The notes under the pieces: model-generated
The model's database searches: none
Told to the model about the DNA's origin: nothing
Seen by the model: the letters and a program-made list of their open reading frames with translations, nothing else
In this document: positions 1-64,000 of the stretch, piece by piece
Numbering within the stretch: position 1 is the first letter of the stretch
Layout: the number at the start of each line of letters is the position of its first letter
Origin: Azotobacter vinelandii CA
GTDB taxonomy: Bacteria; Pseudomonadota; Gammaproteobacteria; Pseudomonadales; Pseudomonadaceae
NCBI RefSeq assembly: GCF_000380335.1
Contig: NC_021149.1
Span: 682,001 to 746,000 of the forward strand
Direction: 5' to 3'
DNA: 64,000 bases
Position numbers and translations under genes: made by a program

Positions 1-1
1 C

Positions 2-1051
2 GGTTTCGTGCTCGCGCTCTGCGCGGGCGCTGTCGCCGGCGGGGAGCCGGGCGGCGGCGGGATCGTCGATGCGGCCGCCCCGCCGGCGGACATGACGTTC
101 GACGAACTGCATCGCCAGATCAAGGCGCTGATCCCGCCGGCGCAAGCCATCGACGAGGGGACTGCCGCCTTCAACGAGGCCCTGGCGCAGACCGGGGGCC
201 CCGTCCTTCAGGAACTGATCGTCCATTCCCGCGACGAGGCGCTGCGCAATGGCGTGGAGCCCATGCCGCCGGACGTCCGCCGCCAGCTTGCAGGCTTTCT
301 GCCGGAGCGGGTGCTGGACGCGGTGCGTTACCGGGTGCAGGGCGGCGACGACTTCAGCCTGCAGTGGAACCTGATCCGCTATGGCGAGGCTCGCGCCATC
401 GCTCTCGATCACGTCGTGGTGTTCAGGGACGCCGGCGACGCGCTCTACAACCCCACGCTCTGGGCGCACGAGCTGACCCATGTCGAGCAGTACCGGCGCT
501 GGGGCATCCCGGAGTTCGCTATCCGCTACCTGCGCGACTACGAGGCCGTGGAGCATGAAGCCTATGAGGCCGAGACGCGCTATGTGGCCTGGGCGAAGCT
601 GCGCGACGGGCAACGGCTGGCGGCCACCGGCGATTCGGGAGCGGGCCGCCTGCCCGCGCCTTTCCCCGCGGCCGGCAGCTCCAGCACCTGCGGCACGGCC
701 GCGGCTACCTGCCGGGTCGAGGGTGCCGGCCCCGTCGGCACGCCCTGCTGGTGCAACCTGCCAGCAGGCGCGGCTGCGGGCTCGCTGGTCCCCGACCCGC
801 CCGCCGCGCCACCAGCCAACGCCTGCCGCAGCACAGGCGGTATCTGCCCCCTGGACGGTGAAATCGCAGCGGGTTCGCCTTGCACCTGCGTCACCCCCGA
901 AGGCAGCTTTCCCGGCACCGCCGAGCCGCGGAATCTGGGTGACCGCTGTGTGACCCACAGTGGCGCCTGTACGCTGTCCAGGCCCCTGCTCTCCGGGGAG
1001 GCCTGCCATTGTCCGGGGTCGGCGGGAGCGGTGAAGGGACAGGTGCCCTGA
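2..1051 (+). CDS. DUF4157-type (HELTH motif) secreted protein with triple Cys repeat, 5' partial
   Basis: The reading frame is open to the window edge. The first possible start (GTG at 8) lies inside what looks like a signal peptide (GFVLALCAGAVAGG), so the true start is probably upstream. Numbering from that GTG, residues about 86-190 hold a DUF4157/eCIS-core-like domain with HELTHVEQY at 154-162, which resembles a zinc-peptidase helix; whether members are active peptidases is unclear. The C-terminal 120 residues carry three tandem modules of exact spacing C-x6-C-x11-C-x-C, starting at Cys228, Cys273 and Cys314, separated by Pro/Ala/Gly-rich linkers. This pattern suggests disulfide-bonded or metal-binding knobs in the periplasm or outside the cell. 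Related domains occur near contractile injection systems and toxins, but no such genes are visible here. The domain family is fairly clear; the function is unknown. Confidence 0.65.
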   Translation, partial: GFVLALCAGAVAGGEPGGGGIVDAAAPPADMTFDELHRQIKALIPPAQAIDEGTAAFNEALAQTGGPVLQELIVHSRDEALRNGVEPMPPDVRRQLAGFLPERVLDAVRYRVQGGDDFSLQWNLIRYGEARAIALDHVVVFRDAGDALYNPTLWAHELTHVEQYRRWGIPEFAIRYLRDYEAVEHEAYEAETRYVAWAKLRDGQRLAATGDSGAGRLPAPFPAAGSSSTCGTAAATCRVEGAGPVGTPCWCNLPAGAAAGSLVPDPPAAPPANACRSTGGICPLDGEIAAGSPCTCVTPEGSFPGTAEPRNLGDRCVTHSGACTLSRPLLSGEACHCPGSAGAVKGQVP

Positions 1052-1514
1052 TGATGAAATGATATTTCTCCCAGCTCCGCCTTGCGGAAGGAGGGCGGCC
1101 CTGCCGGGACTCCGGCCGGTTGAGGGCAAAGGGTTGCGGCGTCGAGGGAAAAAGAGAAGAAGTTGGAAGCGAATGGGTCGAGGTATGCGAATGTTCGGTC
1201 GATCCTTTCGAGTGGGGTCGAACGATCGCCTCGATTCGCCCGGTGAGCGGGCAATGCTGGGCATGGCGTTGGCATCTGTGGAGCACGGCCGGTCACTTTC
1301 GAGTGCGGTGGCCTGTTGGTATCCAGAAGCCGATAGGTTGAAAAAGGTAGGGGCTGAGGTTTCGAACCTTTGGAAGTGTCGGTGGCAATTGAATTGTAGT
1401 GATATGAAGTGAGCTCGCACGTCTCGAACTCGGTTACCGACTCGGCGCTATGGCGACCTGCAGCCCTAAACAGGCTTGTCTTTCCCGTGTCTCTCCCGTG
1501 TGCAGCCCGGAGGG
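1052..1514. other. non-coding stretch, lower GC than flanks
   Basis: No gene that I can support. Open frames here are short, overlap each other and show no recognisable protein or good ribosome binding site. A small hairpin (AGCCC-tcc-GGGCT, about 1503-1515) sits at the end of the leftward small gene that follows and could help terminate it, but it lacks a T tract. Confidence 0.5.
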
Positions 1515-1757
1515 CTAAAAGTTGAGTCTTTTCTGGGCCTTCGGGAGTTCGCTGATTTCAAAACGCTGCAGGTTTCTGCTGAATTCGGTTTCGGAACTCT
1601 TGATGTGTTTGGCATCGAGGCAAGTTCTCGTTGCGTGCAGTTCCTTCCTCAAGGTATCGACCTGCCTGCTGAACTCATTCTTCACCTCCAGGATCAGGTT
1701 GTTGAAGTATAGGGTCAATATCAGAATCAAAGTACAAGCAATCCATCCTGAAGCCAT
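1515..1757 (-). CDS. predicted small single-pass membrane protein, 80 aa
   Basis: I do not recognise a family. The protein starts with a hydrophobic segment (residues about 4-23, rich in Leu, Ile and aromatics) followed by a charged, probably helical or coiled-coil region (EVKNEFSRQVDTLRKEL and onward), the layout of a small anchored protein with a cytoplasmic or periplasmic helix. The ATG at 1757 is preceded by AAGGTGA with 4-nt spacing on the minus strand, a good Shine-Dalgarno sequence, which is the main reason to believe it. It lies alone in low-GC DNA between the DUF4157-type gene and the patatin gene, and its base composition is lower in GC than the core genes, suggesting acquisition. 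It could still be a chance frame. Confidence 0.45.
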   Translation of the reverse strand: MASGWIACTLILILTLYFNNLILEVKNEFSRQVDTLRKELHATRTCLDAKHIKSSETEFSRNLQRFEISELPKAQKRLNF

Positions 1758-2639
1758 TTGTCACCTTGCACGCTTTTGTAATCGATACGGTCGATGGAAT
1801 GGTTTTGGTGAAAATATCGTTCATGCCCGTTTTCCCCTGTCGAATGCCAAGTACTTGGTTTTGATCTGTTTTTATTGATCTTTCAGAAATATATGTTGTG
1901 CCGATGAGCGAAGACTCTCCGCCCCGCCTTTGCGGAGGACCCCGAGTGTTCCGACGCATGAAAGTCGTAATGGCGCATTCATATAAGGACCCGGCAATGT
2001 CAGGTTGTCTTGGTATCGAGGGGCGGTAACCATCGTGGGTTGGGGATAAGTTAGCTCCTTGGTGTGATGTCATATTGATTTCATTTCGACACTGAATGGC
2101 CATGGATGGCTATTCAGTGTCGCTATAATATCGCGGCGTCATAAAAGTGCCACCTATCCGTGGCTTTTCCAAGTCCCCATGTGAAGTGCCATTATTTTGG
2201 CTTGCTTTGCTCGCCGAAAGGCTTGCACGAAGCTATCAGGGGATTTTCCGAGAGCGATCTGGTGGGATTTGACGGAAAGCGCCATCTGCGAAGAGTCCGA
2301 TATGCAAGATGCAAGCGAGCAATTCGCGGTAAGTGCCGCATGGGCTCGCCTTTCATCCGGCAAGGTCGATAATCATGGCATATGGCTATCATTGCGGGCT
2401 TCGCCGCATCGCCTGATGTCGCCTGCTTGAGTGGGGCTGGCGTGCTCTTGGGTATGTCCGTGTTTGTCAATAGTGGCAAATGAAAGCTTTTTGCTTTTTC
2501 TTATAGCCGTTTGTCGGTATTTCCGAGATTTTGGAATATCGCAATGAATTTTAAGTACAATGCGGCGAGGTTCGTGTTACCGATCGCCTAAGAAACGTAG
2601 TGCCGAAAATATTCCTTTGTCGTTGTTTTGGGGGAAGCC
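1758..2639. other. long intergenic region, AT-richer, no convincing gene
   Basis: About 880 bases upstream of the patatin gene. Several 60-140 codon frames exist on both strands (for example 1675-2103 and 2154-2363, minus) but none has a family signature or a good ribosome binding site. The region contains the 34-bp near-palindrome listed separately and a short AAAGC/GCTTT hairpin with a T tract near 2483-2499. It may hold the patatin promoter and decayed mobile DNA. Confidence 0.45.
2088..2121. repeat. 34-bp near-perfect inverted repeat
   Basis: Two 16-base arms (gacactgaatGgccat and its complement carrying one difference) separated by two bases. There is no T tract on either side, so it does not look like an intrinsic terminator. 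It could be a dimeric regulator site, an end of a lost mobile element or a hairpin in a long 5' leader of the patatin mRNA. Confidence 0.6.
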
Positions 2640-3683
2640 ATGTCTTCACCAGGACCAGACAGGATGAAACGAGGCCACCCGCGGGTGGACCTCGCGCTGC
2701 AGGGAGGCGGTGCCCACGGAGCTTTTACCTGGGGCGTGCTCGACCGGTTGCTCGAAGAGCCGGAGCTTCAACTGGATGGCATCTCGGGAACCTCGGCCGG
2801 GGCCATGAATGCGGCCGTCCTGGTGGACGGCTATGCCAAGGGCGGGCCGGAGAGTGCCCGCCGCGCGCTGGAGACATTCTGGCGCCGGGTCTCGAAGGCC
2901 GCGCGCTTCAGTCCGTTCCGGCGCAGCCCGCTCGATGTGTTGCTGGGGCGCTGGACCCTGGACTACTCGCCCATGTTCCTGACCATGGACATGGTCGCGC
3001 GGGTGTTCTCTCCCTACGACCTGAACCCGGGCGGGAGCAATCCGCTGCGCGCCATCCTCGAGGAGTCCATCGACTTCGCGCATCTGGCCGACAGTCCGAT
3101 CAAGCTGTTCGTCACCGCGACCAACGTGCGCACCGGACGCGGGCGGGTGTTCCGCAACGGCGACCTGACGCTCGATGCGTTGCTGGCCTCGGCCTGTCTG
3201 CCGAACCTGTTCCAGGCCATCGAGATCGACGGTGACGCCTATTGGGACGGGGGCTACGCCGGCAATCCCACGATCACGCCGCTGGTGCGCGAGTGCGAGT
3301 CGAGCGACACCATCCTGGTGCAGATCAATCCCATCGAGCGTCCGGGTACGCCGCGCTCGGCGCGCAACATCCTCAGCCGTCTCAACGAGGTTTCCTTCAA
3401 CTCCGTGCTGTTGAAGGAACTGAAGATGATCGCGCTGCTGCGTCAGATGGTCTGTCTCGGCGACAACGAAAGCGCCCGCTGGGCCTCGATGCGGATTCAC
3501 CGGATCTCCAGCGATGTGCTGCTGGAGCTGGGCTACTCCTCGAAGCTGAACGGGGAGTGGGCGTTCCTGACGATGCTGCGTGACCAGGGCCGCAAGGCCG
3601 CCGAGGGTTTCCTCGAGGCGCATCGCAAGGACCTGGGCCGGCGTTCGACGCTGGATCTGGATGTCCTGCTGGAAGGGGTGTGA
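2640..3683 (+). CDS. patatin-like phospholipase family protein
   Basis: Serine lipid acyl hydrolase of the bacterial patatin/RssA group. The oxyanion-hole motif GGGAHG is at residues 22-27, the nucleophile elbow GTSAG at 50-54 (Ser52), and the catalytic aspartate in DGG at Asp203, so the Ser-Asp dyad is complete. No signal peptide or transmembrane helix is seen, so it is probably cytoplasmic or peripheral to the membrane. I chose the ATG at 2640 because GGGGGAA sits about 5 nt upstream; a TTG at 2628 in the same frame would overlap that site. The likely substrate is a phospholipid or acyl ester, but the sequence does not tell which. It stands alone, convergent with the lipoprotein gene that follows. 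Confidence 0.88.
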   Translation: MSSPGPDRMKRGHPRVDLALQGGGAHGAFTWGVLDRLLEEPELQLDGISGTSAGAMNAAVLVDGYAKGGPESARRALETFWRRVSKAARFSPFRRSPLDVLLGRWTLDYSPMFLTMDMVARVFSPYDLNPGGSNPLRAILEESIDFAHLADSPIKLFVTATNVRTGRGRVFRNGDLTLDALLASACLPNLFQAIEIDGDAYWDGGYAGNPTITPLVRECESSDTILVQINPIERPGTPRSARNILSRLNEVSFNSVLLKELKMIALLRQMVCLGDNESARWASMRIHRISSDVLLELGYSSKLNGEWAFLTMLRDQGRKAAEGFLEAHRKDLGRRSTLDLDVLLEGV

Positions 3684-3687
3684 CGCC

Positions 3688-3709
3688 GCCGGCCGTCGTG
3701 CCGGCCGGC
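3688..3709. terminator. hairpin between convergent genes
   Basis: GCCGGCC / GGCCGGC, 7-bp stem with an 8-nt loop, directly after the patatin stop and followed by GTTTC on the plus strand. It lies between two convergent genes and could serve either. The T tract is short, so intrinsic activity is uncertain. Confidence 0.5.
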
Positions 3710-3712
3710 GTT

Positions 3713-4270
3713 TCAATGCGGCGGATATTGCGACAGCACCCGGGATACGGTCTCGCGGATCATCCGGGTGCGCTCGGCCGGATCGTAGGGTCCCTCGCGC
3801 AGGATCTGCTGGGCGCTGCCGCGCCAGACCAGCTTGCCGTCGCGGCTATCGTAGAAGTCGATCTGCAGGGTGCCGACCTGGTAGTCGTAGGTGCGCGTTT
3901 CGCCGAAGCCGGGGCCGCCCCAGTAGCCATACCAGGGATTGCCCCAGTAGCCGCCGGGGTAGGAGGTGATCTGGCTCTGGCGCTGGTCGACGACCAGCCA
4001 GACCTGCACCCGGATGTCGCCCCGGTTACCGGACGGGGCCTGGCGCAGGCCGCGCTGGTCGAGCTGCTCGGCCACGGCGGCACGTACGCGCTGCTCCGTC
4101 AGGTCGCTTCTGAGGCGCGGGTCGGAGGGGCGGAACTGCAGCGCCGGTTCCTGCCAGCTCCAGGTGCGGTAGGCGCCGAAATCGCGGCTGGGGTCGAAGT
4201 CGCGCTCGAGCTGGACGCTCTGGCAGGCTGCGAGCAGCAGTAGAAGAGGCAGCAGCATACGGATTCGCAT
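3713..4270 (-). CDS. DUF4136 lipoprotein
   Basis: 185 residues. A short basic N-terminus and a run of leucines end in the lipobox LAAC with Cys16, so this is a lipoprotein; the residue after Cys is Gln, compatible with outer-membrane sorting. The mature part matches the DUF4136 layout: a YRTWSW motif near the N-terminus, a Gly/Tyr/Trp-rich stretch around residues 105-125, and a closing segment with KLVWRG. The function of the family is unknown. A second DUF4136 lipoprotein lies upstream on the same strand (4508-5128), about 240 bases away, so the pair probably arose by duplication. Confidence 0.8.
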   Translation of the reverse strand: MRIRMLLPLLLLLAACQSVQLERDFDPSRDFGAYRTWSWQEPALQFRPSDPRLRSDLTEQRVRAAVAEQLDQRGLRQAPSGNRGDIRVQVWLVVDQRQSQITSYPGGYWGNPWYGYWGGPGFGETRTYDYQVGTLQIDFYDSRDGKLVWRGSAQQILREGPYDPAERTRMIRETVSRVLSQYPPH

Positions 4271-4507
4271 GGTGGTTTCTCCGGTGGCGGTGCATGCGGC
4301 GGATGGACCGTCGCGGACGTTGTTCCCTTCGCTTCGGCCGGTTTTCCCCCGAGAGGAGGGGAAAGGGCGGTGTCGCTTTCCAATCTAAAGTTTGTGCGTA
4401 ACCAATCCATAACCGATCGGTGAGCGAGGATTTTCGAGCCTGCGGCGCTCGTGCGACTTGTCGATGGTCAAACATTCTTGAAGGTCGATGGCGGGCTCCA
4501 TTCGGGG

Positions 4508-5128
4508 CTACGGCGGAAAGCCTTGCAGGGCGAGCCGGGCCGCCTGCTGCAGAGCCCTGGCGCGGCCGCTCCGCTCGGCGTCGACGCGGGCCTCGCCGCT
4601 GCCGTGCCAGAGCCGCCGACCATCCGTGCCGGCGGTGAACGCGATGCGCACCACCAGCACCTGTTCCTCGTAGCGGTAGACGAGGGGAGCCCGGCCCCAT
4701 ACCCCGAAACGATCCCAGTGATGGCCGTAGCCGTAGTAGCCGCCAAAGCGATCGTAGTAATCCCTGTAGATGCGGATACGCCGCTTCAGGGTCAACTGCG
4801 CACTGACCCGCAGATCCGCCTCGGCGCCCGGACGGACCGGACGCAGGCCGCGCTGGTCCAGCTCGGCGGAGAGGATTTCCTGCACCTGGGCGGCATCCAG
4901 GCCGGCGTCGCCGTCCGGCGGGCGGCCGTGCAGCCAGGCCCAGTCGCGGTAGGCGGCGTAGTCCCTGGGCGGGGCCGGATAGACGCCCGGCTCGAAGGGC
5001 GTGGCGGCCGTGGGGGGCGCCGGAGGCAGGGGCAGGGATTCGGCGCGGTAGGGATTGGGGCCCTGGCAGGCGCCGAGCGCGAGACAGAGCGACAGTGCGG
5101 CCAGGCGATGCATGCGGGTGGCCCTCAC
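4508..5128 (-). CDS. DUF4136 lipoprotein (second copy)
   Basis: 206 residues from the ATG at 5128; an internal Met6 is an equally likely start. Lipobox LGAC with Cys21 (numbered from the first Met). The mature region starts with a proline-rich linker (residues 30-55), then a YRDWAW motif equivalent to the YRTWSW of the neighbour, a central Tyr/Gly-rich stretch around residues 125-145, and RRLWHGSGEA near the end. Overall identity to the neighbour is modest, suggesting an old duplication. A hairpin TTTCCCC/GGGGAAA near 4342-4361 lies in the gap to the downstream copy. Function unknown; outer-membrane location inferred. Confidence 0.75.
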   Translation of the reverse strand: MRATRMHRLAALSLCLALGACQGPNPYRAESLPLPPAPPTAATPFEPGVYPAPPRDYAAYRDWAWLHGRPPDGDAGLDAAQVQEILSAELDQRGLRPVRPGAEADLRVSAQLTLKRRIRIYRDYYDRFGGYYGYGHHWDRFGVWGRAPLVYRYEEQVLVVRIAFTAGTDGRRLWHGSGEARVDAERSGRARALQQAARLALQGFPP

Positions 5129-5192
5129 CCCGGTGGGGAGCGGGGAAATGCTCGGGCTTCGCTCCTGGAACGGCGATACCCTCGTTACAAGC

Positions 5193-5951
5193 TTAGCAAG
5201 TCGGATGTGGCCGGCAGAGCCAATGCAGGTAGCGGCCGAGACCGGCGAAGGCCGGGTGACGGCGGTAGGCCAGTTCCATTTCCAGAAGGTCGGGCAGTTC
5301 CGCCCGGGCCTGGAATTCCACCGGCATGTAGTCGTGGAAGACCCGCACGCCGCTTTCGCCGTCGATCCGCCAGGCGCTCTGCATCGCGGCCTTCAGCTCG
5401 CGCGGGTCGAGCGGGCGCTGCGGGGTCAGGCTGCGGCCTTCGCCGGCGAACTGTTCCTTGCGCAGCTTGCGGAAGTGGCCCTTGAGCAGGTTGCGGTAGA
5501 TCAGCGCGTCCTTATTGTAGAAGGCCAGCGACAGCCAGCCGCCGGGTGCGCTGAACTGGTGCAGCACGGGGAGGATGCGCAGCGGCTCGGCCAGCCATTC
5601 CAGCACGGCGTGGCAGAGCACCAGATCGAAGGGGGCATCGAGCCGGCCGGGCAGTTCCTGCCAGGGTGCCTGGACGAAAGTGGCCCGCTGGCCGGCGGCG
5701 GCGAAGCGTTCGCGGGCGGCACCGAGCATCGGCGCAGCCGGCTCGGCGAGGGTCACGAGGTGGCCGCGCTTGGCCAGCCAGAGCGCCATGTGGCCGAGTC
5801 CGGCACCGACGTCGAGCACCCGCAGCGGGCGTTCGGGCAAGACTTCGGCCAGGTCGGCCTGGAGCACGGCGAGGCGGATCGCGCCCTTGGCGCCGCCGTA
5901 GATCTTCTCGGCGAAACGCAGGGCCAGGTCGTCGAAGTGGCGGTCGCTCAT
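5193..5951 (-). CDS. cmoM: tRNA 5-carboxymethoxyuridine methyltransferase
   Basis: Class I SAM-dependent methyltransferase of 252 residues. Motif I is DVGAGLGH at 47-54, and the N-terminus (RHFDDLALRFAEKIYG) is characteristic of the CmoM/SmtA family, which methylates cmo5U34 to mcmo5U in tRNAs decoding NNN family boxes. I place the start at the ATG at 5951 rather than at the end of the longer open frame, because the extra 57 codons are Arg-rich shadow sequence. That start overlaps the stop of the upstream MazG-like gene by 4 nt (ATGA), indicating translational coupling. Confidence 0.85.
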   Translation of the reverse strand: MSDRHFDDLALRFAEKIYGGAKGAIRLAVLQADLAEVLPERPLRVLDVGAGLGHMALWLAKRGHLVTLAEPAAPMLGAARERFAAAGQRATFVQAPWQELPGRLDAPFDLVLCHAVLEWLAEPLRILPVLHQFSAPGGWLSLAFYNKDALIYRNLLKGHFRKLRKEQFAGEGRSLTPQRPLDPRELKAAMQSAWRIDGESGVRVFHDYMPVEFQARAELPDLLEMELAYRRHPAFAGLGRYLHWLCRPHPTC

Positions 5952-6253
5952 CGGGCGAAGCGCCGTTCGCTGTCGGCCAGCTTGGCGCGCACCACCTCGT
6001 CCAGATCCAGGCCGAGTTCGGCGCAGAGCAAGAGGAGGTAGAGGACCACGTCGCCGATCTCCTGGCCGGCGTGCGCCAGTTCGTCGGCGGGCAGGGCGCG
6101 GGATTCGTCCTCGCTTTTCCACTGGAAGATCTCCACCAACTCAGCCATTTCCACGTTGGCGGCCATCGCCAGGTTCTTCGGGCTGTGGAAGCGTTGCCAA
6201 TTGTTGGTGTCACGGATGGCGTGCAGGCGGCGGGTGAGTTCGGTGGTGTTCAT
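5948..6253 (-). CDS. MazG-like nucleotide pyrophosphohydrolase
   Basis: 101-residue all-helical NTP pyrophosphohydrolase of the MazG/dCTPase-like superfamily. The metal-binding pattern is visible as EMAELVEIFQWKSEDE followed by EIGDVVLYLLLL (E-x2-E-x12-E/D then E-x2-D). Members hydrolyse canonical or modified (d)NTPs and are thought to clean the nucleotide pool. The start is the ATG at 6253 (MNTTELTRRL); the longer frame adds unrelated residues. It is the first gene of a two-gene unit with cmoM, overlapping it by 4 nt. The substrate cannot be told from sequence. Confidence 0.8.
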   Translation of the reverse strand: MNTTELTRRLHAIRDTNNWQRFHSPKNLAMAANVEMAELVEIFQWKSEDESRALPADELAHAGQEIGDVVLYLLLLCAELGLDLDEVVRAKLADSERRFAR

Positions 6254-6295
6254 GGGTGGCTCCGACGGAAAGGCCGATAGCTTCGGCCGTCGGCG

Positions 6296-6319
6296 GCCAG
6301 GCCGCAAGTGCGGCCTGGC
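6296..6319 (-). terminator. GC-rich hairpin downstream of the asparaginase gene
   Basis: GCCAGGCCGC / GCGGCCTGGC, a perfect 10-bp stem with a 4-nt loop (AAGT on the plus strand), 14 bases past the asparaginase stop. There is no clear T tract, so termination may be weak or Rho-assisted. Confidence 0.45.
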
Positions 6320-6332
6320 TGGGCCGTGCCTG

Positions 6333-8162
<1,830 letters not shown>

Positions 8163-8166
<4 letters not shown>

Positions 8167-8828
8167 ACGGTTAACCTTTTCTGCAGACGCTTGACCAGTT
8201 GCGAGGCGGCGAAGCTGACGACGAAGTACACCAGGCCGGCGAAGATCAGGAATTCGTGGGGCTGGCCGATGATGTCGCCGTGCGAGCGGGCGGCGTTGAG
8301 AAAGTCCATCAGGCCGACGCTGTAGACCAGCGAGGTGTCCTGGAAGAGGATGATGCTCTGTTGCAGCAGCAGCGGGGTCATCTTGCGGAAGGCCTGCGGC
8401 AGGATGACCAGTCGCATGCTCTGGCCATAGGTCATCCCCAGCGCCTGGGCGGCGCTCATCTGGCCGTGCGGAATCGACTGGATGCCGGCGCGGACGATTT
8501 CGCAGTAGAAGGCGGCCTCGAACATCACGAAGGCCACCAGGCAGGAGGCGAAGGCGCCCACCGGGGTGTCCTCGCCGGTGATCCAGCGCAGCACGAAGGG
8601 CACCGCGAAATAGAACCAGATGATCACCAGCAGCAGCGGAATGGAGCGGAAGTAGTTGACGTAGGCGGAGGCGATGCCGGCCAGCAGCGGGTTGTGCGAA
8701 AGGCGCAGGATCGCCAGCAGGGTGCCCAGCAGCACGCTGCCGAGCACGCCGAGGGCGAGCAGCAGCAGGGTGGTCTGCATGCCCTCCCAGAGCGCCGGGA
8801 GCGCGGCGGGGATCGAACTGAAATCCAT
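8163..8828 (-). CDS. aatM: glutamate/aspartate ABC transporter permease
   Basis: Inner-membrane permease of the HisMQ type, 221 residues, with about five hydrophobic helices and the EAA-loop region around [21 protein letters not shown] that docks on the ATPase. The start is the ATG at 8828, one base inside the stop of aatQ (TGATG), so translation is coupled. The longer open frame upstream is read-through of the overlapping gene in another frame. Partner permease of AatQ. Confidence 0.92.
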
Positions 8829-9571
8829 CACTTGCCTCCCCCGATCAGACCCGGCACCGCGACCTTTTTCTCGATCCAGCGCATGAACAGCATCAGGCTC
8901 ATGTTCAGGGTGAAGTAGATCAGCGTGGCCAGGGTGAAGGCCTCGAACAGGTTGGTGGTGAATTCCGCTGTCTGGCGGGTCTGCGCGAGCAGTTCCATCA
9001 GGCCGATCAGCGAAGCCACCGAGGAGTTCTTGATGATGTTGAGGAACTCCGAGGTCAGCGGCGGGATGATGATGCGAAAGGCCTGTGGCAGCAGCACCTG
9101 GCGGTAGATCTGTCCGCTCCGCAGGCCCAGCGCCTGGGCCGCGGCGGTCTGGCCCCTGGGCAGCGCCTGGATGCCGGTGCGTACCTGTTCGCAGACCCGT
9201 GCGGCGGTGAACAGGCCGAGGCACACCACCACGCTCAGGTAGGCCGAGGTGGCCGGGCTGAGGTCCTGCTTGAACCACAGCTCCAGCGGCGTGGGCAAGA
9301 GGTCCGGCACCAGGAAGTACCAGAGGAACAGTTGCACCAGCAGCGGCACGTTGCGAAACAGCTCCACGTAGGCGCTGGCGATGCCGGACAGCCAGCGGTT
9401 TGGCAGGGTGCGCAGCACGCCGAGCAGCGAGCCCAGCAGCAGGGCGATGATCCAGCCGACCAGGGCGACGGCGAGGGTCCAGCCGAAGCCGGCGACGAAC
9501 CAGTCGAGGTAGATCTCGTCGCCGATCCCGGTGGACCTGAAGAACACGCCCCAGTCCCAGTTGTAATCCAT
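8828..9571 (-). CDS. aatQ: glutamate/aspartate ABC transporter permease
   Basis: Second HisMQ-type permease of the acidic amino-acid importer, 247 residues. Start at the ATG at 9571 ([11 protein letters not shown]), preceded by GAGGAAATCCCCC on the minus strand. It has the usual longer periplasmic N-terminal loop of GltJ proteins and an EAA loop around [19 protein letters not shown]. Heterodimerises with AatM in the inner membrane. About 75 bases downstream of the binding-protein gene aatJ. Confidence 0.92.
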
Positions 9572-9647
9572 GGGGGATTTCCTCCGATCTGCACTGTGAG
9601 GGAGCCCTGCGCGGGACAAGCCCCGGCGCGCAGGGCACCGCCGTTCG

Positions 9648-10556
9648 CTATTGGCCGGCGGCCTTGTCGGTGGGTTCGGCGATCAGTTTCTTCAACTCGT
9701 CGCTCATCGGGAAGTGGAGGTTCAGGCCCTTGGGTGGGATCGGCTGGAGAAACCACTTGTCGTAGATGGCGTTGATCTCGCCGGACTCGAAGGTCGCGGT
9801 CAGGGCGCCGTCGACCGCCTTCTTGAAGGCCGGGTCGTCCTTGCGCAGCATGCAGCCGTAGATCTCGTAGGACTGCGGCGTGCCGACCACGGTCCAGTCG
9901 TCGGGCTTCCTGGCCTTGGCCATTTCGCCGTAGAGCAGCGCGTCATCCATCATGAAGGCCACCGCGCGGCCGGATTCGAGCATGAGGAAGGCTTCGCCGT
10001 GATCCTTGGCGGCGATGATGTTCATGCCCATCTGCCGCTCGACGTTCATGGCCTTGAGCAGGCGCTCGGAAGTGGTGCCGGCGGTGGTCACCACGTTCTT
10101 GCCCTTGAGGTCGGGGAAGTCGGCGATGCCCGAGGTCTTTCTGGTCAGCAGGCGGGTGCCGACCTCGAAGATACCCACCGAGAAGGCCACCTGCTGTTGG
10201 CGTTCCTGATTGTTGGTGGTGGAGCCGCACTCCAGGTCGACGGTGCCGTTCTGTACCAGCGGAATGCGCGTCTGCGAGGTGACCAGGGTGTAGCGCACCT
10301 TGAGTTCGGGCAGGCCGAGTTGCTGCTTGAGCGCTTCGACCACCTTCAACTGCAGGTCGTGGGAGTAGCCGATCGGCTGGCGCGAGGCGCCGCCCAGGTA
10401 GGAGAAGGGAATGGAGGCGTCGCGGTGACCAAGGGTGATGGTACCGGTGTCCTTGATCTTCTTCAGGGTGCCGGTGAGTTCTTCCGCGGCGAAGGCCGTG
10501 CCGGACGACAGGGCGACGGCCAGGGCGCTGCCCAGCAGGCAGGAGGCGATACGCAT
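9648..10556 (-). CDS. aatJ: glutamate/aspartate periplasmic binding protein
   Basis: Solute-binding protein (SBP family 3) of 302 residues with a signal peptide cleaved near residue 23 (GTAFAAEEL). The motif GHRDASIPFSYLGGASRQPIGYSHDL is typical of GltI/AatJ binding proteins, with Arg and Ser residues that contact the ligand carboxylates. It captures Glu and Asp in the periplasm and hands them to AatQM. First gene of the aatJQMP-ansB unit, with a near-consensus sigma-54 promoter about 85 bases upstream of its ATG. Confidence 0.93.
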   Translation of the reverse strand: MRIASCLLGSALAVALSSGTAFAAEELTGTLKKIKDTGTITLGHRDASIPFSYLGGASRQPIGYSHDLQLKVVEALKQQLGLPELKVRYTLVTSQTRIPLVQNGTVDLECGSTTNNQERQQQVAFSVGIFEVGTRLLTRKTSGIADFPDLKGKNVVTTAGTTSERLLKAMNVERQMGMNIIAAKDHGEAFLMLESGRAVAFMMDDALLYGEMAKARKPDDWTVVGTPQSYEIYGCMLRKDDPAFKKAVDGALTATFESGEINAIYDKWFLQPIPPKGLNLHFPMSDELKKLIAEPTDKAAGQ

Positions 10557-10641
10557 GAGTGTTTCCTCTACTCGTTGTTTTGACTGAGGGCGGTAGCCCG
10601 ATCCCTCGGGGAGGCTCTACCGCACTGGCCTCAAGTCTAAA

Positions 10642-10657
10642 GGCAGAATGCGTGCCA
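10642..10657 (-). promoter_or_regulatory. sigma-54 promoter for the aat operon
   Basis: Minus-strand sequence TGGCACGCATTCTGCC, with GG (-24) and GC (-12) exactly 10 bases apart, close to the RpoN consensus TGGCACG-N4-TTGCA. It lies 85 bases before the aatJ start. In pseudomonads this transporter is known to be driven by RpoN and the two-component system AauSR; here the site itself is directly visible, while the activator-binding site could not be identified with confidence. Confidence 0.82.
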
Positions 10658-10682
10658 GTTGGGCAAAATGCCCGATTTTCTT

Positions 10683-10691
10683 TTATCCACA
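10683..10691 (+). promoter_or_regulatory. DnaA-box sequence TTATCCACA
   Basis: Perfect match to the strict DnaA box, lying just upstream of the sigma-54 promoter in the gap between aatJ and msrQ. A 13-base inverted repeat (GGGCA-aaa-TGCCC, 10661-10673) lies between the two. A functional role is not shown; a single box can occur by chance. Confidence 0.35.
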
Positions 10692-10764
10692 TGATTCGAA
10701 AGGGATTTTTCAGGGCCGGTGAAACGGGCGAAACCTGTAGTCGCGGGGCTGGGCCGCACCTGCC

Positions 10765-11367
10765 TCACGGAGCGCCGCCGGCCCTTCGCCCGAGGCGGCG
10801 TCCCGGGCCGGGCAGGCGCAGGGCCAGCAGGAGCAGGGCCCAGGCGCAATACAGCAGCCACTGGCCGATATCCGAGCGGACGATCCACAGCATGTGCAGC
10901 AGTGCCAGGCCGAGAGCCGCGTAGACCAGGCGGTGCAGTTGCTTCCAGCGCCGGCCCAGGCGGCGCATGCTGAAGCGGTTCGAGGTGAGGGCGAGCGGCA
11001 GCAGGCTGCACCAGGCCAGCGCGCCGACCAGGATGTAGGGGCGCTTTTGCAGCTCGGTACCGAGCTGGGCGAAATCCAGTCCCAGGACGAAGACCAGGTA
11101 GGCCAGAAGGTGCAGGCAGGCATAGGCGAAGCACCACAGGCCGAGCTGGCGGCGCACCTGCCCCCAGCCGCTCCAGTGCGTCGCCCGTTGCAGCGGCGTC
11201 AGGCTCAGGGTCAGCAGCAGCAGGATCAGCGCGCCCTGGCCGAGGCGTTCGAGCAGCACCTTGCCCGGGTCCGGGCCGAGGGCGAAGATCCAGGCCTGGT
11301 ACAGCCAGACGGGCGGCGGCAACAGGGCCGCGACGAATACGGCGCAGCGCCAGAGCGGATGTTTCAT
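10765..11367 (-). CDS. msrQ: heme-binding membrane subunit of the MsrPQ methionine sulfoxide reductase
   Basis: 200-residue integral membrane protein of the ferric-reductase-like (YedZ/MsrQ) family, with about six hydrophobic helices. Conserved His residues in [11 protein letters not shown] and the later [19 protein letters not shown] are the expected heme ligands. It passes electrons from the respiratory chain to periplasmic MsrP. Start at the ATG at 11367, overlapping the msrP stop by one base (TGATG), so the two are translated together. The very long frame that covers both genes is an artefact. Confidence 0.92.
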
Positions 11368-12377
11368 CAGTAGTCCTTGGTCAGGTCCATGCCGGCGTAG
11401 AGGCCGGCGACTTCCTCGGCATAGCCGTTGAACGGCAGGGTATCGCGCAGGTTGGGACTGAACAGGCTGCCCGGCAGGCGCCGTTCGCGTTTCTGGCTCC
11501 AGCGCGGGTGGTCTACGGCGGGATTGACGTTGGCGTAGAAGCCGTACTCCTCGGGTGCCCGGTTCTGCCAACTGGTGTAGGGCTGGCGTTCGGTCAGGCT
11601 GATGCGCACGATCGATTTGATGCTCTTGAAACCGTACTTCCAGGGTACGACCAGCCGCAGCGGCGCGCCGTTCTGGTTGGGCAGCACGCGACCGTACATG
11701 CCCACCGCCAGGAGGGTCAGCGGGTGCATCGCCTCGTCCAGCCGCAGGCCCTCGCGGTACGGCCAGTCGAGCAGGGCGAAGCGCGAGCGCTGGCCCGGCA
11801 TGTGCTCGGGATCGACCAGCGTCTCGAAGGCCACGTACCTGGCGTTGCCGGTAGGCTCGGCGCGCTTGAGCAACTCGGCGAGGGGGAAGCCCAGCCAGGG
11901 GATCACCATCGACCAGGCCTCCACGCAGCGCAGCCGGTAGATGCGCTCCTCCAGTGCGTGCGGGCGGACCAGATCTTCCAGGGCGTACCGGCCCGGCTTG
12001 CCGACCTCGCCGTCGATCCGCACGCTCCAGGGTTCGGTGGGCAGCCGGCCGGCGTTCGCCGCCGGATCGCCCTTGTCCGGGCCGAACTCGTAGAAGTTGT
12101 TGTAGTGGCTGGCATCCTGGAACGGGGTGAGCGCATCGCCCGGCGCCTCGACCGCCTGCCAGCGGGTATCCGGCAGCTTCTCGGTGAACCAGGCGGGCGG
12201 GCGGCCCGGTTCGACGCCGGCGTAGCGCTGGCTTTCGGCGCGGGACCGGGCGGGCAGGACGGCGGCGCCCAGCGCCACGGCCCCGGCGCCGAGAAAGCGT
12301 CGGCGCGACAGGTAGACGGACTCCGGGGTGATCTCGGAGGACGGGCAGTGCGAGCGGGGTGGGATCTGGATCAGCAT
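11367..12377 (-). CDS. msrP: periplasmic protein-methionine-sulfoxide reductase, molybdopterin subunit
   Basis: 336-residue sulfite-oxidase-fold enzyme (YedY/MsrP) that reduces oxidised methionines in periplasmic proteins. The N-terminus has a twin-arginine signal ([16 protein letters not shown]), so it is exported folded by Tat. The Mo-coordinating cysteine lies in [12 protein letters not shown]. The family-typical HYNNFYEFG motif follows the N-terminal linker. I take the ATG at 12377 (MLIQIPP) as start; the longer frame adds residues unlike the family. In an operon with msrQ. Confidence 0.93.
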
Positions 12378-12482
12378 GGTCGTTTCTCGAACGGCGGCGG
12401 TCGACGGTACCCATGGCGGCCCTCCGGCGCGCGGGGGCGGCACGCAAGGCTAGACTTTACGGCAGGACAGGGAGGAAAGCTC

Positions 12483-13247
12483 ATGCGGATCGGGGACAAC
12501 GTGTATGTGGTGAGCGGCGGGAGTTCCGGACTGGGCGCGGCGACGGCGCGGTTGATCGTCGAGCGCGGCGGCCGGGTGGTGCTGGCCGACATCGACCGCG
12601 AGGCCGGCGTCGCGCTGGCTGCGGAACTGGGCGAGCGGGCGCGTTTCGTGGAAACCGACGTGGCCCGCGCCGACAGCGCCCACGCCTGCTTCGAGGCCGC
12701 CGTCGGCATGGGACCTCTGCGCGGCCTGGTGAACTGCGCCGGTATCGCCCCGGCGGAGAAGCTGGTCGGGCGCGCGGGGCCGCATGCCCTGGAAACCTTC
12801 GCCCGTACCCTGGAGATCAACCTGCTGGGCAGCTTCAACATGATCCGCCTGGCCGCCGCGATCATGCGCGAGACGGAGCCGGATGCCGCTGGCGAGCGCG
12901 GGGTGATCGTCAATACCGCCTCGGTGGCGGCCTTCGAGGGGCAGATCGGCCAGGCCGCCTATGCCGCCTCCAAGGGCGGCGTGGTGGCGATGACCCTGCC
13001 GCTGGCCCGGGAATTGTGCCAGCACGGCATCCGCGTCATGTGCATCGCGCCCGGGGTCATGGAAACCCCCATGCTGCTGGGCATGCCGGCCGAGGTGCAG
13101 GCGTCGCTGGGCCGGATGGTGCCCTTCCCGCCACGGCTGGGGCGGCCCGGGGAGTTCGCCGCGCTGGTGGAGCACATCTTCGCCAACCCGTACCTAAACG
13201 GCGAGGTCATCCGCCTGGATGGCGCCATCCGCATGGCCGCCCGCTAG
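12483..13247 (+). CDS. short-chain dehydrogenase (3-hydroxyacyl-CoA dehydrogenase, HSD17B10-like)
   Basis: 254-residue classical SDR. Cofactor motif GGSSGLG at 12-18 with Asp36 of LADID favouring NAD; catalytic Ser147, Tyr160 and Lys164 (YAASK). The C-terminal stretch [14 protein letters not shown] and the [13 protein letters not shown] segment are typical of the type 10 (3-hydroxy-2-methylbutyryl-CoA or 3-hydroxyacyl-CoA) group. A good Shine-Dalgarno (GGGAGGAAAG) precedes the ATG. It lies 43 bases before a thiolase gene on the same strand; together they would perform the last two steps of beta-oxidation or of isoleucine or branched acyl-CoA breakdown. The exact substrate is inferred. Confidence 0.8.
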
Positions 13248-13290
13248 GGCGCTCCCTTCTTTCGTCAATAACCGCCAGCGAGGACGTCAC

Positions 13291-14478
13291 ATGTCCCAGG
13301 ATCCGGTTGTCATCGTTTCCGCCGCGCGCACGCCGCTCGGCGCGTTCCAGGGCGAACTCTCCGGGCTGAGCGCGCCGCGGCTGGGCGGCGTCGCCGTGCG
13401 CGCGGCGCTGCAGCGGGCCGGCCTTCCCGGCGAGCGGGTGCAGGAACTGATCCTCGGCTGCGTGCTGCCGGCCGGGCTCGGCCAGGCGCCGGCCCGCCAG
13501 GCGGCGATCGAGGCAGGTTTGCCGCTGTCGGTCGGCTGCACCACGGTCAACAAGGTGTGCGGCTCCGGGATGAAGGCCGCCATGCTGGCCCATGACCTGC
13601 TGCTCGCCGGCAGCGCCGAGGTCGTGCTGGCCGGCGGCATGGAGTCGATGAGCAACGCCCCCTACCTGCTGCCCGGCGCGCGCGGCGGCTACCGGCTCGG
13701 GCATCGGCAGGCGCTCGACCACATGTTCTTCGACGGTCTGGAGGATGCCTACTTCGACCGGGGCCGGCTGATGGGCACCTTCGCCGAGGATTGCGCGGCC
13801 AGCCACGGCTTCGGCCGCGAGGAGCAGGACACCTGGGCCATCGCCTCGACGAGCCGCGCCCGGGCGGCCATCGAGTCCGGTGCCTTCGCCTGGGAAATCG
13901 CCCCGGTGAGCCTCTCCGGCCGCCACGGCGAGGTACTGATCGAGCACGATGAACAGCCGCCGAAGGCACGTCTGGAGCGGATTCCCGAACTCAAGCCGGC
14001 CTTTCGCGAGGGCGGTACGGTGACGCCGGCCAACTCCAGCTCGATTTCCGACGGCGCCGCCGCACTGCTGCTGATGCGCCGCTCCACGGCCGGACGGCTC
14101 GGACTCGCGCCCCTGGCGACCGTTGTCGGCCATGCCAGCCATGCCCATGAGCCGCGGCTGTTTCCGACCGCGCCGGTCGGCGCGATGCGAAAACTGCTGG
14201 AGCGGCTCGGCTGGTCGGTCGGCGACGTCGACCTGTGGGAAATCAACGAGGCCTTCGCGGTGGTGACCCTGGCGGCGATCCGCGATCTTAGGCTCGATCC
14301 GGCACGGGTCAACGTCCATGGCGGCGCCTGCGCCCTGGGACATCCGATCGGCGCGTCCGGGGCGCGTATCCTGGTTACCCTGCTGGGCGCCCTGCGCCGC
14401 GGCGGCGGACGGCGTGGCGTCGCCAGCCTGTGCATCGGCGGTGGCGAGGCGACGGCGATGGCGGTGGAGATGGCCTGA
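13291..14478 (+). CDS. acetyl-CoA acyltransferase (thiolase)
   Basis: 395-residue thiolase. The acyl-accepting cysteine is Cys90 in NKVCGSGMKA; NEAFA and the C-terminal GGACALGHPIGASG and CIGGGEA signatures supply the other catalytic His and Cys. It cleaves 3-ketoacyl-CoA (or condenses two acetyl-CoA). Start at the ATG at 13291 after a GAGGACGT ribosome binding site; the longer frame extends into the SDR gene. Context with the SDR favours a degradative role on short or branched acyl-CoA. It could also contribute acetoacetyl-CoA for polyhydroxybutyrate, but it is not next to phb genes. Confidence 0.85.
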   Translation: MSQDPVVIVSAARTPLGAFQGELSGLSAPRLGGVAVRAALQRAGLPGERVQELILGCVLPAGLGQAPARQAAIEAGLPLSVGCTTVNKVCGSGMKAAMLAHDLLLAGSAEVVLAGGMESMSNAPYLLPGARGGYRLGHRQALDHMFFDGLEDAYFDRGRLMGTFAEDCAASHGFGREEQDTWAIASTSRARAAIESGAFAWEIAPVSLSGRHGEVLIEHDEQPPKARLERIPELKPAFREGGTVTPANSSSISDGAAALLLMRRSTAGRLGLAPLATVVGHASHAHEPRLFPTAPVGAMRKLLERLGWSVGDVDLWEINEAFAVVTLAAIRDLRLDPARVNVHGGACALGHPIGASGARILVTLLGALRRGGGRRGVASLCIGGGEATAMAVEMA

Positions 14479-14508
14479 CAGGCGGGAGGACACTCCCGCC
14501 TGGAACGG

Positions 14509-14685
14509 TCAGTGTTGCTGGCGGCCGCCTCCGTGGCTGTTGCGGCCTCCCTTGCGGCCGGCCTCGGAGGCTTTTTTCGGGTCGTTGGCGAAATTGCCGC
14601 CGCTGTTGTGCCCACCCTTGCGGCCGGCTGCGGCGGCCCGTTCGGGGTCGTTGGCGAAGTTTCCGGGATTGGCGTGTTTGGGCAT
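14509..14685 (-). CDS. KGG-repeat stress-induced small protein
   Basis: 58 residues, consisting of two near-identical KGG motifs: NFANDPERAAAAGRKGG and NFANDPKKASEAGRKGG, followed by a Gly/Ser/His tail. This is the GsiB/YciG-type stress protein family; such hydrophilic, disordered repeats are linked to desiccation, starvation or general stress. The start at 14685 (MPKHANPG) is chosen because AGGAGAAA precedes it by about 5 nt; the longer frame from 14742 has no such site and adds Cys-rich residues absent from the family. Convergent with the thiolase gene. In Azotobacter a desiccation or cyst-related role is plausible but not shown. Confidence 0.85.
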   Translation of the reverse strand: MPKHANPGNFANDPERAAAAGRKGGHNSGGNFANDPKKASEAGRKGGRNSHGGGRQQH

Positions 14686-14934
14686 GGCCTTTCTCCTCGC
14701 GAGCTGGTGGAGTGCGCAGTCCGGACAAGCGTCTGGCTGCACAGTTACTGAGAGAAGCCTATAGGCAGAGTTCCGGTTTTTCCGGCGAAGGGGCGGGCAG
14801 TGGATGGACGGTAGGGGCCTGCTCGACAGGCGGTAGCCGGACAGCCGCTCGTCGGCGGGCTCGATGGCGGGAATAGGCCGGCGAAGGCCGTTCCCGCCTG
14901 AGAGCGTGAAAACGGCCGGACAGGGAAGGAAAGG

Positions 14935-15099
14935 CTATTTGCTCAGGCGCCAGGTGCGCCGTGGCTTGTTGGAGCGCGACAGGCGCCAGTCGCCCCGGGC
15001 GCGCGGCAGGGCGGCCTCCTCCGGCAGGTCTTCGCAGCTATGGATTTCCAGCCCCGGTTCGAGATGCTTCTTGGGGTCGAGCACGGTGTTCTTTTTCAT
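14935..15099 (-). CDS. small basic hypothetical protein, 54 aa
   Basis: Minus-strand frame ATG 15099 to TAG 14935, preceded by AGGTGA at a spacing of 6 nt, a good ribosome binding site. The protein begins MKKNTVLDPKKHLEPGLEIH, has an acidic middle (CEDLPEEA) and a strongly basic, Trp-containing tail (SNKPRRTWRLSK). No family recognised. It lies between the KGG protein and the AhpA-like membrane protein, on the same strand as both. Codon use is typical of the genome (GC-rich third positions), supporting a real gene. Confidence 0.6.
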   Translation of the reverse strand: MKKNTVLDPKKHLEPGLEIHSCEDLPEEAALPRARGDWRLSRSNKPRRTWRLSK

Positions 15100-15383
15100 T
15101 TTGTTCACCTGTAGATACCCATGGATCGGCGGCGCCTGGGCGCATTCGTTAGCTGACTCTTGTTTTCCTGTTTAGCTGGCGGAGCCCCGGCTGTCAAAGC
15201 GGGGCCGACCGGCAGGGACGACGCTCGGCTCGGGGATGGGCGTCCGGTCGAGGATGGCGCGTGGCGGGAGGGCGGGCTGCCCAGGCCGAGGTCCGGGAGC
15301 TGGCCGGCGAAGGCGCCAGCGCCTGCGAGCCGGCGCCGTTTCGGCGATCGGCGGGCTCGGGGGCTGGCAGGGTGCGGATCAGA

Positions 15384-17027
15384 TCAATAGCTTTGCAGCT
15401 CCTCGCGCAGGCGGGCCAACTGGCCGTCCAGTTCGGTGGCGTAGGGTTCGAGCAGGTACTCGATGGTGGCGGCGCCTTCCGGATTGGCTAGCGACCGCAA
15501 GCGCGCGCACTGGCGGGCTGCGGGGTCCTCGCCGATCTGCCGCTCCAGCAGCAGGACGTCGTGGCTGTACTGCGCCAGGGTCAGTGCGGACTGGCCGCCC
15601 GGGCTGAGCAGCAGGGCCGCCTGGCCGAGGCCGGCGAGCTTGTCGCCGCGCGCGAGGCCGAGCTGCAATTGCAGGCTGGCGTCGCCGGCGGCCTCGAGCT
15701 CCAACTCGGATTTCAGCGAACGCAGCAGTTCGGCGCAACAGATGGCACCGGCCAGGTAGTCGTCGCCGCACTCGCGGCGATGGAACAGCAGCAGGCCGCC
15801 GTCCTCGTCGAGCGGGTGCAGTTCGCCACCGTAGAACGCCGCAGCCTGCTCCAGGCTGTCGCGATAGCGCCGGCGCAGTTCCGCCAGCCGTTCGCGGGAC
15901 AGGTTGCGCAACTGGTCCAGGGGGCCGAGCTGGATGGCCAGCACAGCGCTCTCGCGGGCCTGACGGTGCGAGGCGGACGCGGGGGCGACGTCTTCGTCGA
16001 AGTCCACGCCGAAGCCGGGCTCGTCGCCGGCATCCGGGACCAGCCGGCGCAGCGGCGGGGCCTCGTCGTCCAGGTCGTCGATATCGGCGTGCAAGCCGGA
16101 CAGGGGATGCGACGAGGACTCCGCCCTGGCGTTCGTCGCGCCGAGTCTCGAGGCGTCGGGCACCGCCACGTTGCGCTTCGCCGGCTCGGGCGTGGCGAAG
16201 GGTGGCACCGCCGTGTGGGACATGGGGCGTGAGACCGGCTTCCCGGCGGACGTCCTGGCCGTGGAAGGCGCATCGGACAGGTCGAGCGACAGCTCGTCGT
16301 CCTCGAGTCCGTCGGGCGCTGGGCGGGACGCCCGCTCGGGGGCGAGACGGGTTCGCAACTGGCGGGCCAGGTCGCCGATCTCGTCCTGGCGTTCGGCGCC
16401 GGGGGGCTGGTCGTCCGGCTCGCGCAGCCAGACGCGCAACTGCAGCAGCGGCGTGGAGATGCCGTAGCCCAGGCGCAGGCCGAGAATCAGCGTCAGCAGC
16501 AGCAGGCCCAGGCCGAGCAGGCCCATGTTGCGCAGGCCGATGATGAAGGGCTCGCGGAACTGCGGCATGTTCAGGACGATGCGCAGGTGACCGGTCACAC
16601 TGTCCTGGAAGGTGATGGGCCGGGCGTGGAGGCTGGGATCGCCTTCCGGCGGCATCCGCGGCGGACGGTTGCCGGCTTCGGCGAGCAGGTGGTTGTCCGC
16701 GTTGTAGACGGCCGCGTGGGCGACCAGCGGGTTCTTCGTCAAGTTGCCCAGCAGCACGTTGAGGCTGAGGATGTCGTTGGCCACCAACAGGTGGCTGGCC
16801 GCGGCGCTGGTCTGGGTGGTCAGCGTCTGGCCGAGGGCATCGGCCTGCTCGTGCATGGTCTGGCGGACCTGCAGGCCGACCAGCCAGGAATAGAGGGCCA
16901 GGGCCAGGATCACCAGCACCAGGCTGTGGCTGACGATACGCAGGGAGACTGGGACGCGCCGCTGGCACAAGGCGCGGAACAGCAGGACGAAGAAGTTTTC
17001 GGGCTTGGCGGAGGCTGGCCGGGTCAC
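15384..17027 (-). CDS. AhpA-like membrane protein (putative sensor or regulator), divergent from serB
   Basis: 547 residues from a GTG start at 17027. Two hydrophobic helices (about 29-50 and 165-188) bracket an extracytoplasmic region of about 115 residues, followed by a HAMP-like region, a long disordered Ser/Pro/Asp-rich linker (about 225-340) and a C-terminal domain that resembles a degenerate nucleotide-cyclase fold (SAVLAIQLGPLDQL onward, with LGLARGDKLAGLG). Pseudomonas genomes carry a homologous gene at this position, divergent from serB, often called a hemolysin regulation protein AhpA. That name comes from memory and is not evidence of function. Probably an inner-membrane signalling protein. 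Confidence 0.6.
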   Translation of the reverse strand: MTRPASAKPENFFVLLFRALCQRRVPVSLRIVSHSLVLVILALALYSWLVGLQVRQTMHEQADALGQTLTTQTSAAASHLLVANDILSLNVLLGNLTKNPLVAHAAVYNADNHLLAEAGNRPPRMPPEGDPSLHARPITFQDSVTGHLRIVLNMPQFREPFIIGLRNMGLLGLGLLLLTLILGLRLGYGISTPLLQLRVWLREPDDQPPGAERQDEIGDLARQLRTRLAPERASRPAPDGLEDDELSLDLSDAPSTARTSAGKPVSRPMSHTAVPPFATPEPAKRNVAVPDASRLGATNARAESSSHPLSGLHADIDDLDDEAPPLRRLVPDAGDEPGFGVDFDEDVAPASASHRQARESAVLAIQLGPLDQLRNLSRERLAELRRRYRDSLEQAAAFYGGELHPLDEDGGLLLFHRRECGDDYLAGAICCAELLRSLKSELELEAAGDASLQLQLGLARGDKLAGLGQAALLLSPGGQSALTLAQYSHDVLLLERQIGEDPAARQCARLRSLANPEGAATIEYLLEPYATELDGQLARLREELQSY

Positions 17028-17170
17028 TGATCGCGGCTCGTGAAAAATTCGGGTGGGCAGTATACGGAATGCCGGGGGCGCGCAGTAAGGCTTGACGGGG
17101 GGAAACCGCCCGGCGGGGTACGTTCGGCGGAGTGGGCGGCCGGCCGGGAAGCGCCCGGTGCGGCGGGCCC

Positions 17171-17179
17171 TGCTAGAAT
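17171..17179 (+). promoter_or_regulatory. extended -10 of the serB promoter
   Basis: TGCTAGAAT is an extended -10 (TGn-TAGAAT). Transcription would begin near 17186, leaving a leader too short for the upstream ATG at 17195 to have a ribosome binding site. This supports the TTG at 17210 as the serB start. Confidence 0.6.
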
Positions 17180-17209
17180 GCCGCCTTCTTTGCCATGGGA
17201 GACGGCGCC

Positions 17210-18424
17210 TTGCGCGAAATTGTCCTGATCAACCTCACCGGGCCGGATCGTCCCGGCCTGACCGCGTCCGTCACCGGCGCGCTGGCCCGCTGCGGGGCGG
17301 GCATCCTCGACATCGGCCAGGCGGTCGTCCACGACACCCTGTCGTTCGGCATCCTGGTCGAGGTCCCGGCCGGGAGCGAACTGTCGATCCTGCAGAAGGA
17401 ACTGCTGTTCGTCGCCCACGGGCTCGGGCAGCAGGTGCGTTTCACCTCCGTTTCCGAAGCCGAGTACGCGGCCTGGGTCGCCGACCAGGGCAAGCCGCGC
17501 TACATCGTCACCCTGATGACGCGCCGGGTGAGCGCCGCGCAACTGGAACGGGTCAGTGCGATCACCGCCCGCCACGGCCTGGAAATCGAGCAGATCGACC
17601 GTCTGTCCGGACGTCTGCCCCTGGACACGCCGGAGGCGCGCAGCAAGGGCTGCATCGAGTTCTCGGTGCGTGGCGAGCCGGCCGATCCGGCGGCGCTGCG
17701 CGCGGAATTCCTGTTGACGGCCCAGGAGCTCAACGTCGACATCGGCTTCCAGCTCGACACGCTGTTCCGGCGTATCCGCCGTCTGGCGGTGTTCGACATG
17801 GATTCGACGCTGATCGAGGCGGAGGTGATCGACGAGTTGGCCAAGGCTGCCGGCATCGGCGACAAGGTCGCGGCCATCACCGAGCGGGCGATGCGCGGCG
17901 AGCTGGACTTCCGCGCCAGCTTCAAGGAGCGCCTGGCGCTGCTCAAGGGGTTGCCGGAGGAGGTGCTGGAGGAGATCGGCGCCTCGCTGCGCCTGACCGA
18001 GGGTGCCGAGGTGCTATTCGCCGAGCTCAGGCGCCTGGGCTACAAGACGGCGATCCTCTCCGGCGGTTTCTCCTACTTCGCCCGCCAGGTGCAGGCCAGG
18101 CTGGGCATCGACTACGTGTTCGCCAACGAACTGGAAATCGTCGACGGCAAGGTCACCGGGGTGGCTGTCGAGCCGATCGTCGACGGTCAGCGCAAGGCCG
18201 ACCTGCTGCGCCAACTGGCCGAGCGGGAGGGCCTGTCGCTGGAGCAGACCATCGCCGTCGGCGACGGCGCCAACGACCTGCCGATGCTCGGCCTGGCCGG
18301 CCTCGGCGTGGCCTTCCGCGCCAAGCCGCTGGTCAGGCAGTCGGCCAGGCAGGCGATTTCCAACCTCGGCCTGGACGGCATCCTCTACCTGCTCGGCTAT
18401 CGCGACCGCGACGGCATCCGTTAG
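17210..18424 (+). CDS. serB: phosphoserine phosphatase
   Basis: Last step of serine biosynthesis: phosphoserine to serine. 404 residues: two N-terminal ACT-like domains (about 1-90 and 95-170, starting REIVLINLTGPDRPG) and a HAD phosphatase domain with nucleophile Asp196 and Asp198 in DMDST, a Ser in LSGGFSYF, and GDGANDLPML near the end. The two-ACT architecture is that of Pseudomonas SerB. I prefer the TTG at 17210, with GGGAG about 9 nt upstream, over the ATG at 17195. The TAG stop overlaps the first bases of a palindromic repeat element. Confidence 0.93.
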   Translation: MREIVLINLTGPDRPGLTASVTGALARCGAGILDIGQAVVHDTLSFGILVEVPAGSELSILQKELLFVAHGLGQQVRFTSVSEAEYAAWVADQGKPRYIVTLMTRRVSAAQLERVSAITARHGLEIEQIDRLSGRLPLDTPEARSKGCIEFSVRGEPADPAALRAEFLLTAQELNVDIGFQLDTLFRRIRRLAVFDMDSTLIEAEVIDELAKAAGIGDKVAAITERAMRGELDFRASFKERLALLKGLPEEVLEEIGASLRLTEGAEVLFAELRRLGYKTAILSGGFSYFARQVQARLGIDYVFANELEIVDGKVTGVAVEPIVDGQRKADLLRQLAEREGLSLEQTIAVGDGANDLPMLGLAGLGVAFRAKPLVRQSARQAISNLGLDGILYLLGYRDRDGIR

Positions 18425-18564
18425 AGCCTGTCCACGATCTGCTGCGCGTTGGCCCTGCTGCGTTGAAAACAGGCTCGGAATGCTCATTTACCCTGCGTAA
18501 ACTCCGCTTCCTCGCCTGTTTTTGCCTTGCATGCCCTTAGCTCGCGAGATCGTGAACAGGCTCT
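18423..18564. repeat. 142-bp palindromic repeat element (MITE-like) at the serB stop codon
   Basis: The ends are 18-base inverted repeats (agagcctgtCcacgatct against a copy with one difference). The similarity continues inward: aaaacaggc matches gcctgtttt, and the centre is TTTAC-cctgc-GTAAA at 18487-18501. The whole element is therefore one imperfect hairpin centred near 18493.5. It codes for nothing. It looks like a non-autonomous mobile element or REP-class repeat, and could terminate both serB and the leftward-running dehydrogenase gene. No second copy is seen in this window. Confidence 0.75.
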
Positions 18565-18572
18565 TAGGTAGG

Positions 18573-19646
18573 TCAGGGCTTGATCGCCACCTTGAGCACG
18601 CCGTCGCGCTGGTGGGCGAACAGGTCGTAGGCGGCCTCGATGTCGTCCAGCCGGTACTGGTGGGTGACCAGCGGCTTGAGGTCGACGCGCCCCGAGGCGA
18701 CCACGTTGAGCAGGCGGCGCATGCGTTCCTTGCCGCCGGGGCACAGCGAGGTGACGATGCGGTTGTCGCCGAGACCGGCGTGGAAGGCGCCGAGGGGAAT
18801 AGTCAGGTCGCTGGAGTAGACGCCCAGGCTGGACAGGGCGCCGCCCGGCTTGAGCACGCGCAGGGCGCTCTCGAAGGTCGACTGCAGGCCCAGCGCCTCG
18901 ATCGAGGCGTCCACCCCGCGCCCGCCGGTCAGCCGGAGGATCTCGTCCACCACGTCCACCTTGCGGAAGTTCAGGGTGACGTCGGCGCCGAGGCGCCGGG
19001 CGATCTCCAGGCGTTCGTCGACGCCGTCGATGGCGATGATGGTGCTGGCGCCGCGCAGCTTGGCGCCGGCGGTGGCGCACAGGCCGATCGGGCCCTGGGC
19101 GAACACCGCGACGATGTCGCCGATCCGGATGTTCGCCGCCTCGGCGCCGGCGAAGCCGGTGGACATGATGTCCGGGCACATCAGCACTTCCTCGTCGCTC
19201 AGGCCGTCCGGCACCGGCGCCAGGTTGGCCTGGGCGTCGGGCACCAGCACGTATTCGGCCTGGGTACCGTCGATGCTGTTGCCGAAGCGCCAGCCGCCCA
19301 TCGGCTTGTAGCCGTGGCAGGCGCAGCCGCCGTCCTGGGACGGGTAGCCATCCTGGCAGGCATAGGAGGTGAAGCTCGGGCAGATGGCGCCGGCGATGAC
19401 CCGCTGGCCTTCGCTGTAGCCCTTCACGTTGCTGCCGAGCTTCTCGACGATGCCCACCGGCTCGTGGCCGATGGTCAGGCCCGAGGCCACCGGGTATTCG
19501 CCCTTGAGGATGTGCACGTCGGTGCCGCAGATGGTGGTCGTGGTGATGCGCACCAGGGCGTCGTCCGGTCCGACGTCGGGGATGGGCTTGTCCTGCAGTT
19601 CGATGCGGCCGGGCTCGACGAACATGGCGGCTTTCATCATGGGCAT
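18573..19646 (-). CDS. zinc-dependent alcohol dehydrogenase family protein
   Basis: 357-residue MDR-superfamily dehydrogenase. The catalytic zinc ligands are visible as Cys40 in ICGTDVH and His61-Glu62 in GHEPVG; the region around residues 88-112 has extra cysteines (CPSFTSYACQDG, GGCACHG) in the place of the structural zinc loop. Dinucleotide-binding glycines lie in VFAQGPIGLCA. The GHEPVG form and overall length match the isopropanol / NAD(P)-dependent secondary alcohol dehydrogenase group. The start at 19646 has AAGGAGA 8 nt upstream. It stands alone; substrate unknown. Confidence 0.82.
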   Translation of the reverse strand: MPMMKAAMFVEPGRIELQDKPIPDVGPDDALVRITTTTICGTDVHILKGEYPVASGLTIGHEPVGIVEKLGSNVKGYSEGQRVIAGAICPSFTSYACQDGYPSQDGGCACHGYKPMGGWRFGNSIDGTQAEYVLVPDAQANLAPVPDGLSDEEVLMCPDIMSTGFAGAEAANIRIGDIVAVFAQGPIGLCATAGAKLRGASTIIAIDGVDERLEIARRLGADVTLNFRKVDVVDEILRLTGGRGVDASIEALGLQSTFESALRVLKPGGALSSLGVYSSDLTIPLGAFHAGLGDNRIVTSLCPGGKERMRRLLNVVASGRVDLKPLVTHQYRLDDIEAAYDLFAHQRDGVLKVAIKP

Positions 19647-19763
19647 GGCGGTCTCCTTTTCCGGGCGGGCGATGTTGGCAGTCTAGGCGCATGTCGCGAG
19701 CCGCGACCCGGACCCAGGTCAACCTTCGGGAAGGGACCGGCATGGCATGTCAGCCCGGCCGCG

Positions 19764-20099
19764 CTACGCCTCGCGCGGGAACTCGTGGTCCGGCGCCCGC
19801 AGGTAATGCCCCTGGACGTAGCTGACCCCGGCCTGCCAGGGGGCGCCAGTGCGCCGGCGCTGCCGATGCCCGGCACCATGCTCGGCTTGCCCCTGGCATG
19901 CAGCTCGCCCGGAGCAGGGCCTCGGGGCTTTCCCGGGCCGCCTCGCCGGCGAGGGTAGCGGTCGGGGAACCTTGAGGTAGTCCACCGGCAGGTGGCGAAG
20001 CGTGTTGAAGAGACCGGACGCGCGGCCGAAATGGAGCGGCAGCGTGCCCTCGCCGTGGCCGCAGCCGTAGTTCTTCAGGACGCCACGGATGCCGCTCGC
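19764..20099 (-). pseudogene. remnant of a FimX-like EAL-domain protein (C-terminus only)
   Basis: Directly after the psd stop codon, minus-strand translation gives SGIRGVLKNYGCGHGEG, then LHFGRASGLFNTLRHLPVDYLKV, and, after a frameshift, WQAGVSYVQGHYLRAPDHEF before a TAG at 19764. These pieces match the end of EAL phosphodiesterase domains (hLpvDylK and GvdyvQGyyl.aP). In Pseudomonas, fimX lies between psd and serB, so this is most likely its truncated relic. The GGDEF part, the EAL catalytic motif and the neighbouring small gene are missing. Not expected to be functional. Confidence 0.65.
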
Positions 20100-20960
20100 T
20101 CAGACGGATGCCTGGCCGATCGCCTGGCCCATGCGCAGTTCTCCGAGGGGGGCGAGCCCGTCGCGCCAGCGTACCCGGTCCGCTCCGAACAGGAGGATGA
20201 CCGTCGAGCCGAGTCTGAAGCGCCCGAGTTCCGCACCCTTGTCCAGGCGGACCGGCGGATGCGTCGCCTCGTCGTAGCGCCAGCGCTTGATCTGGCGGGG
20301 CGGCGGGGTGACCACCCCGGCCCAGACCGTCTCGATGCTGGCGACGATCATGGCGCCGACCAACACCACGGCCATGGGGCCGCACTCGGTATCGAACAGG
20401 CAGACCAGGCGCTCGTTGCGGGCGAACAGCTCGGGGACGTTCTCCGCGGTGAGGCGATTCACCGAGTACAGCTTACCCGGTACATGGATCATCTCGCGCA
20501 GGGTGCCGGCCAGCGGCATGTGCACGCGGTGATAGTCCCTGGGCGACAGATAAACGGTGGCGAAGTTGCCGCCCTGGAAGGACGCGGCGCTGGCCGTGTC
20601 GCCGCCGAGCAGTTCCTGCACGCTGAAGCTGTGGCCCTTGGCCTGGAAGACACGGCCCTGCTCGATGCTCCCGAGCTGGCTGACGGCGCCGTCGGCCGGG
20701 CTGAGGATGGCGCCGGGCGTCGGGTCGAGAGGGCGGGCGTCCGCCTTCAGGGCGCGGGTGAAGAAGGCGTTGAAATGCTCGTAGGCGGTCGGCTCCTCGA
20801 TCAGCGCCTGGCCCATGTCGACCTGGAAATGGCGGGCGAAGGCCTTGATCAGGCTGTTCTTGACCCAGGGAACGCGGCATTCGGCGAGCCGGCCGGCCGC
20901 GCGCGACAGCAGGTGGTGGGGCAGCAGGTGCTGGCCGAGGAGGAACAGACGGTCTTTCAT
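20100..20960 (-). CDS. psd: phosphatidylserine decarboxylase proenzyme
   Basis: Makes phosphatidylethanolamine from phosphatidylserine at the inner membrane. 286 residues with the self-cleavage site LGST at 250-253; Ser252 becomes the pyruvoyl group. Other conserved segments are [11 protein letters not shown] and [11 protein letters not shown] (catalytic His). Starts 9 bases after the end of rhdA on the same strand. The last codons run straight into the EAL-domain remnant: the usual Pseudomonas neighbour gene is gone, but the psd C-terminus appears complete. Confidence 0.93.
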
Positions 20961-20969
20961 CGGGTTTCC

Positions 20970-21785
20970 TTAAAGCTCCACCGGCGTGTCCGGATGGTTG
21001 CCCCATTCGCCCCAGGAACCGGCGTAGCCCTTGACCCGCGGGTAGCCGAGGGCCTTGGCGATCAGGTAGGTCAGGCCGGAGCGGTGATGGGTCTGGCAGT
21101 GGGTGACGATTTCCTTGTCCGGGGTGATGCCCAGTTCCTCCAGGCGTCCGGCGATATCGGTACGGATGCGCAGGGCGCGGCTCGGGTCCATGGCGGCGGT
21201 CCATTCGAAGTTGACCGCGCCGGGGATGTGCCCGCCCTTCGCGGCGAGCACCTTCTCGCCGCGGTACTCCTGGGGCGAGCGGGCGTCCCAGATGGCCAGG
21301 TCGGCGGCGCCGAGCCGGCCCAGCAGGTAGTCGCGGCTGGCGGTCGGCTCGTCGTGCAGGCTGAGTGCGACGGGGCCGCCGGCCGGCGCCGGGAGTTCCC
21401 GGGACAGTGGCCGGTCCTCGGCCAGCCAGGCGGTGAGGCCGCCGTTCAGGTAGTGGTAGCGCTGCTGGCCGATGACGTCGAGCAGCCAGATGAAGCGCCC
21501 GGCCCAGCCGCCGCCCTCGTCGTCGTAGACCACGTAGACCGCCTCCGGGCGGTGGCCGAGTTCGCCGAACAGGCTTTCCAGTTGTTCCCTGGGCGGCTGC
21601 AGGCCGGGCGCCGGCGGCTGGCCGAGCTGGGTACGCTTGGGGTCGACGAAACGCGCGCCGGGAATGTGTCCCTCGGCGTAGCGGGCGGCACTGGTCAGGT
21701 CGACCAGGATCAACTCGGGCGCCGACAGGCGAGCCTGCAGATCGGCCGGCTCGATGACCAGCGGCAGCGAAGCGAAATCGTCCAT
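20970..21785 (-). CDS. rhdA: thiosulfate sulfurtransferase (rhodanese) RhdA
   Basis: 271-residue tandem-domain rhodanese. The catalytic loop CQTHHRS holds the Cys that carries the persulfide; this unusual loop (two His and one basic residue) is the hallmark of Azotobacter vinelandii RhdA, which the whole sequence matches as far as I recall. The N-terminal domain is catalytically silent, with Asp at the equivalent site. RhdA transfers sulfane sulfur to cyanide in vitro and has been linked to Fe-S and redox homeostasis. Upstream of psd, probably in one transcript. Confidence 0.95.
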   Translation of the reverse strand: MDDFASLPLVIEPADLQARLSAPELILVDLTSAARYAEGHIPGARFVDPKRTQLGQPPAPGLQPPREQLESLFGELGHRPEAVYVVYDDEGGGWAGRFIWLLDVIGQQRYHYLNGGLTAWLAEDRPLSRELPAPAGGPVALSLHDEPTASRDYLLGRLGAADLAIWDARSPQEYRGEKVLAAKGGHIPGAVNFEWTAAMDPSRALRIRTDIAGRLEELGITPDKEIVTHCQTHHRSGLTYLIAKALGYPRVKGYAGSWGEWGNHPDTPVEL

Positions 21786-21838
21786 GGCATGGCTCCAGGC
21801 AGGGTTGAGGAGGGAGAATTGTAAGACAAAGGCGGTTT

Positions 21839-22870
21839 TCAGTATTCGGGCTCGGGCAGGCTGGCGAGGATATGCCGGTAGCTGGCCATGCGCTGCGGCT
21901 GGATGCGGCCTTCGTCGAGGGCCTTGAGCAGCGCGCAGCCGGGTTCGCGGTCGTGCCGGCAGTCGCGGAAGCGGCAATGGCCGAGCAGGTCGCGGAACTC
22001 GATGAAGCCGGCCTCGACATCCGCGCGTCTGACGTGGCCGAGGCTGAACTCGCGGATGCCGGGCGAGTCGATCAGTTCGCCGCCGCCGGGAAAATGGAAC
22101 AGCCGGGCGGTGGTGGTGGTGTGCATGCCCTTGCCGGTCTGTTCCGAGAGGGCGCCGACGCGGGTGTCGACCCCGGGCAGCAGACTGTTGACCAGCGACG
22201 ACTTGCCCACCCCGGACTGGCCGACGAAGACGCTGACATGACCGTCCAGCGCCGCCTGCAGTTCCTGCATGCCGGCGCCCTGGCGGGCCGAGACCTCCAG
22301 CAGGGGGTAGCCGAGACGCTGGTAGGTGGCGAGCAGGGCGTCGAGGCCGGCGGCGTTTTCCTCGTTCACCAGGTCGGCCTTGTTCAGCAGCAGCAGCGGG
22401 CGGATGCCGGCGTGCTCGGCGGCGACCAGGTAGCGGTCGATGAGGTTGGCATGGGGCTCGGGCAGCGGGGCGAAGACGATGACGATCCGGTCGACGTTGG
22501 CCGCCACCGGCTTGAGCTGGCCGCGCATGTCCGGCCGGCACAGTTCGCTGCGCCGCGGCAGTTGCGCGACGATCACCCCGCCCCCCTGGTTGCCGGCGCG
22601 CCAGACCACCCGGTCGCCGGTGACCAGTGCCGGCAGGTTGGCGCGCAGGTGGCAGCGGCAGACCTGTCCGGCCAGCTCGCCGTCCTCGGCCTCGACCTCC
22701 ACCTGGACGCCGAAGTGGGCGATCACCAGGCCGTTCTGCTCGGGGCCGAGGTCGCCGCCCTCCAGTTCTTCCACGGCGCGTGACTCGCGCTTGGCGGCGC
22801 GGGCGGCACGTTCTTCCTGGATCTTTTCGATGCGCCAGCTCTGGCGGCGGGTCAGTTGGCGTTTGGCCAT
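21839..22870 (-). CDS. rsgA: small ribosomal subunit biogenesis GTPase RsgA
   Basis: Circularly permuted GTPase (YjeQ) that acts late in 30S maturation. 343 residues: basic N-terminus, OB-fold (about 40-110), then G motifs in permuted order, with NKADL before the P-loop GQSGVGKSS and DSPGIREF, and a C-terminal zinc knuckle with [14 protein letters not shown]. Start at the ATG at 22870. Transcribed divergently from orn, with symmetric promoters in between, and followed by rhdA after 53 bases. Confidence 0.94.
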
Positions 22871-22901
22871 GGCTCGGGAGGTCGGGTGGCTGGGGGCGGC
22901 G

Positions 22902-22930
22902 AGTTTAGCATGGGCCGGCCCTGCTAAACT
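22902..22930. promoter_or_regulatory. back-to-back extended -10 elements for rsgA and orn
   Basis: TGCTAAACT occurs on the plus strand at 22922-22930 (toward orn, ATG 22955) and on the minus strand at 22910-22902 (toward rsgA, start 22870). The two form an inverted repeat around GGGCCGGCCC. Each -10 lies where the -35 of the opposite promoter would be, so the two polymerases should compete. Confidence 0.65.
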
Positions 22931-22954
22931 GCGGCAAAGCCACGGAGTATAGCC

Positions 22955-23497
22955 ATGCAGAACCCGCAGAATCTGATCTGGATCGACCTGGAAATGACCG
23001 GTCTGAATCCGGAAAGGGACGTCATCATCGAGATGGCGACCATCGTCACCGACAGCGAGCTGAACATCCTGGCCGAGGGACCGGTGATCGCCGTGCACCA
23101 GAGCGACGAGATCCTCGCCGGCATGGACGAGTGGAACACCCGCCAGCATGGCCGCTCCGGCCTGACCCAGCGGGTCCGTGACAGCCGCATCGATACCGCG
23201 ACGGCCGAGGCCCGGACCCTGGCCTTCCTCGAACAGTGGGTACCCAGGGGCAAGTCGCCGATGTGCGGCAACAGCATCTGTCAGGATCGGCGTTTCCTCG
23301 CCCGCTACATGCCGGGCCTGGAGGCCTGGTTCCACTACCGCCACGTGGATGTCTCGACCCTCAAGGAGCTGGCCGGACGCTGGGCGCCGCAGGTGCGCGA
23401 CAGCTTCAAGAAGAGCGCCGCCCACCTGGCGCTGGACGACATCCGCGAATCCATCGCCGAACTGTGCCATTATCGCGAGCATTTCATCAAGTATTGA
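22955..23497 (+). CDS. orn: oligoribonuclease
   Basis: 3'-5' exoribonuclease that degrades di- and oligoribonucleotides, including pGpG from c-di-GMP turnover. 180 residues, DEDDh family: Asp11 and Glu13 in WIDLEMTGL, Asp in CQDRRFL, and the final His/Asp in [12 protein letters not shown]. Length and motifs are those of the family. Divergent from rsgA and convergent with queG, 15 bases away. Confidence 0.95.
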
Positions 23498-23512
23498 GGG
23501 TCGAGGGGCGGG

Positions 23513-24577
23513 TCAATCCCGACCGTGCCGGCGCAGCGCCCAGAGCACGTGCTCGCGCACCAGCGCCGAGGGATGCTCGCGGCGCGCCTCGAGCGCCTCG
23601 AGCACCGGGATGGTCGAGGGGGCGTTGCCCAGGCCGACCGCCAGGTTGCGCAGCCAGCGCTCGTAGCCGGCACGGCGCAGCGGCGAGCCCTCGCTGCGGG
23701 CGAGGAATTCGGCCTCGCTCCAGAGGAAAAGGGCGGCCAGTTCGGCGTTGTCCAGGCCGTGGCGCGGCTGGAAGTCGCCTTCCCGCGTGGGGCGGGCGAA
23801 GCGGTTCCAGGGGCAGACCAACTGGCAATCGTCGCAGCCGAACACCCGGTTGCCGACCAGCGGACGCAGCTCCTCGGGGATCGAGCCCTTCAACTCGATG
23901 GTCAGATAGGAGATGCAGCGCCGGGCGTCCAGCAGCCTGGGGCCGACGAAGGCGCCGGTCGGACAACTGTCCAGGCAGGCCGAGCAGCGCCCGCAGTGCT
24001 CGCCGACATGGGGGGCGTCGGTGGGCAGGGGCAGGTCGACGTACAGCTCGCCGAGGAAGAACCAACTGCCGGCCTTCTTGTTGAGCAGCAGGGTGTTCTT
24101 GCCGATCCAGCCCAGCCCGGCCTGCTCGGCGAGGGCCTTTTCCAGCACCGGGGCGCTGTCGACGAAGGCGCGATGGCCGAACGGGCCGATTTCTCCCTGG
24201 ATGCGTTCGGCCAGGTGTTGCAGGCGCTTGCGGATCAGCTTGTGGTAGTCGCGGCCGAGGGCGTAGCGGGACAGGTAGGCCTTTTCCGGTGCGGCGAGGC
24301 GTTCGGCCATCCGGGTATCGGCCGGCAGGTAGTCCATGCGCAGCGAGATCGCCCGCAGGGTGCCGGGCACCAGTTCGGCCGGACGCGAACGCTTGTCGCC
24401 GTGGGCGGCCATGTAGTCCATCTCGCCCTGGTAGCCGGCCGCCAGCCAGCGCCGCAGGTGGGCTTCGTGCCGGCTCAGCTCGATGCCGGCGATGCCGACC
24501 TGCTGGAAGCCCAGTTCGCGGCCCCAGTCCTTGATCGACTGGGCGAGGCGGACGAGGTCGGGGGTGTTGGCGGACAT
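23513..24577 (-). CDS. queG: epoxyqueuosine reductase
   Basis: Last step of queuosine synthesis: reduces epoxyqueuosine in tRNA, using cobalamin and two 4Fe-4S clusters. 354 residues. The ferredoxin-like cysteines are visible in [15 protein letters not shown] and, further on, [11 protein letters not shown]; the middle region has the [10 protein letters not shown] motif of the family. The start at 24577 (MSANTPDLV) is the first plausible Met; its ribosome binding site is weak. Divergent from nnr, with only about 60 bases for both promoters. Confidence 0.92.
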
Positions 24578-24636
24578 GCTGAAGAAAACCTGTGTTAGAT
24601 GCGATAATTCTGCCAGACCCCGGAGCCGATCGACGC

Positions 24637-26139
24637 ATGCCAGACATCCAGGAAAATTTGCCGCTTCCCCTTTACAGCGCCGCCCAGGTGCGCGAACTCG
24701 ACGCACGTCTGATCGCCGCCGGCACCCCCGGCTTCGAACTGATGCGGCGTGCCGCCCATGCCGCCTGGCGGGCCCTGCGCCGGCGCTGGCCCCGGGCCGG
24801 CGCCGCGACGGTGTTCGCCGGGCGCGGCAACAATGCCGGCGACGGCTATCTGGTCGCCACGCTGGCGCAGCGCGCCGGCTGGCGCGTGCGGGTACTGGCC
24901 GTGGGCGACCCGCAGCAGTTGCAGGGCGATGCGGCCCTGGCCCGGGACGAGGCCCGGCAGGCCGGGGTGGCGATCGAGCCCTGGAGCGAATGCGCGGCGC
25001 TGGACGGCGTGCTGGTCGACGCGCTGCTCGGCACCGGCCTCGGCGGTGCGGTGCGCGAGCCCTACGCCCAGGCGATCCGCCAGATCAACGCCAGCGGCCT
25101 GCCGGTGCTGGCGGTGGACATTCCTTCCGGGCTCAGCGCCGACACCGGTTGCGCGTTGGGCGTGGCGGTACGCGCCGGGCTGACGGTGACCTTCATCGGC
25201 CTCAAGCTGGGGCTGTTCACCGGCGAGGCGCCGGACCACGTCGGTACTCTGGTGTTCGACGACCTGGCGGCCGATCCGCACATCGTCGCCGCGCAGCCGG
25301 TCAGTGCCCGGCGGCTGGCGGTCGGCGGCGTGGCCTGTCTGGCGCCACGGCCGCGTACCGCGCACAAGGGGCATTTCGGCCATGTGCTGGTGGTCGGCGG
25401 CGACCTCGGTCTCGGCGGCGCGGCGCTGCTCAGCGCGGAGAGCGCCCTGCGCGCCGGCGCGGGACTGGTCAGCCTGGCGACCCGCGACGTGCACGTGCCG
25501 GCGGCGCTGGCTCGGCGGCCGGAGTTGATGAGCCGCGGCGTCGAGTCGGCCAATCAGGCATTGGCGCTGATGACCCGGGCCGACGTGCTGGTGGTCGGGC
25601 CGGGACTCGGACAGGAAGCCTGGGGGCGCAGCCTGCTGTCGGCGGCGGCCGGCCTCGACCGGCCACAGGTGTGGGACGCCGACGCGCTGAACCTGCTCGC
25701 CGCCGGCGCGGTGGGCGCACCCGCGCGGGGCGTGCTGACGCCCCATCCCGGCGAGGCCGCGCGTCTGCTGGGCAGCGACATCGGTACGGTGCAGGCCGAC
25801 CGGCCGGCGGCGGCCGTCGCCCTGGCGCGGCGCCATGGCACGGTGGTCGTTCTCAAGGGCGCCGGCAGCCTGGTGGCCGATCCGCAGGGGCGTCTGGCGC
25901 TGTGCGACCACGGTCACCCGGCGATGGCCGGGGCGGGGCTCGGCGATGTTCTCGCCGGGCTGGTCGGCGCCCTGCTGGCCCAGGGGCTGGAGCCTTTCGA
26001 GGCGGCTTCGCTGGCGGTCTGGCTGCATGCCCGGGCGGGCGAGCGACTGGGCGCGCAGGGCCGCGGGCTGGTGGCGAGCGATCTGTTCCCGGCGATCCGC
26101 CAGTTGCTGGAGGAGCATTCGCCGTGCCTCCCGGACTGA
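24637..26139 (+). CDS. nnr: bifunctional NAD(P)H-hydrate epimerase / dehydratase
   Basis: Repairs hydrated NAD(P)H. 500 residues: N-terminal YjeF/NAXE epimerase domain (about 1-215, with [13 protein letters not shown]) and C-terminal ADP-dependent dehydratase NAXD domain (about 225-490, with [21 protein letters not shown] and [11 protein letters not shown]). Start at the ATG at 24637 ([10 protein letters not shown]), matching the Pseudomonas N-terminus; a GTG at 24592 in frame would lie in the promoter region. It overlaps tsaE by 16 bases. Confidence 0.93.
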
Positions 26140-26594
26140 GCCTCTTCGCCGCCGACGAGGCGGCCCAACTGGCCCTTGGCGAGCGCCTCGGCGCACTCAC
26201 CGGGGGGCGCGGGACCATCTTCCTGCACGGCGACCTCGGCGCCGGCAAGACCACCCTGTCGCGTGGCATCCTGCGCGGCCTGGGGCATGCCGGGGCGGTG
26301 AAGAGTCCGACCTTCACCCTGGTCGAGCCTTACCGGATCGGTGAGCGGCAGGCCTACCACTTCGACCTGTATCGCCTGGCCGATCCGGAAGAGCTTGAAT
26401 TTCTTGGCATTCGTGACTATTTCGAGGGCGATGCGCTGTGCCTGGTCGAGTGGCCGCAGCGTGGCTCGGGCTTTTTGCCGAAGCCGGACCTCGACATCAC
26501 CATTACCCCGCAAGCGGGAGGCCGCACCTTGCGCCTGTCGCCCCATGGCGCACGGGGCGAGGCCTGGTGCGCCTCTCTGGCTCAGGAGAACTAG
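26124..26594 (+). CDS. tsaE: tRNA t6A biosynthesis ATPase TsaE
   Basis: 156-residue P-loop ATPase (YjeE), GDLGAGKTT at 36-44, with the family signatures [11 protein letters not shown] and [17 protein letters not shown]. It works with TsaB and TsaD to make N6-threonylcarbamoyladenosine at position 37 of ANN-decoding tRNAs. The start is a GTG at 26124 with GGAGGA about 9 nt upstream, inside the end of nnr, so it is probably translationally coupled. Confidence 0.92.
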
Positions 26595-26599
26595 AACAT

Positions 26600-28042
26600 A
26601 TGTGGGCTATTCCCATGCGCGCCTGGGCTAGCGTCGTCGGCCTGCTGCTCGCCGCCCTGGCCGTCGATGCCCTGGCCGCTGCGGAGGTACGTGGCGTGCG
26701 CCTGTGGCGGGCTCCGGACAACACCCGCCTGGTCTTCGATCTGAGCGGCCAGGTGCAGCACAGCGTCTTCACCCTGACCGCACCGCACCGGATCGTCATC
26801 GACGTCAGTGGCGCCCAGTTGCGCACCCAACTGGACAAGCTCGCCCTGGGCAACACCCCGATCAGCGGCCTGCGCGCGGCGCAGCGGACGCCGAACGACC
26901 TGCGCCTGGTCCTTGATCTGTCCAAGGCGGTGGTGCCCAAGAGTTTCACCCTTGCGCCCAACCAGCAGTACGGCCATCGCTTGGTGCTCGATCTCTTCGA
27001 CCAGGAACCGGCCGCAGCTCCCGAGTTGCCGCCGACGCGCGTCGCGAGCGCTCGGACGGTACCGCTGCCGGCGCCGGTGGTGACGCCGACCAAGCCGGCG
27101 GCGAAGGCGACCACGCCGCTGCCCAGGGGCAAGCGCGACATCGTGGTCGCCATCGACGCCGGCCACGGCGGCGAGGACCCCGGCGCGATCGGCCCGCAGG
27201 GGGCGCAGGAAAAGCATGTCGTGCTGGCCATCGCCCGCGAGTTGCAGCGCCAGATCAACGCCGAGAAGGGCTTTCGCGCCGAACTGGTGCGTACCGGCGA
27301 CTATTTCATCCCGCTGCGCCGGCGTACCGAGATCGCCCGCAAGAAGGGCGCCGACCTGTTCGTCTCCATCCATGCCGACGCCGCGCCGCGCTCGTCGGCC
27401 TTCGGTGCCTCGGTCTACGCCCTGTCCGATCGCGGCGCGACTTCGGAAACGGCACGCTGGCTGGCCGATAGCGAGAACCGCTCGGACCTGATCGGCGGCG
27501 CCGGCAGCGTCAGTCTGGAAGACAAGGACCGCATGCTCGCCGGCGTCCTGCTCGATCTGTCGATGACCGCTTCGCTGTCCTCCAGTCTGAACATCGGCCA
27601 AAAGGTATTGAGCAACATGGGGCGGATCACCCCGCTGCACAAGGAACGGGTGGAACAGGCCGGCTTCATGGTGCTGAAGTCGCCGGACATCCCGTCGATC
27701 CTGGTGGAGACCGGGTTCATCTCCAACCCCGGCGAGTCCGAGAAACTGCAGACCCGCAGTCACCAGCAGGCGCTGGCGCGCGCCATCCATGGCGGGGTGC
27801 GCCAGTTCTTCCACCAGAGTCCGCCGCCGGGCACCTATATCGCCTGGCTGCGCGACTCCGGGAAGATCGCCCGCGGGCGGCAGGAGCATGTGGTCGCCTC
27901 CGGCGAAACCCTGGCGCTGATCGCCGAGCGCTATCAGGTCGACATGGTGGCGCTGCGTCGGGCCAACAGCCTGAAGAACGACGACCTGAAGATCGGCCAG
28001 GTCCTCGACATCCCGGCCGCCACCCTGGCGGGGCAGCCATGA
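26600..28042 (+). CDS. amiB: N-acetylmuramoyl-L-alanine amidase
   Basis: Periplasmic peptidoglycan amidase used in daughter-cell separation. 480 residues: signal peptide (about 1-26), AMIN domain (about 30-125), Pro/Ala linker, zinc amidase_3 domain (about 178-400, with [14 protein letters not shown] and the catalytic Glu in [11 protein letters not shown]) and a C-terminal LysM-type repeat ([19 protein letters not shown]). Downstream of tsaE by 5 bases; its stop overlaps the mutL start (ATGA). Confidence 0.94.
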
Positions 28043-29964
28043 GCGGCCCGGCGCGCATCCAACTGCTGAGCCTGCGGCTGGCCAACCAGATCGCCGCCGG
28101 CGAAGTGGTCGAGCGGCCGGCCTCGGTGGCCAAGGAGCTTTTGGAGAACAGCCTGGACGCCGGCGCGCGGCGCGTCGACATCGAGGTGGAGCAGGGCGGC
28201 GTCAAGCTGTTGCGGGTGCGCGACGACGGCTGCGGCATCGCCGCCGACGACCTGCCGCTGGCCCTGGCCCGCCACGCCACCAGCAAGATCCGCGAACTGG
28301 AGGATCTCGAGCGGGTGGCGAGCCTGGGCTTTCGCGGCGAGGCGCTGGCCTCGATCGGCTCGGTGGCGCGCCTGACCCTGACTTCGCGTACCGCCGATGC
28401 CGGGCAGGCCTGGCAGGTGGAAACCGAGGGGCGCGACATGGAGGCGCGGGTGCAGCCGGCGGCCTACCCGGTCGGCACCTCTGTCGAGGTGCGCGACCTG
28501 TTCTTCAATACGCCGGCGCGGCGCAAGTTCCTGCGCGCGGAGAAGACCGAATTCGAGCACCTCCAGGAGGTCGTCAGGCGCCTGGCCCTGGCGCGCTTCG
28601 ACGTGGCCTTCCACCTGCGCCACAATGGCCGCAGCGCGCTGGCCCTGCACGAGGCCGGCGACGAGACGGCGCGGGCGCGGCGGGTGGCGGCGGTCTGCGG
28701 GCCGGCCTTCCTGGAGCAGGCGCTGCCCATCGAGGTCGAGCGGGCCGGCCTGCGCCTGTGGGGCTGGGTCGGCCTGCCGACCTTCTCGCGCAGCCAGGCC
28801 GATCTGCAGTATTTCTACGTCAACGGCCGCATGGTGCGCGACAAGCTGGTCGCCCACGCGGTGCGCCAGGCCTATCGCGACGTGCTGTTCAACGGTCGGC
28901 ATCCGACCTTCGTGCTGTTCCTCGAGGTCGATCCGGCGGTGGTGGATGTCAACGTGCACCCGACCAAGCACGAGGTGCGTTTCCGCGACAGCCGCATGAT
29001 CCACGACTTCCTCTACGGGACCCTGCATCGTGTCCTGGGCGAGGTGCGTCCCGAGGATCGTCTGGCGGCGCCTGCTGCCGTGGCGCCGCCGGCGCCAGCT
29101 TCCGGGGCCGCCGCCGGCGAGTTCCGTGGACAGGAGGAGATGCCGCTGTCCGCTACCCCGCCCGCGCGCGAGCCTGCCAGGCCGGCGGCCTGGAAAGGCG
29201 CGGGCGCCGGCTATCAGGCTCCTTCGCCGCGCCCGGCGCGTTCCGCCGAGGCCGGCGGGGTGTATCGCGAGTTCTTCGCACCGCTGGCCGAGCCGCGGAC
29301 CGAGCCCGCGACCCGGACGGGAGAGGAGAGCGGTATTTCGTCGGGCGATACCTCGCTGGGCGACACCTCGCCGGGTGGCATTCCGCCGCTCGGCTATGCC
29401 CTGGCCCAGCTCAAGGGCATCTATATCCTCGCCGAGAATGCCCAAGGGCTGGTGCTGGTGGACATGCATGCGGCCCACGAGCGGATCACCTACGAGCGGC
29501 TGAAGACCGCGATGGCCAGCGAGGGGTTGCGCGGCCAGCCGCTGCTGGTGCCGGAAGGGCTGGCCCTGAGCCAGCGCGAGGCGGACTGCGCCGAGGAGCA
29601 TGCCGAGTGGTTCCAGCGGCTGGGATTCGAGTTGCAGCGCCTCGGACCGGAAACGCTGGCGATCCGCCAGACACCGGCCCTGCTCCGGCAGGCCGAGGCG
29701 GGCCAACTGGTGCGCGACGTGCTGGCCGATCTCCTGGAGTACGGTAGCAGCGACCGCATCGAGGCCCATCTCAACGAACTGCTGGCGACCATGGCCTGCC
29801 ATGGCTCCGTGCGCGCCAACCGGCGCCTGACCCTGCCGGAGATGAACGCCCTGTTGCGCGACATGGAGAGCACCGAGCGTAGCGGCCAGTGCAACCATGG
29901 GCGGCCGACCTGGACGCAATTGGGTATGGCCGACCTCGACAAGCTGTTCTTGCGCGGCCGTTGA
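28039..29964 (+). CDS. mutL: DNA mismatch repair protein MutL
   Basis: 641 residues. N-terminal GHKL ATPase with [11 protein letters not shown] (Asn for Mg), DDGCGI and [10 protein letters not shown], then a variable linker and the C-terminal dimerisation domain with the endonuclease-type metal motif [12 protein letters not shown]. The presence of this motif agrees with the nicking MutL of organisms without MutH. The linker around residue 434 contains a small internal duplication ([12 protein letters not shown]). Coupled to amiB by a 4-base overlap. Confidence 0.95.
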
Positions 29965-30040
29965 CCGGACGCGGCCGCTTGCGGCCCGTTGTCCGGCATC
30001 TGAAACTATGCCCCCTTTCGTGTTCGTGCCGAGCCCGCCG

Positions 30041-31012
30041 ATGTCCCACCTGCCTCCCGCCATCTTTCTCATGGGGCCGACCGCTTCCGGCAAGACCGAC
30101 CTGGCGCTGGAGCTGGCGCGGGTCCTGCCGTGCGAGCTGATCAGCGTCGACTCGGCGCTGGTCTACCGGGGCATGGACATCGGTACGGCCAAGCCCGCGA
30201 AGGCGCTGCTGGCGGAGTTTCCCCACCGTCTCATCGATATCCGCGATCCGGCGGAAAGCTACTCCGCCGCTGAATTCCGCGACGATGCCCTGGCGGCCAT
30301 GGCCGAGATCAGCGCCCGGGGGCGCATCCCCCTGCTGGTAGGCGGCACCATGCTGTACTACAAGGCCCTGCTGGAGGGGCTGGCGGACATGCCGAGCGCC
30401 GATCCGGCGCTACGCGCGGAGCTGGAGGCGCGGGGCGCCGCGGAAGGTTGGGCGGCCCTGCACCGGGAACTGGCGACGGTCGATCCGGAGTCGGCGGCGC
30501 GCATCCATCCCAACGATCCCCAGCGTCTGGTGCGGGCTCTGGAGGTCTATCGGGTCAGTGGCCTGTCGATGACGGCCCACCGCTTGCGTCAGGTTGCGCA
30601 AAATCCTCTATCCGACAGGTCGGCCGGGGAGCATTTGCCTTATACTGTCGTCCATCTGGCAATTGCGCCGACGCAGCGGCAGATTCTGCACGAGCGGATC
30701 GCCCGGCGGTTCCGCCTGATGCTGGAACAGGGCTTCGTCGACGAGGTCGAGCTTCTGTGGCGGCGCGGCGATCTGCATGCGAGCCTGCCCTCCATGCGTG
30801 CGGTCGGCTATCGGCAGGTATGGGAATATCTGGATGGCCTACTGACACGGGAGCAGATGGTCGAGCGCGGCATCATCGCGACACGCCAACTGGCCAAGCG
30901 GCAGTTCACTTGGTTGCGTAACTGGACCGACCTTCACTGGTTGGACAGTCTGGGGGACGACAATCTTCAACGCACCTTGAAATACCTGGAGACGGCCGCC
31001 ATATTGGCCTGA
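30041..31012 (+). CDS. miaA: tRNA dimethylallyltransferase
   Basis: Adds the isopentenyl group to A37 of tRNAs reading UNN codons, the first step toward ms2i6A. 323 residues with P-loop GPTASGKT at 12-19, the [16 protein letters not shown] motif, [14 protein letters not shown] and the C-terminal [16 protein letters not shown]. An in-frame ATG at 30008 would add 11 residues; neither start has an obvious ribosome binding site, and I prefer 30041 by family length. Upstream of hfq, as in most gammaproteobacteria. Confidence 0.93.
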
Positions 31013-31357
<345 letters not shown>

Positions 31358-31370
31358 ATAGGAGCCCACC

Positions 31371-32672
31371 TTGTTCTTTGAGCGCCCTGGTGGTGGTGAG
31401 CGAGCCATTCTGGTTCACCTGGAGGGTCAGGATCCCGAGGCGCGCGAGGACCCGCAGGAGTTCCAGGAGCTCGCCCGCTCGGCAGGCGCCGACGTGGTGG
31501 CGTTCGTCGGTGTGACGCGCCACCAGCCGAGCGCCAAGTACCTGATCGGTACCGGCAAGGTCGGGGAACTGCACGATCTGGTCCGGACCGAGCAGGCCGA
31601 ACTGGTCATCTTCAATCACGTCCTGACACCCAGCCAGGAGCGCAACCTGGAGCGCGCCTTCGAGTGCCGGGTGCTCGACCGCACCGGCCTGATCCTGGAC
31701 ATTTTCGCCCAACGCGCGCGCACCCACGAAGGTAAGCTGCAGGTCGAGCTGGCCCAACTGGAGCACATGAGCACGCGGCTGGTGCGTGGCTGGACCCACC
31801 TGGAGCGGCAGAAGGGCGGTATCGGTCTGCGCGGGCCCGGGGAAACCCAGCTGGAAACCGACCGGCGCCTGCTGCGGATGCGTATCCGGCAGATCCGCCA
31901 GCGTCTGGAGAAGGTGCGCAGCCAGCGCGAGCAGGCGCGGCGCGGTCGCCGGCGCGCGGAGATTCCCCTGGTTTCCCTGGTCGGTTACACCAACGCCGGC
32001 AAGTCCACCCTGTTCAACGCCTTGACGGCTTCCGGGGTCTATGCGGCCAACCAGTTGTTCGCCACCCTCGATCCGACCCTGCGCCGGCTCGAACTGGACG
32101 ACCTGGGGGCGCTGGTGCTGGCCGATACCGTGGGCTTCATCCGCCATCTGCCGCACAAGCTGGTCGAGGCATTCCGCGCTACGCTGGAGGAGTCGAGCAA
32201 TTCCGACCTGCTGCTGCACGTGATCGATGCCCATGAGCCTGAGCGCATGGCGCAGATCGAGCAGGTCATGGCCGTGCTGGGGGAGATCGGCGCCGACCAC
32301 CTGCCGATTCTCGAGGTCTACAACAAGCTGGATCTGCTCGAAGGCATGGAGCCGCAGATCCAGCGCGATGTCGATGGCAAGCCGCTGCGGGTCTGGGTAT
32401 CGGCCCGCGACGGGCGTGGGTTGGAGCTGTTGCGTCAGGCCATCGCCGAGCTGCTGGGGAATGATCTGTTCGTCGGAACCCTGCGCCTGCCGCAGGGGCT
32501 GGGACGTCTGCGCGCGCAGTTCTTCTCGCTCGGGGCGGTACGCAGCGAGACGCATGACGAGGAAGGGGGGAGTCTGCTGGCCGTGCGTTTGCCACGGATC
32601 GAACTCAATCGTCTGGTCAGTCGGGAAGGACTGCGGCCGGATGAATTCATCGCGCAACATACTTTGCAATGA
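31371..32672 (+). CDS. hflX: ribosome-associated GTPase HflX
   Basis: 433 residues. N-terminal HflX domain, GLRGPGETQLETDRR linker motif, and a G domain with P-loop GYTNAGKST, DTVGF and NKLD. HflX splits stalled or heat-damaged 70S ribosomes. The start is a TTG at 31371, with AGGAG about 8 nt upstream and the family N-terminus FFERPGGGERA directly after it. Confidence 0.93.
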   Translation: MFFERPGGGERAILVHLEGQDPEAREDPQEFQELARSAGADVVAFVGVTRHQPSAKYLIGTGKVGELHDLVRTEQAELVIFNHVLTPSQERNLERAFECRVLDRTGLILDIFAQRARTHEGKLQVELAQLEHMSTRLVRGWTHLERQKGGIGLRGPGETQLETDRRLLRMRIRQIRQRLEKVRSQREQARRGRRRAEIPLVSLVGYTNAGKSTLFNALTASGVYAANQLFATLDPTLRRLELDDLGALVLADTVGFIRHLPHKLVEAFRATLEESSNSDLLLHVIDAHEPERMAQIEQVMAVLGEIGADHLPILEVYNKLDLLEGMEPQIQRDVDGKPLRVWVSARDGRGLELLRQAIAELLGNDLFVGTLRLPQGLGRLRAQFFSLGAVRSETHDEEGGSLLAVRLPRIELNRLVSREGLRPDEFIAQHTLQ

Positions 32673-32767
32673 AAGCGCAGCCGGCGTTTTGCCGCCGGAA
32701 GCAGGCAATTGAGTAGCATGGGGCGGCGTGCCGTGGGCGCGTCTGTGTTTTTCGGATGGAGAGCGCT

Positions 32768-33931
32768 ATGGCTTGGAATGAGCCGGGTGGCAATTCTAAC
32801 AATCAGGATCCCTGGGGGGGACGTCGCGGAGGTGACCGCAAGGGACCGCCGGACCTCGATGAGGCGTTTCGCAAGTTGCAGGAAAGCCTGAACGGCATGC
32901 TGGGTGGCAAGAAGCGTGGCGGTGATGGAACGGGTGGCAAGGGCGGCGGCGGTCTGGGCCTGTTCGGCATAGCCCTGGCCGTGCTGGCGGCTTTCTGGCT
33001 GTACAGCGCGGTCTACGTGCTGGACGAGCAGGAACAGGCCGTGGTGCTGCGCTTCGGCAAGTATCACGAAACCGTCGGGCCCGGCCTGAACATCCATTTC
33101 CCGCCGATCGATCGCAAGTTCGTGGAGAACGTCACCCGCGAGCGGGCCTACAGCAAGCAGGGGCAGATGCTCACCGAGGACGAGAACATCGTCGAGGTGC
33201 CGCTCACCGTGCAGTACAAGATCAGCAACCTGAAGGACTTCGTGCTGAACGTGGACCAGCCCGAGGTCAGCCTGCAGCATGCCACCGACAGCGCCCTGCG
33301 CCATGTAGTGGGTTCCACCGAGATGGACCAGGTGCTCACCGAAGGGCGCGAGCTGCTGGCGAGCGAGGTGCGCGAGCGCTTGCAGCGTTTTCTCGACACC
33401 TACCGGACCGGCATCGTCGTGACTCAGGTGAACGTGCAGAACGCCCAGGCGCCGCGCGAGGTCCAGGAGGCGTTCGACGATGTGATCCGGGCGCGCGAGG
33501 ATGAACAGCGCGAACGCAACCAGGCCGAAGCCTACGCCAACGGGGTGATTCCGGAGGCGCGCGGCCAGGCCCAGCGGATTCTCGAGGATGCCAACGGTTA
33601 TCGCGAGGAGGTCGTGGCCCGTGCCGAGGGCGAGGCGCAGCGCTTCGGCAAGCTGGTGGTGGAGTATCGCAAGGCACCCGAGGTAATGCGTCGGCGCCTT
33701 TATCTGGAAACCCTGCAGGAGGTCCTGAGCAACAGCAGCAAGGTCCTGGTCGCCACCGAGGGCGGGCAGAACAACCTGCTCTACCTGCCGCTCGACAAGA
33801 TGCTCGAGGGGCGGCCCGGCGGCCCGGCGGCCGGTTCGTCGGCGCCTGCCGTGCCGGGCGCCGCCGACATGGGCTCGCAGATCATCAATGATCTGCAGCA
33901 GCGGGACCTGCGTTCGAGGGAGAGGCGTTGA
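32768..33931 (+). CDS. hflK: FtsH modulator HflK
   Basis: 387-residue SPFH-family membrane protein. A hydrophilic Gly/Asp-rich N-terminus (about 1-60) is followed by one transmembrane helix (about 63-84, LFGIALAVLAAFWLYSAVYV) and the SPFH domain outside the cytoplasm, with a long helical region (EARGQAQRILEDANGYREE). With HflC it forms a large cage around FtsH and limits its proteolysis. Start at the ATG at 32768 (MAWNEPGG). The stop overlaps the hflC start by one base. Confidence 0.94.
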   Translation: MAWNEPGGNSNNQDPWGGRRGGDRKGPPDLDEAFRKLQESLNGMLGGKKRGGDGTGGKGGGGLGLFGIALAVLAAFWLYSAVYVLDEQEQAVVLRFGKYHETVGPGLNIHFPPIDRKFVENVTRERAYSKQGQMLTEDENIVEVPLTVQYKISNLKDFVLNVDQPEVSLQHATDSALRHVVGSTEMDQVLTEGRELLASEVRERLQRFLDTYRTGIVVTQVNVQNAQAPREVQEAFDDVIRAREDEQRERNQAEAYANGVIPEARGQAQRILEDANGYREEVVARAEGEAQRFGKLVVEYRKAPEVMRRRLYLETLQEVLSNSSKVLVATEGGQNNLLYLPLDKMLEGRPGGPAAGSSAPAVPGAADMGSQIINDLQQRDLRSRERR

Positions 33932-34800
33932 TGAGCAACAAGTCCGTGATCGCCCTGGTCGTCGGAGTGGTCCTGGCCGTCGTCGCCTGGAACAGCTTCT
34001 ACATCGTGGCGCAAACCGAAAGGGCCGTCCTGCTGCGCTTCGGCCGCATCGTCGAGGCCGATGTGCAGCCCGGATTGCACGTGAAGATTCCCTATGTCAA
34101 CAAGGTGCGCAAGTTCGATGCCCGCCTGGTGACGCTGGATTCGCCGACCCAGCGTTTCCTCACCCTGGAGAAGAAGGCGGTGATGGTCGATGCCTACGCC
34201 AAGTGGCGGGTGGCGGATGCCGAGCGCTTCTATACCGCCACCTCCGGCCTCAAGCAGGTCGCCGACGAGCGTCTGCTGCGTCGTCTCGAATCGGGACTGC
34301 GCGACCAGTTCGGCAAGCGTACCCTGCACGAGGTGGTTTCCGGCGAGCGCGATGCGTTGATGGCGGACATCACCCAGATGCTCGATCGGATGGCGCGCAA
34401 GGAGCTGGGAATCGAGGTGCTCGACGTGCGGGTCAAGGCCATCGACCTGCCGAAGGAGGTCAACCGCAGCGTGTTCGAGCGTATGAGCACCGAGCGCGAG
34501 CGCGAGGCCCGCGAGCACCGCGCCAAGGGCAAGGAACTGGCCGAAGGGATACGTGCCGATGCCGACCGCCAGCGCCGGGTCCTGCTGGCCGAGGCCTATC
34601 GCGAGGCGGAGGAGGTCCGGGGCGAGGGCGATGCGCGGGCCGCCGACATCTATGCCCGGGCGTACGGGCAGGATCAGGAGTTCTACTCCTTCTACCGCAG
34701 CCTGCAGGCCTATCGCAGCAGCTTCGCGGACAAGAAGGATGTGCTGGTCCTGGATCCGAAGAGCGAGTTCTTCCGCTATCTGGAGCAGGCCAATCCATGA
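33931..34800 (+). CDS. hflC: FtsH modulator HflC
   Basis: 289 residues. N-terminal transmembrane helix (residues 4-22), SPFH domain starting YIVAQTERAVLLRFGRI, and an Ala/Glu-rich helical region ending near residue 260. Partner of HflK. The ATG at 33931 follows GGAGAGG and shares its first base with the hflK stop (TGATG), indicating matched production of the two subunits. Confidence 0.94.
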   Translation: MSNKSVIALVVGVVLAVVAWNSFYIVAQTERAVLLRFGRIVEADVQPGLHVKIPYVNKVRKFDARLVTLDSPTQRFLTLEKKAVMVDAYAKWRVADAERFYTATSGLKQVADERLLRRLESGLRDQFGKRTLHEVVSGERDALMADITQMLDRMARKELGIEVLDVRVKAIDLPKEVNRSVFERMSTEREREAREHRAKGKELAEGIRADADRQRRVLLAEAYREAEEVRGEGDARAADIYARAYGQDQEFYSFYRSLQAYRSSFADKKDVLVLDPKSEFFRYLEQANP

Positions 34801-34865
34801 TGGATGTCCGGTGGGGCCGTGGCCCCGCCGGGATGTCTTGGCAGGAAAACGTGGTATGATGGGCC

Positions 34866-34889
34866 AGCCGGGAAAACCCCGGCTTTTTT
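34866..34889 (+). terminator. intrinsic terminator after hflC
   Basis: AGCCGGG / CCCGGCT, 7-bp stem with a 5-nt loop (AAAAC) followed by six T. It would end the hfq-hflX-hflKC transcript just before the DUF2065 gene. Read-through may still feed the downstream genes. Confidence 0.82.
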
Positions 34890-34904
34890 GCGTCTGTGGG
34901 AATC

Positions 34905-35090
34905 ATGTGGCAGGAACTCGCGATCGCCTTGTGTCTGGTGCTGGTGCTCGAAGGCATCCTGCCATTCCTCAATCCGCGACGCTGGCGTAGGGCGGTCGTG
35001 CTGGTAGTGCAGTTGTCGGACCGCCAGTTGCGTCTCGTGGGGCTGGCCAGCATGCTGCTGGGAACCGCCCTCCTTTATTTGCTTCACTGA
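34905..35090 (+). CDS. DUF2065 small inner-membrane protein
   Basis: 61 residues, starting [19 protein letters not shown], with two hydrophobic helices separated by a basic loop ([10 protein letters not shown]). Matches the DUF2065 (YjeT-like) family found between hflC and purA or hisZ in many gammaproteobacteria. Function unknown. The start could also be the GTG at 34896. It lies right after the hflC terminator and 34 bases before hisZ. Confidence 0.85.
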
Positions 35091-35124
35091 GGCTTGCCGC
35101 CCGGATCAAGAGAGGAAAGGCGTA

Positions 35125-37660
<2,536 letters not shown>

Positions 37661-37676
37661 GGATGGATCGCTTCAG

Positions 37677-37694
37677 GGCCGCCTGCGGGCGGCC
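37677..37694 (+). terminator. hairpin downstream of purA
   Basis: GGCCGCC / GGCGGCC, 7-bp stem with a TGCG loop, 17 bases after the purA stop, followed by GTTCTCTG. The T content after the stem is low, so it is a likely but weak intrinsic terminator. Confidence 0.5.
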
Positions 37695-37753
37695 GTTCTC
37701 TGTGGCGTCGCGCCATTGAATGAAGCTGGCGAGGTTTTGCGGAAGCGGAAACG

Positions 37754-37779
37754 AAAAAACCGAGCCAGTGGCTCGGTTT
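37754..37779 (-). terminator. intrinsic terminator of the tRNA-Leu transcript
   Basis: On the minus strand AACCGAGCC-ACT-GGCTCGGTT (9-bp stem, 3-nt loop) followed by a T tract (complement of 37754-37759), 12 bases after the 3' end of the second tRNA-Leu. May also stop purA transcripts from the other side. Confidence 0.88.
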
Positions 37780-37790
37780 CATCGAATGAG

Positions 37791-37877
37791 TGGTGCCCAG
37801 GAGAAGACTCGAACTTCCACGGTGTTGCCACCGCTAGGACCTGAACCTAGTGCGTCTACCAATTCCGCCACCTGGGC
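37791..37877 (-). tRNA. tRNA-Leu (anticodon CAG), distal copy
   Basis: 87 nt including an encoded CCA. Acceptor GCCCAGG pairs with CCTGGGC; D-loop, long variable arm (a class II tRNA) and T-arm GTTCGAGTC are all present. The anticodon stem CTAGG/CCTAG encloses TTCAGGT, giving anticodon CAG for CUG codons, the main leucine codon in this GC-rich genome. Confidence 0.96.
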
Positions 37878-37984
37878 ACGTGCGACGACCATGCGTCGAT
37901 TGTTGCAGTGTTCATCGTTCTACACGATGCGGAACCTGCTGTCCGCTCGCAAGACCGCTTTATCGAAGCGAGCTTTCGATCGAT

Positions 37985-38071
37985 TGGTGCCCAGGAGAAG
38001 ACTCGAACTTCCACGGTGTTGCCACCGCTAGGACCTGAACCTAGTGCGTCTACCAATTCCGCCACCTGGGC
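37985..38071 (-). tRNA. tRNA-Leu (anticodon CAG), proximal copy
   Basis: Identical in sequence to the copy at 37791-37877 and 107 bases upstream of it on the same strand. It lies next to a strong promoter at 38133-38161, so both are probably cut from one precursor. The duplication raises the dose of the tRNA for CUG. Confidence 0.96.
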
Positions 38072-38132
38072 ATGCATCCCGGTACTGATGTACCGATTTT
38101 CATGCTACAACGTCTCAACGTTGTGGGCGCGA

Positions 38133-38161
38133 ACTATACGGAGCAGCCTATGGCTTGTAAA
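38133..38161 (-). promoter_or_regulatory. sigma-70 promoter of the tRNA-Leu pair
   Basis: Minus-strand TTTACA and TATAGT separated by exactly 17 bases. Start of transcription would be near 38126, about 55 bases before the first tRNA. Confidence 0.7.
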
Positions 38162-38279
38162 CCCTTGCCGCGAAAAAAATTATTGTCCTCTTGAAGCTGA
38201 CCGACAGATGGATTTCGCGCTTCAATAAGCAAATGGCAAACATACGAACGGAAACCATGAAAAAGGTGACAACGCACTG

Positions 38280-40865
38280 ATGGCCGATTGGCAAAGTCTC
38301 GATCCCGAGGCCGCCCGCGAGGCGGAAAAGTACGATAACCCCATTCCCAGTCGCGAGCTGATCCTGCAGCGTCTCGACGAGCGCGGCGCCCCCGCCAGTC
38401 GCGAAGAGCTGGCCGAGGAGTTCGGCCTGCACGAAGAGGAGCAGCTCGAGGCACTGCGCCGGCGTTTGCGTGCCATGGAGCGCGATGGCCAGTTGATCCA
38501 TACCCGTCGCGGCACCTATGCGCCGGTGGACAAGCTCGATCTGGTGCTCGGCCGGGTCAGCGGTCACCGCGACGGCTTCGGCTTCCTGATTCCCGACGAC
38601 GGCAGCGACGACCTCTTCCTCAGTCCGATGCAGATGCGCTTGCTGTTCGACGGCGACCGCGCCCTGGCGCGGGTGTCCGGCTTCGACCGGCGGGGGCGCC
38701 GCGAGGGCGCCATCGTCGAAGTGGTTTCGCGGGCCCATGAAAGCATCGTCGGCCGCTACTACGAGGAGAGCGGCATCGGCTTCGTGATTCCCGACAACCC
38801 GAAGATCCAGCAGGAGGTGCTGGTCACCCCGGGGCGTACGGCCAACGCCTCGGTCAGTCAGTTCGTCGAGATCCGTATCACTCACTGGCCGACCCTGCGC
38901 TTCCAGCCGCAGGGCGACATCATCGAGGTGATCGGCAACTATATGGCGCCGGGCATGGAGATCGAGGTCGCCCTGCGCAGCTATGACATCCCCCATGTCT
39001 GGCCGGAGGCCGTGCTCAAGGAGTCGCGCAAGCTCAAGCCCGAGGTGGATGAGAAGGACAAGCTCAAGCGCATCGACCTGCGCCACCTGCCTTTCGTCAC
39101 CATCGACGGCGAGGATGCCCGCGACTTCGACGACGCGGTCTATTGCGAGAAGAGCCTGCTGGCCCCATTCGCCGGAGGTTACCGCCTCTACGTGGCGATC
39201 GCCGACGTTTCCCATTACGTCAGGGTCGGTTCGGCGCTCGACGAGGAGGCCAGCCGCCGCGGCAACTCGGTGTATTTCCCCGAGCGAGTGGTACCGATGC
39301 TGCCGGAGGAGCTGTCCAACGGACTCTGCTCGCTCAACCCGCAGGTCGACCGGCTGGCGATGGTCTGCGAGATGACCCTGTCGCGCGCCGGCAAGATGAC
39401 CGACTACCAGTTCTACGAGGCGGTCATCCATTCCCATGCCCGACTGACTTACAACCGCGTCAGCGCCATGCTGGAGCAGCCGAAGAGCCCCGAAGGCAAG
39501 CGGCTGCGCAGCATCTATGCCGGGGTGCTGCCGCACCTCAAGCAACTGCATTCGCTCTACAAGGTGCTGGTGAAGGCGCGTCAGGCGCGTGGCGCCATCG
39601 ACTTCGAAACCCAGGAAACGCGCATCGTCTTCGGCACCGGGCGCAAGATCGCGGAAATCCTGCCGACCGAGCGCAACGATGCGCACAAGTTGATCGAGGA
39701 GTGCATGCTCTGCGCCAACGTGGCGACCGCCGCGTTCCTGCAGAAGCACGAGTTGCCGGGCCTCTACCGGGTACACGATGGCCCGCCGGCGGAGCGCCTG
39801 GAGAAGCTCAAGGCCTTCCTGGGCGAACTGGGCCTGAGCCTGCATCGCAGCAAGGACGGCCCGACCCCGAAGGACTACCAGATGCTGCTGGAGTCGATCC
39901 AGGGGCGAGCGGATTTCCACCTGATCCAGACGGTGATGCTGCGCTCGCTGAGCCAGGCCGTGTACAGCGCCGAGAACCGCGGCCACTTCGGCCTGAACTA
40001 CGAGGCCTATACCCATTTCACCTCGCCTATCCGGCGCTATCCGGATCTTCTGGTGCACCGTGCGATCCGTAGCGTGATCCGTTCCAAGCGCGAGACGCCG
40101 CATGTCCGCCGCGCGGGGGCGACGAGTATGCCCAAGGCGCGCATCTATCCCTACGACGAAGCCGCCCTGGAGCAACTCGGCGAGTCCTGCTCGATGACCG
40201 AGCGGCGAGCCGACGAGGCGACCCGCGACGTGGTCAACTGGCTGAAGTGCGAGTTCATGCAGGATCGCGTCGGCGAGCGCTTCGAGGGGGTGATTTCGGC
40301 GGCGACCGGCTTCGGCATCTTCGTCGAGTTGAAGGACATCTACGTCGAGGGGCTGGTGCACGTCACCGCATTGCCGGCCGACTACTACCACTTCGATCCG
40401 GTTCATCATTGCCTGTCCGGGGAGCGCAGCGGGCGCAGCTTCCGTCTCGGCGACAGCGTGGTCGTGCAGGTGATGCGGGTCGATCTGGACGAGCGGCGGA
40501 TCGATTTCGAGCTGATCGAGGGCGGCCGCGGACGAATGGCCGGGCGTCGGCGTGACTCCGAGCCGCCGGAAGAGCCGGTCGAGGAGCGCGCCGTGAAGGG
40601 GCCGGGCAAGCGCGCCAAGGAGGACAAGGCCAAGGGGCTGGCGCCGCTGGCTTCCGAACTGCTGGCCCAGGCCGAGGCCATGCTCGGCAATACCGACGTG
40701 AAGAGAAGCCGGGCGACCAAGCAGGCCTTGCTGGCCGAGGCCAAGGACGCCAAGACGGAGCGCCGGAAGACGGCCAAGGCTCCTGCCGGGAAGAGCAGCG
40801 CCAAGCAGTCCAAACCGGCCGGCAGGGGACCCTCCCGCAAGGGCCGGAGCAAGGCCGGGACATGA
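38280..40865 (+). CDS. rnr: ribonuclease R
   Basis: 861-residue processive 3'-5' exoribonuclease of the RNB family that can unwind structured RNA. N-terminal helix-turn-helix and cold-shock domains (about 20-230), catalytic RNB domain with DARDFDDAVYCE (Mg-binding Asp residues), S1 domain near 640-725 (ERFEGVISAATGFGIFVEL) and a Lys/Arg-rich disordered tail. The ATG at 38280 shares its first base with the stop of a 7-codon frame (38257-38280), a possible coupling leader. It overlaps rlmB by 4 bases. Confidence 0.95.
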   Translation: MADWQSLDPEAAREAEKYDNPIPSRELILQRLDERGAPASREELAEEFGLHEEEQLEALRRRLRAMERDGQLIHTRRGTYAPVDKLDLVLGRVSGHRDGFGFLIPDDGSDDLFLSPMQMRLLFDGDRALARVSGFDRRGRREGAIVEVVSRAHESIVGRYYEESGIGFVIPDNPKIQQEVLVTPGRTANASVSQFVEIRITHWPTLRFQPQGDIIEVIGNYMAPGMEIEVALRSYDIPHVWPEAVLKESRKLKPEVDEKDKLKRIDLRHLPFVTIDGEDARDFDDAVYCEKSLLAPFAGGYRLYVAIADVSHYVRVGSALDEEASRRGNSVYFPERVVPMLPEELSNGLCSLNPQVDRLAMVCEMTLSRAGKMTDYQFYEAVIHSHARLTYNRVSAMLEQPKSPEGKRLRSIYAGVLPHLKQLHSLYKVLVKARQARGAIDFETQETRIVFGTGRKIAEILPTERNDAHKLIEECMLCANVATAAFLQKHELPGLYRVHDGPPAERLEKLKAFLGELGLSLHRSKDGPTPKDYQMLLESIQGRADFHLIQTVMLRSLSQAVYSAENRGHFGLNYEAYTHFTSPIRRYPDLLVHRAIRSVIRSKRETPHVRRAGATSMPKARIYPYDEAALEQLGESCSMTERRADEATRDVVNWLKCEFMQDRVGERFEGVISAATGFGIFVELKDIYVEGLVHVTALPADYYHFDPVHHCLSGERSGRSFRLGDSVVVQVMRVDLDERRIDFELIEGGRGRMAGRRRDSEPPEEPVEERAVKGPGKRAKEDKAKGLAPLASELLAQAEAMLGNTDVKRSRATKQALLAEAKDAKTERRKTAKAPAGKSSAKQSKPAGRGPSRKGRSKAGT

Positions 40866-41605
40866 GCGATCTGGAAAGGATCTACGGCGTGCATGCCGTC
40901 GAGGCCCTGCTGCGCCATCACCCGCGCAGGGTCAAGCGCCTCTGGCTGGCCGAAGGGCGTCAGGACCCGCGGGTCCAGGCGCTGCTCGAACTGGCCCGGC
41001 AGGCCCGGATAGCGGTCGGCCAGCGCGAGCGTCGCGAGCTGGACGAATGGGCCGAGGGCGTCCATCAGGGGGTGGTCGCCGAAGTCAGTCCCAGCCAGGT
41101 CTGGGGCGAGGCGATGCTCGACGAACTGCTCGATCGCTGCGAGGGACCGCCGCTGCTGCTGGTTCTCGACGGCGTCACCGACCCGCACAATCTGGGAGCC
41201 TGCCTGCGTACCGCCGATGCGGCCGGTGCGCAGGCGGTAATAGTGCCCAAGGACAAGTCGGCCACCCTGAACGCCACGGTGCGCAAGGTCGCCTGTGGCG
41301 CCGCCGAGGTGGTGCCGCTGGTGGCGGTGACCAACCTGGCGCGGACTCTGGAGAAGCTCCGCCAGCGTGGCCTGTGGACGGTCGGCACTGCCGGCGAGGT
41401 CGAGCAGGAGCTTTACGGGGTGGACCTGCGCGGTCCGACCGTGCTGATCATGGGCGCCGAGGGCAAGGGCATGCGCCGGCTGACCCGCGAGCACTGCGAT
41501 TATCTGGTGCGCCTGCCGATGGCCGGCAGCGTCAGCAGTCTCAACGTCTCCGTCGCCACCGGCGTCTGCCTGTTCGAGGCCGTGCGTCAGCGATCCAGGC
41601 CATGA
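40862..41605 (+). CDS. rlmB: 23S rRNA (guanosine-2251-2'-O)-methyltransferase
   Basis: 247-residue SpoU (SPOUT) family methyltransferase with an N-terminal L30e-like substrate domain. Signature motifs: NLGACLRTADAAG (motif 1), IMGAEGKGM (motif 2) and the SSLNVSVA knot motif (motif 3). It methylates Gm2251 in the peptidyl-transferase P loop. Coupled to rnr by an ATGA overlap. Confidence 0.95.
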   Translation: MSDLERIYGVHAVEALLRHHPRRVKRLWLAEGRQDPRVQALLELARQARIAVGQRERRELDEWAEGVHQGVVAEVSPSQVWGEAMLDELLDRCEGPPLLLVLDGVTDPHNLGACLRTADAAGAQAVIVPKDKSATLNATVRKVACGAAEVVPLVAVTNLARTLEKLRQRGLWTVGTAGEVEQELYGVDLRGPTVLIMGAEGKGMRRLTREHCDYLVRLPMAGSVSSLNVSVATGVCLFEAVRQRSRP

Positions 41606-41622
41606 GGGCGGGGAAGCGTGCC

Positions 41623-41651
41623 TTGCTTCCCTCCGGCCCCTTCTCTAGAAT
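41623..41651 (+). promoter_or_regulatory. sigma-70 promoter of the rpsF operon
   Basis: TTGCTT and TAGAAT with a 17-base spacer. The -35 lies inside a GGGAAGC/GCTTCCC hairpin (41611-41631) that may terminate rlmB transcripts. Transcription would start near 41658, giving a leader of about 110 nt before rpsF. Confidence 0.7.
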
Positions 41652-41652
41652 T

Positions 41653-41678
41653 GCGCCCCTTGTCCCGAGCCGGGGCGC
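41653..41678 (+). promoter_or_regulatory. hairpin in the rpsF leader, possible S6:S18 autoregulatory site
   Basis: GCGCCCC / GGGGCGC, 7-bp stem, at the start of the leader, followed by CCG-containing sequence. In many bacteria the S6:S18 complex binds a stem with an exposed CCG in the rpsF leader and represses its own operon. The structure here is compatible but not a proven match. Confidence 0.35.
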
Positions 41679-41767
41679 AGCGTTCCGGCTTCCGACAAGT
41701 CCAACGAGTCATTCACTCCTTGCCTGACCGCATCGCGTCGGCAGGCTGCAATCCGTAAGGAGCATCT

Positions 41768-42178
41768 ATGCGTCATTACGAAATCATCTTCCTGGTCCAT
41801 CCGGATCAGAGCGAGCAGGTCGGCGGCATGGTGGAACGCTACACCAAGCTGATCGAAGAAGACGGCGGCAAGATCCATCGTCTGGAGGACTGGGGTCGTC
41901 GCCAGTTGGCCTATGCCATCAACAACGTGCACAAGGCCCACTACGTGCTGATCAACGTCGAGTGCAGCGGCAAGGCTCTGAGCGAGCTGGAAGACAACTT
42001 CCGCTACAACGACGCCGTCATCCGCAACCTGGTCATCCGTCGCGACGAAGCCATCACTGGTCAGTCCGAGATGCTCAAGGCCGAAGAAAACCGCAGCGAG
42101 CGTCGCGAGCGTCGCGAGCGTCCCGAGCACGGTGGCCACGAAGGCCTCGATGGCGACAGCGACAAGGCTGACGAGTAA
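41768..42178 (+). CDS. rpsF: 30S ribosomal protein S6
   Basis: 136 residues beginning [18 protein letters not shown], the standard S6 fold that pairs with S18 on the 30S platform. The C-terminal tail (after about residue 105) is charged and contains a tandem repeat of RRE units ([15 protein letters not shown]), encoded by repeated 9-base units. It ends in Asp/Glu/Lys; some S6 proteins receive extra glutamates there. First gene of rpsF-rpsR-(DUF2232)-rplI. Confidence 0.97.
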
Positions 42179-42206
42179 TTCCCGGATCTATTGAGGAGCA
42201 ATTCCC

Positions 42207-42437
42207 ATGGCACGTTTCTTCCGTCGTCGCAAGTTCTGCCGCTTCACCGCCGAAGGCGTGAAGGAGATCGACTTCAAGGATCTCAACACCCTGAAGGCCT
42301 ACATCTCCGAAACCGGCAAGATCGTTCCCAGCCGTATCACCGGTACCAAGGCCCGTTATCAGCGTCAGCTGGCCACCGCCATCAAGCGTGCCCGCTACCT
42401 GGCCCTGCTGCCCTACACCGACAGCCACGGCCGCTGA
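42207..42437 (+). CDS. rpsR: 30S ribosomal protein S18
   Basis: 76 residues, [23 protein letters not shown], the complete S18 of gammaproteobacterial length, with the RNA-binding helix [20 protein letters not shown]. Follows rpsF by 28 bases with a GAGGAG ribosome binding site. Binds S6 and 16S rRNA in the platform. Confidence 0.97.
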
Positions 42438-42472
42438 TGACGGGCGGTCGACGAAGCAAGGGATAGAATCGC

Positions 42473-43363
42473 ATGCGCGTTCTGGCCGAGTTCATCATGC
42501 GTGGTCGCATGCAGGCCGGCCTCGTAGTCGTCGGCTGCGCCGCTCTGCCACTGCTGTTCTGGCTGAGCGCGGCGGCAGGCAGTCTGGTGCTTCTGCGCCG
42601 CGGCCTGGGCGATGCCTTCGGCATCGTCGCCCTGGCCCTGCTGCCGGGAGCGGTCTGGTGGTACTTCGGCGAGCCGCGCACCCTGCTGTTGCTGCTCGGC
42701 ACCCTGGGGTTGGCCCAACTGCTGCGCAGCAGCGTGTCCTGGCGGCTGGTGCTGATGAGCAGCGTGCTGGTCGGCCTGGCCTATGCCCTGGTGCTGGAGG
42801 AGGTGTTCCGCGCGCCCATCGAGGCCATGGCCGGCGAGTTGCGGCAGCTCATGCCCCAACTGCTCCAGTCGGCCACTCCGCTCTCGGCGGACGAGCAGAC
42901 GCGCCTGGGGGCTCTGCTGGTACCCGTGCTGACCGGCATGCTGGCGGCGCTGCTGCAGATCGTCAGTCTGCTCGCCCTGGTGCTCGGCCGCTACTGGCAG
43001 AGCCTGCTGTACAACCCGGGCGGCTTCGCCCGCGAGTTCCGCGCGCTGCGCCTGCCCGGGCCGTGGGCCCTGGCGCTGCTGGCGGGCATGCTGCTCGCTC
43101 CCAGCATGGGCATCCGGATGGCCATGCTGGCGCCGCTGTGCAGCGTACCGCTGGTCTTCGCCGGCATAGCCCTGATACACGGGCTGGTGGCGCAGGGGCG
43201 GCTGGGGCGGTTCTGGCTGGTGGGGCTGTACGTGACGCTGCTGCTGTTCATGCAGTTGACCTATCCGTTGCTGATGGTTTTGGCCATCGTCGACAGTCTG
43301 ATTGATTTTCGCGGTCGCCAGACGCCCAAGGGTGGCTCCGGAGCTGCGAACGGTGAAGGTTAA
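42473..43363 (+). CDS. DUF2232 membrane protein
   Basis: 296 residues with about seven hydrophobic helices and almost no large soluble domain. Matches the YybS/DUF2232-like membrane protein that pseudomonads carry between rpsR and rplI. Function unknown; its fixed place inside a ribosomal operon suggests a role tied to growth. The start has only a moderate ribosome binding site (AAGGGA). Confidence 0.8.
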   Translation: MRVLAEFIMRGRMQAGLVVVGCAALPLLFWLSAAAGSLVLLRRGLGDAFGIVALALLPGAVWWYFGEPRTLLLLLGTLGLAQLLRSSVSWRLVLMSSVLVGLAYALVLEEVFRAPIEAMAGELRQLMPQLLQSATPLSADEQTRLGALLVPVLTGMLAALLQIVSLLALVLGRYWQSLLYNPGGFAREFRALRLPGPWALALLAGMLLAPSMGIRMAMLAPLCSVPLVFAGIALIHGLVAQGRLGRFWLVGLYVTLLLFMQLTYPLLMVLAIVDSLIDFRGRQTPKGGSGAANGEG

Positions 43364-43384
43364 AAGTTAAGAGGTAAGACTCAA

Positions 43385-43831
43385 ATGGAAGTCATCCTGC
43401 TGGAAAAGATCACCAACCTCGGCAATCTGGGCGACAAGGTGAATGTAAAGAGCGGTTACGCGCGCAACTTCCTGCTGCCGCAGGGCAAGGCCACCGCGGC
43501 CACCGCCGAGAACGTCGCGGCGTTCGAAGCCCGTCGTGTCGAACTGGAGCGCCTGGCGGCCGAGAAGAGGTCCTCCGCCGAATCCCGCGCGGCCCAGTTG
43601 AACGAACTGGAAATCACCATCACCGCCACCGCCGGCGATGAAGGCAAGCTGTTCGGCTCCATCGGCACCGCCGACATCGCCGATGCCTTGACCGCCGCCG
43701 GCCTGGACGTGGCGAAGAGCGAAGTGCGCCTGCCCAACGGCACCATTCGCCAGACCGGCGAATACGACGTGGCCCTGCACCTGCACACCGACGTCGAGGC
43801 CAGCATCCGCCTGGTCGTGGTCGGCGGCTAA
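43385..43831 (+). CDS. rplI: 50S ribosomal protein L9
   Basis: 148 residues starting [30 protein letters not shown], split for clarity into the N-terminal rRNA-binding domain (about 1-50), a long connecting helix and a C-terminal domain (about 80-148). L9 helps frame maintenance. Last gene of the ribosomal operon; a strong hairpin follows. Confidence 0.97.
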
Positions 43832-43878
43832 GCAAGCGCCGCTCCGTCTGGCGGCCTGGCCGCCGGACGCCTAACATC

Positions 43879-43907
43879 GGGCACGCTCCGCCACGCGGAG
43901 CGTGCCC
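43879..43907 (+). terminator. intrinsic terminator after rplI
   Basis: GGGCACGCTCCG / CGGAGCGTGCCC, perfect 12-bp stem with a 5-nt loop, followed by GTTGTCTTTCT. It ends the rpsF operon 36 bases before dnaB. Confidence 0.85.
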
Positions 43908-43942
43908 GTTGTCTTTCTGCACTCCCGGAATTCTCGCCAGCC

Positions 43943-45334
43943 ATGAACGACATCAGTCCCCCCGAGCAATACGACCTGGAAACCGCCGCCCTCAAGGTGC
44001 CGCCGCATTCCATCGAGGCCGAGCAGGCCGTGCTGGGCGGCCTGATGCTGGACAACAACACCTGGGAGCGGGTGCTCGACCAGGTGTCCGACGGCGACTT
44101 CTACCGTCACGACCACCGCATGATCTTCCGCGCCATCACCGTACTGGCCGAGCGCAACATGCCGTTCGACGTGGTCACCCTGTCCGAGCAACTGGACAAG
44201 GAGGGGCATCTGGAGCAGGTCGGCGGCCTGGCCTACCTGGGGGAACTGGCCAAGAACACGCCCTCGGTGGCCAACATCAAGGCCTATGCGCAGATCGTCC
44301 GCGAGCGCGCCACCCTGCGTCAGTTGATCGCCACCAGCAACCGGATCGCCGACAGCGCCTACGCGCCCCAGGGCCGCACCGGCGACGAGATCCTCGACGA
44401 GGCCGAGCGGCTGATCTTCCAGATCGCCGAGGCGCGGCCCAAGACCGGCGGGCCGATGGCGATCAACGACATCCTGGTCAAGGCCATCGACCGCATCGAC
44501 TCACTGTTCAACTCCGGCGATGCCATCACCGGGCTGTCCACCGGCTTCACCGACCTGGACGAGCAGACCAGCGGCCTGCAGCCGGCCGACCTGGTCATCG
44601 TCGCCGGGCGTCCGTCCATGGGCAAGACCACCTTCGCCATGAACCTGGTGGAGAACGCCGTGCTGCGCAGCGACAAGGCGGTGGTGGTGTATTCCCTGGA
44701 AATGCCCGCCGAATCCATCGTGATCCGTATGCTCGCCTCGCTCGGGCGCATCGACCAGACCAAGGTGCGCGCCGGCCGTCTGGACGACGACGACTGGCCG
44801 CGGCTGACCTCGGCGGTCAACCTGCTCAACGAGCGCAAGCTGTTCATCGACGACACCGCCGGCATCAGCCCGGCGGAAATGCGCGCGCGTACCCGGCGCC
44901 TGGCCCGCGAGCACGGCGAGATCGCCATGATCATGGTCGACTACCTGCAACTGATGCAGATTCCCGGTTCCGGCGGCGACAACCGGGTCAACGAGATTTC
45001 CGAGATATCCCGTTCGCTGAAGGCGCTGGCCAAGGAGTTCAACTGCCCGGTGATCGCGCTCTCGCAGCTCAACCGCTCGCTGGAGCAGCGTCCCAACAAG
45101 CGTCCGGTGAACTCCGATCTGCGCGAATCCGGAGCCATCGAGCAGGATGCCGATGTCATCATGTTCGTCTATCGCGACGAGGTCTATCACCCGGAGACGG
45201 AGTTCAAGGGGGTCGCCGAAATCATCATCGGCAAGCAGCGCAACGGCCCGATCGGTACCACCCGGCTGGCTTTCCTCGGCAAGTATTCGCGCTTCGAGAA
45301 CCTGGCGCCGGGCAGTTACCAGTTCGACGAGTGA
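43943..45334 (+). CDS. dnaB: replicative DNA helicase
   Basis: 463-residue hexameric 5'-3' helicase. N-terminal DnaB domain (about 15-120, HSIEAEQAVLGGLMLDNN), linker, and RecA-like ATPase with Walker A GRPSMGKTTFA, Walker B MIMVDYLQLM and the arginine-finger region SQLNRSLEQRPNKRP. No intein. Directly after the rplI terminator, so it probably has its own promoter in or near the 35-base gap, or relies on read-through. Confidence 0.97.
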   Translation: MNDISPPEQYDLETAALKVPPHSIEAEQAVLGGLMLDNNTWERVLDQVSDGDFYRHDHRMIFRAITVLAERNMPFDVVTLSEQLDKEGHLEQVGGLAYLGELAKNTPSVANIKAYAQIVRERATLRQLIATSNRIADSAYAPQGRTGDEILDEAERLIFQIAEARPKTGGPMAINDILVKAIDRIDSLFNSGDAITGLSTGFTDLDEQTSGLQPADLVIVAGRPSMGKTTFAMNLVENAVLRSDKAVVVYSLEMPAESIVIRMLASLGRIDQTKVRAGRLDDDDWPRLTSAVNLLNERKLFIDDTAGISPAEMRARTRRLAREHGEIAMIMVDYLQLMQIPGSGGDNRVNEISEISRSLKALAKEFNCPVIALSQLNRSLEQRPNKRPVNSDLRESGAIEQDADVIMFVYRDEVYHPETEFKGVAEIIIGKQRNGPIGTTRLAFLGKYSRFENLAPGSYQFDE

Positions 45335-45401
45335 GGCACTGGACAGCCTGGCCGGCGCCGCTTAGCGTCAAAGGAGGAATTCGTCGCACAGGGAGTCCGA
45401 T

Positions 45402-46616
45402 ATGACCGCTCCGGCGCGTCCTTCCGCCCTGACCGCCGGCTTGCGCGCCCTGCCGGCCGGGATCTGGGCGCTGGGGTTCGGCTCGATGCTCATGGACATC
45501 TCCTCCGAGCTGATCCACAGCCTGCTGCCGCTGTTCATGGTCGGCGTGCTCGGTACCTCGCTGGTGACGGTGGGCATCGTCGAAGGCGTGGCCGAGGCCA
45601 CCGCGGCCTTCGCCAAGGTGTTCTCCGGCGCGCTCAGTGACTACCTGGGGCAGCGCAAGCGGCTGGTGGTGTTCGGCTATGCCCTGGCGGCCTTCAGCAA
45701 GCCGCTGTTTCCCCTGGCGACGAGCATCGACTGGGTGTTCGCCGCGCGTTTCGCCGACCGCGTCGGCAAGGGCATCCGCGGCGCCCCGCGCGATGCGCTG
45801 GTCGCCGATCTGGTGACGCCGGCGCTGCGCGGTGCGGCCTACGGACTGCGCCAGGCGCTCGACTCCCTGGGCGCGGTGATCGGCCCGTTGCTGGCGCTGC
45901 TGTTCATGGCCTGGTTCGCCAACGACATCGAGGCGGTGATGTGGGTGGCAGTGATCCCGGCCTTCCTCACCGTGGTCCTGCTGCTTCGCTGTGTGCAGGA
46001 GCCAGCGCGCGCGGAAAGCGGGAAGGACGCCCGGCCACCGCTGCGCCTGGGCGACGTGCGTCGGTTGGGCCGGGCCTACTGGTGGGTGGTGGGCATCGGC
46101 GCGGTGTTCACCCTGGCGCGCTTCAGCGAGGCCTTTCTGATCCTGCGCGCCGAAGACGTGGGAGTGCCCCTCGGTCTGGTGCCGCTGGCGCTGGTGGTGA
46201 TGAACCTGTTCTATGCCTTGTGCGCCTATCCGGCCGGCCGGGCCGCCGACCGTCTCGATGCGCGTCGACTGCTGCTGGTCAGCCTGGCGTTGCTGATCCT
46301 CGCCGATCTGCTGCTGGCCGCTGCCGACGATCCCTGGCTGGCCTTTGTCGGCGCCGCTCTGTGGGGGCTGCACATGGCCTTCAGCCAGGGCCTCCTGGCC
46401 AAGCTGGTGGCCGACAGCGCGCCGCTGGCGCTGCGCGGCACCGCCTTCGGCTTCTTCAATCTGCTCGGTGGCCTGGCGCTGCTGGCGGCCAACGTGATCG
46501 CCGGCGCTCTGTGGCAGCAGTTCGGCGCTGCCGTCACCTTCCTCGGCGGTGCCGCCTTCGCCACGCTGGCGGCCCTGGGGCTGCTGGCCTGGGACGGACG
46601 GGCCAGGGCTGCGTGA
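45402..46616 (+). CDS. MFS transporter
   Basis: 404 residues, about 12 hydrophobic helices, with the MFS loop motif between helices 2 and 3 (GALSDYLGQRKRL) and DRVGKGIRGAPRDALVADL, which is typical of a subgroup of drug or organic-anion exporters found beside metabolic genes. A long cytoplasmic loop divides the two halves (about 197-225). The substrate cannot be inferred. A GGAGG ribosome binding site lies upstream, but far from the ATG (about 22 nt), and GGAG is also seen at about 9 nt. Convergent with ygiQ, only one base apart. Confidence 0.82.
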   Translation: MTAPARPSALTAGLRALPAGIWALGFGSMLMDISSELIHSLLPLFMVGVLGTSLVTVGIVEGVAEATAAFAKVFSGALSDYLGQRKRLVVFGYALAAFSKPLFPLATSIDWVFAARFADRVGKGIRGAPRDALVADLVTPALRGAAYGLRQALDSLGAVIGPLLALLFMAWFANDIEAVMWVAVIPAFLTVVLLLRCVQEPARAESGKDARPPLRLGDVRRLGRAYWWVVGIGAVFTLARFSEAFLILRAEDVGVPLGLVPLALVVMNLFYALCAYPAGRAADRLDARRLLLVSLALLILADLLLAAADDPWLAFVGAALWGLHMAFSQGLLAKLVADSAPLALRGTAFGFFNLLGGLALLAANVIAGALWQQFGAAVTFLGGAAFATLAALGLLAWDGRARAA

Positions 46617-46617
46617 A

Positions 46618-48891
<2,274 letters not shown>

Positions 48892-49102
48892 GGCGGTGAC
48901 CGGCGGGGATTGCGAAGGGCGCGCAATATAGCACAAAAAATGAGCAAAAGACTGAGCGCAATAGTTGGTTATGTCAGGGTGCCGACTCGGCCCGACCGCT
49001 CTGGATGAGGTATCCGCACGCTCACCCGCATCGCCGCGCCGCGCCGTGGGCGGCGGTGCTCGAGCCTGATGACGAGAGGGCCCTGGGGTGCGGGAAATGG
49101 GA

Positions 49103-49129
49103 CGCTGGTACGCCTGCGGCGTACCAGCG
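49103..49129. repeat. 27-bp perfect inverted repeat
   Basis: CGCTGGTACGCC-tgc-GGCGTACCAGCG, 12-bp stem and 3-nt loop, no T tract. Could be an operator, a transcript hairpin or a repeat-family member; it encloses no gene. Confidence 0.65.
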
Positions 49130-49217
49130 AATCTGTTCCAGATGTGGGATCTGATGCGAATGATGGGAAAGAGCCTGAAAATCGTGCGGATACTTCCCCG
49201 AACTCTGTGGAAAGGCC

Positions 49218-49226
49218 TGTGGATAA
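49218..49226 (-). promoter_or_regulatory. DnaA-box sequence
   Basis: TGTGGATAA, the complement of the strict DnaA box TTATCCACA. A weaker relative (TGTGGAAAG) lies 13 bases before it. Confidence 0.4.
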
Positions 49227-49410
49227 ACCTGGGAACAAGTTTTCCATCCGGGAGCGCTCGCGGCTTCTGGCGTGCCTGGGAGAAAAGTGCGCGGGAAGAC
49301 GGTGAAATGGATTGGAACAGGCGGTTTTCCTGGCGTCGAGGGTGGTCGCCGCACGGCTCCGGCATCGTCCTGGAGGCCATGGGGTTGTCCAGCGTAACTG
49401 TGGAGCAGGC

Positions 49411-49419
49411 TGTGGATAA
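49411..49419 (-). promoter_or_regulatory. DnaA-box sequence
   Basis: A second perfect TGTGGATAA in the same intergenic region, in the same orientation, with a weaker relative (TGTGGAGCA) 12 bases before it. The pair-like arrangement repeats that seen at 49218. Confidence 0.4.
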
Positions 49420-49440
49420 GCTGCGCAAGAATGGCGCGAG

Positions 49441-49465
49441 CCCGCCAGGGACGGGCCCTGGCGGG
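49441..49465 (-). terminator. strong hairpin downstream of rlmG
   Basis: CCCGCCAGGG / CCCTGGCGGG, perfect 10-bp stem with a 5-nt loop, 18 bases past the rlmG stop. There is no T tract on the minus strand. Confidence 0.5.
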
Positions 49466-49482
49466 TATCGCTCGTTTCTTGT

Positions 49483-50607
49483 TCAGCGAATCGCCTTGAG
49501 GATGACGAACTTGGGCGTCGCTCCCACCTGCTCGACCCGGGAGAACAGCTTTTTGAGCTTGATGTGGTAGCCCAGGTGGCGGTTGCCGACGATCCACAGG
49601 GCGCCGCCCGGCACCAGTGCCGCGCGCGCCTGTTGGAACATGCGCCAGGCCAGAAAGTCGCCGACCACCTGCTGCTGGTGGAACGGCGGATTGCACAGCA
49701 CCGCCTCCAGGGAGCGCTCGGCCTGTCCGGCCAGGCCGTCGGCGGCGCGGATTTCCACCGGGCGTTCGCCGAGCGTCGCGCGCCAGTTCTCCGTGGCCGA
49801 TTGCACGGCCATGTAGGATTCGTCGACCAGCGTCAGCCGCGCTTCGGGATTGGCCAGCGCGCAGGCGATGGCCAGCACCCCGTTGCCGCAGCCGAGATCG
49901 GCGACCCGCGCACTGCCGAGGTTGCCGGGCAGATGGGAAAGAAAGGCGCGGGTACCGATGTCCAGCCCTTCGCGGCAGAATACGTTGGCGTGGTTGAGCA
50001 GCTCGACGGGGGGCCGGTCGAGGCGGTAGCGGGTCGGGTAGGGCGAGCGCGGCGCGGGCTTCGGCTCCGGCGTGGCGAACAGCAGGCGCGCCTTCTTCTC
50101 CGCCAGCGAGGCCTGCACCGGGCCGACGTAGCGCTCGAGCAGGTCGCCCGCGGCGCGCGGCAGGTGCTTGAGCATGGCCGCGGCGATCACCCGGGCGCCC
50201 GGTGCCAGCCGGCCGTGCAGGCGGATCAGCTGTTCTTCGAGCAGGGCCAGGGTCTTGGGCACGCGGATCAGCACCCGCTCGAAGGGACCCTCGGCGACCG
50301 CGCTGGCCGGCACGAAGGCTACCGCTTCCGCCGCCAGGCCGTTGCGTTGCAGGTTGTCGCGCAGGGCGAGCCGGCCCAGATGGGAGTCGCCGCTGCTGGT
50401 CACCCGGGCATGGCCGGCCAGGGAACAGGCCAGCGCGCCGAAGGCGTCGTTGAGCACGAGGACCCGCGTTTCCGCGGGCAGGCCTTGCGCGTGCAGGTGC
50501 CGCAGCAGGTACTCGTCGGCGGCATCGAAGGCCAGCAGGGGATCGTCGCGCCGCGCTGGCTGGCGCTGCAGCTCGAGACGGGCGAACGGGGTATCGAGAA
50601 TGGGCAT
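49483..50607 (-). CDS. rlmG: 23S rRNA (guanine-1835-N2)-methyltransferase
   Basis: 374 residues, two-domain RsmC/RlmG-type methyltransferase: a degenerate N-terminal copy and an active C-terminal half with motif I DLGCGNG and catalytic NPPFH. Length and the C-terminal GNRHLGYH segment fit RlmG (m2G1835) better than the shorter RsmC. Start at the ATG at 50607 (MPILDTPFARLEL); the longer frame includes the divergent promoter region. Divergent from the ferredoxin reductase gene. Confidence 0.85.
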   Translation of the reverse strand: MPILDTPFARLELQRQPARRDDPLLAFDAADEYLLRHLHAQGLPAETRVLVLNDAFGALACSLAGHARVTSSGDSHLGRLALRDNLQRNGLAAEAVAFVPASAVAEGPFERVLIRVPKTLALLEEQLIRLHGRLAPGARVIAAAMLKHLPRAAGDLLERYVGPVQASLAEKKARLLFATPEPKPAPRSPYPTRYRLDRPPVELLNHANVFCREGLDIGTRAFLSHLPGNLGSARVADLGCGNGVLAIACALANPEARLTLVDESYMAVQSATENWRATLGERPVEIRAADGLAGQAERSLEAVLCNPPFHQQQVVGDFLAWRMFQQARAALVPGGALWIVGNRHLGYHIKLKKLFSRVEQVGATPKFVILKAIR

Positions 50608-50748
50608 GGCGGGGAAAAGGGCGTTTGTCCTATACCAAAGAAGAGGCCGGCGTTCGCGCCGGGCGGTCGTACCGCTCCGGCCGCGAGCGCCGGCCCGGAT
50701 ACTGTCATGGCTTTCGCCCGGAGATCCGCGGCGAATGAGGAGCGAAGT

Positions 50749-51525
50749 ATGACCGCCAGCGAAGACAAGTTCACCCGGCAGACGCTGCTCGAGGTCTGGC
50801 CCTGGACGGACACCCTGTTCAGCCTGCGCTGTACGCGCCCGCCGGAGTTCCGTTTCCGTGCCGGCCAGTTCGCCCGTCTCGGCCTGTGCAAGGCCGACGG
50901 CGGTACCGTCTGGCGCGCCTATTCGATGGTCTCGGCGCCGGCCGACGACTACCTGGAGTTCTTCTCCGTGGTGGTGCCGGGCGGCGAGTTCACCAGCGAG
51001 CTGTGCCGCCTCGGGCCCGGCGATGCGCTGCTCGTCGAGCGCCAGCCCTATGGCTTCCTCACTCTCGACCGCTTCCCAGACGGCCGTGACCTGTGGCTGC
51101 TGGCCACCGGCACCGGGCTCGGGCCTTTTCTGTCGATCCTGCGCGATCCGGAGGTCTGGCAGCGGTTCGAGCGCATTCTGCTGGTGCACAGCGTGCGCAC
51201 CGAGGGCGAACTGGCCTACCGCGGGCAGATCGGCGAACTGCCGGCGCGCATGCAGCCACCGGATGGCCGGGCACGGCTGCAATATCTGCCGCTGGTGACC
51301 CGCGAGGCCGTGCCCGGGACCCTGCATGGGCGCATCACCACGCTGCTCGACAACGGCGAACTGGAGCGCGCCGCCGGTCTGGCGCTCGATCCGGCCTGCT
51401 CGCGGCTCATGCTCTGCGGCAACCCGCAGATGATCAAGGACTGCCGGGAGCTGCTCAAGGCGCGCGGTCTGCAGCTCAGCCTGAGCCGCAAGCCGGGGCA
51501 GGTGGCGGTGGAAAACTACTGGTAG
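50749..51525 (+). CDS. fpr: ferredoxin-NADP+ reductase
   Basis: 258-residue FAD enzyme that moves electrons between NADPH and ferredoxin or flavodoxin. FAD motif RAYSM, NADP-binding GTGTGLGPFLS and CGNPQMIKD. It ends in VENYW, with a C-terminal aromatic residue. As I recall, the crystallised A. vinelandii FPR has a different sequence and ends in Lys, so this would be a second, FprB-like enzyme. A GAGGAG ribosome binding site precedes the ATG. In a diazotroph such enzymes can influence reductant supply to nitrogenase, but nothing here links it to nif genes. Confidence 0.87.
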   Translation: MTASEDKFTRQTLLEVWPWTDTLFSLRCTRPPEFRFRAGQFARLGLCKADGGTVWRAYSMVSAPADDYLEFFSVVVPGGEFTSELCRLGPGDALLVERQPYGFLTLDRFPDGRDLWLLATGTGLGPFLSILRDPEVWQRFERILLVHSVRTEGELAYRGQIGELPARMQPPDGRARLQYLPLVTREAVPGTLHGRITTLLDNGELERAAGLALDPACSRLMLCGNPQMIKDCRELLKARGLQLSLSRKPGQVAVENYW

Positions 51526-51623
51526 CGGGTGTGCCTCTTGGCCTGGGCGGCGGCCGCTGGCAGAGTCGTATCCTCAGGGCGGCCGTCCGGCCGCCGGCAA
51601 GTCTTGCGTGAGGGATACATCCG

Positions 51624-52496
51624 ATGACGGAGATTCTGGACAACCTGGTCGCCTTGTTGAGCCTCGAGCCCATCGAGGAAAACCTGTTCCGCGGCCGCAG
51701 CGAGGACCTCGGCCTGCGCCAGCTGTTCGGCGGGCAGGTGCTCGGTCAGGCGGTGTCGGCCGCCAGCCAGACGGTCGAGCCCGGCCGCCAGGTGCATTCG
51801 CTGCACGGCTACTTCCTGCGCCCCGGCGATGCCAGCCTGCCGGTGCTCTACGAGGTCGACCCGCTGCGCGACGGCAAGAGCTTCAGCGCGAGGCGGGTCA
51901 CCGCGATCCAGAAGGGGCGGCCGATCTTCACCTGCGCCGCCTCCTTCCAGGCCGGAGAGGCGGGGCTCGAACACCAGCAGCCGACGATGCCCGAGGTGCC
52001 GGGGCCGGAGGGGCTGCTTTCGGAAACCGAGCTGGCGCGGCAGGTCGCCGACCGGTTGCCGGCGCGCATCCACGACTGGGCGATCAGCGCCAAGCCGATC
52101 GAGATCCGTCCGGTGACCCGGGTCAATCCCTTCTCCCCCGAGCCCTGCGCGCCGATCCGCTACGCCTGGTTCCGCGCCGACGGACGTCTGCCGGACGATC
52201 CGCACCTGCACCGTTACCTGCTCGCCTACGCCTCGGATTTCTCTCTGTTGAACACGGCGCTGCAGCCGCACGGGGTGTCGGTGTTCCAGCACTTCATGCA
52301 GGTGGCCAGCCTCGACCATGCCCTGTGGTTCCATGGCGATCTGCGTCTGGACGACTGGCTGCTGTTCGCGGTGGAAAGCCCCTGGGCCGCCAACGCCCGC
52401 GGCTTCGCCCGCGGCCATGTGTTCAACCGCGATGGCCGGCTGGTCGCCTCCATGGCCCAGGAGGGGCTGATCCGTCTGCGCGAGGACTGGCAGTGA
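51624..52496 (+). CDS. tesB: acyl-CoA thioesterase II
   Basis: 290-residue double hot-dog thioesterase hydrolysing medium- and long-chain acyl-CoA. Typical segments: FRGRSEDLGLRQLFGGQVLGQA at the start (abbreviated here to FGGQVLGQA), HSLHGYFLRPGD, SLDHALWFH, and a late conserved Gln in MAQEGLIR. It overlaps the following HAD gene by 4 bases (GTGA), so the two form an operon. Confidence 0.93.
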   Translation: MTEILDNLVALLSLEPIEENLFRGRSEDLGLRQLFGGQVLGQAVSAASQTVEPGRQVHSLHGYFLRPGDASLPVLYEVDPLRDGKSFSARRVTAIQKGRPIFTCAASFQAGEAGLEHQQPTMPEVPGPEGLLSETELARQVADRLPARIHDWAISAKPIEIRPVTRVNPFSPEPCAPIRYAWFRADGRLPDDPHLHRYLLAYASDFSLLNTALQPHGVSVFQHFMQVASLDHALWFHGDLRLDDWLLFAVESPWAANARGFARGHVFNRDGRLVASMAQEGLIRLREDWQ

Positions 52497-53089
52497 GGTT
52501 CGCCGCCGCCCGCCACTGGGTGTTCGACATGGACGGTACCCTGACCGTCGCCGTCCATGATTTCGCCGCCATCCGCCGCGCCCTGGAGATCCCGCCGGAG
52601 GACGACATCCTCCACCACCTGGCGGCCCTGCCGGCGGAGCAGGCGCTGGCCAAGCGTGCCTGGCTGCTCGAACACGAACGCGCCCTGGCCCTGGGCGCGC
52701 GTCCGGCCGCCGGCGCGGTGGAATTGGTGCGCACGCTGTGCCGGCGCGGCTGCCGGCTCGGCCTGCTGACGCGCAACGCCCACGAATTGGCGCTGCTCAC
52801 CCTGGCGGCGATCGGCCTGGCCGACTGCTTCGCCGGTGTGGATATCGTCGGTCGCGACGAGGCGCCGCCCAAGCCGCATCCCGGCGGCCTGCTGCAACTG
52901 GCCGCGGCCTGGGGCGTGGCGCCCGCGGAGCTGGTGATGGTCGGCGACTACCGCAACGATCTGGAGTGCGCGCGCGGCGCGGGGGCGCACGCCGTGCTGA
53001 TCCGCCCGACGGAAAATCCCTGGCCCGAACTGACCGACTGGCAGGTGCGCGACTGTTTCGAACTGCTGGCGCAACTGCGCGGCGAGTGA
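52493..53089 (+). CDS. HAD family hydrolase
   Basis: 198-residue HAD phosphatase from a GTG start at 52493, inside the tesB stop. Nucleophile motif DMDGT with Asp12 and Asp14, second motif LLTRN, Lys in PPKPHPGG, and the acidic motif VGDYRNDLECA. Similar to phosphoglycolate-phosphatase-like proteins with a helical cap. Substrate unknown. Coupled to tesB, a pairing also found in pseudomonads. Confidence 0.85.
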   Translation: MRFAAARHWVFDMDGTLTVAVHDFAAIRRALEIPPEDDILHHLAALPAEQALAKRAWLLEHERALALGARPAAGAVELVRTLCRRGCRLGLLTRNAHELALLTLAAIGLADCFAGVDIVGRDEAPPKPHPGGLLQLAAAWGVAPAELVMVGDYRNDLECARGAGAHAVLIRPTENPWPELTDWQVRDCFELLAQLRGE

Positions 53090-53097
53090 GGTCCCGG

Positions 53098-53952
53098 TCA
53101 CAGCCTGCTGGTCTGGAAGGTATTGCAGCGTCCGCTTTCGCCGCTCTCGAAGCCCATCCGGAACCAACGCACCCGTTGTTCCGAGGTGCCGTGGGTGAAG
53201 GAGTCGGGCACCACCTGGCCACGACCGTGGCGCTGCAGGCGGTCGTCGCCGATGGCGTTGGCGGCGTTCAGGGCCTCTTCCAGGTCGCCGGGCTCCAGCC
53301 AGTCCAGGCGCTGCTGGGCATGGTGGGCCCAGACCCCGGCCAGGCAGTCGGCCTGCAGTTCCTGGCGCACCAGCAGGCCGTTGGCGCCCTCCATGCGCTC
53401 GCCGCGCTGGCGGGCGGCGTTCACCTGGGCGGAGACGCCGAGCAGGGTCTGTACGTGATGGCCGACTTCGTGGGCGATCACGTAGGCTTGGGCGAAGTCG
53501 CCGGAAGCGCCGAAGCGCTGGGCCAGTTCGCGGAAGAACGCCAGATCCAGGTAGACCCGCTGGTCGGCCGGGCAGTAGAAGGGGCCGACCGCCTGGCTGG
53601 CGAAGCCGCAGGCGGAACTCACCCCCTGGCTGAACAGCACCAGGGGCGGCTCCCGGTACTGGCGCCCGGCCCGCTGGAACAACTGGCGCCAGGTGTCTTC
53701 GGTGTCGCCGAGCACGGCGCGGACGAATTCGGCCTGTTCGTCGTGGGCGGGCGGAGCGCCGCTCTGCCCCGTGCCGGGCGAACTCTGGCTGGTCAGTTCG
53801 GTGAGGATCTGCCCCGGGTCCTGGCCCATCAGCAGGCCGACGATCACCACCAGCGCGATGCCGCCGAGGCCGAGTCCCTTGCCGCCGACGTGCAGGCCGC
53901 CGCCACGCGCGTCCACCACGTTGTCGCTGCGTCGAGCCCGTTTCCAGCGCAT
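53098..53952 (-). CDS. YpfJ family neutral zinc metallopeptidase
   Basis: 284 residues. One transmembrane helix near the N-terminus (about 28-44, after MRWKRARRSDNVVDARGGG) and an extracytoplasmic peptidase-like domain with HEVGHH at 161-166 and a downstream QELQADCLAG motif that supplies the third zinc ligand region. Two Cys pairs are conserved in the family. Putative membrane-anchored protease of unknown target. Convergent with the HAD gene. Confidence 0.87.
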   Translation of the reverse strand: MRWKRARRSDNVVDARGGGLHVGGKGLGLGGIALVVIVGLLMGQDPGQILTELTSQSSPGTGQSGAPPAHDEQAEFVRAVLGDTEDTWRQLFQRAGRQYREPPLVLFSQGVSSACGFASQAVGPFYCPADQRVYLDLAFFRELAQRFGASGDFAQAYVIAHEVGHHVQTLLGVSAQVNAARQRGERMEGANGLLVRQELQADCLAGVWAHHAQQRLDWLEPGDLEEALNAANAIGDDRLQRHGRGQVVPDSFTHGTSEQRVRWFRMGFESGESGRCNTFQTSRL

Positions 53953-54043
53953 GGCGGTACTCCCTCCGAGTCGAGCGATTACTCCTCAGTCTAGGCGCCG
54001 ATCTCCTGGATTGCGCGGCGGGATCGCCGGCCCCGGCGCGGGC

Positions 54044-54478
54044 TCAGCGCGCCGGATAGTCGGCGAGCACGCGTCGTTCGCCGCTGCGGGTGACGCCGAT
54101 CACCTGGTAGGCGTCCTGGCGCTCGCCGATCTCCATGCCCGGCGAGCCGACCGGCATGCCCGGCACGGCGACGCCGATCAGGTCCGGCTCGCGCCGCAGC
54201 CTGAGGATATCGGCGGCCGGCACATGGCCCTCGACGAACTTGCCGTCGATCAGTGCGGTATGGCAGGAGCCCAGACTGTGGGGCACGCCCAGGCGGGACT
54301 TGAGCGCAGCCATGTCCGCCTCGATGTGGTCGTCGACGGCGAAGCCATTGGCCTGCAGGTGGCGGATCCAGTCCTGGCAGCAGCCGCAGTTGGGATCGCG
54401 GTACACGTCGATGGCGACGGGATCGGCGGCCTGGACGGCGCCGGCGAAAGCGAGGGCGAGCAGGACGGAACGGTGCAT
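54044..54478 (-). CDS. DUF411 periplasmic protein
   Basis: 144 residues with a signal peptide (1-17 or 18, ending AVQAA). The mature protein starts IDVYRDPNCGCCQDWIRHL, with CGCC at 31-34, then GSCHTALIDGKFVEGHVPA. This is the DUF411 family, sometimes annotated as metal (copper)-associated; the CxCC and CH residues would suit metal binding. The start at 54478 has GGAGA in front. No copper-resistance genes are adjacent. Confidence 0.85.
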   Translation of the reverse strand: MHRSVLLALAFAGAVQAADPVAIDVYRDPNCGCCQDWIRHLQANGFAVDDHIEADMAALKSRLGVPHSLGSCHTALIDGKFVEGHVPAADILRLRREPDLIGVAVPGMPVGSPGMEIGERQDAYQVIGVTRSGERRVLADYPAR

Positions 54479-54654
54479 GGGAATCTCCGGTGAAGGCGGG
54501 CGTGCAGGATAATCCTCCCGTTCCGGCAGCCCAACCCCATCGGTATGGCGAACGAATGGCGCCGGCGCGGGTCTTTTGTTGATCGTCACACAGATGGCCA
54601 AACGCCGTCCCGCTCCGGGGCGGCGGCGCATTCCTTTTGATGGAGAGAGTCGAC

Positions 54655-55158
54655 ATGCTTTTCGCCCGAATCGTCCTGCTGCTTCAGGTCGTGGTCATGG
54701 GCGGCGTGGGCCTGGCCTACTGGCTGCGCCCCTACGAAATGGCCAACCTGAACGGCATGCTGTTGATGGAGGCGGTCTCGGCGAGCAATACCCGGGTCTA
54801 TTACGGCGGCCTGCAACTGGGCCTGGCGCTGTTCCTGCTATGGTCGACCCGGCGCCCGGAACGGGTGCGCAGCGCCCTGGTGCTGCTGGTCATGATGCAG
54901 GCGGCGCTGGTGCTGGCGCGAATCGGCGCGCTCTGGCTGGATGGCGGCACCCTGCGCAACCTGGACATCGGCGCGCTGTCCTACAAGCTGCTCAGCGCGC
55001 TGCTGGCGCTGCTCGCCCTGTACCGCCTGAAGCCCGAGCCCGCGGTGGCGCCGCCGTTGCCGGCGACACCGGCGCCGGGAGCCTTCGACGACGACTTCGA
55101 ACGCCTGCATCGCCAGGAGCCGTCGCCGGACCGGCCCGACGAGACGCGACACGACTGA
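54655..55158 (+). CDS. DUF4345-like small membrane protein
   Basis: 167 residues, four hydrophobic helices (about 2-22, 48-66, 73-94 and 104-125), followed by a Pro-rich hydrophilic tail with many charged residues. Resembles DUF4345 membrane proteins; function unknown. I chose the ATG at 54655 because GGAGAGAG precedes it by 5 nt; an in-frame ATG at 54640 would lie on that site. Divergent from the DUF411 gene and convergent with trmA. Confidence 0.7.
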   Translation: MLFARIVLLLQVVVMGGVGLAYWLRPYEMANLNGMLLMEAVSASNTRVYYGGLQLGLALFLLWSTRRPERVRSALVLLVMMQAALVLARIGALWLDGGTLRNLDIGALSYKLLSALLALLALYRLKPEPAVAPPLPATPAPGAFDDDFERLHRQEPSPDRPDETRHD

Positions 55159-55165
55159 GCGCGGT

Positions 55166-56251
55166 TCAGCGCCGCTCCAGCAGCACTCCCGACTCCATGT
55201 GGTGGGTGTAGGGGAACTGGTCGAACAGCGCGCAGCGCACGACGCGGTGCGTGTCGTGGAGCCGGGCGATGTTCGCCGCCAGGGTTTCCGGGTTGCAGGA
55301 GATGTAGAGAATGCGCCCGAAGCGCCGGGCCAGCTCGCAGGTGTCCGGGTCCATGCCGGCGCGCGGCGGATCGACGAACAGGCTGCCGAAGTCGTAGCCC
55401 TTCAGGTCGACGCCGGCCAGCCGGCGGAACGGCCGCACCTCGTTGAGCGCCTGGGTCAGCTCCTCGGCGGACAGGCGCACCAGGGTCACGTTGTCCACGC
55501 CGTTGCTTTCCAGATTGGTCAGCGCGGCGTTGACCGAGGTCTTGCTGATCTCGGTGGCCAGCACCCGGCGCACGCGGGTCGCCAGCGGCAGGGTGAAGTT
55601 GCCGTTGCCGCAGTACAGCTCCAGCAGGTCGTCGTCGCGCTCGCCCAGAACGTCATGGGCCCAGTTCAGCATCTTCCGGCAGACCACGCCGTTGGGCTGG
55701 GTGAAGGCGCCCTCCGGCTGGCGGTAGCGGAAACGCCGCCCGGCCACTTCCAGTTCCTCTTCCACGTAGTCGCGGCCGACGACCAGGCGCTGGCCCCGCG
55801 AGCGGCCGACGATGCTCACCCCCAGTTCCGCGGCGAGCCGCTCGGCGGCGGTCTGCCAGAAGGTGTCCAGCGGGCGGTGGTAGCACAGGGTGATCAGCGC
55901 GTCGCCGGCCAGGGTGGTGAGGAATTCCACCTGAAACAGCTTGAAGCCCAGCGCGGCGTTCTCCCAGGCGGCCTTCAGGCGCGGCATCAGATCGTTGATG
56001 CGCTCGCTGGCGATGGGGAAGTCGTCGAGGAGGATGGGCTTGCGCTTGTCGCCGGGATCGAACATCGCATAGTGGCGCGCTTCGCCCTCGCGCCACAGGC
56101 GGAATTCGGCGCGCAGGCGATAGTGCTCGCGGGGTGAGTCGAACACCTCCGGCTCGGGCGCGGCGAACGGCGCCAGCAGTCCGCTCAGGCGCGCCTGCTT
56201 GTCGGCCAGTTGGGCGTCGTAGTGCGAGGGGTCGAAATGCGGAAGACTCAT
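55166..56251 (-). CDS. trmA: tRNA (uracil-54-C5)-methyltransferase
   Basis: 361 residues. Makes ribothymidine 54 in the T loop. SAM motif [22 protein letters not shown], and the catalytic cysteine in YISCNPETL; the general base Glu lies in the final [11 protein letters not shown]. No TRAM domain or Fe-S cluster cysteines, as expected for TrmA rather than RlmD. Follows the permease gene by 34 bases on the same strand. Confidence 0.94.
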
Positions 56252-56285
56252 GGGCGGCTCATGGGGCGTGAAAGTGGGGGATGGC

Positions 56286-57581
56286 TCATGCGCCGAACCA
56301 GCCGAGCTTGACCACGAACAGCGCGGCGAGGATCAGCAGCGCCGGGTTCAGTTCGTGGCGGCGGCCGGTGCAGAGCTTGATCGCGCTCCAGGCGATGAAA
56401 CCGAAGGCGATGCCGTTGGCGATCGAATAGGTCAGCGGCATGGCCAGGGCGGTGACCAGTGCCGGCGCGGCGCTGGTCAGGTCGCTCCAGTCGAGTTCGC
56501 CGAGGGCGGAAACCATCAGTACGGCGACGAACAGCAGCGCCGGCGCGGTGGCGAAGGGCGGAATGCTGGCGGCCAGCGGGGCGAAGAACAGGCTGAGCAG
56601 GAACAGCAGGGCGACGGTGCAGGCGGTCAGCCCGGTGCGTCCGCCGGCGCTCACCCCGGCGGCGGACTCGATGTAGCTGGTGGTGGTCGAGGTGCCGAGC
56701 AGGGCGCCGCCCATGGCCGCGGCGCTGTCGGCGATGAGCGCGCGGCCCATCTTCGGCAGGCGACCGTCCGCGGTCATCAGCCCGGCGCGGCGGGCCACGG
56801 CGATCAGGGTGCCGGAATTGTCGAACACGTCGACGAAGAGGAAGGCGAAGACCACGCTGACCAGGCCGATCTCCAGGGCGCCGGCGATGTCCAGTTGCAG
56901 CAGGGTCGGCGCCAGCGACGGCGGCGGCGCCAGTACCCCGGCGAAGGGGATGACGTCGAGGCCGACGGCGGCCAGGGTCACGGCGAGGATGCCGAGCAGC
57001 ACCGCGCCGGGCACCCGGCGCGCCTCCAGGGCGACGATCAGCAGAAAACCCAGCGCGGCGAGGATCGGCGGGGCCTGGGTCAGGTCGCCGAGGGTCAGCA
57101 GGGTCACCGGATGGCCTTCGACGATGCCGGCGTTCTGCAGGGCGATCAGCGCGAGGAACAGACCGATGCCGGCGCCGATGGCCAGACGCAGCGGGAGCGG
57201 AATGCTGTCGACGATCCACTGGCGGATGCGCAGCACCGAGATCAGGAAGAACAGGCAGGCGGAGAGGAACACCGCGCCGAGCCCCACTTGCCAGCTGTGG
57301 CCCATCTGCAGCACCACGCCGTAGGTGAAGAAGGCGTTGAGGCCCATGCCGGGGGCCAGGGCGATCGGGTAGTTGGCGATCAGCCCCATCAGCGCCGAGC
57401 CGATGGCCGCGGCCAGGGCGGTGGCAACGAACACCGCGCCCTTGTCCATGCCCGTCTCGCCGAGGATGCCCGGATTGACGAAGAGGATGTAGGCCATGGT
57501 CAGGAAGGTGGTCAGGCCGGCCAGCAGTTCGGTGCGCACCGTGGTGCCATGGGCTTCGAGTCGGAACAGCTTCTTCAGCAT
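56286..57581 (-). CDS. NCS2 family purine permease (AzgA/GhxP-like)
   Basis: 431 residues with about 12-14 hydrophobic helices. [18 protein letters not shown], the [13 protein letters not shown] motif and GMGLNAFF are hallmarks of the AzgA-like branch that imports adenine or guanine/hypoxanthine with protons; [14 protein letters not shown] is the conserved helix 10 region. Start at the ATG at 57581 with GGAGA about 7 nt upstream. The specific purine cannot be assigned. Confidence 0.88.
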
Positions 57582-57796
57582 GCGGATCTCCGTCGGTGCC
57601 CCGGCTCGGGGAAAGGCCGGGCAGGGCGCGCCACGCCGCGCGAAAGGGCTGCGGATGATAGCAGCTCGGCGTAACCGGGAAAATTTGCCGGGCGCACGGC
57701 TGTGAAGGTTCGACGGATTGCTCGCCGGGATATCGAGGCCGCCGAAGGCCTGTTCGGCTGCTTCGATCATCCCGCCGCTCGACCGCTCGCGCGAGC

Positions 57797-57864
57797 CGGC
57801 GCGCTGCGGAAACCGCCGCTACCTCTGTGGAGTTCGTCGCCCTGGCTCGAGGAGAAAACCGATG
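57797..57864 (+). pseudogene. phnG: phnG C-terminal remnant
   Basis: About 22 codons reading RRAAETAATSVEFVALARGEN, which matches the end of PhnG (usually AATRVEFFTLVRGE), a subunit of the C-P lyase core complex. It ends at the start of the phnH remnant, as in intact operons. All upstream sequence of the gene is missing. Confidence 0.55.
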
Positions 57865-58153
57865 GGCGATGCCCTCTACCTGCAACCGGCCTTCGACCGG
57901 CCGGCAGACTTTCCGCGCGGCGCCCAAGGCGCTCGCCGAGCCGGGTCTGGCGCAGCCGCTGCCGCCGACCCCGGCGCTCGAGCGGCTGGCGCCGGCCACC
58001 TATGCGCTGTGCCTGAGCCTGCCCGACGCCAGCGCCCCGGTGTGGCTGGCGCCGGCCTTCGACATTCCGAGGGTGCGCGCCAAGCTGAGCTTTCACTGTG
58101 GCTGCCCGCCGGTGGCCGTCCATGGGCGGGCCGCCTTCGCCATGCTCGACGCC
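57862..58153 (+). pseudogene. phnH: phnH remnant (C-P lyase subunit), frameshifted and truncated
   Basis: Starts ATG GGC GAT with a good ribosome binding site (GGAGAAAACC). The first 17 codons (MGDALYLQPAFDRPADF) and the following part (FRAAPKALAEPGLAQPLPP, then ALERLAPATYALCLSLPDA, VWLAPAFDIP, LSFHCGCP) lie in different frames, so a single-base shift has occurred near 57908. The sequence is then joined at about codon 95 to a phnK fragment, with the rest of phnH, all of phnI and phnJ lost. Confidence 0.75.
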
Positions 58154-58432
58154 GTCGGCCTCGACGATCTGCCGGGCACCTTCTCCGGTGGCATGCAGCA
58201 GCGCCTGCAGATCGTCCGCAACCCGATTTCCGGCCATCATGGACGAGCCTGTCGGTCCGGGCGCGGTTGCTCGACCTGCCGCGCGAGCGTGGTGATCGTC
58301 ATTCACGACCCTTCCGTCGCACGCCTGCTGGCCGATCGGTTGATGGTGATGTGTCGCTCGCGGGTGGTGGAAACCGGGCTGACCGACCGGGTGCTGGATG
58401 ATCCGCAGTATGCCTACACGCGGCTGCAGCCA
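58154..58432 (+). pseudogene. phnK: phnK remnant (C-P lyase ABC-type protein)
   Basis: Contains the ABC signature LPGTFSGGMQQRLQI, then, in shifted frames, the Walker B IMDEP and SVRARLLDLPRE, and finally VVIVIHDPSVARLLADRL, VVETGLTDRVLDDPQYAYTRL. These are the C-terminal features of PhnK, the NTPase-fold partner of the core complex. The Walker A half is absent and at least two frameshifts are present. Confidence 0.78.
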
Positions 58433-58612
58433 TGGGCGGCTTCTGTCTGCCGCTGGTCCTGCGCAAAAAGCTTCGCCAGCAAGCCGGCTCCGGCAGGGGC
58501 TTGGCATGGGCCGCCAACACGGCGTCATTTCCATTCGGTGTTGGCGCGAGGGGGACGCCGAGTCCTTGCTTGCGAACCGGTTTGCATCCGGGGCGAACGG
58601 CCCTCTCCCCAA

Positions 58613-58743
58613 CCCTCTCCCGGGGGGAGAGGGGGCGGGTTGGTGCAGCGCCGAAGCCCAGGCGTCACGCGAGGCGCCGCTGCGGTCGTTCGTCCAATCT
58701 CCCAGTCCCGCTCGTTCCAACCCCCTCTCCCTGCGGGAGAGGG
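58613..58743. repeat. pair of identical REP-like hairpins CCCTCTCCC-n3-GGGAGAGGG
   Basis: Two hairpins with the same 9-bp arms at 58613-58633 and 58723-58743, in a non-coding stretch (about 58440-58800) between the phnK and phnM remnants. This resembles intergenic repeats of the REP/BIME type. Insertion of the element may have accompanied loss of phnL and the first part of phnM. Confidence 0.6.
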
Positions 58744-58802
58744 CTGGAGTGAGGGGCCAACCCACGCCTGGCCTTCACCTCTTCCTTTCGCCGGGGCAGC
58801 GC

Positions 58803-59406
58803 CGGTTCGCCCAGGAAGACCGGTACCGCGAGTACTATGGGCAAGTACCAGCTCGATGCTGGGCAGATGGCTGTCTTCAGCCGCCGGCAGAAAGCCAATT
58901 CGCTGGCATACAGCGACCGCCAGCGGCGCGCCATCGTCGAGGAGGCCGGGCGCGCGGGCTGTCGATCGCCAGCCTCGACGACACGACCTTCGAGCACGTC
59001 GCCGAGTCGGCCGGCTTCGGCATGTCCATCGCCGGGTTCCCGACCAGCCTCGCGGCTGCGCAGGCCAGCCACCGCGCCGGACTCGAGGTGCCGATGGGGC
59101 GCCGAACCTGGTCCGCGACGGCTCGCACTCGGGTAATATCGCCGCGGCCGAACTGGCGCGTCAGGGCGTACTCGACATTCTCTCCAGCGACTATTATCCG
59201 GCGAGCCTGCTGCCGGCCGGGCAGGAAAACGACTACGACCTGCCGCGGGCGGTGGCCACCGTCACCCGCGGCCGGCGGTGGCCGCCGGGCTGGCGGATCG
59301 CGGCGAACCGCAGGTCGGCCTGCGCGTCGATCTGCTGCAGGCGCGGGTGGTCGGTGCGCAGGCGGCGGTGCGGCAAGTCTGGCGAAAAGGGGAACGGGTG
59401 TTCTGA
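58803..59406 (+). pseudogene. phnM: phnM remnant (C-terminal half), several frameshifts
   Basis: Successive pieces in changing frames match PhnM, the ribose-1-methylphosphonate triphosphate hydrolase: AQEDRYREYYGQVPARC, RQRRAIVEEAGR, ARGLSIASLDDTTFEHVAES, then GAPNLVRDGSHSGNIAAAEL, ARQGVLDILSSDYYPASLL, DYDLPRAVATVTRG, and AAGLADRGEPQVGLRVDLL to WRKGERVF before a TGA. At least three shifts. The N-terminal metal-binding half is missing. The stop overlaps the phnN ATG (TGATG), keeping the original operon junction. Confidence 0.8.
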
Positions 59407-59957
59407 TGGGCGGACGGCTGATTTATCTGATGGGCGCCTCGGGCTCCGGCAAGGACAGTCTGCTGGAGGCCGTGCGCGAGCGTGTGCTGGCGGCTGGCGG
59501 GCGGATCGTCCGGCGGGTCGTCACCCGCTCGCCGGAAGCGGTCGGCGAAGACGCGCTCGGCGTTTCGCCGGAGCGCTTCGAGCAACTGCTGGCCGAGGGC
59601 GCCTTCGCCCTGCACTGGCGGGCCAACGGGCTGGCCTACGGCATTCCGCGGCAGATCGACGACTGGCTGGTCGATGGTCGCGACGTGCTGATCAACGGCT
59701 CGCGCGGCCACCTGGCCGCGGCGCGGCGGCGCTACCCGGAGCTCTGTGCGGTGCTGCTGACGGTCGAGCCGCAGGTGCTGCGCCAGCGCCTGCTGGCGCG
59801 CGGCCGCGAGACGATCGAAGAGATCGAGGCCCGGCTGGCGCGCAACGCGCGGTTGCCGCTGGACGGCGAGGACTGCCAGCGGCTGGATAACTCGGCCAGC
59901 CTGGCGCAGACCGCCGAGGCCCTGCTGCGGCTGATCCGGAAGCGCGCATGCGCCTGA
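59406..59957 (+). CDS. phnN: ribose 1,5-bisphosphate phosphokinase
   Basis: 183 residues, apparently intact. It makes PRPP from ribose 1,5-bisphosphate, the last step that recycles the sugar of C-P lyase. P-loop GASGSGKDS at 10-18; the rest follows guanylate-kinase-like PhnN (TRSPEAVGEDALGVSPERF, LHWRANGLAYGIP, DVLINGSRGHL). Both neighbours are pseudogenes, so it has either survived by chance or kept a use of its own in ribose bisphosphate salvage. No clear promoter upstream. Confidence 0.88.
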   Translation: MGGRLIYLMGASGSGKDSLLEAVRERVLAAGGRIVRRVVTRSPEAVGEDALGVSPERFEQLLAEGAFALHWRANGLAYGIPRQIDDWLVDGRDVLINGSRGHLAAARRRYPELCAVLLTVEPQVLRQRLLARGRETIEEIEARLARNARLPLDGEDCQRLDNSASLAQTAEALLRLIRKRACA

Positions 59958-60265
59958 CCCTGCTCGGCAGCGGCAATACCCGCCAGGTGCCGGTATACGG
60001 CTGCGAGTGCGTCGCTTGCGAGCGGGCGCGGCGGGAGCCGGTCCCGACACGCTCGGACTCGCCGAGGCCGGTGTCGCGCCGCCGCTCGACCTGTTGGTGC
60101 CGGACTGCTCGGAGCCGCCGCAGCCGGAGCCGTGCAATCACAACGACCTGCCGCGGGCACTGGCGGTCGTCGCGCGGCTGCGCCCGGCCGAGACGGTGCC
60201 GACCCACATCGGCCATAACCTCGACGCCTGGCTGATGGAGCATCCGGCGGCGTTGCCGGCGGGGG
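59948..60265 (+). pseudogene. phnP: phnP remnant with internal deletion
   Basis: Begins MRLTLLGSGNTRQVPVYGC with the Cys pair of PhnP, the cyclic phosphate phosphodiesterase of the metallo-beta-lactamase fold, overlapping the phnN end by 10 bases. After about 35 codons the frame shifts and the sequence jumps to the C-terminus: DTLGLAEAG, LLVPDCSEPPQPEPCNHNDL, TVPTHIGHNLDAWLMEHP. The middle, including the HxHxDH metal site, is deleted. Not functional. Confidence 0.8.
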
Positions 60266-60395
60266 ACGGGCGCTGTGGGCGCGCGCGGCCTGACCCCGCT
60301 GCTGCGCTTGGGCATGACCGGTTTCGCCCTGTCCGCCGCGCGGCTGCCGGACTTCCGGGCGCTCTGGGGACTGCCCTATACCGAGGTCGGATGGA

Positions 60396-60588
60396 TCGGC
60401 GGCGGCTTCTTTCTCGGTTGCGTGGCGACGGTGACCGACCTGGCCGGCCTGGAAGAGCTTCAATGCGAGTTCGGCGCGTTGGGGGACGAGTTGGCCAAGG
60501 TGATCGGCTACGACATCGAGTTCCAGCCGGTGACGAATCGGAGCGCAGTGCTCTAAGCGCTGCGCTTCGCCATCTAGCGCTTCCGGGC
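60396..60588 (+). pseudogene. probable fragment of a PhnD-like phosphonate-binding protein
   Basis: The frame ending at 60556 reads ATVTDLAGLEELQCEFGAL, GDELAKVIGYDIEFQPVTNR, SAVL, stop, then ALRFAI. This pattern (aromatic, lobe, DDLAKxxGxxVxFxxVTDYxAVxxALRF) is that of the N-terminal lobe of PhnD/PtxB-type substrate-binding proteins. It is truncated by stops and by the following peroxiredoxin gene. It fits the neighbouring phn relics, but the match is short. Confidence 0.45.
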
Positions 60589-61152
60589 GGCGAGCCATGC
60601 GATGACGCGCTCCGCATCGCTGTCGGCAGGATAGACGGGGTAGAACACTTTCTTGATCCGCCCGGCGCGGGCGATCAGCGTGAGCCGCCTGATCAGCACC
60701 TGCCCGGCCACCGTGAAGGTGGGAAGTCGCAAGGCTTCGGCGAAGGCGAGCCGGGCGTCGCTCAACAGTCGAAACGGCAGGTGCAGTCGCTCGACGGCCT
60801 CTCGCTGGTACTCCGTATCCTGCGCGCTCAGGCCGTAGACCGATGCACCCAGGGCGTGGAGCTGCGCGTGGTGATCGCGGTAGGCGCAGGACTGGGGCGT
60901 ACAGCCGCGGGCACCGGGTAGCGCATTCCATGCCGGCGTGCCACCGAGCGGTTCCTGATCGGGTTTCCCTGTCCGTGGATAGCAATAGACGACGACCCAG
61001 GGCGTTCCTGCCCCGGAAAGGTCCACGCTTTCTCCGGAGGTCGCCGGCAAGGCGATCGTGGGTAGCCGCGTACCGGGGAGGTGGTCGCAGGCTCCATCGT
61101 CCCGTGGAACGGGCAGATCATCGGGAAGGGCGTGAAGGTTGTCCGAGCGCAT
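60574..61152 (-). CDS. PrxQ/BCP-type peroxiredoxin
   Basis: 192 residues with a thioredoxin-like AhpC/TSA fold. The peroxidatic Cys84 is in ARGCTPQSC and the resolving Cys89 five residues later, the BCP/PrxQ arrangement. The usual catalytic segment is modified by an insertion after YCYPRTG (residues 57-62), making the protein longer than typical BCP. No signal peptide. Reduces peroxides with thioredoxin. Its 3' end overlaps the PhnD-like relic on the other strand. Confidence 0.82.
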   Translation of the reverse strand: MRSDNLHALPDDLPVPRDDGACDHLPGTRLPTIALPATSGESVDLSGAGTPWVVVYCYPRTGKPDQEPLGGTPAWNALPGARGCTPQSCAYRDHHAQLHALGASVYGLSAQDTEYQREAVERLHLPFRLLSDARLAFAEALRLPTFTVAGQVLIRRLTLIARAGRIKKVFYPVYPADSDAERVIAWLAARKR

Positions 61153-61275
61153 GGTTACCGGCTCCTTTGGCCATTGGGGACTCGAGCAGTCTCCCAGGGA
61201 CTGCGGTCCGTTGCATCAGGGTGGCGTCTTTGCACGGCTCGCGATCGGGGCAGGGGCTTCTTTCGGCCGGAGGCG

Positions 61276-63255
61276 CTACGGCGTCCAGGTCAGCGAGAGC
61301 AGGGCGCTGCGGCCGTCCTGGCGGAATTCGTGCAGGCCGAAGCTGGTGTAGAAGGGAGTATCCGGCCGGTTGTAGAGCACCTGCGAATACTCCTTGTCCA
61401 GCAGGTTGTCGATCTTGACCTGCCACTTCAGCGCCTCGCTCATCTGCCAGCTACCGCGCAGGCCGAGCAGGGCGTACCCGGCTATCCCGTGCTCGTTGGC
61501 GTCGTCCTCGTAGCGGCTGGATACCGCCTGCCAGCCGATGCCGGCGGAGAAGGCGCCGAAGCGGCGGTCGAGGTCCAGGCTCAGGTTGCGCCTGGCCCGG
61601 CGCGGCAGGGTGTGGCCGCTGTCGCGGTCGCGCGGGTCGACCAGGCTGGCGGCCAGTGCCGCCCGCCAGCCGAGAATGTCGCGCGACAGGGCCAGCTCCA
61701 GCCCCTGCAGGCGCGCCCGGTCGATATTCTCCAGGCGGTCGGAGAGGTTGCCCGGCCGGCTGGTCTCCACGATCAGGTCGTCCACCTCGGTACGGTAGGC
61801 GGACAGGCTCCAGTGGGTTCCGCGGTGTTCGCCGCGCAACTGGATCTCGTAACTCTTCGAACGCTCCGGCGCGAGGTCGGGATTGCCGCCGTAGAGCGGG
61901 GTGGGCGGAAAGTAGAGTTCGCTGAAACTCGGTGCATGGAAGCCCTCGGCATAACTCAGGATCAGCTCGGTAGCGCGCGCCAGGTCCAGGGTCAGTGCCG
62001 CGCTCCAGCTTTCCTCGCTGCCGAAGCGTTGGTTGTCGTCGTGGCGCAGGCCGATCTCGACGCCAAGACCTTCGCCCCGGTAGCTGTGGCGGACGAAGGC
62101 CGCGCGGTTCCAGCGCCGGGTTTCGTCGTAGTCGAGTTCGCCGTGCAGGCGTTCTTCGTACCACTCGGCACCGAGCAGCAACTGCCGGCGCTCGTCGAGC
62201 CTCAGGGTATTGAACCAGGCCAGTGAGTCCCGGTAGGTGTCGAAGCTGTGGTTGTTGACGAGGTTGTGATCGTCGCGGTTCTCGCTCCTGTTCTCGAAGT
62301 GGCCGGTTTCGATTCGGCTGGTCCAGGCCTCGCTGGGGCGGATCTCGAGGTGGGCGGCGACACTGCTGACGACGAAGCGCTCGTAGGGATCGCCGGGCCT
62401 GAAGCTGTAGACGTCGTCCAGTTCGCTCTCGCCGCGCTGGTCGAGCAGGTTCAGGCCGGCCTGGAGGTTGTCGGCGAAGCGGTGCTCCAGGGTCAGGTCG
62501 AGGGCGCGGCTGCGGAAGCCGTCGTGATCGGCGTCGCGCCCGCGATTGTCGGAGCTGCGGTCGAAGCCCTGGCTTTCCACCTGGCTGGCGCCCAGATCGA
62601 AGCGAGTCCGCTCGTCGCTGCCGGCGAGGTCGAACTCGCGTTCGAAGGCGCCCCGGTTACCGACCGCCAGACGCAGGCGCGGCCGCAGGCCGGGCTCTCC
62701 GCGACGGGTGAAGATGCGGATCAGCCCGCCGATGGCATCGGCGCCGTACTGACTGGCCAGGGGACCTCGGATCACCTCGATCCGCTCGATGCGTCCGGGG
62801 TCGAGGAACTCCAGGCGGGCCACGCCGCTGGCCGCGCTGTTGATGCGTACCCCGTCGACCAGCACCAGGGTCTGGCCGGGATTGGCGCCGCGAATGAAGG
62901 CGCCGCTCAGCGCTCCGCGTCCGCCGCCCTGGGCCATGACCACGCCGGGAACCCGGTTCAGCAGCTCCGGCACGCTCTGCACCTGCAGGCGCTCGATATC
63001 GTCGTGGGTGAATACCGTGGCGGCGGCGCTCGCCGGCTCGATGGACCCGGTCGACTGGCGCGAGACGACGCTCTGGGTAGGCAAGCGGAAGGTCGCCGGA
63101 GCCTCGCTCGAGTCGGCGGCGAGAAGGGGCGCGGGCAGCAGGGCGGCGGCCAGGGTGAGGGGGGCCATCCGCGGCGCGCGCAGTAGCGCCGGCGGACGGG
63201 ATGGAGCGGGGCGGAGCCGCCGGAAGGCCGGCAGCGCTGGTTCGGGTGAGGGCAT
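61276..63255 (-). CDS. TonB-dependent outer-membrane receptor, BtuB-like
   Basis: 659 residues from the ATG at 63255; the internal Met30 (MAPLTLAAALLPAPLLA) would give a more standard signal peptide. TonB-box-like region about 55-65, plug domain (about 70-180, with LNRVPGVVMAQGGGRG, FIRGANPGQTLVLVDGVRIN, and IERIEVIRGPLASQYGADAI) and a beta-barrel ending in an aromatic-containing LLSLTWTP. The plug and overall length fit BtuB (cobalamin) best. Twenty-seven bases after dxs on the same strand, leaving no room for a cobalamin riboswitch of its own. Confidence 0.8.
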   Translation of the reverse strand: MPSPEPALPAFRRLRPAPSRPPALLRAPRMAPLTLAAALLPAPLLAADSSEAPATFRLPTQSVVSRQSTGSIEPASAAATVFTHDDIERLQVQSVPELLNRVPGVVMAQGGGRGALSGAFIRGANPGQTLVLVDGVRINSAASGVARLEFLDPGRIERIEVIRGPLASQYGADAIGGLIRIFTRRGEPGLRPRLRLAVGNRGAFEREFDLAGSDERTRFDLGASQVESQGFDRSSDNRGRDADHDGFRSRALDLTLEHRFADNLQAGLNLLDQRGESELDDVYSFRPGDPYERFVVSSVAAHLEIRPSEAWTSRIETGHFENRSENRDDHNLVNNHSFDTYRDSLAWFNTLRLDERRQLLLGAEWYEERLHGELDYDETRRWNRAAFVRHSYRGEGLGVEIGLRHDDNQRFGSEESWSAALTLDLARATELILSYAEGFHAPSFSELYFPPTPLYGGNPDLAPERSKSYEIQLRGEHRGTHWSLSAYRTEVDDLIVETSRPGNLSDRLENIDRARLQGLELALSRDILGWRAALAASLVDPRDRDSGHTLPRRARRNLSLDLDRRFGAFSAGIGWQAVSSRYEDDANEHGIAGYALLGLRGSWQMSEALKWQVKIDNLLDKEYSQVLYNRPDTPFYTSFGLHEFRQDGRSALLSLTWTP

Positions 63256-63282
63256 GGGGGCGATCCGTCGCGTTCGGTCGAT

Positions 63283-64000
63283 TCAGCTCAGCATGTTCAG
63301 TCGTTCGCACACCGCCGCCTCGATGCCAGCGGCGTCCAGGCCGCATTCGGCGAGCATTTCCGCGGGCCGGGCGTGTTCCACGTAATAGTCCGGCAGGCCC
63401 AGGTGGAGGAGCGGCCTGAGGAGGCCGGCCTCGGCGAGGTATTCCGCCACCGCGCTGCCGGCGCCGCCCATGATGCTGTTCTCCTCGACGGTCACCAGCA
63501 GCTCGTGGCCGGCGGCCAGTTCGCGTACCAGTTCCTCGTCCAGCGGCTTGACGAAGCGCATGTCGGCCACCGTGGCGTCCAGCTTCCCGGCCACCCGCAG
63601 CGCCTCGGCCACCTGCACGCCGAACACCAGCAGGGCGACCCGCGGGCCGTCGCTCTTCCCGCTCCGGCGGCGCAGCACGCCCTTGCCGATCGGCAAGGGC
63701 TCCAGGCCCGGCTCGAGGGGTGCGTTCGGTCCGCTGCCGCGCGGGTAGCGCACCGCCGCCGGGCCTTCGAACAGGTAGCCGGTGGTGAGCAGCCGGCGCA
63801 GCTCGTTCTCGTCGCTGGGGGTCATCACCAGCATGCCGGGGATGCAGCGCAGGTAGGAGAGGTCGAAGCTGCCGGCGTGGGTCGGGCCGTCCTCGCCGAC
63901 CAGGCCGGCGCGGTCGATGGCGAACAGCACGTCGAGGTTCTGCACCGCGACGTCGTGGATCAACTGGTCGTAGGCGCGCTGCAGGAAGGTCGAGTAGATC
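63283..64000 (-). CDS. dxs: 1-deoxy-D-xylulose-5-phosphate synthase, 5' end outside window
   Basis: C-terminal 239 codons of DXS, the thiamine-diphosphate enzyme that starts the MEP isoprenoid pathway. The transketolase pyrimidine-binding segment [16 protein letters not shown], the RYPRGSG motif and the C-terminal domain with [16 protein letters not shown] are clear. The reading frame is open to the window edge ([16 protein letters not shown]), so the coding sequence continues on the minus strand beyond 64000. Confidence 0.95.

Follow-up and report, generated by a model that had tools for sequence, protein, structure and literature searches.

A collapsed C–P lyase operon in Azotobacter vinelandii, likely captured, retains an intact phnN that may have displaced the resident gene

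The stretch of the Azotobacter vinelandii CA chromosome analysed here (64,000 nucleotides, positions 682,001 to 746,000 of NC_021149.1; henceforth the window, with its first base as position 1) carries a run of broken phosphonate-utilization (phn) genes in which just one gene, phnN, has an uninterrupted reading frame. Why does one gene stand whole within the ruins of a catabolic operon, and where did that operon come from? Sequence comparisons suggest that the operon was likely acquired by capture from a Stutzerimonas azotifigens-like donor, that all recognised pieces other than phnN are broken, and that the captured phnN likely replaced the resident phnN of the lineage. We place the probability of this reading at about 0.72.

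Blastn and tblastn comparisons directly revealed that the segment 57803-60568 is collinear with the C–P lyase operon that is intact in S. azotifigens, of which it is a deletion-ridden copy. Its 2,766 bp correspond to 7,626 bp in S. azotifigens DSM 17556 (locus L033), i.e., about 7.6 kb has been reduced to 2.8 kb. In that strain the order is phnC-D-E-F-G-H-I-J-K-L-M-N-P, followed by a second set, phnD2-C2-E2-M2. The pieces in the window lie in phn order, all on the + strand, with DNA identities of 82-93% per piece, gaps aside. The blastn E-values against L033 (5e-35 to 0 for the coding blocks, 3e-31 and 4e-17 for two spacer blocks) are all far beyond chance, whereas nothing in the S. azotifigens locus convincingly matched 57697-57802 or 60264-60428. 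An earlier note, made from the letters of the window alone, had described ordered C–P lyase operon remains on one strand and proposed a comparison with intact phn operons, and the collinear S. azotifigens blocks bear it out. Gene order, strand and overlaps are those of the phnCDEFGHIJKLMNP operon as found in E. coli and S. azotifigens; unlike that operon, the wreck is without phnC-F, phnI, phnJ and phnL, has only broken pieces besides phnN, and cannot encode a C–P lyase.

The wreck opens with a 3′ tail of phnG (57803..57861) and the 5′ part of phnH (57862..58177), both on the + strand and covered by one block (57803-58177 against L033 4220-4608, 82.5%); in L033 the phnG stop codon overlaps the start of phnH, and in the window that stop is altered. 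The phnH piece matches by tblastn at 73% over residues 10-104 of 194 and is recognised by PF05845 (E 1.3e-16, profile positions 11-96 of 188), with two frame-breaking deletions of 4 and 10 bases and the C-terminal half gone. Everything from the 3′ part of phnH through the 5′ part of phnK is missing, including phnI and phnJ, ahead of the C-terminal part of phnK (58160..58427, + strand; tblastn 58% over residues 144-249 of 257), whose DNA is 74% identical to L033 with gaps counted and 88% with gaps left out and which bears deletions of 11, 17, 12 and 11 bases. There follows a repeat-rich (REP-like) spacer (58458..58756) homologous to the phnK–phnL spacer of S. azotifigens DSM 17556, its two parts, which match L033 7933-8079 (80% over 147 bp) and L033 7763-7910 (72% over 148 bp), standing in swapped order, after which phnL through the 5′ part of phnM is deleted. 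The C-terminal part of phnM (58788..59405, + strand; 89.5% DNA identity in the L033 alignment) has lost the N-terminal 165 residues and contains a 15-base indel besides four that break the frame. Its 3′ part forms an unbroken block with the whole of phnN (59406..59957, + strand) and the start of phnP, 88.1% identical to L033 over 1,274 columns. Within it the overlaps are kept: the phnM TGA lies over the phnN ATG (59404-59408), and the phnP ATG (59948) lies inside phnN. Only the N-terminal 31 codons of phnP (59948..60041, + strand; 94% over residues 1-31) precede an internal deletion of 384 bp, beyond which a C-terminal piece with frame-breaking indels remains (60044..60263, + strand; 77% over residues 162-238 of 248). 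The last piece (60429..60568, + strand) comes from phnD2, which in S. azotifigens lies downstream of phnP and codes for a second substrate-binding protein (74% over residues 9-54 of 273; DNA 82% over 140 bp to L033 11706-11845). Thus, the kept overlaps, the integrity of phnN alone among broken phnG, H, K, M and P, and the loss of phnI, phnJ and phnL are all as the earlier note had read them; its list of pieces was nearly right, except that phnG is merely a short 3′ tail and that its “phnD”, matched over 46 residues, is phnD2 and not the PhnD of phnCDE.

The genome of the window (5.37 Mb, one contig) yielded no PhnJ match anywhere, which speaks against a second C–P lyase. A functional C–P lyase is recognised by an intact phnG-H-I-J core including PhnJ, and no such core is present; what is present is the signature of a decayed operon, namely several collinear, disabled phn pieces relative to an intact relative. 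A phosphonatase was also considered and rejected, as the four matches to TIGR01422 were weak and none rose above the cut-off. The phosphonate-binding domain returned 25 matches, the best-scoring of which passes a putative selenate transporter model.

The surviving gene codes for a 183-aa protein predicted to be a PRPP-forming ribose 1,5-bisphosphokinase. It scores 218.7 bits against the TIGR02322 equivalog (cut-off 156) over residues 3-179 and is 86% identical in protein and 89.3% in DNA to its L033 counterpart, with no indels. Further, where at least 90% of 62 other rows agree, it retains the shared residue in 61 of 62 columns; the lone exception, V39, is V in L033 too. Outside its own cluster, its nearest relatives belong to Stutzerimonas azotifigens (86%). 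An open copy (P0001) has 182 of 183 residues the same, and the longest contig of its protein cluster (5,617,899 bases) differs from this chromosome. A search of solved structures with PhnN returned guanylate kinases only (20 sequences), and a promoter scan across 57500-60700 found no sigma-70-like promoter. The E. coli phnN was reportedly identified as a ribose 1,5-bisphosphokinase by Hove-Jensen et al. in 2003; the window protein belongs to the same family by its score and conserved columns and differs from the E. coli one in standing alone within a wreck and in having its kinase activity predicted. A dual role of PhnN that includes NAD synthesis is said to figure in the title of another paper.

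With respect to function, PMC10574752 places the conversion of ribose 1,5-bisphosphate to PRPP by PhnN in the final part of the C–P lyase route, and PMC11452294 describes a bug27 gene adjoining nadC and phnN in Variovorax and Jezberella. PhnN is probably not the sole source of PRPP in the cell: the window's genome has a PRPP synthase match above cut-off, and because of this match, salvage of ribose 1,5-bisphosphate is the more likely predicted role for PhnN than bulk PRPP supply.

The fate of a second phnN bears on why the captured one persists. All three congeners code for another, free-standing PhnN, of a different lineage (51-53% identical to that of the window) and at a different locus, with XdhC and MobA-like transferase genes on one side and universal-stress and chaperonin genes on the other (Pfam, one congener per side). 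These genes are intact and constrained (pairwise dN/dS 0.14-0.25). At the syntenic position in the window's genome (about G000:C1:2635440-2635693, − strand), we observed a broken resident phnN: 360 bp including the start are missing (about 104 codons), with 6 bases left at the scar, and further gaps totalling 4 bases shift the frame. On its own branch the remnant shows a dN/dS of about 0.8-0.9 over 73 comparable codons. Queried with the captured PhnN (E <= 1e-15), the whole genome gave no second full-length PhnN, and a 27% match at 268022-268456 is presumably a guanylate kinase. The dead resident gene is not visible from the window sequence alone.

In xenologous gene displacement, a resident ortholog is replaced by a foreign one. 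Two of its marks are found here: the retained phnN has a foreign phylogenetic position, both by tree and by dS (see below), and the resident ortholog is truncated in this genome and intact in three of three congeners. Displacement is favoured because the congeners' phnN is intact and constrained, the syntenic copy here is broken, the captured phnN is free of indels, and PhnN is nearly always single-copy in the PhnN-bearing genomes of the family sample. We envisage that the operon passed from a Stutzerimonas-like donor to Azotobacter and that a cell would gain from one ribose 1,5-bisphosphokinase even without a C–P lyase. The arriving phnN would then have made the resident one dispensable, and the remaining phn genes would have decayed without selection through larger deletions and small indels. 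As in other such displacements, the foreign gene is intact and the resident dead; unlike the general case, the displacing gene came inside a catabolic operon that later collapsed around it, and both sets of remains are visible.

Alternatively, the captured operon might be decaying as a whole, with phnN open by luck and unused, and the resident phnN might have died independently in a lineage no longer needing PhnN. We consider this unlikely, in part from the distribution of indels. Relative to L033 there are 2 in phnH, 5 in phnK, 5 in phnM and 4 in phnP, i.e., 16 in 1,485 aligned bp of dead pieces (the 140-bp phnD2 piece, with 0 indels, being excluded), against 0 in the 552 bp of phnN. If indels were independent and evenly spread, the chance of none falling in phnN would be P = 0.006, or P = 0.012 for the 14 that remain once those at block junctions (one in phnK, one in phnP) are dropped; with neighbours within 50 bp counted as one event, which leaves 8 or 9, P = 0.06-0.08. 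The conserved residues retained, the equivalog score well over the cut-off and the near-identical open copy P0001 also speak against luck. On the other side, the site upstream of phnN shows nothing promoter-like, and PhnN is not universally needed, since 86 of 198 family genomes show none (E <= 1e-15). The dN/dS values, too, leave room for luck: the dead pieces reach 0.42-0.45 on the window branch against 0.09-0.10 on the branch of an intact relative, a roughly fourfold rise, and phnN has 0.28-0.42 against 0.23-0.25, a 1.2- to 1.7-fold rise, but the difference between phnN and the dead pieces is not resolved by bootstrapping (fraction at or below zero 0.12 and 0.49). The dN/dS of the pieces, which the earlier note had proposed as a gauge of age, was obtained without setting phnN clearly below them, and the indel and dN/dS contrasts together are suggestive of constraint on phnN, not decisive. 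The loss, which that note called recent, is recent in relative terms only: the window branch has a dS of about 0.16-0.19, of which, by calculation from the branch figures, a third to two fifths looks neutral.

Displacement by a captured gene also requires that the operon be foreign, and the site itself points that way. The wreck lies between a xanthine/uracil-type permease gene (56286..57581, − strand; PF00860, E 6.1e-53), which adjoins the empty site in the congeners, and a peroxiredoxin-like gene (60574..61152, − strand; PF08534). In congener G033 (locus L085) the two flanks are directly seen to abut, with 7 bases separating the equivalents of window positions 57695 and 60574; G017 and G044 lack the peroxiredoxin gene as well, their permease flank being followed by 61273-61275 either immediately or after 34 bases. 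Phn genes are thus absent at the site in all three other Azotobacter genomes, none of which has a PhnJ or PhnH match. A DNA search of the genus (four genomes, with 40 of some 480 candidates scored per genome) recovered, outside the window's copy, the flanks, short repeats, the free-standing phnN and three weak hits of 43-69 bases. These weak hits fall within phnN or over its end, and tblastn found no PhnN at the weak-hit locus in the window's own genome.

The divergence of phnN would likewise fit a newcomer. Measured against two S. azotifigens strains its dS is 0.23 and 0.32, and against S. nosocomialis 0.27, compared to 0.35-0.93 (S. azotifigens 115A1) and 0.36-0.75 (S. nosocomialis) for 14 window genes; it is lower than in all 14 of the 14 comparable genes, with dS this high giving rough values. 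In a PhnN tree of 63 rows, the window copy falls inside the S. azotifigens/nosocomialis clade of L033, L034 and L035 (99/98), where L034 is its sister (93/92), and the Azotobacter free-standing clade is separate and far off (98/95). The spacer repeats after phnK are common to the window and L033, and the spacer has no match in L034 and L035, both of which have short spacers; tree and spacer thus disagree on the closest relative. The downstream phnD2 is also common to the window and S. azotifigens. Among plasmid records, the remnant had 166 distant matches, none over 80% of its length, and the spacer alone had no match.

The earlier note had taken the wreck for the loss of an ancestral Azotobacter trait of phosphonate use. 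Such a history, with an operon at this site in the common ancestor of Azotobacter and Stutzerimonas and differing amounts lost among the Azotobacter species, would agree with a gene order matching that of the relatives' operon and with the occurrence of PhnJ in 34 of 198 family genomes. It is nevertheless very improbable: vertical origin is disfavoured by the empty site, the dS relative to the 14 window genes and the nesting of the window PhnN among S. azotifigens-type copies, and the 20.5-kb phn loci of three Stutzerimonas genomes contain no match to the window's flanking genes. Capture from a Stutzerimonas azotifigens-like donor is the most likely origin, favoured because of the empty site in three of three congeners, the low phnN dS, its place in the tree, and the common spacer and phnD2. 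That the breaks are assembly or sequencing errors in a really intact operon is barely credible, with no point found in its support and, against it, deletions of several kb, substitutions spread throughout and the lack of any PhnJ match in a one-contig genome.

We then surveyed PhnN across a sample of 198 Pseudomonadaceae genomes from the larger group. PhnH was found in 37, and PhnN (E <= 1e-15, at most 17 candidates scored per genome) in 112, in 111 of them as a single copy; only G149 has an operon copy and a free copy. All 34 PhnJ-bearing genomes carry PhnN; the two lie no more than 6 kb apart in 33 and on different contigs in G185. Conversely, 78 of the 112 have PhnN without PhnJ, like the other Azotobacter with their free-standing gene. 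Besides the window's genome, two (G174 and G197) have PhnH without PhnJ, with phnH adjoining phnN in both. Among 16 loci of about 20 kb around free-standing phnN, 2 have a neighbouring phnH and 14 no other phn gene (ABC-type and binding-protein matches below 45% identity were dropped). The tree mixes operon and free-standing PhnN, with 8 context changes by parsimony (labelled rows only). Though such a distribution tests nothing by itself, it is compatible with a gene that is useful alone and may be swapped into and out of phn operons.

To our knowledge, decayed operons and the replacement of genes by foreign ones are both known, and the intermediate step is seldom visible. Neither the remnant nor a displacement is described in the titles and abstract openings of the open-licence literature on Azotobacter phosphonate or C–P lyase, phnN and phn pseudogenes, a weak sign of novelty; the available portion of PMC9945222, on A. 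chroococcum, mentions a phosphonate transporter but no phn gene, and that of PMC4022178, on A. vinelandii, leaves phn unmentioned. Here, one chromosome displays a ruined, likely captured catabolic operon together with the gene that survived whole in it and the disabled resident version of that gene. This makes a role of ribose 1,5-bisphosphokinase in bacteria without C–P lyase testable, a situation that covers 78 of the 112 PhnN-bearing genomes of the family sample, and it warns that the annotation “phosphonate metabolism protein PhnN” does not imply phosphonate use. More tentatively, and at somewhat less than even odds, phnN in Pseudomonadaceae may behave as a single-copy gene that persists independently of the C–P lyase: operons would come and go, and an arriving phnN could evict the resident and stay after the operon dies. 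If so, the window would represent an intermediate stage of such a cycle, in which the remains of operon and evicted gene alike can still be recognised.

Within the decayed C-P lyase operon, the stretches at window 57697-57802 and 60264-60428 showed no convincing match to the reference locus of S. azotifigens. REP-like hairpins of the GGGGAGAGGG type occupy window 58595-58760; among the matches listed, short matching copies of them occur elsewhere in the genome, several of these near C1:2014100-2014800. On the right flank, a peroxiredoxin-like gene (window 60574-61152) adjoins the permease in one Azotobacter congener (G033) and is missing at the equivalent site in the other two (G017 and G044), so that the content of the gap between the permease and the TonB receptor differs across the genus.

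Outside the window, the resident free-standing phnN lies on the minus strand at about C1:2635440-2635693, where it has lost 360 bp from its 5' side and carries a frameshift; its counterparts in all three congeners are intact. The genome also codes for phnD2-, phnC2- and phnE2-like transporter genes (C1:1736354-1738812; 3355-5813 of the extracted locus L146), with stop-free matches 58-70% identical to those of S. azotifigens, and no phnM2 match was found beside them in this locus.

Across the family sample, phnH adjoins phnN in G197 (L212 9817-11016) and G174 (L205 4936-6187), and a genome-wide search of both recovered no PhnJ match. These loci are two more partial C-P lyase relics that have retained phnN. 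In G147, contig C7 carries a phn operon and contig C18 a divergent second PhnH and PhnJ pair (40374-42744), with a single PhnN found. Of the 112 PhnN-bearing genomes, G149 alone combines an operon copy of phnN with a free-standing one (loci L201 and L202), and this two-copy state possibly represents arrival of the gene prior to displacement.
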